Below are positions 1 to 34,451 of a DNA stretch of 34,451 nucleotides, piece by piece; positions within the stretch are counted from its first letter, which is position 1, and every line of letters starts with the position of its first letter. Origin of the DNA: an uncultured Collinsella sp. (GTDB lineage: Bacteria; Actinomycetota; Coriobacteriia; Coriobacteriales; Coriobacteriaceae); the NCBI GenBank assembly GCA_949294785.1, contig CASFIQ010000068.1:1-34451 (forward strand), read 5' to 3'. The position numbers and the translations under genes were made by a program. The notes under the pieces were generated by a model. The model did not search any database. It saw nothing but the letters and a program-made list of their open reading frames with translations, and was not told the origin of the DNA.

Positions 1-28
1 GCGCTTGAACCCTGAGGGGTTGGTAACG

Positions 29-53
29 TTGACGTGAACGCGTTTCGCGTCAA
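29..53. promoter_or_regulatory. Small inverted repeat upstream of the EIIA gene
   Basis: TTGACG (29-34) and its exact complement CGTCAA (48-53) flank a smaller hairpin, ACGCG-TTT-CGCGT (38-50). The repeat lies about 80 bp before the EIIA start. It could be an operator or the end of an upstream transcript. I see no convincing -10 at the right distance from TTGACG. The upstream context is outside the window. Confidence 0.3.
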
Positions 54-133
54 TTTGCGGTACCATATAAGGTGCCATCAGGTTGGGTCGGCATGGTATC
101 TGTCGGTTTCTCGGGAAGGGTGATCAAGCGGTC

Positions 134-631
134 ATGTTTGATCGGATTCTCAACTCGATCGGACTTCACGGGAAGCGGAACGTTCTCCTGTCGCCGCTGG
201 CAGGGAAGGTCATCCCGCTTTCAGAGGTGAAAGATCCCACCTTCGCATCGGGTTCGCTCGGCGAGGGTGTCGCCATCGAGCCGACCGGCTCCAAAGTGGT
301 CGCCCCGTCAGATTCGAAGATCAAGGCGATCTTCCCCACGGGTCATGCGGTCGCGCTCCATACCAACGATGGGCTCGACGTGCTCATCCATGTGGGACTC
401 GATACCTACAAGCTCGACGGTCGACATTTCAAGGTCCATGCCAGCGTGGGCGACGAGGTCAAGCGTGGCGACGTGCTAATCGAGTTCGATCGCGACGCCA
501 TCTGCGACGAGGGGTTCGACGTGACCGCCCCCATCCTCATCTGCAATTCCGTCGAGTATTCCAGCATCAAGGGCAACGTAGGCGACACGGTAGGGGAGCT
601 GGGCAAGCTTATCACCACGCGCGAGCGCTGA
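134..631 (+). CDS. PTS glucose-type EIIA domain protein (Crr-like)
   Basis: A single-domain EIIA of the glucose/N-acetylglucosamine PTS family, 165 aa, cytoplasmic. It passes phosphate from HPr to a membrane EIIB domain. Two family histidines are visible: H71 in the TGHAVALHTNDG segment and H86 in LIHVGLDT, the expected phosphorylation site. The N-terminal LSPLAGKVIPLSEVKDPTFASG stretch is typical of EIIA-Glc. I chose ATG 134 because family members begin close to this residue; an in-frame TTG at 83 would add 17 residues without family character. A GGAAGGG lies 13 nt upstream, a little far for a ribosome site. NagB follows 140 bp downstream, so the likely client is a GlcNAc or glucose EIIBC encoded elsewhere. 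A role in catabolite signalling, as for Crr, is possible but cannot be seen here. Confidence 0.92.
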   Translation: MFDRILNSIGLHGKRNVLLSPLAGKVIPLSEVKDPTFASGSLGEGVAIEPTGSKVVAPSDSKIKAIFPTGHAVALHTNDGLDVLIHVGLDTYKLDGRHFKVHASVGDEVKRGDVLIEFDRDAICDEGFDVTAPILICNSVEYSSIKGNVGDTVGELGKLITTRER

Positions 632-683
632 TCTTCGCCGCGCGCCGGCCATCGTGTCGCGGGATATCTTCCACCGCTTATCG

Positions 684-721
684 GAGCGCGCTCCAAATCG
701 GGGCGCGCTGCTTCGTATATT
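684..721 (+). promoter_or_regulatory. Candidate nagB promoter with a palindrome
   Basis: TATATT at 716-721 is a good -10 hexamer about 50 bp before the nagB start. The perfect palindrome GAGCGCGCTC (684-693) covers the place where the -35 should be. It is repeated in part as GGGCGCGCTG at 701-710. No consensus -35 is visible, so an operator or activator site here is plausible. Inference from sequence only. Confidence 0.4.
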
Positions 722-771
722 GCGCTATCGTAGAGGAGCAGCAAACCGGTATGTCGATGGAAGGGGTCTGC

Positions 772-1509
772 ATGCTCAAGATCGTTCGCGCTAGGGATTA
801 TAAGGACATGAGCCGCAAAGCGGCCAACATCATCTCTGCGCAGGTGATTCTCAAACCCGATTGCGTGCTGGGCCTCGCCACCGGCTCCACGCCGATCGGC
901 ACCTATCAGCAGCTTGCCGAGTGGAACAAGAAGGGCGATTGCGATTTCTCGCAGGTGTCGACCTATAACCTGGACGAGTATCGCGGCCTCAGCCACGATG
1001 ACCCGCAGAGCTACCATTACTTCATGAAGGTGAACTTCTTCGATCACGTGAACATCGATATCGCCAACACCCATGTGCCGGATGGCGCCAACCCGGATGC
1101 CGATGCCGCCTGTGCGGAGTACGACCGCATCGTAGCCGAGGCGGGCTATCCCGACCTCCAGCTTCTGGGCATCGGCAACAACGGGCATATCGGCTTCAAC
1201 GAGCCCGATGACCACTGCTTCTCCAAGGGCACGCACTGCGTCGACCTGACCGAGTCCACCATCCAGGCCAACAGCCGCCTCTTCGACCGCATCGAGGATG
1301 TTCCGCGCCAGGCCTATACCATGGGCGTCCAGACGATCATGCATGCACGCACCATCCTCGTGGTCGCCAACGGTCCGGCGAAGGCGCAGGCGGTGCACGA
1401 TATGTGCTTCGGCCCCGTCACGCCCAGCTGCCCGGCGTCGATCCTGCAGCTGCATCCCAACGTGACCGTTGTCGCCGACGAGGAAGCGCTGGCGCTCTGC
1501 GAGCTGTAA
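772..1509 (+). CDS. nagB: Glucosamine-6-phosphate deaminase NagB
   Basis: Converts glucosamine-6-phosphate to fructose-6-phosphate and ammonia, the entry of amino sugars into glycolysis. The product is 245 aa. Motifs seen: phosphate-binding LGLATGSTP (33-41), YNLDEY (65-70) with the catalytic Asp68, and GIGNNGHIGFNEP (133-145) with His139 and Glu144. The residue matching E. coli Asp141 is Asn137, a change common in Gram-positive NagB proteins. ATG 772 has GGAAGGGG about 6 nt upstream and gives the usual family N-terminus; an in-frame ATG at 751 with a more distant GAGGAG is the alternative. It sits 140 bp behind the EIIA gene, has its own likely promoter, and ends before a strong terminator. 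Confidence 0.95.
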   Translation: MLKIVRARDYKDMSRKAANIISAQVILKPDCVLGLATGSTPIGTYQQLAEWNKKGDCDFSQVSTYNLDEYRGLSHDDPQSYHYFMKVNFFDHVNIDIANTHVPDGANPDADAACAEYDRIVAEAGYPDLQLLGIGNNGHIGFNEPDDHCFSKGTHCVDLTESTIQANSRLFDRIEDVPRQAYTMGVQTIMHARTILVVANGPAKAQAVHDMCFGPVTPSCPASILQLHPNVTVVADEEALALCEL

Positions 1510-1575
1510 CGCTTGTTCGGCCTTCTATCGGTTGCGCTGTGAGGTGCTCCCGATGAATCGGGCATAGACCCGACG

Positions 1576-1610
1576 CGCCCGTCCCGAACGTATCGGGGCG
1601 GGCGTTTTTT
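1576..1610 (+). terminator. Rho-independent terminator after nagB
   Basis: A 12-bp GC-rich stem (1576-1587 with 1593-1604, one G-T pair) closes a 5-nt loop ACGTA. It is followed at once by six T residues (1605-1610). It lies 66 bp past the nagB stop and should end the EIIA/nagB transcription. Confidence 0.9.
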
Positions 1611-1641
1611 GCAGGTAGGATACGAGATGGGGACCTCGAGC

Positions 1642-1659
1642 ATCTGACATCCGTCTGAA
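1642..1659 (+). promoter_or_regulatory. Heptamer pair, ATCTGAC-type, 11-bp period
   Basis: ATCTGAC (1642-1648) and GTCTGAA (1653-1659) begin exactly 11 bp apart, on the same face of the helix. The same heptamer recurs with 11- and 10-bp steps at 1866-1904, just before the STAND/BTAD regulator gene. Direct heptamer repeats with an 11-bp period are the known site type of SARP/BTAD activators. That this protein binds here is inference. Confidence 0.4.
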
Positions 1660-1734
1660 ATCTCGTGCTGAAACGGTCCTGACGGACCCTTAGCACAATC
1701 GGACATTCAGCGGTGATGTTACGCTACCTTAAGA

Positions 1735-1767
1735 ACCGTTGACGGTCGAATTGATACCGTAGACGGT
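1735..1767. promoter_or_regulatory. Twin 12-bp palindromes 21 bp apart
   Basis: ACCGTTGACGGT (1735-1746) and ACCGTAGACGGT (1756-1767) are both perfect ACCGT-N2-ACGGT palindromes. Their starts lie 21 bp apart, two helical turns. This looks like a pair of dimer sites for one regulator. They lie midway in the 380-bp gene-free region between the nagB terminator and the STAND/BTAD gene. Confidence 0.5.
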
Positions 1768-1865
1768 GTCTTACCTGCTAGAATTCTGGACAAACACCCG
1801 GGCGTGGCTTTAAACTTGCCGCATCGTGACCGCCATCTAACTGCAGAAACGTCCTCCAGCGGTAC

Positions 1866-1904
1866 ATCTGACCAAAATCCGAATCAATCTGACCGAAATC
1901 TGAC
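1866..1904 (+). promoter_or_regulatory. Phased heptamer array before the STAND/BTAD gene
   Basis: Four heptamers follow in the same direction: ATCTGAC (1866-1872), ATCCGAA (1877-1883), ATCTGAC (1887-1893) and ATCTGAC (1898-1904). Steps are 11, 10 and 11 bp, so all face one side of the DNA. The last one could overlap a -35 (CTGACG, 1900-1905), with a weak -10 near 1925 (TATCTG). The array ends 87 bp before the start codon. The arrangement matches known SARP/BTAD activator sites; autoregulation is inferred. Confidence 0.5.
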
Positions 1905-1991
1905 GACTCGCCCGGGAAACGGATTATCTGCCTTGGAAAAGGCTTCTGTTCCCGTACAGTGGGGGACCCGACGCGAACAGGAGGCCAGCCT

Positions 1992-4900
1992 ATGAGCACC
2001 AAGAGCCTGCAAGCCGTCTCACGCGAGTTCGATGGGACGCCGTTCAACGAGGTCCCGCCCACGTATGAGGGCATTCTGGAGATGGCGCCCGGCCCCCGGC
2101 CGCGCGCCCCGCGCCTGCCCATGGGGTCGAGCTTCACCGTCCGGCGCACCGAGCTGGTGCGCAGCATCGTGAAGCACGAGGGGGAGTCGGGTATCTGCGT
2201 CATCACCGCGCCCGACGGTTTCGGTAAGACGGCGCTGTGCCTCCAATACGCCGAGGAGGTGCGAAGCGATCCCGGGCGCGGGGACGCCTGCCTGATCGAC
2301 GCGGCGGCGATGTCGTGCGTTGACGTGATCGCAGCGATCAACGATGCCGCCTGCAAGATGCGCGCCGCGCTGCGTCCCGCCGTGATCGTCGACGGCATAC
2401 CGGCATGGTCCGCTCAGCAGGGGGCGCTCGTGGCAGACCGCATCCGCGAGCTTCGAGACGAAGGGGTCACCTTCATCGTTTCCTGTGTCCCGGGGCGCCG
2501 CGAGTTCGTGAGCGCGCTCGGCGGCGCGGCGCGCATCGGCGCGCAGGCGCTGCGCGTCCGCCCGCGCGAGTACTCGGATTGGGCTCGGACCTTCTCGCTC
2601 TCGAGCACGCTCGACGTCTATGCGCTCACGCAGGGCATCCCGTCGCTCGTGGCGTCGCTTTCCGCGGCGGTCCGCCGCAACGACGAGGTGCGACCGCTGC
2701 TCGATGTCTACATCGATGAGCTGTACCGGGCGGTTCTCGCAGAGCTCGCTGCCGAGGACGAGCACATGGCGCTCATCGCGAGCATGATGCTGCTTTTGGG
2801 GACGGGTCGCGTGGAGGAGATCGAGGGAGGGGGCATGCGCGTGTCGAACGAGGTCCTCGCCCGCCTCATGCACGATTACCCGGTCTTCGGCTACGACGCC
2901 TCGACGCGCGCCTTCTCATGCCTGGGTGCAGAAGATGGACCGCTTCGCGAGATTCGCGCCCAGATTGCCCGGGAGCGTCCGCGCCTCGTGACGAGGGCGT
3001 GCCGCATGCTGCTTCGCTACGATCGCGTCGACGAGGCCGAGGCCTTGGCGCGCGCTTTCATGGAGCGCAACCAGATTGCGGCCGTTATCGCGCAGTTCCC
3101 CCTGAAGTTCGCGCTCGCCGGGCATGCCGCCCTTGTGGCTGAGTGCATGACGCCTGAGGATGCGGCGGGCTCCGCCTCGGGTCCGGGTGGGATGCTTGCG
3201 CTCTACGCCGCGGCGCTCACCCTGGGCGATTTCAAGCTGGCCCGCGCCATGGCGGGCATGCTGCGGCTGCAGGCACAGGCGGTTGCGGACGAGATATCGG
3301 CATCAGATTGGGATTGCGCGCTGGCGCTCGCGGGGCTGTGGCCGACGTGCTCCGGTATCGAGCTTCCGCGCATCGCCTACCCGGGGCGCGATATCAACGC
3401 GCTGCCTGCCGCAGCGGATATCAGGGGCTTCTCGAACAGCATGGGGCGGATTCTCGGCACCGCGCGGCGCCGGACGGGCCGCCGCCGTCCTCGGAGGGAT
3501 GCGGGCCGGTCGGTGGCGCTCGACGTGCCGGAGCTCCTTCGCGTCTGCGGCGAGATCATCGAGGAGATCGCGGATGGCGATATGAAGGACGCGCCCGACG
3601 ACCGCGATGCGCAGCTCGAGGCCTGGGCGCGCGTCCTGCGCGAGCGCCGTCTCGTCCCGATCCTATCCCTGGTGCGAACCTCGATCTCGATGAGGAGGCT
3701 GTTCTCGGGCGCGCCGGTGACCGACGAGCGCGTGTTCAGCGATGCGGGAACCCTTGCCATACGCGTTGCCGACCAGCCCTTCCAGCTATTCTGCATGCTT
3801 CTGGAAGGCTGGCAGAGCCTGGCTTTGGGCCAGATGGTCAATGCGCAGTTCCGCGGCCAGCAGGTGCTTCGACTTATGGGCGGCAGCGCCCACGCCCTCA
3901 AGGGATGGGCGCTCGTGTTGGAGCGCACCGCCCACCTACGGAGCTCTTCGCGGCTGGCAATTCGCGAGGAGGCCGAGCTGCTCGACCTCACCCAGAGGAG
4001 CTGCACCCCGGCGCAGGCCTGGGTCACGGCGTTCGGGCTTGCCGCCGCGCGGTTCGATGGGGAGCTGTCCGCTTGGTACTCCTTGCACAAGAAGGAGCTG
4101 CTCGACCCCTCGATCAGGCTTCCGGCGCGCCTCGCCATGCAGGCGATGGGGGAGCGCGCCGATGCCATCCGCCGCCTGCTTCCCGAGCAGCGCCTCCATG
4201 CGTACCTGCTGGGCGGCCCTTCCCGCACGCCGCGCGTCGAGACGGTGCTGAGCGCGGCGGACGTGCTGGAGCATGCCGATCTGGGGCAGCTGGGCATCGG
4301 CCTTTTCGGCGGCTTCAAGGTCGAGCGCAACAACCATACGATCACCGATGCGGTATGGAGGCGTCGCAAGGCGAGCACGCTCGCGGCGCGTCTCACGCTC
4401 GCGATGGGGTCGTTTGTGAGCCGGCGCGTCCTTATGGAGGAGCTCTGGCCCGATAGCGACTACAAGCATGCGCGCGACAACCTGTACGCCACGCTGACGG
4501 TGTTGCGCCGCGCGATGAGGCAGGGCGCGGCCGAAGGTCCGCAGTACCTGCTGTCGCACGGCGACGGCGTGGCGATCAACCGGGAATACGTGGTATCCGA
4601 TGTCATGCAGTTCGAGCTGCTCGCTCGCCAGGTGCTCGTCAAGCGCACCGGCGTCGCCGCACCTCAGGTCATCGAGAGCTGCCTTAAGATCGAGCAGATC
4701 TACTCGGGAGACCTCTACGTGCCCGATCAGGGCTGCCCCGATTACTTCATCAGGATGCGGGGCGTGTTCGCGGCGAAGTTCGTCGATTGCATGCTGCGCG
4801 GGGTCGAGGCGGCCATCGACGAGGAGGATCTCTCGTCTGCGCTGTGGATGGTCGACGCGGCGCTTCGCCGCGCCCCCACGCGCGAGGACGTCATCCGCGC

Positions 4901-5066
4901 GGCGATGCGCGTCTACGATCGGGGAGGTCGCAGAAACGAGGTGATCGAGCTCTACCACGGGCATCTTCATTACCTGAAGACGCAGGTCAAAGGCATTCCC
5001 GAACCGGAGACGCGGCAGCTGTACGAGGAACTCATCGGGCTTCAGCGCCGGCGGGGGCTCCTCTAA
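1992..5066 (+). CDS. Large STAND-ATPase transcription regulator with C-terminal wHTH and BTAD domain
   Basis: A 1024-aa signal-integrating regulator. An N-terminal STAND-type P-loop module shows Walker A APDGFGKT (residues 73-80) and a Walker B-like AVIVDG (130-135). A long helical-repeat middle follows (about 250-750, TPR/MalT-like). Near the C-terminus an OmpR/SARP-like winged helix (about 766-856: LFGGFKVERN, then ALPDSD-like ELWPDSDYKHARDNLY) leads into a bacterial transcriptional activation domain (about 866-1016, ending in the GIPEPETRQLYEEL helix). AfsR-type proteins have the reverse order, with the SARP part first. ATG 1992 has AGGAGG 7 nt upstream; an in-frame GTG at 1959 has no such site. 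The gene stands alone, so its targets are unknown. Phased repeats upstream suggest it controls itself. Confidence 0.85.
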   Translation: MSTKSLQAVSREFDGTPFNEVPPTYEGILEMAPGPRPRAPRLPMGSSFTVRRTELVRSIVKHEGESGICVITAPDGFGKTALCLQYAEEVRSDPGRGDACLIDAAAMSCVDVIAAINDAACKMRAALRPAVIVDGIPAWSAQQGALVADRIRELRDEGVTFIVSCVPGRREFVSALGGAARIGAQALRVRPREYSDWARTFSLSSTLDVYALTQGIPSLVASLSAAVRRNDEVRPLLDVYIDELYRAVLAELAAEDEHMALIASMMLLLGTGRVEEIEGGGMRVSNEVLARLMHDYPVFGYDASTRAFSCLGAEDGPLREIRAQIARERPRLVTRACRMLLRYDRVDEAEALARAFMERNQIAAVIAQFPLKFALAGHAALVAECMTPEDAAGSASGPGGMLALYAAALTLGDFKLARAMAGMLRLQAQAVADEISASDWDCALALAGLWPTCSGIELPRIAYPGRDINALPAAADIRGFSNSMGRILGTARRRTGRRRPRRDAGRSVALDVPELLRVCGEIIEEIADGDMKDAPDDRDAQLEAWARVLRERRLVPILSLVRTSISMRRLFSGAPVTDERVFSDAGTLAIRVADQPFQLFCMLLEGWQSLALGQMVNAQFRGQQVLRLMGGSAHALKGWALVLERTAHLRSSSRLAIREEAELLDLTQRSCTPAQAWVTAFGLAAARFDGELSAWYSLHKKELLDPSIRLPARLAMQAMGERADAIRRLLPEQRLHAYLLGGPSRTPRVETVLSAADVLEHADLGQLGIGLFGGFKVERNNHTITDAVWRRRKASTLAARLTLAMGSFVSRRVLMEELWPDSDYKHARDNLYATLTVLRRAMRQGAAEGPQYLLSHGDGVAINREYVVSDVMQFELLARQVLVKRTGVAAPQVIESCLKIEQIYSGDLYVPDQGCPDYFIRMRGVFAAKFVDCMLRGVEAAIDEEDLSSALWMVDAALRRAPTREDVIRAAMRVYDRGGRRNEVIELYHGHLHYLKTQVKGIPEPETRQLYEELIGLQRRRGLL

Positions 5067-5112
5067 GGGCGCCCGTGAGGGCGGCGTGAGCGGCAGGTTG
5101 CCGGGCGGAGAG

Positions 5113-5412
5113 CTAGACGAGCTTGATCTTCTCGACGTTCTCGCGGTGCGATTCGCGGTAGAGGGAGAACTTGCGCCCGATAACCTGGACGACCTCCGCA
5201 TGGCAGCGCTCGGCGAGCTCGTCGGCCGCCTCGCGGGCGGTCATGCTCGAACCGTCGAGCACGGAGCACTTGATGAGCTCATGTGCCTCGAGGCTCTCGT
5301 TGGCCTGCTGGACGGTGCCCTCGTTCACATCGGATTTGCCGATGATGATGACGGGGTTGAGGTGGTGCGCCAGGCTGCGCAGCTGTCGTACCTGTCGTCC
5401 GGTCAGTGCCAT
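5113..5412 (-). CDS. YhbY-family RNA-binding protein (CRM domain)
   Basis: A 99-aa CRS1/YhbY (CRM) domain protein of the kind that associates with pre-50S ribosomes. The sequence shows the usual order: TGRQVRQLRSLAHHLNPV, then the IIIGKSDVNEG loop (GKSD at 25-28, matching the family GKxG loop), and a C-terminal VIGRKFSLYR segment. Length agrees with E. coli YhbY. ATG 5412 has AAGGAG 7 nt upstream; upstream in-frame sequence has no CRM character. It is convergent with the STAND/BTAD gene, with a 46-bp gap containing only a weak hairpin (5090-5102). Confidence 0.88.
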   Translation of the reverse strand: MALTGRQVRQLRSLAHHLNPVIIIGKSDVNEGTVQQANESLEAHELIKCSVLDGSSMTAREAADELAERCHAEVVQVIGRKFSLYRESHRENVEKIKLV

Positions 5413-5446
5413 GTGCGTGCTCCTTGCTGGTCGTTTGTGCCCGAAT

Positions 5447-5475
5447 ACCTTACCGCACCGCCCTGCCTTCGACAA
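5447..5475 (-). promoter_or_regulatory. Promoter of the yhbY-like gene
   Basis: On the minus strand TTGTCG (5475-5470) and TAAGGT (5452-5447) are separated by 17 bp. This is a good housekeeping-type promoter. It predicts a leader of about 28 nt before ATG 5412. Confidence 0.6.
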
Positions 5476-5559
5476 GCTAGCTGCACAAACGGCACATGCA
5501 ACCGGTCGGAGGCGCCGGCGTCCGGGTTCGCATCAACAGGCGGTTGACATGCGCCCGGT

Positions 5560-5575
5560 GCCGGCGAAAGCCGGC
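5560..5575. other. GNRA-loop hairpin in the yhbY-nrdJ intergenic region
   Basis: GCCGGC (5560-5565), loop GAAA and GCCGGC (5570-5575) form a perfect 6-bp stem with a GNRA-type tetraloop. No T-run follows on either strand. The intergenic stretch 5413-5891 otherwise holds the yhbY promoter at one end and the NrdR-like boxes at the other. I recognise no RNA gene in the middle. Confidence 0.35.
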
Positions 5576-5716
5576 CTGTTCCCGCCACAACATCTTGCGC
5601 CGCGTGGCGCTTCCGGTGTGGCGGATATATCGTGCGCGCCGGTCGCTTTTCTGCGAGCGGCGTACGTTCAGCGGCGGTGCCCCTGCGAACACGCTGGTAG
5701 AAAGCTGCTCGAGAAA

Positions 5717-5764
5717 AAGCAACATATAGTATGACCGTTCACGGACGAACACAATATGTAGATG
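5717..5764 (+). promoter_or_regulatory. Pair of NrdR-like boxes upstream of nrdJ
   Basis: Two 16-bp sites fit the NrdR consensus acaCwATATaTwGtgt. AAGCAACATATAGTAT (5717-5732) has 12 matches and ACACAATATGTAGATG (5749-5764) has 13. They start 32 bp apart, about three helical turns, the usual geometry for NrdR repressor pairs. TATGTA (5755-5760) inside the second box may be the -10, with ATGACC (5731-5736) as a weak -35. Repression when dATP is plentiful is the expected role from known NrdR biology. Confidence 0.65.
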
Positions 5765-5891
5765 CGTATCATCGAGCGCAGTTGCTAGAATGGTCATCGG
5801 CTGTCTGGAAACCGCGGCGCCCCTGCGCCGTCATGCTGTCCGTACGGTCCGGGAAGATTCGAGGCTGACCCAAGAGGAAGCGAGGCCGACC

Positions 5892-8800
5892 ATGGCGACG
5901 ACGATCGACGAGCTGGTCCAGCGGAGGTTCACCTGCGCGCTCGACGAGCCCGAGAATGCCGGCAAGACCGTCTACGACCTATTCGAGTGGACGACGCGCG
6001 ACGTGCATCTGAGCGATTACAAGACCGGCAAGGTCCTGTGCGAGATGCACGACCTGGAGTTTCCGGTGCAGTACTCCCAAAACGCCGTGGACATCATTGC
6101 GAGCAAGTACTTCCGCCGAGCCGGTGTACCCGGTTGCGGGCACGAGACGTCGCTTCGCCAGGTCGCGCATCGCATGGTCGATTTCTGGGTCGCGGCGCTG
6201 ATCGAAGAGGGGATGATCGAGGAAGGCGCGCAGAGCCAGATCCTCTACGACGAGCTCGTCTACCTCATCCTGGACCAGCGCTTCGCCCCCAACTCGCCCC
6301 AGTGGTTCAACACCGGGCTCAAGCGCTCCTACGGCATCGCCGGGGAGCCGCAGGGCATGTTCTACGTCGATCCGGTCACAGGCGAGGTCGTCGAGGCGGC
6401 GGACCAGTACACCCGGACCCAGGCGAGCGCATGCTTCATCGTCTCGGTCGAGGACAAGCTTCTGGGCGACCACTCCATCTCCGACGAGTTCGTGACCGAG
6501 ACCAAGCTCTTCAAGGGCGGGTCGGGTACGGGCTCCAACTTCAGCGCGCTGCGCGCCGAAGGGGAGCGCCTGTCGGGCGGTGGCGTCTCGAGCGGCGTCA
6601 TGAGCTTCCTGAAGGGGCTCGATCGCAACGCCGATGCCATCAAAAGCGGCGGCACCACGCGTCGTGCGGCGAAGATGGTCTGCTTGGATATCAACCATCC
6701 CGATATCGAGAAGTTCATCACCTGGAAGGCGAAGGAGGAGGACAAGGCCCTCGCCCTCATGAAGATGGGTTACGACGGGGACATCAACGGCGAGGCATAC
6801 GCCACGGTCTCCGGTCAGAACTCCAACAACTCCCTGCGTATCGACAACGAGTTCATGGCGAAGGTCGCCGCGCTCGACGATGACCCCGAGGCGACGTACA
6901 CCCTGCGCGGGCGCGTCGACCACGAGCTCGATCGCGAGGTCTCGGTCGCGCACATCTGGGACACCTTCAACCAGAGCGCATGGCGCTGCGCCGACCCCGC
7001 GCCGCAGTTCTCGGACACCTTCAACGAGTGGCACACCTGCCCGGGCGGCGAGGACGGCGTGGTCGGCGCCTACTACAACCGCCTGAACTCCACGAACCCC
7101 TGCGGCGAGTACGCGTTCCTGGATGACTCGAGCTGCAACCTCGCCTCGATCAACGTCTACCGCTACTACGACCCCGCGACCGATTCCTTCGATGTGGCGG
7201 GCTACGAGCACACGATCGATCTCGTGCAGCTGGCACTCGAGGCGTCCATCGCGTGGGGCCAGTTCCCCACGCGCGACATCGCCCGCAAGACCTATCGCTT
7301 CCGTGCGACGGGCCTGGGCATCTCCAACCTGGCGAGCCTGCTTATGGCGAAGGGGATGCCCTACGACTCGCCCGTGGCGCGCGCAACGGCATCTGCCCTG
7401 GTGGGCACGCTCACCGGCCGCAGCTATGCGGCATCGGCCATCATGGCGCGCAAGGTAGGGCCCTTCGATTGCTACGAGATCAACAAGCGCCACATGGCGC
7501 GCGTGATCCGCAACCACGCCCGCGTCGCGGGCGCGCGCAACGATGCGTTCGAGGGGCTCACCGTCGAGCCGCCCGTGGTCGATTTCGACCTGCTGCACGA
7601 GGCGGGCGAGGAGGACCTCGCCCAGGCGCTGATCGAGAGCTGGACGTTCGCCGAGGAGCTCGGCGAGCGCTACGGCTACCGCAACGCGCAGGTCTCCGTC
7701 ATGGCGCCGACTGGCACCATCTCGTTCGCGATGGATTGCGGTGCCACGTCGATTGAGCCCTTCTTCAGCCATATGATCTACAAGAAGCTCTCCGGCGGCG
7801 GGTTCATGACGCTCGCAAACCCGGTGATCGGCGATGCCCTGGCCCATCTGGGCTATACCGAGGACGAGATCGCCGACATCTTGGCGTACGTCCAGGCGAC
7901 CGACGAGAACGGGATGGTGGTAGATGGCAAGATCGAGGGCGCCCCGCATCTTAAGGAGGAGCATCTCGCGATCTTCGACACCGCCAACACCTGCGGTTCG
8001 GGCGAGCGCTATATCGACCCCAAGGGCCATGTGCTCATGGTGGCGGCGCTGACGCCGCTCGTCTCGGGTGCCATCTCCAAGACGGTGAATCTGCCCCACG
8101 GCGCCACGGTGCAGGATTTCAAGGATGTCATCCTGCTTGCCTGGCAGACGGGCTGCAAGGGCATCACGCTGTACCGCGATGGCTCCAAGAACGCCCAGCC
8201 GCTCAACAACTCGCTCTTCGACGACGACGGCGAGAAGGACCTGGGCGAGCTCTCCTATCAGGCGCTGCTCGACTACGCGCGCGAAGCCCAGAAGCAGCTC
8301 GATGCGCCGCAGCGTCCGGCGCAGCGCCGTCGCGTGATGGGCATTCGCCGCGGACACACCCATCTGGCGCAGATCGACGGCGTGAAGATCTACACCACCG
8401 TGAACCGTAACGAGGACGGCCAGATCGCGGAGCTTTTCGTGACCACGGACCGCGAGGGCACCACCATCATGGGCCTTCTGAACTCGCTTTCCAAGACCAT
8501 CTCGGTCATGCTGCAGTACGGGATCCCCGCGGAGAACATCTCCAAGATGCTTCGTGGCCAGATGTACGAGCCCTATGGATTCGTGCAGAGCCATCCCTAC
8601 ATCAAGTACGTCACCTCGATCTCCGACCTTATCTCGAAGGTGATCGATATCGAGCTCGGTGACTACACGCGCGTGCAGGTGAAACCAGCTACCGTGGTTC
8701 AGCCCGCACCCGTCGACGCCGCGACTGCGGTCGCCGCGGTGGAGAAGCGCGTGGCGGCTGCCGGGGCCGACGATGAGCCGCTGGTGAGCCCCGAGGCCAT

Positions 8801-9032
8801 GGACCGCCTGGTGGAGGAGAAGGAGAACGCGCTGCGCGAGGATACCGGATCGGTGGATACCGGCGATTTCTACACCAGCGCGTTCGTGAACGAGGCGGCG
8901 CGCAACGCCGCCATGCACGGCGAGCGCATCTACGACGGAACTACCTGCCCCAACTGCGGGAGCTCGCGTATGGTGCAAAACGGCACCTGCAAGGTGTGCT
9001 TGGACTGCGGTACCACCACCGGTTGCAGCTGA
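5892..9032 (+). CDS. nrdJ: Adenosylcobalamin-dependent (class II) ribonucleotide reductase
   Basis: Reduces ribonucleotides to deoxyribonucleotides with an adenosylcobalamin-generated thiyl radical, without oxygen. The product is 1046 aa. Visible are the ACFIVSVEDKLLGD segment with the redox cysteine, the GGSGTGSNFSALR substrate loop, NPCGE near residue 402 with the radical cysteine, the RATGLGISNLASLL stretch, and a C-terminal zinc-ribbon-like tail with CPNCG and CKVCLDCGTTTGCS. The tail cysteines would re-reduce the active site. ATG 5892 is preceded by purine-rich GAGGAAGCGAGG; in-frame sequence upstream to 5790 does not look coding. The gene is monocistronic, preceded by NrdR-like boxes and followed by a hairpin terminator. 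No class I or III enzyme is in the window. Confidence 0.96.
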   Translation: MATTIDELVQRRFTCALDEPENAGKTVYDLFEWTTRDVHLSDYKTGKVLCEMHDLEFPVQYSQNAVDIIASKYFRRAGVPGCGHETSLRQVAHRMVDFWVAALIEEGMIEEGAQSQILYDELVYLILDQRFAPNSPQWFNTGLKRSYGIAGEPQGMFYVDPVTGEVVEAADQYTRTQASACFIVSVEDKLLGDHSISDEFVTETKLFKGGSGTGSNFSALRAEGERLSGGGVSSGVMSFLKGLDRNADAIKSGGTTRRAAKMVCLDINHPDIEKFITWKAKEEDKALALMKMGYDGDINGEAYATVSGQNSNNSLRIDNEFMAKVAALDDDPEATYTLRGRVDHELDREVSVAHIWDTFNQSAWRCADPAPQFSDTFNEWHTCPGGEDGVVGAYYNRLNSTNPCGEYAFLDDSSCNLASINVYRYYDPATDSFDVAGYEHTIDLVQLALEASIAWGQFPTRDIARKTYRFRATGLGISNLASLLMAKGMPYDSPVARATASALVGTLTGRSYAASAIMARKVGPFDCYEINKRHMARVIRNHARVAGARNDAFEGLTVEPPVVDFDLLHEAGEEDLAQALIESWTFAEELGERYGYRNAQVSVMAPTGTISFAMDCGATSIEPFFSHMIYKKLSGGGFMTLANPVIGDALAHLGYTEDEIADILAYVQATDENGMVVDGKIEGAPHLKEEHLAIFDTANTCGSGERYIDPKGHVLMVAALTPLVSGAISKTVNLPHGATVQDFKDVILLAWQTGCKGITLYRDGSKNAQPLNNSLFDDDGEKDLGELSYQALLDYAREAQKQLDAPQRPAQRRRVMGIRRGHTHLAQIDGVKIYTTVNRNEDGQIAELFVTTDREGTTIMGLLNSLSKTISVMLQYGIPAENISKMLRGQMYEPYGFVQSHPYIKYVTSISDLISKVIDIELGDYTRVQVKPATVVQPAPVDAATAVAAVEKRVAAAGADDEPLVSPEAMDRLVEEKENALREDTGSVDTGDFYTSAFVNEAARNAAMHGERIYDGTTCPNCGSSRMVQNGTCKVCLDCGTTTGCS

Positions 9033-9063
9033 GGCGCGAGGCCTTCGAGATTCTACGGCGCGT

Positions 9064-9100
9064 GAGGGGGTGCGGGTTTGAACCCGTGCCCCTCTTCTTT
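9064..9100 (+). terminator. Terminator after nrdJ
   Basis: GAGGGG pairs with CCCCTC and CGGGTT pairs with AACCCG across a TG loop, with a small internal mismatch. TCTTCTTT follows (9093-9100). The inner part resembles a tRNA T-arm by chance, but no tRNA fold surrounds it. It lies about 30 bp beyond the nrdJ stop. Confidence 0.7.
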
Positions 9101-9122
9101 CGAAACGGCGCATCGTATCCCG

Positions 9123-9277
9123 GTAGCCATTTCTGACCGCTTTTGCATTCTTTTTCTAAGGCCGGCAATTCCCGACGGATGCATTCCTGGTAGTTTCCCA
9201 GTTGTTCATCGCGCGATAACCGTTCAGTCGGCTGCACGCGCGTACAGAAGAATGCAAAAGCGGTCAGAAATGGCTAC
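9123..9277. repeat. 155-bp element with perfect 30-bp terminal inverted repeats (MITE-like)
   Basis: The 30 bases at 9123-9152 recur exactly, inverted, at 9248-9277. A 95-bp core without inverted symmetry or an ORF lies between. The arms begin GTAGCCATTTCTG. The element lies between the convergent nrdJ gene and the gene ending at 9327, and its ends are much less GC-rich than the surroundings. I see no clear target-site duplication. It may be a miniature inverted-repeat element moved by a transposase elsewhere, or a large RNA hairpin. The perfect identity of the arms argues for recent origin or active maintenance. Confidence 0.7.
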
Positions 9278-9326
9278 AGCGATTGTTTGGACATTGGTGA
9301 ACGCTAGCTTTCTGCGATGCCGTGCG

Positions 9327-10124
9327 CTACAAGGCGCTGGTTTGCAGAGGAACTGAACCCACGGAGCCCCCCGCCTGATCGAAGAGGCGAAGCTCGCCCC
9401 CATCGATGTCGATGTCGACCGCCTCGCCGTCGAAATCGGCGAGGTCTGCGGGAAGCGAGCCATCGGCGTACACGTATGACTGCACGAACGTGCGCCCGCT
9501 GCCCGTCGAGACCAGGTAGATTACGTTCTCGCGCCGTGCGAATCCTACCGCGTTGCCGGTGAGTGCGCAGGCGGATAACGGTGCGGCGTCGGAATCCCGG
9601 TATTGGTAGCAAAGCCACCAGGTGCCATCGGAATCCTGTGCGAGGGTATAGGAGCGATCATTCCAGGAGAGCACGCCGTCTGCGGCGGCAACATCGTCTT
9701 CCGGGTCTTCAGGCAGACGGGCGCCCACTCCGTCTGAGCTTGACGCGTCGGCGGAAGCGCCGCCTCCTGCCGCGCGGTCGTCGAAGAGCGCGACGCCTGT
9801 GAGCGCCCGGAATATGATGACGGCGAGCAACAGGGCGAGTGCGCCGCCTGCGATGACGGCGACGATGCGCACGACACGCCCAACAGGCTGCTCGCTGCGC
9901 CCGAGCGCGCGGGCCCGTTCCGCGCTGACGCCTGCAGCCGCCTGCCGTAGGCGCAGCTGCTCGGCACCGGGAACGCTCGCCGCACGGCGAGCCGCCGCCG
10001 CGGCGTTGATCGGGGCCGTTACCGCACCATGCGCCGCCCGCCCGTCGACCGCTTGCCGTCGCGGCGAAGGATGGTGGCGGTTCGGTTGATGGTTCGCGCG
10101 ATTGCCAGGGACGTTTTCCATCAT
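9327..10124 (-). CDS. Single-pass membrane protein of unknown function
   Basis: A 265-aa protein that I do not recognise. A long, basic, proline- and alanine-rich cytoplasmic N-terminus (about 1-95) is followed by one strong membrane span (IVAVIAGGALALLLAVIIF). After it comes a Ser/Asp-rich linker and an outside domain of beta-like character (LSWNDRSYTLAQDSDGTWWLCYQY, FVQSYVYADGS). Start is ATG 10124 (MMEN) or the adjacent ATG 10121; the first overlaps the TGA of the upstream gene as ATGA, so translation is likely coupled. The partner is the 154-aa secreted or anchored protein just upstream. The outside domain contains two cysteines that could pair. Confidence 0.6.
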   Translation of the reverse strand: MMENVPGNRANHQPNRHHPSPRRQAVDGRAAHGAVTAPINAAAAARRAASVPGAEQLRLRQAAAGVSAERARALGRSEQPVGRVVRIVAVIAGGALALLLAVIIFRALTGVALFDDRAAGGGASADASSSDGVGARLPEDPEDDVAAADGVLSWNDRSYTLAQDSDGTWWLCYQYRDSDAAPLSACALTGNAVGFARRENVIYLVSTGSGRTFVQSYVYADGSLPADLADFDGEAVDIDIDGGELRLFDQAGGSVGSVPLQTSAL

Positions 10125-10585
10125 TGCAGGTAGGAGAGGTAGGGGAGGTACCCTTGCGCGCTCGCGGGAACGGAAAGCGTCACCGACTGCCCGTAGGCGT
10201 CCACGGTCACGTAGGAGGGGTCGGCGTAGGTGGTGACCGTCGCGCTCGTCCCGCCGTAGCTGGCACTCGCGCTGCCGGTCGCGACGGCATCGTCGGGGAG
10301 CTCCGCCGCGCTCCAAGATGGGATGTCCAATGAATCGATCGCACCGGATACCTCGGCCTCGCTCAAGCCGGTCGCCTGGGCGATCGCGGAGGTGTTGGAG
10401 CGCAGCTCGTCCTCGATGCGCCCCTTGATGCCCGAGGCATCGATCACCGCATTGGCGGCTCCGGCGCGCATATCCGAGAAGAACGGCAGGTCGGAGAGGA
10501 CCGTGCCCCCAAGGGCGGAAAGCGTGCCCAAGATGATGACGGCGACGACAAGCACGCCGGCGAGTGCGCGGGTGAAGGTCTTCAT
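10121..10585 (-). CDS. Small secreted or membrane-anchored protein of unknown function
   Basis: A 154-aa product starting MKTFTRALAGVLVVAVIILG, a short basic stretch followed by a hydrophobic segment: a signal peptide or N-terminal anchor. The rest is Ala/Ser-rich, with AEVSGAIDSLDIPSW and a Tyr/Ser-rich end (YLPYLSYLQ). No lipobox or catalytic motif is visible. ATG 10585 has GGGAGG 7 nt upstream. Its stop overlaps the next gene's start, so the two form an operon; a shared extracytoplasmic role is inferred. A promoter is visible at 10643-10671. Confidence 0.6.
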   Translation of the reverse strand: MKTFTRALAGVLVVAVIILGTLSALGGTVLSDLPFFSDMRAGAANAVIDASGIKGRIEDELRSNTSAIAQATGLSEAEVSGAIDSLDIPSWSAAELPDDAVATGSASASYGGTSATVTTYADPSYVTVDAYGQSVTLSVPASAQGYLPYLSYLQ

Positions 10586-10642
10586 GATCTGCCTCCCAGG
10601 CCGTGCGGCGCATTGCGAGCGCCGTGCGGAAACGGTCAAACG

Positions 10643-10671
10643 ATGGTATGCCCGACCGCGCGAATCCTCAA
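10643..10671 (-). promoter_or_regulatory. Promoter of the two-gene membrane operon
   Basis: On the minus strand TTGAGG (10671-10666) and TACCAT (10648-10643) are spaced by 17 bp, about 60 bp before ATG 10585. Confidence 0.5.
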
Positions 10672-10781
10672 GCGCCTGGTGCCCGACTTCACATAAGCGC
10701 CGCGAGTGTTCGGGCGCCGCGCGCGGCCCCGTCGACCTCTCGCCGCCTCGCCCTGCCGGCTCCGGGGCGCTCGCCGCAAGG

Positions 10782-11704
10782 TCAGACGAGCACACCCGTC
10801 GCCATCATCACTGCGGTCATCATGACGATGCCGACCAGAATCGTGATGGCGTTCGCAAGGCCCGAGAGGCCGTAGTCGCCGCCGCACCACAGGGTGAACA
10901 TCGGCGCCATCGCGGAGAGCGGCGCCCATAGCACCGTTGCGAGCACGCAGCGGGTCAGGTGGTCGAACGGCAGCAGCGCCAGCATGGCGGCGGTGGCCAC
11001 GGCGCAGAACCCGTAGCGTATGACGAGGAGCTTCGCAAGCTTCCCCAGCTTCTGCGAGTCGATCTGCACGGAGACCATGAGGCCCAGCATGAACATCGCC
11101 AGAAACGCGTTGGCGTTCGACATGGGCTCGGTGAACTGGACCACCGCTTCGGGAATCCGGATGCCCATCAGCGCAAGCGCGATCATGATCATGTAGCAAT
11201 CAAAGGGGATGGAGGAGACCAGCCGCTTGGCGATCGCGCGGACGGGGTGCTCGTCATGCTCCTGCCCCAGCAGCGTCTTGGTGATCGCATAGGACCCGCC
11301 GGTCACGATGATCGAGTTCCCAGCATCGAACATGCAGGTGACGACCGCGTACGTTGCCGGGAAGATCGCTTGCACGAAGGGCAGGGCGAAGCAACCGATA
11401 TTCATGCCTCCGGTGTTGAGCAGGAAGAACACCCGGTCCGCATCAGAGGATCGGAGGGTGGCGAGGTAGGAGACGAGCATGGGGACGGCGACGCATATGA
11501 AACCGAGCGGTATGACGAGTAGGAGATCATAGCGGAAATCCGACGTGCCGAACGCATGGATGACCGCGCAGGGAAGCGTGAGCTTGAAGACGATCTGCGA
11601 CACCAGGCGGTCGGACCCTTGCCAAGGCTACCCGTCCGTGCGGCGATGACGCCGGCGAGGATGATGCAGACGAACGAGAGCACCTTGATGATGGCGGAAC
11701 CCAT
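10782..11704 (-). pseudogene. AEC-family transporter, frameshifted near its N-terminus
   Basis: The reading frame from ATG 11704 gives a first membrane helix (MGSAIIKVLSFVCIILAGVI, then AARTGSLGKG). The sequence then continues in another frame from SDRLVSQIVFKLTLPCAV to the stop at 10782. Joining the two at about 11615-11618 (GGACCC on the plus strand) needs one extra base and would give a normal AEC/auxin-efflux-carrier-like permease of about 307 aa. That protein would have the usual two bundles of five helices and a central hydrophilic loop (KTLLGQEHDEHPVRAIAKR). Substrate is unknown; family members export organic acids or amino acids. ATG 11704 has AGGAG 10 nt upstream. The rest of the gene is intact, so this is a very recent lesion or a sequencing error. 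Confidence 0.75.
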
Positions 11705-11783
11705 GGCCAGCTATCTCCTTTCCAAGACCGGGGCGCACCGCGCTTCGCTTCTGCGCGGCGTTCCGTGAGGCATGATAGCGCAG

Positions 11784-11805
11784 CCGGTGCAGGTAGGTGC
11801 ACCGG
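11784..11805 (-). terminator. Hairpin after the methyltransferase gene
   Basis: CCGGTGCA (11784-11791) and TGCACCGG (11798-11805) form a perfect 8-bp stem around a 6-nt loop. It lies just past the methyltransferase stop. No T-run follows, so termination would be weak or Rho-assisted. A -10-like TATCAT for the AEC gene lies next to it (11777-11772 on the minus strand). Confidence 0.35.
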
Positions 11806-11813
11806 GACTGCAA

Positions 11814-12734
11814 TCAAAGCGGTTGCCAGCTGATGTGCGCCCACCGCACATGGCGCACGTGATCGAGCATGAAGCGCCCCTGCGGGCGCCCCTTGGGACC
11901 CGGCTCGCCCGCATGGGGGTTTTCAACCATATGGGCGGCAAGATAGCGCCTCAGCTCCTCAAGACGGTCTTCGTTGCCGCGCTCGAGCATGCGCGCGAAA
12001 TCGGCGACGCCGGCTTCGAGCGAATCGAAGGTGTCGCGCCGCGGGGAATCGATGTAGCGCACCTCGGGAGCGCGTCCCAAACCGATCAGGATGTTGATAG
12101 CGTATACGTAGTCGCGGCTTTCGGTGATGCTCGCACCGATCGCGTTCATGACAGTGGGGTCGAAGCGCGGGCTGGCACCGGTGACGAGCGTGATCGCGCA
12201 GCGCCGCCGTGCCGCGCGGTCGAGCTTCATGAGCGCGGCGCCAAGGTCGCGCGTGGCGATCGAACGGCTGGCGACGGCGACGTCGACGCAGTCCGCCGTC
12301 ATGCCCGCGGCGCTCCAGTCCTCGTCCCATGCGAGCGGCAGGCAGCGGACGCGGTCATCGAGTCCGAACTCGCGAACGGCCTCCTCGAGCATCTCAAGCA
12401 TGCGGGGGGAGAAATCGCAGGCGAGGACGGAGTGGCCCGCCTGTGCGAGGGGGATCGCCAGCGTGCCGGCACCGCATCCCATGTCGAGCACGGATTCCTG
12501 CGGAAGGAGGTCCGTGAGGGCGATGAAGTCGGCGGCGTAGCGGCTCGTCTCGCGCGGGCGGAAATGCTTCGCGCGCGCGTCCCACCATGCCGGGTCGTCG
12601 GGATCGCGCCTACCCGCCTGGAGGGCCTTCCACTCCTCGTTCCAGTCCGTCGTGAGAAGTGTCGCCTTCGGGTCGAGCCCGGCGTGGCGGACGCCGCTCC
12701 CGCCATGCGGCGACTTTATCGTGTCCGTTGCCAT
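11814..12734 (-). CDS. Class I SAM-dependent methyltransferase
   Basis: A 306-aa cytoplasmic methyltransferase. Motif I is VLDMGCGAGTLAIPLA (from about residue 82), followed by VLACDFSPRMLEML, where Asp107 should bind the SAM ribose. A DVAVASRSI segment is the likely motif-III/IV region. The substrate cannot be read from the sequence. An N-terminal extension carries DWNEEWKALQAGRRDPDDPAWWDARAKHF, which occurs in small-molecule methyltransferases of anaerobes. Start ATG 12734 has a G-run (GGGGG) upstream but no classical site; ATG 12752 is an alternative with nothing upstream. It is divergent from the PFL gene across 270 bp. Confidence 0.85.
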   Translation of the reverse strand: MATDTIKSPHGGSGVRHAGLDPKATLLTTDWNEEWKALQAGRRDPDDPAWWDARAKHFRPRETSRYAADFIALTDLLPQESVLDMGCGAGTLAIPLAQAGHSVLACDFSPRMLEMLEEAVREFGLDDRVRCLPLAWDEDWSAAGMTADCVDVAVASRSIATRDLGAALMKLDRAARRRCAITLVTGASPRFDPTVMNAIGASITESRDYVYAINILIGLGRAPEVRYIDSPRRDTFDSLEAGVADFARMLERGNEDRLEELRRYLAAHMVENPHAGEPGPKGRPQGRFMLDHVRHVRWAHISWQPL

Positions 12735-12935
12735 AGCGCCCCCGTTCAGCATGCAATCAAGATGTATCCAGTGTAGCAAGCGGCGCGGCACGCTGCCGCG
12801 CACGAGGGGCGTTCGGCTCACATCCATGCGCCCCCGAGGCGCCGTGGCACGCACCGGGCTCGCCTCGAGCGCCCTCAAACGTGTTCGGGCCCTGTGAACT
12901 CGGGTGCCGGCGCGCCCGGCGGGCACGGGACCGGC

Positions 12936-12941
12936 TACAAT
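12936..12941 (+). promoter_or_regulatory. -10 hexamer for the PFL/DUF711 gene
   Basis: TACAAT lies 64 bp before ATG 13005. No -35 close to consensus is seen. The divergent gap 12735-13004 shows nothing else that I can name. Confidence 0.35.
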
Positions 12942-13004
12942 ACCTCACATGACACCGCCGGCCACGCCGCGCCCGCGGACCCGAGCCGACCGATAGGAGC
13001 GCCC

Positions 13005-14369
13005 ATGGCGATCACGCCAGCAGAAATCGCCGAGACCAGGGATATGGTCTCGCAGCAGAACTTGGACATCCGCACCATCACCATGGGCATCTCGCTCTTG
13101 GGTTGCGCCGACGAGGACCTCTCCCGCATGGCGACGAAGGTTTACGACCGCGTCACCGCGACGGCCGAGAACCTGGTCGAGACCGCCGAGTCGCTCGAGC
13201 GCGAGTACGGCATCCCCATCGTGAACAAGCGCGTGTCGGTGACGCCCGTCGCCCAGATCGCCGCCGCCTGCCCCGACGAGGATCTGGCCCCGCTCGCGCA
13301 TGCGCTCGATCGCGCCGCCGAGACCCTGGGCATCGATTACCTGGGCGGGTTCTCCGCGCTGGTCCATAAGGGCATCGGTGACGGCGACCGTCGCCTGATT
13401 GCGAGCATCCCCGAGGCGCTTGCCACCACGAGCCGCGTGTGCTCGAGCATGAACGTGGCGAGCCTGCGCGCGGGCATCAACATGGACGCGGTCCTTATGG
13501 CGGCGCACGTTATCCAGGACGCCGCCAAGCTCACCGCCGATGCCGATTCCGTGGGCGCCTCCAAGTTCGTGGTCTTCGCCAACATGGTAGAGGACTCTCC
13601 GTTCATGGCGGGTGCGGTGCACGGCGGCGGCGAGGCGGATGCGGTCATCAACGTGGGCGTCTCCGGCCCCGGCGTCATGGCGGCCGCCCTCGAGCAGCTG
13701 CCCGAGACGGCGAGCATGATGGAGGTCGCCGAGAAGATCAAGCAGACCGCGTTCAAGATCACCCGCGCCGGCGAGCTCATGAGCCGCGAGGCAGCGCGCC
13801 GCTTGGGCGTGGAGAAGGGCATCGTGGACCTCTCGCTCGCACCCACCCCCGCCGTGGGCGATTCGGTCGCGCGCATCCTGGAGATCATCGGTGTGGGCAC
13901 CTGCGGCGGCCCCGGCACCACCGCGGCGCTTGCGCTACTCAACGACTGCGTGAAGAAGGGCGGCGTGATGGCGACCTCCTCGGTGGGCGGCCTCTCGGGC
14001 GCCTTCATTCCCGTCTCCGAGGACGCCGGCATGATCGCCGCGGTCGAGGCGGGCGCGCTCAGCCTGGAGAAGCTCGAGGCCATGACCTGCGTGTGCTCGG
14101 TCGGTCTCGACATGATCGCCATCCCCGGAGACACCTCGATCGAGACCATCGCCGGTATCATCGCCGACGAGATGGCGATCGGTGTGATCAACAACAAGAC
14201 GACCGCGGTGCGTATCATCCCCGCCATAGGCAAGGGGGTGGGCGATGCCGTCGAGTACGGCGGCCTGTTCGGCCGTGCGCCCATCATGCCGGTGAACGCC
14301 CATGCCGGCACCGTGTTCGCACATCGCGGCGGTCGTTTCCCCGCCCCGCTCAACTCGCTCAAGAATTAA
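13005..14369 (+). CDS. PFL-family protein (DUF711/UPF0210)
   Basis: A 454-aa cytoplasmic protein of the DUF711/UPF0210 family, which is fold-related to glycyl-radical enzymes but of unsettled function. Characteristic segments are [16 protein letters not shown] near the start, [61 protein letters not shown] (split here by positions about 187-220), [22 protein letters not shown] and the terminal [27 protein letters not shown] 13005 has AGGAG 6 nt upstream. In many genomes an ACT-domain protein gene precedes it; here there is none, and a small Xre regulator follows 9 bp after the stop instead. Confidence 0.9.
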
Positions 14370-14378
14370 GGTTGCACG

Positions 14379-14615
14379 ATGATCGTAACGCGTCTTGACC
14401 GCATGCTCGTCGATCGGAAGGTCACTTCGAAGAAGCTCGCCGAGCATGTGGGTATCTCTCCGGTGAACATCTCCCGTATCAAGTCGGGCAGGTGCAACGG
14501 CATCCGGTTCTCCACGCTCGCCGCGATCTGCGAGGCGCTTGATTGCCAGCCCGGCGATCTTCTGGAATACATCCCCGATGACGAGGTCGAGGACCGCCTG
14601 GGCATCGCCGACTGA
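14379..14615 (+). CDS. Small Xre-family DNA-binding regulator
   Basis: A 78-aa Cro/CI-type helix-turn-helix protein. The helices are visible as SKKLAEHVGISPVNISRIKSG (about 17-37), followed by RFSTLAAICEALDCQPGDLLEY, the typical end of the YozG-type HTH_26 group. There is no sensor domain. The ribosome site is AAGG overlapping the stop of the PFL gene, so the two are co-transcribed and possibly coupled; a regulatory link to PFL is inferred. ATG 14403 is a less likely later start. The strong bidirectional terminator lies 46 bp further. Confidence 0.88.
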   Translation: MIVTRLDRMLVDRKVTSKKLAEHVGISPVNISRIKSGRCNGIRFSTLAAICEALDCQPGDLLEYIPDDEVEDRLGIAD

Positions 14616-14660
14616 GCGGAGTCGTCGCTTTCCTGATTGCTGCAGGCGACAGGCGGCAAC

Positions 14661-14730
14661 CGGGACGCAAAGAACCCTCCGGGAGGTTCCGCGGCCTTCG
14701 CGCACCTCCCGGAGGGTTCTTTGCATCCCG
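14661..14730. terminator. Bidirectional terminator with a 27-bp stem
   Basis: Arms 14661-14687 and 14704-14730 pair over 27 positions with a single mismatch around a 16-nt loop. An AAAGAA-type start on one arm and TTCTTT on the other give U-rich 3' sides in both directions. It lies between the convergent Xre gene and the histidine phosphatase gene and should serve both. Confidence 0.9.
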
Positions 14731-14749
14731 GATCCAACGGGGCCGCGCT

Positions 14750-15328
14750 CTACGGCACGAGCACCTCGACCAGCGAGAACCTTCCATCCTCGTAGGTGAA
14801 GTGCAAGATGGCGCAGTTGGGCACGCGCCCCTTCGGCAAGAGCTCGCTCGGGTCGCCCAGGTGCATGGTGAAGCAGCGGCATGCGCCGGCATGCGAGCAG
14901 GCGATGGCGCGGGTAACGTCCTCGCGTTCCATGACCTCGGTGAGGGCAGCCACCATGCGCTCGCGCACCTGCGCCGAGGTCTCGCCACCGTAGATGGGGA
15001 AGAACTCGTCGTAAAGGCGGATGGGCGGGTTCAGGGTCTCGCTCTCCGCCTCGAAGGTGCCGAATCCGCGCTCGCGGATGGCCTTCAAGCGCTCGTAGGG
15101 CATCGGTGTGCCCATGGCGTCGAGCACGTTCTCCAGTGTGTCCGCCGCGCGCTCCGCGGTGCTCGCGAAGGCGTGGTCGAAGCTCACGCCGCGCTCGCGC
15201 AGCAGCTCGCCCGCGGCACGCGCGCCTGCGATGCCGGCTTCGGTAAGCGGGGAGTCGCACCACCCCTGGATCTTGTGGAGCGCGTTGAACAGGGTCTCCC
15301 CGTGGCGCATCAGGTAAAGCTCTTTCAT
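14750..15328 (-). CDS. Histidine phosphatase family protein (phosphoglycerate-mutase-like)
   Basis: A 192-aa cytoplasmic enzyme of the phosphoglycerate mutase/phosphatase superfamily. The phosphate-accepting motif is LMRHGE (R8, H9, G10, E11). The second catalytic histidine is H146 in ACSHAGAC, and the acid-containing IRERGFGTFE segment is at about 84-93. The substrate could be a sugar phosphate, a cobalamin precursor (CobC-like) or a nucleotide; the sequence does not decide. ATG 15328 has AGGAG 8 nt upstream. It lies 137 bp downstream of metH on the same strand. A small hairpin (15354-15370) lies in that gap. Confidence 0.9.
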   Translation of the reverse strand: MKELYLMRHGETLFNALHKIQGWCDSPLTEAGIAGARAAGELLRERGVSFDHAFASTAERAADTLENVLDAMGTPMPYERLKAIRERGFGTFEAESETLNPPIRLYDEFFPIYGGETSAQVRERMVAALTEVMEREDVTRAIACSHAGACRCFTMHLGDPSELLPKGRVPNCAILHFTYEDGRFSLVEVLVP

Positions 15329-15465
15329 ATGGGTCTCCTATCGAGGCTGATCCGGAGGCATGCCGCCTCCCCGTTTCGATGTCTGCACGCTATCGGCTGG
15401 GGCGGAATGGTCGTTTCCCGCGCGCGGGCGCGCCGGCTCTACCCGGGTGGAACCCAGGTGGGTGC

Positions 15466-18027
15466 TCAGTCGGCGCGGGCGAATACCCCTTCGGCAAGGC
15501 GTGCGGCCTCAGCAGCGTCTTTCGCGTAGAGGTCCGCGCCGATCTCGCGTGCGTAGTCGGGCGTGAGAACCGCGCCCCCCACCATGATAGCGGTCCCGGG
15601 AGCCTCGCGGTGAAGGAGCTCTATGGTTTCCGCCATGGCGGGGACGGTCGTGGTCATGAGCGCCGAGAGGCCCGCGAGCCGCGCGCCGGTCTCACGCACC
15701 GCCTCGAGGATGCGCTGCGGCTCGACGTCGCGACCCAGGTCGATGATCCGGTACCCGTAGTTCTCGAGCAGCATCTTCACGATGTTCTTGCCGATGTCGT
15801 GGATATCGCCGCGCACCGTTGCGAGCACGATCGCGCCCTTTTCCGTACCCGTCGTCTCGGGCATGGCCGCCCGGATGACGTCGAAGCCGGCCTTGGCCGC
15901 CTCCGCCGACGCCATGAGCTGGGGGAGGAAGAGCGTTCCGGCATCGAAGCGCCGTCCGACCTCATCGAGCGCGGGGATGAGGCAGCCATCGATGATCTGG
16001 AGGGGGTCGCAGGTGCGGACGAGCTCCTCGACGGAGCGCCGGCATTCGCCGCGCCTGCCGGAGACCACCAGGCGGCAGATGCGCTCGTCCGGCTCGAGGC
16101 CGCCCTCGTTCGGTTCGGCCGCATCATGCCGTCGGCTATCGACAGGTGCCTCACCGGCAGCTCCGGCTGCCATCGCCGCTTCGCCCGTGGGAACATGATA
16201 GGGGTCGGGTGCCCCCGCGTAGCGCTCGATGAACGCGGCGGCGCCCGCATCCTCGGCGTTGAGCACCCGATAGCTGCGGATGACATCCATGTAGCGCGCC
16301 GATCCCGGGTTGATGATGGGCGCATCGAGCCCGGCGCCGAGCGCCGCGGCGAGGAAGGTCGCGTTCAACAGCTCGCGCGCAGGCAGGCCGAAGCTCACGT
16401 TTGAGACGCCGAGCGTGGTGGCCACGCCCAGGCGCTCCTTCACCATCGCCACGGCGCGCAGGATCTCGCGCACCTGCTCCTGGTTGGTGGAGGCCGTCAT
16501 CACCAGGCAGTCGATGAGCAGGCGCGTGCGGGGGATGCCCGCGGCCTCGGCAGCCCCCACGATGCGCCCGGCGATCGCAAGGCGCCCCTCGGCGGTGGCG
16601 GGGATGCCGTTCTCGTCGAGGGTGAGGCCCACCACGTTGGCGCCGTAGCGCGCCGCGATGGGCAGGACCGCCGCGAGGCTCTCCGCGGCGCCGTTGACGG
16701 AGTTGATGATGGCGCGCCCGGGGTAGCGGCGCACCGCCGCCTCCAGTGCGGCGGGGTCGGTGGAGTCGAACTGCAAGGGAAGCGTCACCGCGGCCTGGAG
16801 CTCCTCGCTCACGCGCGGCATGAGCGCGACCTCGTCGAGACCGGGCAGGCCCACGTTCACATCGAGTACGTCGGCGCCCTGCTCCTGCTGGCTGATGGCC
16901 TGGGCCACCACGTAGTCCATGTCGCCGTCGCGCAGCGCCTGCTGCAGGCGCTTCTTGCCGGTGGGGTTCAGCCGCTCGCCCACCACCGCGATGCGCCCCG
17001 CGCCCACGGGGAGCGCCACGTGCGCCTGCGCGCTCGCGATATGGAGCGCGGGCGCCACGGTGCGGTCGCGTGGCGCGCGGTCGCGCACGATGTCCGCGAG
17101 CAGCCGGATGAAGTCCGGGGTGGTGCCGCAGCAGCCGCCGATCAAGGCGGCGCCGTCATCTACCATGCGCGCGACACCCTGGGCGTATGCTTCGGGCGCG
17201 ATGTCGTATACGGTTGCGCCCGCCTCCACATGCGGCAGGCCGGCGTTCGCCTGCACCATGACGGGCTTCTCCGTCACGGCGAGCATGCGGGCGAGGAATG
17301 GGCGGATCTGGTCGGGGCCGAGCGAGCAGTTGATGCCCACCACGTCGGCACCCAGCGCGTCGAGCGTGACGGCCGCCGCCTCGGGGCTCGTGCCCAGAAA
17401 GGTGCGCCCGTCCTCCTCGAAGGTCATGGTGCAGAAGATGGGCAGGCGCGTGTGCTCCTTCGCGGCGATGACGGCGGCGCGCGCCTCGGCGAGGTCGGTC
17501 ATGGTCTCGATGACGATGAGGTCGCATCCGGCTTCCTCCGCGGCGCGCGCCTCCTCGGCGAAGAGGTCGTAAGCCTCGTCGAACGAGAGCGTGCCCAGAG
17601 GGCGCAAGAGCGCGCCCGTTGGGCCGATATCGCCCGCCACGTAGCGCGCCCCCGCGGCGCGCGCGATATGCACCGCGGCGCGGAACACCTCCTCGACCGT
17701 CGCCTTCCCGGCGAGCTTCGACGCGTTGGCGCCGAAGGTGTTCGAGGTGATCACCTCCGCACCGGCCTCGACGTAAGCGCGCTGCACGCCCAAGATCATA
17801 TCGGGGTCGGTGAGGTTCAAAAGCTCGGGACGTGCGCCCGCCGGCATGCCGGCGCGCTGGAGCATGGTGCCCATGCCGCCGTCGAAGAGCAGGTGCCGAC
17901 GGCCCTCGAGCACCGCGCGCAGGTCGTCGTCGGCGATCTTCAGGGTGTCGAGCGTGCGCGGCTGCCAGGTGCCCCCATCTGCGGTGCCGTGCGGGGCGGC
18001 GGTGCGGGTATCGGTATGCTCTGCCAT
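15466..18027 (-). CDS. metH: Cobalamin-dependent methionine synthase lacking the reactivation domain
   Basis: Transfers the methyl group of methyl-tetrahydrofolate to homocysteine through cobalamin. At 853 aa it has three modules. The homocysteine/zinc barrel (about 35-330) has the zinc cysteines in GINCSLG and GGCCGTTP. The pterin barrel (about 345-600) has VVGERLNPTGKK and DVLDVNVG. The B12 cap and binding domains (about 650-853) carry DIHDIGKN near 738-745, whose His ligates cobalt. The C-terminal SAM-binding reactivation domain of E. coli MetH (1227 aa) is absent, but a separate protein with that domain is encoded upstream in the same direction (18265-19041). ATG 18027 has GGAGGAG close upstream. 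metF lies two genes upstream, so the block makes and uses methyl-THF. Confidence 0.95.
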   Translation of the reverse strand: MAEHTDTRTAAPHGTADGGTWQPRTLDTLKIADDDLRAVLEGRRHLLFDGGMGTMLQRAGMPAGARPELLNLTDPDMILGVQRAYVEAGAEVITSNTFGANASKLAGKATVEEVFRAAVHIARAAGARYVAGDIGPTGALLRPLGTLSFDEAYDLFAEEARAAEEAGCDLIVIETMTDLAEARAAVIAAKEHTRLPIFCTMTFEEDGRTFLGTSPEAAAVTLDALGADVVGINCSLGPDQIRPFLARMLAVTEKPVMVQANAGLPHVEAGATVYDIAPEAYAQGVARMVDDGAALIGGCCGTTPDFIRLLADIVRDRAPRDRTVAPALHIASAQAHVALPVGAGRIAVVGERLNPTGKKRLQQALRDGDMDYVVAQAISQQEQGADVLDVNVGLPGLDEVALMPRVSEELQAAVTLPLQFDSTDPAALEAAVRRYPGRAIINSVNGAAESLAAVLPIAARYGANVVGLTLDENGIPATAEGRLAIAGRIVGAAEAAGIPRTRLLIDCLVMTASTNQEQVREILRAVAMVKERLGVATTLGVSNVSFGLPARELLNATFLAAALGAGLDAPIINPGSARYMDVIRSYRVLNAEDAGAAAFIERYAGAPDPYHVPTGEAAMAAGAAGEAPVDSRRHDAAEPNEGGLEPDERICRLVVSGRRGECRRSVEELVRTCDPLQIIDGCLIPALDEVGRRFDAGTLFLPQLMASAEAAKAGFDVIRAAMPETTGTEKGAIVLATVRGDIHDIGKNIVKMLLENYGYRIIDLGRDVEPQRILEAVRETGARLAGLSALMTTTVPAMAETIELLHREAPGTAIMVGGAVLTPDYAREIGADLYAKDAAEAARLAEGVFARAD

Positions 18028-18067
18028 GGCTCCTCCAAGGGTGGGGCGTGCGTCTTGCGTGCCCTTA

Positions 18068-18073
18068 AGTATA
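18068..18073 (-). promoter_or_regulatory. -10 hexamer of metH
   Basis: TATACT on the minus strand, 40 bp before ATG 18027, matches the -10 consensus in five of six positions. No good -35 is visible, which suits activator dependence. The twin inverted repeats begin 65 bp further upstream. Confidence 0.5.
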
Positions 18074-18137
18074 TCCGTCCGTCTGGCTCGACCGACTTCG
18101 CTGCGCGTCGGGTCGTCCCGTGCCATCAGCTCCGGTA

Positions 18138-18213
18138 TTCGCTTCCTTTCGCGTAATCGATAAAGAAGCGAATCATGATTCACTTCCGTAAGGGGCTATG
18201 TTATGGAAGTGAA
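18138..18213. promoter_or_regulatory. Two inverted repeats of 9-17-9 geometry before metH
   Basis: The first repeat is TTCGCTTCC (18138-18146), 17 bp, AGAAGCGAA (18164-18172). The second is TTCACTTCC (18179-18187), 17 bp, GGAAGTGAA (18205-18213). Corresponding half-sites lie exactly 41 bp apart, about four helical turns. A fifth partial half-site, GTCGCTTCC, is at 18219-18227. Half-site consensus is TTCRCTTCC. The cluster lies 65-140 bp upstream of the metH -10, where an activator or a looping repressor would bind. I do not recognise the motif as MetJ, MetR or a known riboswitch. Confidence 0.55.
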
Positions 18214-18264
18214 AAATCGTCGCTTCCGCGGGCACGGCATGGTTTGCAAGTCGATGAGGGTGGG

Positions 18265-19041
18265 TCAGGACCAGCAGGTGGTGCCGCGCGCGCGAAAGGC
18301 GCAGCCGTCTGCCACGCGGCATCCGCGGCAGGATCGTATCGCATCGCTTGCGGGCACGGGGCCGTTTGCCCCGCTGAAGAGCCCGAAGACCGCGGTGATG
18401 CTCTTCGAGGGCAGCATGAGGTTCGAGGGCGTGAGGGTGATGCCCAGCACGCGCCGTGCGTCGAGCGCATCGAGGAGGTCCTGCTGCGCGTCGAGCGGGC
18501 AGTCGCCGTAGCCGCAGGAGAAGCGATGGTTTGCCGAAAGCCCGCAGGCGGCGGCCTCGCCGCGCAGGGCGGTATCGACGGCGCCGATGGCGGCCTCGGC
18601 CATTGCCGAGAGCCCCGCATCTAAGATCGCGGCATCGGCAGGGTGCGTATGGCTGCAGCGGCGCAACGCCCGCTCGCTCCCCATACCCAAGGTCACCGCG
18701 ATGACCGCGGCGGCGTCGGCGTCCTTGAGGTGGCGCCAGATGGAGCGCCCCGTGAGCTCGACCGTGGTGTCGGCAAGGCGGATGCAGGGGGCGCCGGATG
18801 CGTCGCATGCGGCGGCGTCGATGGCGAAGACGTCGCTCGCGCCGCGCGGTTCGAATTCCGATTCCGCCCGCGCGAATATGTCCTCGATATGCGCGGCGAG
18901 CTCGTCGTCGACGGCTTGCCCGCGGTAGCCCAGGTAGCGCAGGGCCTCGGCGCGATCGATGTGCGCGGCGAGGCGGTAGCGCGCGGGGCTCGCGAGTTTT
19001 CCCCAGACATCCGCGGCGATGCCCGCCGGCTGCGTGCGCAT
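18265..19041 (-). CDS. Stand-alone methionine synthase activation-domain protein
   Basis: A 258-aa protein carrying the SAM-dependent reactivation function that is missing from MetH in this window. The key motif RFSCGYGDCPLD (173-184) matches the family RxSxGYGDxPL signature that binds SAM. LGMGSERALRR (118-128) and LTPSNLMLPSKSITAVFGL (203-221) also fit. The C-terminus holds C238, C241, C247 and C256, a possible metal site not needed by the family. ATG 19041 lies 5 bp after the metF stop, with AGGG close by, so it forms an operon with metF. The inferred job is reductive remethylation of inactive cob(II)alamin on MetH. Confidence 0.88.
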   Translation of the reverse strand: MRTQPAGIAADVWGKLASPARYRLAAHIDRAEALRYLGYRGQAVDDELAAHIEDIFARAESEFEPRGASDVFAIDAAACDASGAPCIRLADTTVELTGRSIWRHLKDADAAAVIAVTLGMGSERALRRCSHTHPADAAILDAGLSAMAEAAIGAVDTALRGEAAACGLSANHRFSCGYGDCPLDAQQDLLDALDARRVLGITLTPSNLMLPSKSITAVFGLFSGANGPVPASDAIRSCRGCRVADGCAFRARGTTCWS

Positions 19042-19046
19042 GAGCC

Positions 19047-19913
19047 CTAGCGCCCCAGCGCTTCCATGGCGGCGCATGCCACCGCGGGGCGGTTCATCGT
19101 GTAGACGTGCAGGCCGTCGACCCCGTGCTCGGCAAGGTCTTGCAGCTGGGCGCAGGCATAGTCGATGCCCGCCCTCATGAGGCTCTCGGCATCATCCTCG
19201 TAGCGCGCCAGCAGCTTGATCACGGGGCTCGGCAGCGACGCCCCGCACATGAAGACCATGCGGCTCACCTGCTGCTTGCTCATGAACGGCATGATACCGC
19301 AGGTGATGGGGACGGTGATGCCCGCCGCGTCGGCAAGCTCGCGGAACCGGTAGAAGAGCTCGTTGTCGAAGAAGAGCTGCGTCACCAGGAAGCTCGCCCC
19401 GGCATCCTGCTTCAGCCGCAGGTGCCGAACGCTCTGCGCCAGGTCGTCGCATTCGATATGGCCCTCGGGATAACAGGCGGCGCCCACGCAGAAACCGGCC
19501 TCGACGAGCGTCGGGATGATGTCTGCCGCGTAGCGGAAATCTCCCGCTGCCGCCGAACCGTCGGCGGGCGGATCGCCGCGAAGCCCCAACACGTTCTCGA
19601 CGCCGGCCTCCCGATAGCTGGCGATGCGTGCGGCAAGCGATTCCTCCGTCTGCCCCATGCCGGTGATGTGCGCGACCGAGTTCACGCCGAAGTCGCGCTC
19701 GATCATGGCGGCGATCCCCGCCGTGGGGCCGGAGTTGCCCGAACCGCCTGCCGAGCAGGTAACGCTGATGAAGTCGGGCCGGAGCGCGCAGAGCTTCCCT
19801 GCGGCGTCGCGCGCGCGGTCGAGGGTGAGCTCGCCTTTGGGCGGGAACATCTCGAAGGAGACGGGCGTGCGCCCCGTCTCGTGCGCTTGGGCAAAGATCT
19901 CGTCGACGCGCAT
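19047..19913 (-). CDS. metF: Methylenetetrahydrofolate reductase
   Basis: Reduces 5,10-methylene-THF to 5-methyl-THF, the methyl donor for MetH. The product is 288 aa, a cytoplasmic TIM-barrel flavoprotein. Family segments seen: [11 protein letters not shown] near residue 17 with the catalytic-acid Glu, [39 protein letters not shown] and [16 protein letters not shown]. Length fits the short bacterial type without the eukaryotic regulatory region. ATG 19913 has AAAGGCGG about 8 nt upstream. It is followed 5 bp later by the MetH activation-domain gene. It is divergent from glnN. Confidence 0.95.
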
Positions 19914-19946
19914 GATGGCCGCCTTTCGGTCGCTGGGCTCGTGTGC

Positions 19947-19952
19947 ATCATA
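19947..19952 (-). promoter_or_regulatory. -10 hexamer of metF
   Basis: TATGAT on the minus strand lies 33 bp before the metF ATG. No consensus -35 is seen. The divergent region 19914-20201 shows no TTCRCTTCC half-site and no SAM riboswitch that I can recognise. A weak TACCCT (20073-20078) may serve glnN on the plus strand. Confidence 0.45.
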
Positions 19953-20201
19953 CACCGCTCCCGCACCGTCCGCGCGGATGCCGCGCAGGCGAAACGCAGC
20001 GTTCATCGCCGCGGAAATCCTGTCCATCTTGCAGGATTCGACGTCCTCGTCGCGTGTCGGCGCCGTGTACGCTACCCTAGAGGGGATGTTTCGGGCCGGC
20101 GGCGCGCGGGTGCCTCGTCGAGATGCTTCGCGCGCGACCCTGCCGGCGTCATTGGGCCTTCGCATCGCCTTGCGCGGCGCGTGGATGAAGGGAGCTTTCG
20201 C

Positions 20202-22292
20202 ATGGCGGAACTCACCGACCGTTTCGGAACGATGGTCTTCTCGGAAGACGTCATGAAGCGCGTGCTTCCCAAGGATGTCTGCCGGCGCCTCTTCGCCACC
20301 ATCGAGGAGGGCGAGCCGCTCGATCTGGATGTGGCCAACGCCGTCGCGCACGCCATGAAGACGTGGGCGATCGAGCATGGCGCCACGCACTACGCGCACT
20401 GGTTCCAGCCGCTCTCGGGCATTACGAGCGAGAAGCACGACAGCTTCCTGGAGCCCGTGGGCGACGGCACCGCGATCACCAAGTTCACCGGCAAAGCCCT
20501 CATCCAGGGCGAGCCCGATGCGTCGAGCTTCCCCAACGGCGGGCTTCGCGCCACCTTCGAGGCGCGCGGCTACACCGCCTGGGATCCCACGAGCCCCGCG
20601 TTCATCAAGGATGACGTGCTGTGCATCCCCACGGCCTTTTGCGGTTACAACGGCGAGGCGCTCGACAAGAAGACGCCGCTTCTGCGCTCGATGAAGGTCC
20701 TCGACACGCAGGCCAAGCGCGTGTTGGCGCTTTTCGGCAAGCATCCGAAGCGCGTGGTGCCCACGGTCGGCTGCGAGCAGGAGTACTTCCTCATCAAGAA
20801 GGACGCCTACCGTCGCCGTCGCGACCTGGTGATCTGCGGCCGCACGCTCTTCGGTGCGCCCCCTTGCAAGGGGCAGGAGCTCGAGGAGCACTACTTCGGT
20901 GCCATCCGCCCCAGCGTCTCGAAGTACATGAAGGCGCTCGACGACGAGCTCTGGGCGCTCGGCATCCCGTCCAAGACCAAGCACAACGAGGTCGCTCCGT
21001 GCCAGCACGAGCTCGCCCCCGTGTTCTCCGAGATGAACCAGGCGATTGACAACAACATGCTCATCATGGAGAAGATGAAGCTCGTGGCGTCTCGCTTCGA
21101 CCTTACCTGCCTGCTGCATGAGAAGCCGTTCGAGGGCATCAACGGCAGCGGCAAGCACGACAACTGGTCGCTCTCCACCGCGGACGAGAACCTGCTCGAC
21201 CCCGGCGACACCCCGCTCGAGAACCTGCAGTTCGTGGTCTTTTTGACCGCTGTGATCGAGGCGGTGGACAAGTACCAGGAGCTGCTGCGCATGTCGGTGG
21301 CCTCTTGCGGCAACGACCACCGTCTGGGTGCCAACGAGGCGCCGCCGGCGATCGTGTCGATCTTCCTGGGCGACCAGCTGACCGAGGTCGTGCAGAAGAT
21401 CATGGATGGCAAGGCGAGCGTGCATGCCACCCATGGCGTGCTCGACCTGGGCGCCGACGTGCTGCCCAACCTCGAGCAGGACAACACCGACCGCAACCGT
21501 ACCTCACCCTTCGCCTTCACGGGCAACAAGTTCGAGTTCCGCGCGGTGGGCTCCGAGGCCAACCCCTCCGATTCCAACCTGGTGCTCGATACTGCCGTGG
21601 CCGAGGCGCTCATGGAGTTCGCCGATGCCCTCGAGACCGTGCCCGCCGAGCAGTTCGAGGAGGCCGCGCTCGAGTACTGCAAGCAGCACCTGAACGAGCA
21701 CCGCCGCATCCTCTTCTCGGGCGACGGCTATTCGGACGAGTGGAAGGCCGAGGCCGAGCGCCGCGGGCTCGCCAACCTGCACACCACCGCCGACGCGCTT
21801 CCCGAGATGGTCTCGAAGAAGGCCATCGCGCTCTGGGAGCGCATGGGGGTGCTCACCGAGACGGAGGCGTTCAGCCGCTACGAGGTGAAGCTCGAGAAGT
21901 ACAACAAGCTCATGAACATCGAGGCCACGACCATGATCCGCGAGGCGCGCCGTACCTACCGCCCGCAGATCACGGCCTATGCGACCAAGGTTGCGCGCGG
22001 TCTGGACGTGTTCCGCGGCGTCGGCATCGATTCCACCATGCAAAGCGAGCAGGATACCCTGAACACCCTGTGCGACGGCATCACCAAGATCAACGTGGCG
22101 ATCAAGGAGCTCGACGAGCTGCATCAGAAGGCCGAGGCGATCATGGACGCGCAGGAGCAGGCCAACTGCTACGCTCACGAGGTGAATCCCGCTATGGAGA
22201 CCCTGCGCGCCGCCGTGGACGCCATGGAGGAGATCGTCGCCGCCGACTACTGGCCGGTGCCCACCTACGACGACATCCTGTTCTACGTGTAG
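20202..22292 (+). CDS. glnN: Glutamine synthetase type III (GSIII)
   Basis: Makes glutamine from glutamate, ammonia and ATP. The product is 696 aa, the length of GSIII rather than the roughly 450 aa of GSI. Active-site stretches include [12 protein letters not shown] (glutamate/metal ligands), [24 protein letters not shown] with the ammonia/glutamate contacts, and [21 protein letters not shown]. The N-terminal [18 protein letters not shown] and the long C-terminal helical region are GSIII features. ATG 20202 has GAAGGGAG about 8 nt upstream. The gene is monocistronic, divergent from metF and convergent with the GntR gene. No GlnR-type operator is evident. Confidence 0.95.
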
Positions 22293-22312
22293 GCAGCTCG
22301 ATTGCGGCATGC

Positions 22313-22358
22313 GCCGAGCGGGGGCGATTCACCCATCGCTCGGCTCGCCCGATCGTTT
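22313..22358 (+). terminator. Terminator-like hairpin after glnN
   Basis: GCCGAGCG (22313-22320) and CGCTCGGC (22337-22344) form a perfect 8-bp stem with a 16-nt loop. A short T-run (TTTT) follows about ten bases later. It lies in the 80-bp convergent gap before the GntR gene. Confidence 0.5.
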
Positions 22359-22372
22359 TGCCTTCTCGACCG

Positions 22373-23128
22373 TCACCTGAGGCCGGATGTTGAGAAATCG
22401 TATCGGTTGCGATCGCCCGGCGCAACGGTGCGGGTGACCTCAAACGGCATGCCGTTCCCATCGAATGTGGTGCGCGTGATGAGAAACGAGGCCAGCCCCG
22501 GGTCGGCGTTCAGGAGCTCCGCCTCCTGACGGGTGAGGCTTACCGCTTCGAGCGTTTCGTCTGCACGGGCGGGCATCGTGCCGGCGCGCTCGGCGATGAT
22601 GCGATACAGGGACTGCTTCAGATCCTGTTCGATAAGTGCGGGGCAGATCCGGCAGGGGATGTGCACCGTGTCGATGGTCATGGGGCGCTCGTTGGCGAGG
22701 CGAAGGCGCTTGATGCGGAAGATTTGCTCGTTATCGCCGAGACGCAGGCGTCGCTTCACGAATGTCGGTGGATCCATGCGCTCGAACGATATGGTTTGCG
22801 ACGAGGGGTAGAGGCCGGCGGCAGCCATCCGGTCGGAAAAGTTGAGGTAGGGACCGTCGTGCGGTGTCTGCCGGCGTGAGATGAACGTGCCCTTGCCGCG
22901 GCGGCGAACGATGCAGCCGCGCTCTACGAGGTCCTCGAAGCAACGGCGTACCGTTGCGCGCGAAAGACCGAGGGCTTCGCAGAGCGCGATCTCAGTGGGC
23001 AGCGGCTGATCAGGTTCAAGCGCCTCCGCGGCGATTGCCTGCAGGATACGCTCTTCCAATTGCTGGTAGAGCGGGAGTTCCGATTCCAGGTCGAGCGGTT
23101 TTCCCGCAATGAGCTCAAGCGCGTTCAC
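22373..23128 (-). CDS. GntR-family regulator with UTRA effector domain
   Basis: A 251-aa HutC-type repressor. The N-terminal winged helix (about 18-90) shows PLYQQLEERILQAI, PLPTEIALCEALGLSRATVRRCFEDL and GKGTFISRR, all typical of GntR proteins. The UTRA domain (about 95-245) would bind a sugar phosphate or a similar small effector. ATG 23128 is the natural start. It is divergent from the HAD phosphatase gene; the 179-bp gap holds a palindrome (23213-23225) that is its likely operator. Likely targets are itself and the HAD gene, perhaps also the PTS operon downstream. This is inference. Confidence 0.92.
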   Translation of the reverse strand: MNALELIAGKPLDLESELPLYQQLEERILQAIAAEALEPDQPLPTEIALCEALGLSRATVRRCFEDLVERGCIVRRRGKGTFISRRQTPHDGPYLNFSDRMAAAGLYPSSQTISFERMDPPTFVKRRLRLGDNEQIFRIKRLRLANERPMTIDTVHIPCRICPALIEQDLKQSLYRIIAERAGTMPARADETLEAVSLTRQEAELLNADPGLASFLITRTTFDGNGMPFEVTRTVAPGDRNRYDFSTSGLR

Positions 23129-23212
23129 GAATCCCCCTATTTCGATACGACCGATTTCGACTTCATGCTTAGCGGCACTTTACGCACACGGAGCGGCCTG
23201 TTATATTTCTAA

Positions 23213-23225
23213 ATGTACGGTACAT
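23213..23225. promoter_or_regulatory. Probable GntR operator between divergent genes
   Basis: ATGTACGGTACAT is a perfect 6-1-6 palindrome lying in the AT-rich divergent region. On the minus strand it falls between TTGTAA and TAGAAATATAAC, which could be promoter elements of the GntR gene. GntR proteins bind short palindromes of this form. Confidence 0.5.
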
Positions 23226-23307
23226 ACATTACAAATAGGGATACATAGGACATAAAACATATTAGACCAGAACTGCACCCACGTTTCTCTATCGGGGAGG
23301 ACTTCGC

Positions 23308-24147
23308 ATGGCAGATGGGGCCAAGGGGACGAGGACAGGGTCGAAGACAATCGTTTTCAGCGATGTCGACGGCACGCTACTGAACTCCGAGCATCGAATC
23401 ACGCCTCTTACACGTCGCGCGATTGAGAGGGTTCAGGAACAGGGCATTCCGTTCGTCATCGTTACCGCGCGCGGCATCACGGGGACCTATCCCATGCTCG
23501 ATCAGAACGATATCTCGTGTTTCGTCGTGACGTACAGCGGGGGCGTCATATTGGACAGGGAGCGGCGCGTCATCTATCACCGTGGCTTTTCGAAGGCCGA
23601 TGCGCAGGAGATCATCGGTTTTCTCTCGTTCGAGGGCTTCGATGTCGCGTGGAACGCCTACTCGTTCGAGGACTGGGTGACACCCGATCGATCTGACGGG
23701 CGCGTGCGAAACGAGGAGCGTATCGTCATGGCGGAGGCACGTGAGGGCACGATTTCCTCAATCGAGCGCGACGAGGTGCAGAAGCTGCTGCTCATCTGCG
23801 ACTCCGTGCAGACACCCCAGATTGAGGCGCGCCTCAAAGCGCGCTTTCCCCAGCATGCGATCGCCCGCTCTTCGGACATTCTGATTGAGGTCATGCCTGC
23901 CGGCACTAGCAAGGCGAACGCCGTGCGCACACTTTGCGACCTGATGGGCGCGGACCTGTCGAGCGCTATCGCATTCGGAGACAACTATAATGATGTGCCC
24001 ATGCTCGAAGCGGTGGGGCGCGGGTATCTTATGGGCAACGCGCCGGCAGAGATCAAAGAGCGGATCAGTCTCCAGACGCTCGACAACGACCACGACGGAA
24101 TATACGAGGCTCTGGTGGGCGAGGGCTTAATCGACCGGGTCTCCTAG
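23308..24147 (+). CDS. Cof-type HAD-IIB phosphatase
   Basis: A 279-aa cytoplasmic haloacid-dehalogenase phosphatase of the Cof/YidA group, acting on sugar phosphates or related metabolites. Motif I is SDVDGTLLN with the nucleophile Asp19 and the acid Asp21. Motif II is the VTARG stretch. The motif III lysine is near EVMPAGTSKANAV. Motif IV is FGDNYNDVPML with the metal-binding aspartates. The type IIB cap lies in the middle. ATG 23308 has GGGGAGG 7 nt upstream. The likely context is sugar-phosphate clearance, under control of the divergent GntR and near the Man-type PTS genes. Confidence 0.92.
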   Translation: MADGAKGTRTGSKTIVFSDVDGTLLNSEHRITPLTRRAIERVQEQGIPFVIVTARGITGTYPMLDQNDISCFVVTYSGGVILDRERRVIYHRGFSKADAQEIIGFLSFEGFDVAWNAYSFEDWVTPDRSDGRVRNEERIVMAEAREGTISSIERDEVQKLLLICDSVQTPQIEARLKARFPQHAIARSSDILIEVMPAGTSKANAVRTLCDLMGADLSSAIAFGDNYNDVPMLEAVGRGYLMGNAPAEIKERISLQTLDNDHDGIYEALVGEGLIDRVS

Positions 24148-24336
24148 GGCGTTCGGTGTACCTGCAGATGGAATGGGCTCGATAATAAGCTCCTGCATTC
24201 GTGACCGTCTGCCGAGTTAATGAAGACGCTCGGGATTCTTTTGAGAGATTCAGGTAATATGGGAACAGTTAATACCGTTAGCTATTACCCCGAGCACGGT
24301 CTCGGCGAAGATGGATATGGGGTCGTGGGAGACGAC

Positions 24337-24801
24337 ATGGATTACGAGGCGGCAGCACGCAAGCTGATCGTGTATTCGCAAGGTTTGGCGAAAGGTTCGC
24401 TGGGGACGGCGCGTTCGCTTGCGGTGGGCGAAGCGCCCGTTTTGCAGTACCTTTCCGATAAAGGTGAACCTATGAATCCGTCCGTTCTCGCCGATACCCT
24501 GGGCTACACGCGCCCGCGTATGACGCGCATTCTGGATTCTCTGGTCTACAAGGGCTATGTGGAGCGTCGGAACGACGAGAACGATCGGCGCAAAGTGCTC
24601 GTTTCGGCAACTCCCGAGGGAATCGAACACGCGAAGCGTCAAGGAGATAACAGTATCGCCGCTGTCGCCGAACAGCTGCAGTCGCTGGGGGATAGCAGCG
24701 CGCGCGAGCTGGTGAACGTGCTCGAGAAGGCATATAGCATCACATACGACCGCGAGCCGTTCGAGAAGCCCAAAAAGCGCAAGAAGCCGCTCGAGCGGTG
24801 A
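24337..24801 (+). CDS. MarR-type winged-helix regulator
   Basis: A MarR-like DNA-binding protein, 154 aa from ATG 24337. The winged helix is seen as VLQYLSDKGEPMNPSVLADTLGYTRPRMTRILDSLVYKGYVER, then RNDENDRRKVLVSATPEG, the wing with the typical DxR pattern. The tail is very basic (KPKKRKKPLER). The start is uncertain. ATG 24337 has GGGAG 6 nt upstream; an in-frame ATG at 24259 would add 26 residues, but its codons are AT-rich and it overlaps TACCGTTA (24273-24280), a motif repeated before the PTS operon. It directly precedes that operon, so it is the best candidate for its regulator. Confidence 0.82.
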   Translation: MDYEAAARKLIVYSQGLAKGSLGTARSLAVGEAPVLQYLSDKGEPMNPSVLADTLGYTRPRMTRILDSLVYKGYVERRNDENDRRKVLVSATPEGIEHAKRQGDNSIAAVAEQLQSLGDSSARELVNVLEKAYSITYDREPFEKPKKRKKPLER

Positions 24802-24824
24802 CAAAAAGGCCCATCGTCCCGCTT

Positions 24825-24935
24825 GCCGGTAAACAGTCAGCATCTACCGTTCACCGGCGAAATCCTACCGCTTAGTTGCCAAAAAATAATAGTTGCTACC
24901 GTTAATGGAATGACGTCGACCGTTCACCGGTGATT
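24825..24935. promoter_or_regulatory. Phased ACCGTT repeats and inverted repeats before the PTS operon
   Basis: Four direct repeats start at 24845 (TACCGTTCAC), 24866 (TACCGCTTAG), 24897 (TACCGTTAAT) and 24918 (GACCGTTCAC). Steps are 21, 31 and 21 bp, whole helical turns. The first is also the right arm of an imperfect 13-bp inverted repeat with an 8-bp spacer (24825-24858). The last runs into the palindrome TCACCGGTGA (24924-24933), directly beside the promoter. A related TACCGTTA precedes the MarR gene. Regulation by MarR is the simplest reading. Confidence 0.6.
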
Positions 24936-24936
24936 A

Positions 24937-24965
24937 TTTCACCTATTGATAGTTAACACTATTAT
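24937..24965 (+). promoter_or_regulatory. Promoter of the Man-type PTS operon
   Basis: TATTAT (24960-24965) is a strong -10; TTTCAC (24937-24942), 17 bp upstream, is a poor -35. ATAGT-TAAC-ACTAT (24949-24962) is a small palindrome overlapping the spacer and -10. The predicted leader is about 46 nt. Confidence 0.55.
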
Positions 24966-25017
24966 CTATTTCGTAATCACAACGACCCGCGCACAGCGCG
25001 GTGGAGGGAGTGTAGCG

Positions 25018-25446
25018 ATGCGGTATCTGGTCCTCGTCAGCCACGGGATGCTTGCTCCGGGCATGCACAGCGTGCTCAAGATGCTCATGGGCGAGCGGGC
25101 TGATGTCATCAGCACGAGCCTCGAGGACGGCATGGGCGCCGATGAGTACGTTGCGAATCTCACGGAGGCGCTCAAGCCGATCGAGCCGGGTGACGAGGTC
25201 GTCCTGCTCGGGGATATCGTCGGTGGATCCCCGCTTACGAACGCGTTGAACGTGCTTTCCGAACGCGGGCTTTTGCCGACGACCATCGCGTTCGGCGGAA
25301 TGAACCTGCCCATGGCGATGACGGCGCTCATGGGGCTTTCCTCGGGCGACCTGTCGACTCTTGCCGGACAGATGCTCGCCGAGGCGCGCGACGGTGCCCG
25401 CCAGCTCGAAATCGCCTCGGACGATGAGGATGAAGACGAGATCTGA
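25018..25446 (+). CDS. PTS EIIA component, mannose/fructose/sorbose family
   Basis: A 142-aa cytoplasmic EIIA of the Man family. The phosphorylated histidine is H9 in LVSHGMLAPGM. VVLLGDIVGGSPLTNAL and AFGGMNLPMAMTAL are family segments. The C-terminus is acidic (SDDEDEDEI), a feature shared with the EIIC of this operon (SDDEEEEDI). ATG 25018 has GGAGGGAG 7 nt upstream; earlier in-frame codons fall inside the promoter region. EIIB follows 98 bp later. The sugar transported cannot be told from sequence. Confidence 0.93.
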   Translation: MRYLVLVSHGMLAPGMHSVLKMLMGERADVISTSLEDGMGADEYVANLTEALKPIEPGDEVVLLGDIVGGSPLTNALNVLSERGLLPTTIAFGGMNLPMAMTALMGLSSGDLSTLAGQMLAEARDGARQLEIASDDEDEDEI

Positions 25447-25544
25447 CAGGAGCTTGCGCGAGCTGTTTCACATTGGGAAGCGATTGGGCTGACGGATGTG
25501 CGGAAAGGACGCGCAAAAGGGCCCGGTAAGGGAAGGAGAGACAT

Positions 25545-26039
25545 ATGATTTCCTTTGTTCGTATCGATGACCGAATGATTCACGGGCAGACCGTGACGCG
25601 ATGGGCGGTCGAGTACCCGTGCGATGGCATCATCGCCGTCAACGACGCCGCTGCCTCAAATTCGGTGCTCAAGAGCGCTTACAAGAGCGCCGCTCCCGAC
25701 AAGAAGACCTTCGTGTGGACCATGGAGCACTTCAAGGAGAAGGCCCAGACCGTACGCGACAGCAAGACGCGTTACTTCCTGATCACGAAAAACCCGATCG
25801 ATATGGCCGAGATTCTGGTGAATTTCGGGTTCGTGCCCGATGACGTGAAGACCGTCATCGTCGGTCCGTGCAACGACCGCCCCGGTACGGTGAAGATCGG
25901 CAACAACCAATCCATCACCCAGGAGGAGGCGCAGGCGCTCGAGGACATCTCGAGGGCGGGCTATACCGTCGACTTCCGCCTGATTCCAGACAAGGATACT
26001 GGCACCTGGGATAAGTTCCGCGGCCAGTTTGGATTCTAG
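25545..26039 (+). CDS. PTS EIIB component, mannose/fructose/sorbose family
   Basis: A 164-aa cytoplasmic EIIB of the Man family. It takes phosphate from EIIA and gives it to the sugar in transit. The signature is RIDDRMIHGQT, with the phosphorylated His13. Later segments (VNDAAASNSVLKSAYKSAAP, FLITKNPIDMAEIL, IGNNQSITQEE) fit the family well. ATG 25545 is preceded by GGAAGGAGAG about 5 nt upstream. It is separated from EIIC by 90 bp without a terminator. Confidence 0.94.
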   Translation: MISFVRIDDRMIHGQTVTRWAVEYPCDGIIAVNDAAASNSVLKSAYKSAAPDKKTFVWTMEHFKEKAQTVRDSKTRYFLITKNPIDMAEILVNFGFVPDDVKTVIVGPCNDRPGTVKIGNNQSITQEEAQALEDISRAGYTVDFRLIPDKDTGTWDKFRGQFGF

Positions 26040-26129
26040 CGCGCACATCGAATCTGATCCGGGCATACCGAGATGTCCGGTAGGAGACAATCGGTCCTGA
26101 ACGGATCGTGGAGAAGAAAGGGGAAACAC

Positions 26130-26987
26130 ATGGAAATCAACGTGTTCCAAGCGGCGTTGCTCGGTTTGTTCGCCTGCCTGGCATCGATGCCGGGCCTGGG
26201 CGGTACGTCGATCGGCAACTACACCCTGGGTCGTCCGCTCGTCGCCGGTCTCGTGGTCGGCCTCATCTTGGGCGATGTTCCGACGGGCATCATCGTGGGC
26301 GCTGCCATCCAGGTGGTCTACATCGCCCTCGTGACGCCTGGCGGAACCGTCTCGGCTGACGTTCGTGCGGCATGCTATATGGGTATCCCGCTTGCGATGG
26401 TCGCGATTCACGCCGCCGGCCTCGATCCGGCGTCCACCGAGGCCTCCTCGCTTGCGACGGCGCTCGGCGCGACCCTCGGCACCCTCGGTGCCATCCTGTT
26501 CTACGGCACCGCTACCATCAACCTGGTGTGGCAGGGCATGGGCTGGAAGTGGCTCGAGAAGGGCGATACCCATAAGCTCTACCTCGTCGACATGGTGCTG
26601 CCTTGGATCTCGCACATCATCTGCTCGTTCATCCCGACGTTCCTGATCTGCCTGGCCGGTCAGGGCATGGTCGACACGCTGCTGGCGAGCCTCCCCATGG
26701 ACGGCCTCGCGATGAAGACGCTCTTCGCGGTCGGTTCGCTTCTGCCCTGCGTCGGTATCGCGATCCTGCTGAAGCAGGTCATCTCCAAGCCGACGGACTT
26801 CCTGACGTTCTTCTTCGGCTTCACCCTGGCTGCGGTGATGGGCTGCAACCTGATCGCCGCCTCCGCCATCGCCTGCTTCTTCGCGCTCATCAACTTCCAG
26901 ATTTCCACTATGAAGCTCAAGCTTGCCCAGGTTGGCTCCGGTGCTACCCTTGCCGCCTCGGACGATGAGGAAGAGGAGGACATCTAA
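26130..26987 (+). CDS. PTS EIIC component, mannose/fructose/sorbose family
   Basis: A 285-aa integral membrane permease subunit. Many hydrophobic segments are visible, starting with FQAALLGLFACLASM and including RPLVAGLVVGLILGDVPTGI, the conserved region of Man EIIC. It ends in an acidic SDDEEEEDI tail. Together with EIID it forms the sugar channel. ATG 26130 has AAAGGGG 6 nt upstream; a longer in-frame start at 26073 lacks one. Its stop TAA shares a base with the EIID start (TAATG), so the two are translationally coupled. Confidence 0.94.
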   Translation: MEINVFQAALLGLFACLASMPGLGGTSIGNYTLGRPLVAGLVVGLILGDVPTGIIVGAAIQVVYIALVTPGGTVSADVRAACYMGIPLAMVAIHAAGLDPASTEASSLATALGATLGTLGAILFYGTATINLVWQGMGWKWLEKGDTHKLYLVDMVLPWISHIICSFIPTFLICLAGQGMVDTLLASLPMDGLAMKTLFAVGSLLPCVGIAILLKQVISKPTDFLTFFFGFTLAAVMGCNLIAASAIACFFALINFQISTMKLKLAQVGSGATLAASDDEEEEDI

Positions 26988-27841
26988 TGGCTGAGAACAC
27001 CGCTGCCGAGACCGGCAAGAAGAAAGTCTCGAAGAAGGCTTTGGCAAAATCGTTCCATAACTGGTATTACGGAAACCTCACCTGCTTCTCGCAGGAGCAC
27101 ATGCAGACCTTCGGCTACCTGGTTTCGATGCTGCCGATCGTGGAGGACCTCTACGATAAGAAGGAGGACCAGCAGAAGGCGCTCACCACCTACTCCGCGT
27201 TCTTCAACACCGAGCCGCAGATCGGCTCGATGATCGTGGGCGTGACGGTTGGCCTCGAGGAGGCCCGCGCCAACGGCGATCCGATTGACGATGAGACCAT
27301 CAACGGTATTCGCGCCGGCCTCATGGGCCCGCTTGCCGGCATCGGCGACTCGCTCATCGTCGGCACGCTGATCCCCATCTTGTTGGGTATCGCGCTCGGT
27401 CTTGCCGAGGGCGGTTCGATCCTGGGTCCGATCTTCTACATCGTGGTCTGGAACCTGCTCGCGTACTTCGGCATGAAGCTCGCCTACTACCGTGGTTACG
27501 ACCTCGGTGGCGCGGCGGTCGAGGCGCTTGTCGGTCCCAACGCGCAGGCGCTGCGCGATTCGATCGTGATGATCGGCACGATGGTCATCGGTGCTGTGGC
27601 GGCAACGTGGGTCTCTATCTCCACCGCGCTCGAGCTTCCCGGAGGCGGTACCCTGCAGGGCACGCTCGACGGCATCTATCCCAAGCTCCTGCCGCTCATC
27701 TTTACCGTCTTCTGCTGGTGGCTCATGACCAAGAAGAAGGTCAGTCCGATCGTCACCATGCTGGTCCTGGTGGTCATCGCCTTCGTCGGCGCCCTTGTGG
27801 GCTTCTTCGGGGCAGCGACCATCGCCGCGCCCACCGTGTAA
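26987..27841 (+). CDS. PTS EIID component, mannose/fructose/sorbose family
   Basis: A 284-aa membrane subunit of the Man-type permease. After a lysine-rich start (ETGKKKVSKKALAKSF) come the family stretches FHNWYYGNLTCFSQEHMQTFGYLVSMLP, FFNTEPQIGSMIVGVTVGLEEARANG and GLMGPLAGIGDSLIVGTLIPILLGIALGLA, here noted by their key words only. The C-terminal half has several membrane spans. The start overlaps the EIIC stop by one base. It is followed by a hairpin and then a small membrane-protein gene. Confidence 0.94.
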   Translation: MAENTAAETGKKKVSKKALAKSFHNWYYGNLTCFSQEHMQTFGYLVSMLPIVEDLYDKKEDQQKALTTYSAFFNTEPQIGSMIVGVTVGLEEARANGDPIDDETINGIRAGLMGPLAGIGDSLIVGTLIPILLGIALGLAEGGSILGPIFYIVVWNLLAYFGMKLAYYRGYDLGGAAVEALVGPNAQALRDSIVMIGTMVIGAVAATWVSISTALELPGGGTLQGTLDGIYPKLLPLIFTVFCWWLMTKKKVSPIVTMLVLVVIAFVGALVGFFGAATIAAPTV

Positions 27842-27864
27842 TGGCGCGTCCGGCTTGTCCACGA

Positions 27865-27897
27865 CCTGGCCGCGGTTTTCTGGATACCGCGGCCAGG
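27865..27897 (+). other. Intercistronic hairpin after EIID
   Basis: CCTGGCCGCGGT (27865-27876) and ACCGCGGCCAGG (27886-27897) form a perfect 12-bp stem with a 9-nt loop. No T-run follows, so it is probably a partial terminator or an mRNA-stabilising structure. It would set the level of the downstream small gene against the transporter genes. Confidence 0.65.
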
Positions 27898-27953
27898 ATT
27901 ACCCTTCGGACCAAGGTGCCGAGTCCAGGTCCGGTTTTCTAGGAGGCACATCT

Positions 27954-28319
27954 ATGCTCGATCGACTTGACACCTCGAATTGGACGAAAGCAGATGCCAT
28001 TCGCGAGGCGAAGTTGCAGACCGAGGCCATCCAAAGGCTGAAGGTTTGGTTGCGGCTGGGCTACTCGTCGGCAGCGATCGGTTTTTTGCTCGCGTACGGC
28101 GGGTTTGTCGGTGGGCTTGGTTTGGCTGCGGGAATCGCAGGTGCTGTGCTGCTTGCAATCGGTGCGGTCGCCTCCGTTGTCCTGAAGGTCGGCGTCACGA
28201 ACGGCACCCGTAATGTCGAGAACATCCTCCAGTCTTTCGGCATCGATCTTCAGGTGCGCGCTCGCGACAAAGAGGTGGAAACGGCGATGCGTGATGGCAA
28301 TACCGACGTACGTGGATAG
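27954..28319 (+). CDS. Small two-helix membrane protein at the end of the PTS operon
   Basis: A 121-aa protein that I do not recognise. A soluble N-terminus rich in charged residues (TKADAIREAKLQTEAIQRLKVW) is followed by two close hydrophobic spans (about 37-54 and 56-78, Gly/Ala-rich). A short charged C-terminal tail follows. ATG 27954 has a perfect AGGAGG 7 nt upstream. It lies 112 bp after EIID with only a hairpin between, and a terminator follows it, so it belongs to the operon. It has no similarity by eye to DUF956, the extra protein of many Firmicute man operons. A role in PTS membrane regulation is conjecture. Confidence 0.72.
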   Translation: MLDRLDTSNWTKADAIREAKLQTEAIQRLKVWLRLGYSSAAIGFLLAYGGFVGGLGLAAGIAGAVLLAIGAVASVVLKVGVTNGTRNVENILQSFGIDLQVRARDKEVETAMRDGNTDVRG

Positions 28320-28399
28320 ACCCGCCTCATAGAAGCTGCCTCCGGCGCCGTCATCACGCGGTCGCGAGTCGATGATGACGGAGCCGTGAGGGAGGGCAC

Positions 28400-28446
28400 G
28401 CGAAGGCCCCGTTGCGCAACCCGGGGCCTTCGCGCCGCTCTTCTTT
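28400..28446 (+). terminator. Terminator of the PTS operon
   Basis: GCGAAGGCCCCG (28400-28411) pairs with CGGGGCCTTCGC (28422-28433) in a 12-bp stem. TCTTCTTT follows at 28439-28446 after a short gap. It lies 80 bp past the small membrane-protein gene. Confidence 0.75.
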
Positions 28447-28458
28447 GACCGACGCTTC

Positions 28459-28566
28459 TTAAGCAGATGCCCCTTCCTGCCAGCGCTCCGTCCGGTACCG
28501 TTTTCTCCGGACAGAGCGCTTTCTGCTGCCTGACTCTTTGCTTGACTCTCTGTCTGACTCTTTCAT
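28459..28566 (-). CDS. Possible 35-residue Arg/Lys-rich small protein
   Basis: An ATG at 28566 has GAGGAG only 5 nt upstream and opens 35 codons to a TAA at 28459. The product would have 12 Arg/Lys and 6 acidic residues, with a KRSVRRKRYR core. Its first third comes from three 12-bp direct repeats (TGACTCTYTGYY type, 28531-28566 on the plus strand). A near-perfect 14-bp hairpin (28482-28520) lies inside it. AT-rich upstream DNA holds a possible promoter, TTGATT-17-AATTAT. It may be a real small basic protein or a chance ORF over a structured region. The stretch 28320-29203 has no other convincing gene. Confidence 0.3.
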   Translation of the reverse strand: MKESDRESSKESGSRKRSVRRKRYRTERWQEGASA

Positions 28567-28789
28567 CTCACTCCTCTATTTGATTGCCCCATCGTCTTCC
28601 TCGATGTGATAGAAAATGCATAGATAGTGCAAATAATTCAGAAATATAAGTGAATAATCAACGCCCTAATTGCAGATGCTGCTGGCGCTGGTCGTTTTTG
28701 TAAGTTATGGAGAATCAAGTGCTAACGAGAGCTCGTTCTCAGTCGATTTCCCTGCTGGCAGCAGGTGTTGTTCGCTCAGCACGGTCCTT

Positions 28790-28954
28790 TCAACGCTTGG
28801 AAACCGGCGATTTGGCCTGATGACGCCTTAATCGACCCCTGGTTTTCACGCAATCGAGGTATTCCGGAAGCTCTGAGAGCCATGCATACTTGTTCGCGCT
28901 ATCCATATCTTTAAAAAACGTCCAAGCGGCAAGCTTTCTGGGCCCGAGGTCCAT
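28790..28954 (-). pseudogene. Possible gene fragment in the AT-richer gap
   Basis: An open frame of 54 codons (MDLGPRKLAAWTFFKD then MDSANKYAWLSELPEYL) has normal-looking amino-acid composition but no ribosome site and no recognisable domain. Upstream the frame runs into the 20-bp tandem repeats, which are not coding-like. It may be the 3' remnant of a lost accessory gene next to tRNA-Glu. Evidence is weak. Confidence 0.2.
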
Positions 28955-29004
28955 ATCATGTATGGCGGACTGTCTAACGGACTCGATTTCCGAGACGGGG
29001 GAGT

Positions 29005-29084
29005 GACCGGCAAACCGTGGGAGCGACCGACAGACTGTGGGAACGACCGGCAAACCGTGGGAGCGGCCGGCAGATTGTGGGAAC
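29005..29084. repeat. Four tandem 20-bp repeats in an alternating A-B-A-B order
   Basis: Units are GACCGGCAAACCGTGGGAGC (29005-29024 and, identical, 29045-29064) and the variants at 29025-29044 and 29065-29084. The variants share CAGA-T-TGTGGGAAC. A degenerate fifth unit may start at 29085. Twenty is not a multiple of three, so this is not a protein repeat. The alternation suggests a duplicated 40-bp unit. No spacer sequences exist, so it is not a CRISPR. Confidence 0.75.
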
Positions 29085-29157
29085 GACCAACTGTCCGGGG
29101 ATTGTCAAACAGCCGGGGAAGTACCCGATATGCCGGGAAAAGAGGGGTGGAACGCAG

Positions 29158-29190
29158 CGAACCCGCAGGGCCCTTGGGCCTGCGGGTTCG
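29158..29190 (-). terminator. Hairpin downstream of tRNA-Glu
   Basis: CGAACCCGCAGG (29158-29169) and CCTGCGGGTTCG (29179-29190) form a strong stem that can be lengthened by GGCCC pairs. On the minus strand a TCTTTT comes about 17 nt further, not immediately. Likely role: end of the tRNA transcript. Confidence 0.55.
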
Positions 29191-29203
29191 CACTTCCTGC
29201 AAA

Positions 29204-29280
29204 TGGTGCCCCCAGCGGGATTCGAACCCGCGATATCCACCTTGAAAGGGTGGCGTCCTAGGCCGCTAGACGATGGGGAC
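29204..29280 (-). tRNA. tRNA-Glu (UUC anticodon)
   Basis: The minus strand folds as a full cloverleaf. Acceptor GTCCCCA pairs with TGGGGGC, the D arm is GTCT/GGAC, the anticodon stem CCACC/GGTGG carries loop CTTTCAA with TTC as anticodon, and the T arm is GCGGG-TTCGAAT-CCCGC. The encoded 3' end is A-CCA (CCA at 29206-29204). TTC reads glutamate codons GAA and GAG. Confidence 0.97.
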
Positions 29281-29300
29281 GGCTGTTGACAGCGCAGAAA

Positions 29301-29328
29301 AGTATATCAGAACCGGGCGCGGCGGCAA
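29301..29328 (-). promoter_or_regulatory. Promoter of tRNA-Glu
   Basis: On the minus strand TTGCCG (29328-29323) and TATACT (29306-29301) are spaced by 16 bp, about 20 bp before the tRNA 5' end. Confidence 0.6.
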
Positions 29329-29364
29329 CAGGTGCGCGATTTCATCGCAGGGCAGCCGCCACCA

Positions 29365-30162
29365 TCACCGCAGCACTGCCGCCATGCGTGCGGCATGGCG
29401 TTCCGCAGGGCTCTGACGCTGCCGCTCGGAATAGATGATGTTCGTTCGGCAGTAATCGGCGCACAGGTCGCAGCCGGCGCACGCGTTCGCATCGATCTGG
29501 AAGACGGGCGGCTCGAACACGAGCGCGGGGCATCCGGTGATCTGGCTGCAGCGACGGCACCCGGCGCAGGCGAAGCGGTCGATCTCGGCGGGGGAGAAGG
29601 TGCCGCCCATGAGCTGCGCGCACGGTGAGGCGAACACGAGCGCGTGAACGCCGGGGTGGCGCGCCGCCTCGGCGGCCGCGACGGTGGCGTCGGCGGTATC
29701 GAAGGGGTCGAGCACCGCCGCATCGCGCGCACCGAGCTCGCGCGCCCGCGCGCACAGCGCATCGAGCGTCTCGGGAGCAAGATGCCGGCGCTCGGCGGCG
29801 AGGATGCACAGAAGCACGGTATCGCCCTCGGCTGTCAGGTGATCGAGCGCGTAGGTGTCGCCCTGCGCGCCGTCCATGGGATCGGTTGCCCCCATGAGCT
29901 CATCGGCGAGCACGAAGTGGCAGCATACCGTGGCGCGCACGTCCTCATCGCCGGTGGGAACGGCCTGGCGGTAGCGCGGCAGCAGCGCCGCGTCGCCGCC
30001 CGGCGTGGTGCTCGCCTGGGGATGCATGGCGCCCACGACGCCGCAACCGGTGTTTCCGCAGAAGACGTGCCCGCGCCCGCGGCGTACCGCATCGCGCACC
30101 ACCACGAAGGCTGCCCGATGCGGGCATCCGGGGCAGTTGATTCCCATCTGGGGTTTAAGCAT
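29365..30162 (-). CDS. IorA-related iron-sulfur protein without a TPP-binding core
   Basis: A 265-aa cytoplasmic protein resembling the C-terminal half of indolepyruvate:ferredoxin oxidoreductase alpha chain. The start carries NCPGCPHRAAF (C10, C13) and VFCGNTGCGVVG (about 33-44), as in the family. The expected GDGxxxxxG...N TPP-binding stretch is replaced by unrelated sequence (about 80-185). From about 197 there is a two-cluster ferredoxin: CAGCRRCSQITGCP and CAGCDLCADYCR. No IorB-like gene is adjacent. It overlaps the FKBP gene by 8 bp. ATG 30162 has GAGG just upstream; ATG 30171 is an alternative. It may be an electron carrier or a partner of a distant 2-oxoacid oxidoreductase; I cannot say which. 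Confidence 0.7.
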   Translation of the reverse strand: MLKPQMGINCPGCPHRAAFVVVRDAVRRGRGHVFCGNTGCGVVGAMHPQASTTPGGDAALLPRYRQAVPTGDEDVRATVCCHFVLADELMGATDPMDGAQGDTYALDHLTAEGDTVLLCILAAERRHLAPETLDALCARARELGARDAAVLDPFDTADATVAAAEAARHPGVHALVFASPCAQLMGGTFSPAEIDRFACAGCRRCSQITGCPALVFEPPVFQIDANACAGCDLCADYCRTNIIYSERQRQSPAERHAARMAAVLR

Positions 30163-30634
30163 GTGCCTCATCACCCTTGTTCTCGTCATTCGATTCCAGC
30201 GGCTCGCGCGCGACGAGCGTGAGGTCGAAGTTGATGGCAGACCCTGCCATGGGATGGTTGAAGTCGAAGACGGTCTCGCCGTCGTCCTGCACGCGCACCA
30301 CGCGCGCGAGGCGCTGGTAGCCGGTCTCGGGCTCCATGATGTAGATGAGCGAGCCGACCACCAGGTCGTCGTAGTTGGGGATCTCCACCGTGGGCATGGT
30401 CATGACGAGCATGGGGTCGCGCTCGCCATAGGCCTCGGCGGGCTCGAGGTGCACGCGCTTGCTCTCGCCGGGCTGCATGGAGATGACGGCGCGCTCGAAA
30501 CCGGGGACCACCTCATGGTTGCCCTCGATGTAGGTGAGCGGTGCCCGGCCATCGGTGGTGTCGAAGACCTCGCCGTCGTCGAAGCTGCCGGTGTAGTGGA
30601 CGGTTACCTTGTTCTTGAGGGAGAAGTTGGGCAA
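30155..30634 (-). CDS. FKBP-type peptidyl-prolyl isomerase, SlyD-like
   Basis: A 159-aa prolyl isomerase/chaperone. The N-terminal FKBP part shows VTVHYTGSFDDGEVFDTT. The inserted-flap region typical of SlyD follows (PAEAYGERDP, then VFDFNHPMAGSAINFDL). The His-rich metal-binding tail of E. coli SlyD is missing; the end is acidic (SNDENKGDEAHA). The start is TTG 30634 with AAGGAGG 5 nt upstream; no ATG gives the same N-terminus. Its last 8 bases overlap the Fe-S protein gene, so the two are co-translated. A folding or metal-insertion role for that partner is possible but unproven. Confidence 0.9.
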   Translation of the reverse strand: MPNFSLKNKVTVHYTGSFDDGEVFDTTDGRAPLTYIEGNHEVVPGFERAVISMQPGESKRVHLEPAEAYGERDPMLVMTMPTVEIPNYDDLVVGSLIYIMEPETGYQRLARVVRVQDDGETVFDFNHPMAGSAINFDLTLVAREPLESNDENKGDEAHA

Positions 30635-30767
30635 GGTGCCTCCTTGGGCTCGCGAGCGCGTTCGCGCTCCTTAAGATCAGGCGTAACTATACCGCAACCG
30701 GCGGTCAGGCGAGGTTCGCGCGCCATTCCGTGCACCCATGCCGCCTCGCGGGTACGAGCGTTGCGCC

Positions 30768-31808
30768 CTAGAAGCCGTTGCGGGCCGCGAAGGAATCGGC
30801 GCTCGCGCGGATGCCCTCAACGCCCTCGGCCCAGGGTACGAAATCGGGCGTGCCGTCGATGATGCCGTCCGCCTCCCACACGGCTTGGTGGGTGAGCTCC
30901 CAGCTCTCGCGGGGGGTGGGGCGCACGGGCAGATAGGGGGCATGGTAGGTGGGGTTCAACAGGAAGAAGGCGCCGCCGTCGCATCGGGAGGCGAACTCGC
31001 GCAGCGCGCGCCGCGCGGGGCGCTCGCGCCCCAGCTTGTACAGCAGCAGGGCGCGCCCCAAAAGGTACCAGGGGGAGTCATCGACCTTCTGTGCGTCAGC
31101 GTCGCCGAGCTCGCGTGCGAGCGCGAAGAACGCGTCCTCTTCCTCCAGGCGCGCGAGCGCGAGGAAGGCGGTTCCCTCGGCGTGGTTCGGATAGCCCTGA
31201 GCGCGCATCACCGTGCGGGAGTACTCGATGGCGGCGCGGTAGCGTGCACTCGCCATGCACAGGGTCGATATCGCCTCGAGCAGGTGGAGCCACCCCACGA
31301 GTGCGGGCTCGGCTGCGGTGAGGCGCTCTGCGGGGGAGCCGGTCTCGTCCAGGAAGGCCCGGCTCCAGAAGGAGGGCGCGTCGAGGTCGATGCCGTGCAC
31401 GGCGTGTTCCAGGTGCTCGCGCTGGGATCTCTCGATCGTCAAAAGGTCATGCAGGCGGTCGTCCACGCTGGCGTCCGCTAGGAGCACGGCGAGTGTTCCC
31501 GCGTCGACAACCTGGCGATCGCCTTCGTAGAGCGGGTAAAGCGCCGCGCGGGTTTCCGAGAACAGCTGCGCGCACCGCGTTTCGAACTCCCCATCGGGAA
31601 GGTCGTCCATCTCGCCGAGGCGGTTCATGAGGCGCTCATGGATCTGCAGGTAGGCGATGAGCGCACGACCGTGCTCGTCGCCGGCGTATTTCTCCGGGCG
31701 CCGCGCGACGTCGGCATGGACCAGCTCGCGCGCGGCGTCGGTAAGATCGGTGTGTCCGGCGAGGTAGGTGCGCTCCAGGTAGGCGGTGATGTAGGCGCGG
31801 GGCTCCAC
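30768..31808 (-). CDS. Helical-repeat (TPR-like) protein, second gene of a pair
   Basis: A 346-aa, mainly alpha-helical protein from GTG 31808, which overlaps the preceding stop codon by one base (TAGTG). Repeat-like helices such as WLHLLEAISTLCMASARYRAAIEYSRTVMRAQGY and AFLALARLEEEDAFFALARELG look like TPR units; the C-terminus (NPTYHAPYLPVRPTPRESWELTHQAVWEADGI) is distinct. No catalytic residues are evident. A longer in-frame run exists upstream but lies inside the other gene and has no family character. The two proteins are probably made together and may work as a complex. Function unknown. Confidence 0.6.
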   Translation of the reverse strand: MEPRAYITAYLERTYLAGHTDLTDAARELVHADVARRPEKYAGDEHGRALIAYLQIHERLMNRLGEMDDLPDGEFETRCAQLFSETRAALYPLYEGDRQVVDAGTLAVLLADASVDDRLHDLLTIERSQREHLEHAVHGIDLDAPSFWSRAFLDETGSPAERLTAAEPALVGWLHLLEAISTLCMASARYRAAIEYSRTVMRAQGYPNHAEGTAFLALARLEEEDAFFALARELGDADAQKVDDSPWYLLGRALLLYKLGRERPARRALREFASRCDGGAFFLLNPTYHAPYLPVRPTPRESWELTHQAVWEADGIIDGTPDFVPWAEGVEGIRASADSFAARNGF

Positions 31809-32896
31809 TAGTTCTCGCCCCCATGCGCACGGCGCGCACCGATCTCGCGGGCGCGGTCCAGATGCTCGAGCGCCGCGGAGGTGACCTCGTTGCTGGCGAG
31901 CCACCAGGCGAACGGTGCGGAATCGGGCGCGTCGGCACCCTCCTGCAGAAGCGGCGTCGCCTCGCTCAGCGCCAGGATGAGCTCGTCCTCGCTGCCCGGC
32001 TCGACGTTGACGCGGCCGAACACGCCTTCGGGAAACTCGGCCTGGTAAAAGAGCGCTTCCGCGCCGTGCGGGTAGGCACGCAGCAGGCGACGCACCCCGC
32101 GCAGGGCGCCGGCGAGGTCGAGCGCGCGGTACGCGACGGTGATGTCCGCAATGAGGGTCCATGCGTCCTGCACGTCGCCGGGCGCATGGGCGCGCCTGCC
32201 ACGTGCCGTGGGCACCTGGGGCGCCTGGTACGCCGGCGCGTGCGCACGGCGAAACGCGGCGAGGTCATCGGCGGTGCATTCGAGCTGGACCATGGCGAAC
32301 ACGGCGGTATGGCGCATGCCGGCGGGGTCGGCGGGGGAGAGCGCGAGGGCCTCCTCCGCGGTCTTGAGGGCAAGGCGGTACTTGCCGGCGATGAGCGCGC
32401 TCGATGCGATGGCGGCGAGCCACCGCAGGAACGGCCGCGCCGCGAGATCGCCTGCGTATTCGCGCTCGTAGGGGTCCGCCGCCTCGGCGCGCGTGCGCGC
32501 GAGATCCTCCTCGACGGCGTTTCGACCCTCGAGGAGGTAGGCGATGTAGGCGTCGTTGCTTTCGGCACGGAGCGCGGCGAGCATACGGCGCGCATCCCAG
32601 TTGCGCCCATCAAGCTCGCAGGCCTCGGCGAGCTGGTTCTCAGCCTGCGTCATGATGGCTTCCGCCTGGGCGTCGTCGGCGATGAAGGGCGCACGGTAGT
32701 CGATCGCCTCGGTTGCGAGAACCATCAGGTGGAACGAACGCTCGCGGTCGGTGGTGATGAGCTGTGACGGACTCTTCTGATACGCGTCCATGCAACGCTT
32801 GACCGCAAGGGGGTTATCGATGGGGAAGACGCGCTGGCGCTTCAGCGAGGAGAGGGTGAGGCGCCATACGTCTTCTTGAATGGGGTCGAAAGCCAT
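31808..32896 (-). CDS. Helical-repeat (TPR-like) protein, first gene of a pair
   Basis: A 362-aa alpha-helical protein. The start is MAFDPIQEDVWRLTLSSLKRQRVFP; TPR-like helix pairs follow (KYRLALKTAEEALALSPADPAGMRHTAVFAMVQLE) and YRALDLAGALRGVRRLLRAYPHGAEALFYQAEF. ATG 32896 has GGGAGG 5-6 nt upstream. Its stop overlaps the GTG of the next gene, so translation of both is coupled. I do not recognise a catalytic domain. A promoter lies at 32960-32965. The pair is likely lineage-specific; a scaffold or regulatory role would fit but is a guess. Confidence 0.65.
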   Translation of the reverse strand: MAFDPIQEDVWRLTLSSLKRQRVFPIDNPLAVKRCMDAYQKSPSQLITTDRERSFHLMVLATEAIDYRAPFIADDAQAEAIMTQAENQLAEACELDGRNWDARRMLAALRAESNDAYIAYLLEGRNAVEEDLARTRAEAADPYEREYAGDLAARPFLRWLAAIASSALIAGKYRLALKTAEEALALSPADPAGMRHTAVFAMVQLECTADDLAAFRRAHAPAYQAPQVPTARGRRAHAPGDVQDAWTLIADITVAYRALDLAGALRGVRRLLRAYPHGAEALFYQAEFPEGVFGRVNVEPGSEDELILALSEATPLLQEGADAPDSAPFAWWLASNEVTSAALEHLDRAREIGARRAHGGEN

Positions 32897-32959
32897 GGCG
32901 CCTCCCGTCCGTCGAAATCGAAGATGGTACTCGTCGCGAGGCCGAAGCCGGCGTCGAGC

Positions 32960-32965
32960 ATCATA
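32960..32965 (-). promoter_or_regulatory. -10 hexamer of the helical-repeat operon
   Basis: TATGAT on the minus strand lies 64 bp before ATG 32896. No clear -35 is seen. A second possible -10, TACACT, lies about 35 bp further upstream. Confidence 0.4.
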
Positions 32966-33145
32966 GACCGGTATCGTGAGCCAAACAGGTTAACACAACA
33001 GTGTAGCCCTGATGGGGCGTGTGCGCAGGGGGCACGATGCGTGCACGAGGTGTTCACGGGACGCCCGTCGCCGCGTGCGGTCCGCTTGCGGTACGCGGTG
33101 GCTTGCGAGGGCTGGCGCGAACGGCTTGGGACTTCGAGCCCGCGC

Positions 33146-33535
33146 TCAGTTGAGGACCGTCGCGTCGTCCGGGTTCTCGACCACTTCGATCACCATGCCG
33201 TGCGGAAGGCACACGATCTGTTCGCCCACCTGGTCGATAGGGTCGTGCTCTACGCATACCTGATTCGAGCAGTCCGCCTCGGCAACCTCGACCTGGCCGT
33301 TCGAGATGACGACCGCGTTGTAGCCCTCCGAGGTCTCGACGGTGTAGCGCGCGTCGCCATCGAGCGGGTCCTCGCGGCGGAAGCCCTCGCGCGTCTGGCA
33401 CACCACCGTAAGGCCGTCGGTCGCGGCGGCGGGAACGAGCCCGAGCGCACCGGCTGCCAGCCAAAGCGCCGCGGCGGCAAGGCAGGTGGCGCCGATGATG
33501 ATGAGCGCGCGGTCGCCGCGCTTGAGCTTGGGCAC
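33146..33535 (-). CDS. Membrane-anchored NusG domain II protein
   Basis: A 129-aa protein with one N-terminal membrane span (about 10-34, LIIIGATCLAAAALWLAAGALG) and an outside NusG-domain-II-like beta fold. The typical signature is present: C89-SNQV-C94-VEHDPIDQVGEQIV-C109-LPHG. The cysteines and H97/H112 are conserved in this secreted group and may form a disulfide or a metal or heme-related site. In anaerobes such proteins often accompany ApbE, RnfC-like or quinone-linked genes; none is adjacent here. Start GTG 33535 has AAGGAG 5-6 nt upstream. The frame stays open upstream through 15-bp tandem repeats, so a longer N-terminus cannot be excluded. Confidence 0.8.
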   Translation of the reverse strand: MPKLKRGDRALIIIGATCLAAAALWLAAGALGLVPAAATDGLTVVCQTREGFRREDPLDGDARYTVETSEGYNAVVISNGQVEVAEADCSNQVCVEHDPIDQVGEQIVCLPHGMVIEVVENPDDATVLN

Positions 33536-33599
33536 GTCTTCTCCTTCATGATGGGCCTGTGGGCGAGGTAGCGGGCGGGCACCGTGCGCGGCGTCGTTC

Positions 33600-33690
33600 C
33601 CGCCACCGAGCGCTCCGGCAACCGAGCGTCCCGCTCTCGAGTGCCCTTGCGATCGAGTCCCCGCTGCCGATCGCTCCGCTATCGAGGGGC
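33600..33690. repeat. Six degenerate 15-bp tandem repeats upstream of the NusG-domain gene
   Basis: Units begin at 33600, 33615, 33630, 33645, 33660 (16 bp) and 33676, with consensus CCSGCNNCCGAGYGC. The CGAGYG core occurs once per unit. It lies 65-155 bp before the GTG start, so if a -10-like TATCAT (33702-33697 on the minus strand) is used, it is in the 5' leader. Fifteen bases are five codons, so an unrecognised repetitive N-terminus is also possible. Confidence 0.55.
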
Positions 33691-33852
33691 TTTCCCATGA
33701 TAGCGCCTCGCGACCCCCAGGGCGCCCCGCCTCCGTGTTCGGCGCCGCTTGCATAACCTCTTCAACTGCTGCAGATCGCAGGCTTGCGCGGGTACCGGTA
33801 CGAGTGCGGGAAATACCCGGCTGCAGCGTGTCTAGGAAACGGTTGGGAACGG

Positions 33853-33858
33853 TACAAT
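33853..33858 (+). promoter_or_regulatory. -10 hexamer of the alcohol dehydrogenase gene
   Basis: TACAAT is a good -10, 150 bp before ATG 34008. No consensus -35 is visible 16-18 bp upstream. A long, structured leader follows. Confidence 0.5.
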
Positions 33859-33882
33859 ATCCTGTGGAATCCATCCGGATAA

Positions 33883-33992
33883 GGCGACGCGCGTCGCCGT
33901 CTTGCCGATGGGTCGCCGCTCGATTGCTCCACCTTCGGTCCGCACGGGGCCAGAGGGGTCCCGTGAATATAGTTCGCCCCGGTCACGGGGCG
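33883..33992 (+). promoter_or_regulatory. Structured leader of the alcohol dehydrogenase mRNA
   Basis: A 16-bp perfect palindrome, GGCGACGC/GCGTCGCC (33883-33898), comes first. Further on CCCGTGA (33960-33966) can pair either with CACGGG upstream (33943-33948) or with TCACGGG downstream (33983-33989). That second pairing excludes a hairpin CGCCCC-ggtcac-GGGGCG (33975-33992), which ends 3 nt before TTTGGAGG, the ribosome site. This looks like an attenuator or translation switch. It matches no riboswitch class that I can name. Confidence 0.45.
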
Positions 33993-34007
33993 TGTTTGGA
34001 GGCAAAC

Positions 34008-34451
34008 ATGGGACGTTTTACCAACCCGCGCGACCTGTATTTCGGTGAGGGTGCGCGCCACGAGGTCAAGAACCTCAAGGGCGAGCGCGCCGTCATCGTC
34101 ACCGGAGGCGGCTCCATGCGCCGCGGCGGTTTCCTGCAGGACGTCGAGGCCGACCTCAAGGAGGCGGGTTTCGAGGTCAAGCTGATCGAAGGCGTCGAGA
34201 GCGATCCCTCGGTTGAGACCGTTATGAACGGCGCGGCCGTCATGGCCGAGTTCCAGCCCGACTGGATCATCGCCCTCGGCGGCGGCAGCCCGATCGACGC
34301 CGCCAAGGCCATGTGGATCAAGTACGAGTACCCCGAGACCACCTTCGAGGACATGTGCAAGGTCTTCGGCCTGCCGAAGCTGCGCACCAAGGCCCACTTC
34401 TGCGCCATCTCCTCCACCTCCGGCACCGCGACCGAGGTGACCGCGTTCTCG
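34008..34451 (+). CDS. Iron-containing alcohol dehydrogenase (group III), cut by the window end
   Basis: The first 148 residues of an Fe-dependent alcohol dehydrogenase of the 1,3-propanediol/butanol/methanol dehydrogenase type. MGRFTNPRDLYFGEG is a typical start. IALGGGSPIDAAKAMW (88-103) is the nucleotide-binding GGGSxxD motif. ISSTSGTATEVT (134-145) is the conserved cofactor-side segment. The iron-binding histidines lie beyond the window. ATG 34008 has TTTGGAGG 7 nt upstream. It probably regenerates NAD(P) during fermentation by reducing an aldehyde; the substrate is not determined by this part. Confidence 0.92.
   Translation, partial: MGRFTNPRDLYFGEGARHEVKNLKGERAVIVTGGGSMRRGGFLQDVEADLKEAGFEVKLIEGVESDPSVETVMNGAAVMAEFQPDWIIALGGGSPIDAAKAMWIKYEYPETTFEDMCKVFGLPKLRTKAHFCAISSTSGTATEVTAFS

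Follow-up and report, generated by a model that had tools for sequence, protein, structure and literature searches.

Introduction

The described systems that come closest to the locus presented here are found among the SARP activators and the STAND proteins. AfsR, the large SARP of Streptomyces coelicolor, combines an OmpR-type HTH and a BTAD fold with a STAND-type ATPase module in the same protein, the SARP being located at the N-terminus and followed by the NOD and the TPR. MalT, the STAND activator of Escherichia coli, has its STAND ATPase first and its DNA-binding domain last; the latter is, as is generally known, a LuxR-type HTH that serves the maltose regulon. AfsR and the other SARP activators act at direct repeats with a period of 11 or 22 bp, the last of which is located 8 bp from the -10 box (PMC10936776). 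PimR, the SARP-LAL of Streptomyces natalensis, whose SARP domain is N-terminal (PMC3367932), has a single target gene, pimM, and uses heptamers with 4-nt spacers and a second operator of 10-bp units; its heptamer, GGCAAGA, is close to the GCAAGGT of some Collinsella relatives (PMC5930380).

The window, i.e. the whole stretch of 34,451 nucleotides of uncultured Collinsella sp. DNA that we have analysed, contains a gene (positions 1992-5066, plus strand, ATG at 1992) that encodes P0001, a protein of 1024 aa with a STAND and a SARP region, and that is preceded by arrays of heptamers. The likeness to AfsR and PimR lies in the domains and in the 11-bp direct repeats with 4-nt spacers; unlike the SARPs with antibiotic genes, and unlike PimR with its one target, P0001 has many predicted targets, which are DNA-uptake and recombination genes. 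P0001 would thus hold the same place as ComK, ComX (sigma-X) and Sxy/TfoX, i.e. the common control of the uptake genes, dprA, recA and ssb; to our knowledge, none of these three is a SARP or a STAND protein. They belong to protein families that are unrelated to P0001 (regulators reviewed in PMC8467076).

Competence control in Actinobacteria has been described as little known (PMC8467076; PMC12849477), and a 2026 study of Micrococcus luteus, a species in which transformation requires Flp/Tad pili (PMC4322843), states that the upstream signal and the regulators of competence remain to be identified (PMC12849477). The literature that we searched, mostly open-access, yielded no study of a competence regulator or of a BTAD/SARP protein in Collinsella, Coriobacteriia or Eggerthella, and a putative competence control circuit of the present type appears to be without precedent there for Coriobacteriia. 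Our analysis names a gene, gives an operator motif and lists targets in a family, and probably in an order, of gut bacteria whose competence was the subject of no paper that we found. If the proposal is true, SARPs, known as antibiotic activators, would also run DNA uptake; boosting the activity of one gene might open gut commensals that are hard to engineer to transformation in the laboratory, and there would be a testable point at which gene exchange in the gut is controlled.

The protein encoded next to the arrays

In the predicted structure of P0001 (mean pLDDT 82.9), a STAND NTPase fold at residues 43-355 is followed by a helical middle and by a C-terminal SARP region, i.e. an OmpR-type HTH and a BTAD domain, at residues 759-1021. 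The Pfam BTAD match reaches 34.2 bits, with a cut-off of 22.1. Matches of the P0001 sequence or profile to solved structures are weak (best AfsR, E 0.0045), and the domain assignment has been settled by fold comparison: residues 759-1021 of the model match AfsR (Z 19.1, 8k60) and EmbR (Z 18.4), and for residues 43-355 the matches are CED-4 (Z 16.9) and MalT (Z 12.6, 8bob). P0001 has the nucleotide-binding fold with a P-loop that is characteristic of STAND/NOD proteins, its P-loop-like GFGKT stretch being conserved, and it has the OmpR-type winged helix followed by BTAD that is characteristic of SARPs. An AfsR-type large SARP it is not, having the reverse order of AfsR and PimR, with the ATPase N-terminal and the SARP C-terminal as in MalT; the identity of its SARP domain with that of AfsR is 18%, and the arrays reach seven or more repeats, unlike those of AfsR.

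P0001 is the sole BTAD protein that we found in its own assembly, which is 86% complete and may therefore lack a second BTAD gene; in the family, one BTAD protein per genome was found in 19 of the 19 genomes tested. Nine further OmpR-type HTH proteins are encoded in the same genome, and the arrays could instead be bound by one of these, i.e. by another response regulator of the OmpR/PhoB type, with the BTAD gene being one more competence or stress target. Pho boxes are TGTCA repeats that are located before phosphate genes and are bound by PhoB; the GTCAGAT repeats described below, being 11-bp direct repeats that contain GTCA, resemble them in part, but the targets that we have identified are not phosphate genes. 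In addition, none of the genome-wide pattern matches forms a strong array beside any of the nine genes, whereas the BTAD gene retains its arrays in most orthologs. We consider binding by another such regulator improbable; two further observations that bear on it, one on each side, are given with the promoter geometry and with the arrays of the BTAD gene.

Heptamer arrays in the window

The preliminary description had reported six ATCTGAC-like heptamers in two clusters, with steps of 11, 11, 10 and 11 bp, and our inspection of the sequence agrees with these positions and steps: four heptamers are exact (1642, 1866, 1887 and 1898), and two carry two mismatches each (GTCTGAA at 1653 and ATCCGAA at 1877). 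The distal array (1642-1659, minus strand) consists of ATCTGAC at 1642-1648 and GTCTGAA at 1653-1659, which on the minus strand read TTCAGAC-N4-GTCAGAT, with a step of 11 bp. The proximal array (1866-1904, minus strand) consists of the heptamers at 1866, 1877, 1887 and 1898, with steps of 11, 10 and 11 bp, and on the minus strand reads as GTCAGAT.

The excess over shuffled sequence that the preliminary description had named as support is present: the intergenic region 1510-1991 contains four pairs at 10 or 11 bp with at most two mismatches in total per pair, and 2000 dinucleotide shuffles averaged 0.007 such pairs and never gave more than 1. When the motif is left free, the best motif again gives four pairs (mean 1.3, maximum 2, in 60 shuffles). 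Single ATCTGAC-like heptamers are not enriched across the whole window (52, with 80 expected); the signal in the window thus resides in the spacing.

Arrays across the genome and orientation of the putative operator

The assembly to which the window belongs (223 contigs, 1.97 Mb) was scanned for ATCTGAC-N4-ATCTGAC with at most two mismatches, which has returned 49 matches, compared with 0 for the reversed control pattern; the arrays of the window are thus part of a family that extends over the genome, although the weakest two-mismatch pairs may be due to chance. The matches group into about 20-25 arrays, mostly intergenic, of 2 to 5 repeats each. Where a step of 10 bp replaces the step of 11 bp, an ATTCGAA- or ATCCGAA-type repeat is often located beside it, as is also seen in the window.

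For about a dozen of the arrays, a gene that is oriented like GTCAGAT, and not like ATCTGAC, follows at a distance of 60-155 bp; read in this way, the motif is GTCAGAT with 4-bp spacers. The earlier reading of the heptamers as SARP-type operators has consequently been retained in one respect, that of 11-bp direct repeats of SARP-like form, and corrected in another, the orientation, which in the window is that of GTCAGAT on the minus strand. ATCTGAC as the orientation of an upstream activator site at every target has been rejected, the strand being reversed at the canonical targets.

Some arrays (L022, L026, L030, L036, L037 and L040) have no called gene in the canonical orientation; two of these (L022:7919-7958 and L026:2649-2677) share the bases that follow the array, GTCAGATgtggaaaac. 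At L030:3800-3960 and L040:4590-4700, the arrays are merged with a terminator-like hairpin, with a heptamer being located within the stem.

Genes located downstream of the arrays

In the window's own genome, the arrays precede recA, rpsF (30S S6) and the gene groups yraN-comM-dprA, comEA-comEC-holA and prmC-sua5; rpsF is presumably followed by ssb and rpsR, as in the usual gene order. The genes were called by a simple codon-usage script, so that their start sites are approximate. Further genes linked to arrays encode nuclease-like proteins and a SpaA-repeat adhesin, and some are small genes of a toxin-antitoxin-like kind. The motif has therefore served, as the preliminary description had expected, for finding a candidate regulon: comEA/comEC, dprA, recA and, by the usual gene order, ssb share one operator. 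By our own rough arithmetic, in which about 20 of 1000 transcription units are assumed to carry arrays, the probability that at least four of six core competence units would carry them by chance is approximately 2 in a million.

Apart from those of the BTAD gene, the arrays with the best conservation are located before genes for DNA uptake and recombination, which makes it probable that the regulator turns on the natural uptake of foreign DNA. The reading that we regard as likely is that the STAND-SARP protein activates a natural-competence regulon through the arrays and also controls its own gene, the heptamers of the window being the operators at which the protein encoded next to them binds. 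The STAND ATPase would presumably respond to a signal; the active regulator would bind 11-bp direct repeats, which are GTCAGAT in its own genome, and would recruit RNA polymerase to promoters in which 8 bp separate the last repeat from the -10 box. The proposed main targets are comEA-comEC (DNA uptake), yraN-comM-dprA, recA, rpsF-ssb-rpsR, prmC-sua5 and several nuclease-like genes. Of this proposal, the arrays and their conservation, the 8-bp distance at recA and rpsF-ssb, the genes that follow the arrays and the predicted protein fold are computed results; binding by P0001, activation, competence as the outcome, the sensed signal and the sign of the autoregulation are inferred.

Arrays of the strict pattern occur in relatives before prmC (G005), before a relative of P0006 (G005), before nuclease-like proteins akin to those of the own genome (G005, G003, G008 and G016) and before a gene that reads as pth (G016 and G023); pth, a topoisomerase gene and prmC are linked to arrays in some relatives. 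The nuclease-like and other recurrent neighbours of the arrays (L021:2061-3053, L027:3675-4730, L035:5424-6479, L039:2191-3354, L022:6717-7667 and L036:3-689 in the own genome; L283, L285, L286, L287 and L289 in relatives) form two families of 230-390 aa, one of which is weakly similar to the nuclease-like Pfam models MTES_1575 and DUF559.

An array is also located near the Tad cluster of the own genome (L030), before the Tad/Flp pilus genes cpaB-cpaE-cpaF; this is the array at L030 that is merged with the hairpin, the -10 box is not clear there, and the operon is at most a possible canonical target. Other neighbours include a large surface protein in which thioester, SpaA and T-Q ester domains are combined, located 64 bp downstream of an array (L029:409-4998), a GHKL histidine kinase with a LytTR response regulator near an array (L040:1124-2852), in a layout that recalls peptide quorum-sensing systems, and, in one relative (L293, G012), a gene that resembles a REP-associated tyrosine transposase, about 230 bp after an array.

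Conservation and covariation in related genomes

Across the family, P0001 has a single ortholog per genome, with 38-50% identity in most; the named orthologs are from Collinsella, Enorma and other Coriobacteriaceae. A search of the named genomes with P0001 alone returned no matches, and a search of the same genomes with the ortholog alignment returned 53 loci. Diverged 11-bp repeats are located upstream of the P0001 orthologs, recA, yraN and comEA in these relatives; before the BTAD gene, the array chain score is above shuffles in 19 of 24 orthologs, so that the conservation for which the preliminary description had proposed a check is present.

The chain score is based on three-repeat chains and one matrix, which was set by hand after some of the sequences had been viewed, the shuffles and the opposite strand being a partial control for this. 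In dereplicated genomes, the scores for the own strand, the opposite strand and the shuffles are 11.7, 0.5 and 2.5 at recA, 10.9, 4.5 and 4.9 at yraN, and 12.7, 1.9 and 1.6 at comEA; at the BTAD gene, the inverted orientation scores 14.5, the opposite strand 5.2 and the shuffles 4.9. The 95th percentile of all 110-bp stretches at comparable loci is exceeded in 79% of the genomes for recA and in 94% for comEA. Plain lag-11 autocorrelation over whole upstream regions is weak, owing to the 3-bp period of the coding sequence in them, and local and chain scores have been used in its place.

The heptamer varies between genera and is common to unlinked loci within a genome, e.g. GCAAGGT at recA, comEA and the BTAD gene in one relative (G016). 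Permutation of the genome labels gives z 3.0-5.2 for five of the six locus pairs and z 1.6 for comEA-BTAD; the test removes phylogenetic relatedness only in part, and the spacer bases covary too, more weakly. If one binder serves all these loci, such a joint drift of the heptamer at unlinked sites within a genome is to be expected.

It is these observations that weigh against the idea that the arrays are a dispersed intergenic repeat, without a regulatory role and close to competence genes by chance. About 20 arrays in one genome, some of them between convergent genes or merged with terminators, would suit such an element, but the 11-bp repeats at orthologous genes are strand-specific and diverged, across a family in which the regulator orthologs are 38-50% identical, and at recA and rpsF-ssb they keep a fixed distance to the -10 box; old orthologous copies of a mobile repeat would not be expected to change together. 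We strongly disfavour this idea.

Promoter geometry at the predicted targets

At recA, a heptamer followed by TANNNT after exactly 8 bp gives 18 matches in 24 genomes, with a mean of 1.0 and a maximum of 5 in shuffles; examples are GTCAGAC-ctcctttc-TAGAAT, GCAAGGT-tggcgcgg-TAGCAT and GTTGGAT-ccaggcga-TAGGAT. For recA and rpsF-ssb, the combined score of the heptamer, the upstream repeat and the -10 box is highest at 8 bp, and yraN has a slight, marginal peak; by the same score, the 8-bp peak is absent at comEA and at the remaining arrays of the own genome. Both features of SARP promoters, i.e. the repeats at 11 (or 22) bp and the distance of 8 bp between the last repeat and the -10 box, are present at recA and rpsF-ssb, where the geometry is conserved in Coriobacteriaceae; comEA and the BTAD gene have the repeats without the 8-bp distance. 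That recA and rpsF-ssb have exactly the distance of the published SARP rule argues against binding by another OmpR/PhoB-type regulator. By eye, the recA arrangement is also seen in other families of the order, as GTCAGTTttctGATAGATaccgGTCAAAAagcgGTCAGAT-tgcttcga-TAAAAT and as a run of about ten GCTGGAT-like units followed by -cgcgtcgt-TATACT.

Throughout the family, a second recA promoter appears to be located downstream of the array, with a LexA-type box (TTGACCGCGAACAGCTGTTCG type; GAACAGCTGTTC-like; L149-L178). With a SARP-type and a downstream LexA-type promoter, recA seems to be under dual control.

The LexA-type promoter also suits a broader regulon of DNA repair, stress or anti-phage defence, in which comEA-comEC, dprA and recA would be included as DNA handlers, as do the nuclease-like or toxin-antitoxin-like nature of several targets and the arrays at pth, the topoisomerase gene and prmC in some relatives. 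However, comEA-comEC and dprA are not known to have a core role other than in taking up DNA and processing it; competence regulons classically include recA and ssb, and no LexA-type box was noticed within the arrays. We rate the broader regulon as unlikely, though less so than binding by another OmpR/PhoB-type regulator, and retain the competence regulon.

Arrays and possible control elements of the BTAD gene

Both clusters before the BTAD gene are inverted relative to the gene, i.e. they point away from it, and they have no -10 box at a distance of 8 bp. This orientation, which differs from that of the recA arrays, is the point in favour of another OmpR/PhoB-type regulator that was announced above. 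The autoregulation suggested by the preliminary description accordingly stands as far as SARP-like arrays before the orthologs are concerned, and is not supported in its simple positive form, the arrays being inverted and lacking the -10 box at 8 bp; the sign of the putative autoregulation may be positive or negative.

In 14 of 24 BTAD-gene orthologs, a second cluster is located 228-248 bp from the first; in several of these 14, the second cluster on its own is not above shuffles. The regulator would bind the two inverted arrays, about 240 bp apart, flanking or preceding the promoter of its own gene, and autoregulation might proceed through a repressing DNA loop between the two clusters. The layout fits two operators that flank a promoter, as in repression by looping; activation from an upstream site might also occur. 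As for the extension of the proposal to the whole order Coriobacteriales, namely a single STAND-SARP switch that directly activates the promoters of uptake genes, dprA, recA and ssb, links these to a family of nuclease-like proteins induced in competence and controls itself through a conserved two-operator loop of ~240 bp, we put it forward tentatively and give it somewhat less than even weight.

Between the two arrays, the element CGTAGACGGT (1758-1767, plus strand; consensus CGTRRACGGT) was found by motif search, with a motif score of 186 compared with 170-179 in shuffled controls. Of 20 orthologs, roughly 13-15 have CGTRRACGGT between their inverted arrays, and in some orthologs it is followed by a hexamer like TAGAAT, which in the window (1779-1784, plus strand) is a possible -10 box of the BTAD gene. 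An alternative, weak promoter-like pair, TTGGAA-16-TACAGT (1933-1960, plus strand), scored under the threshold of the promoter scan. On the other side of the distal array, a computed intrinsic terminator (1575-1610, plus strand) separates the array from the upstream gene (751-1509, plus strand), which we take, from its sequence and from general knowledge, to be nagB, encoding glucosamine-6-phosphate deaminase; a similar gene 3' end is also found before several of the BTAD-gene orthologs.
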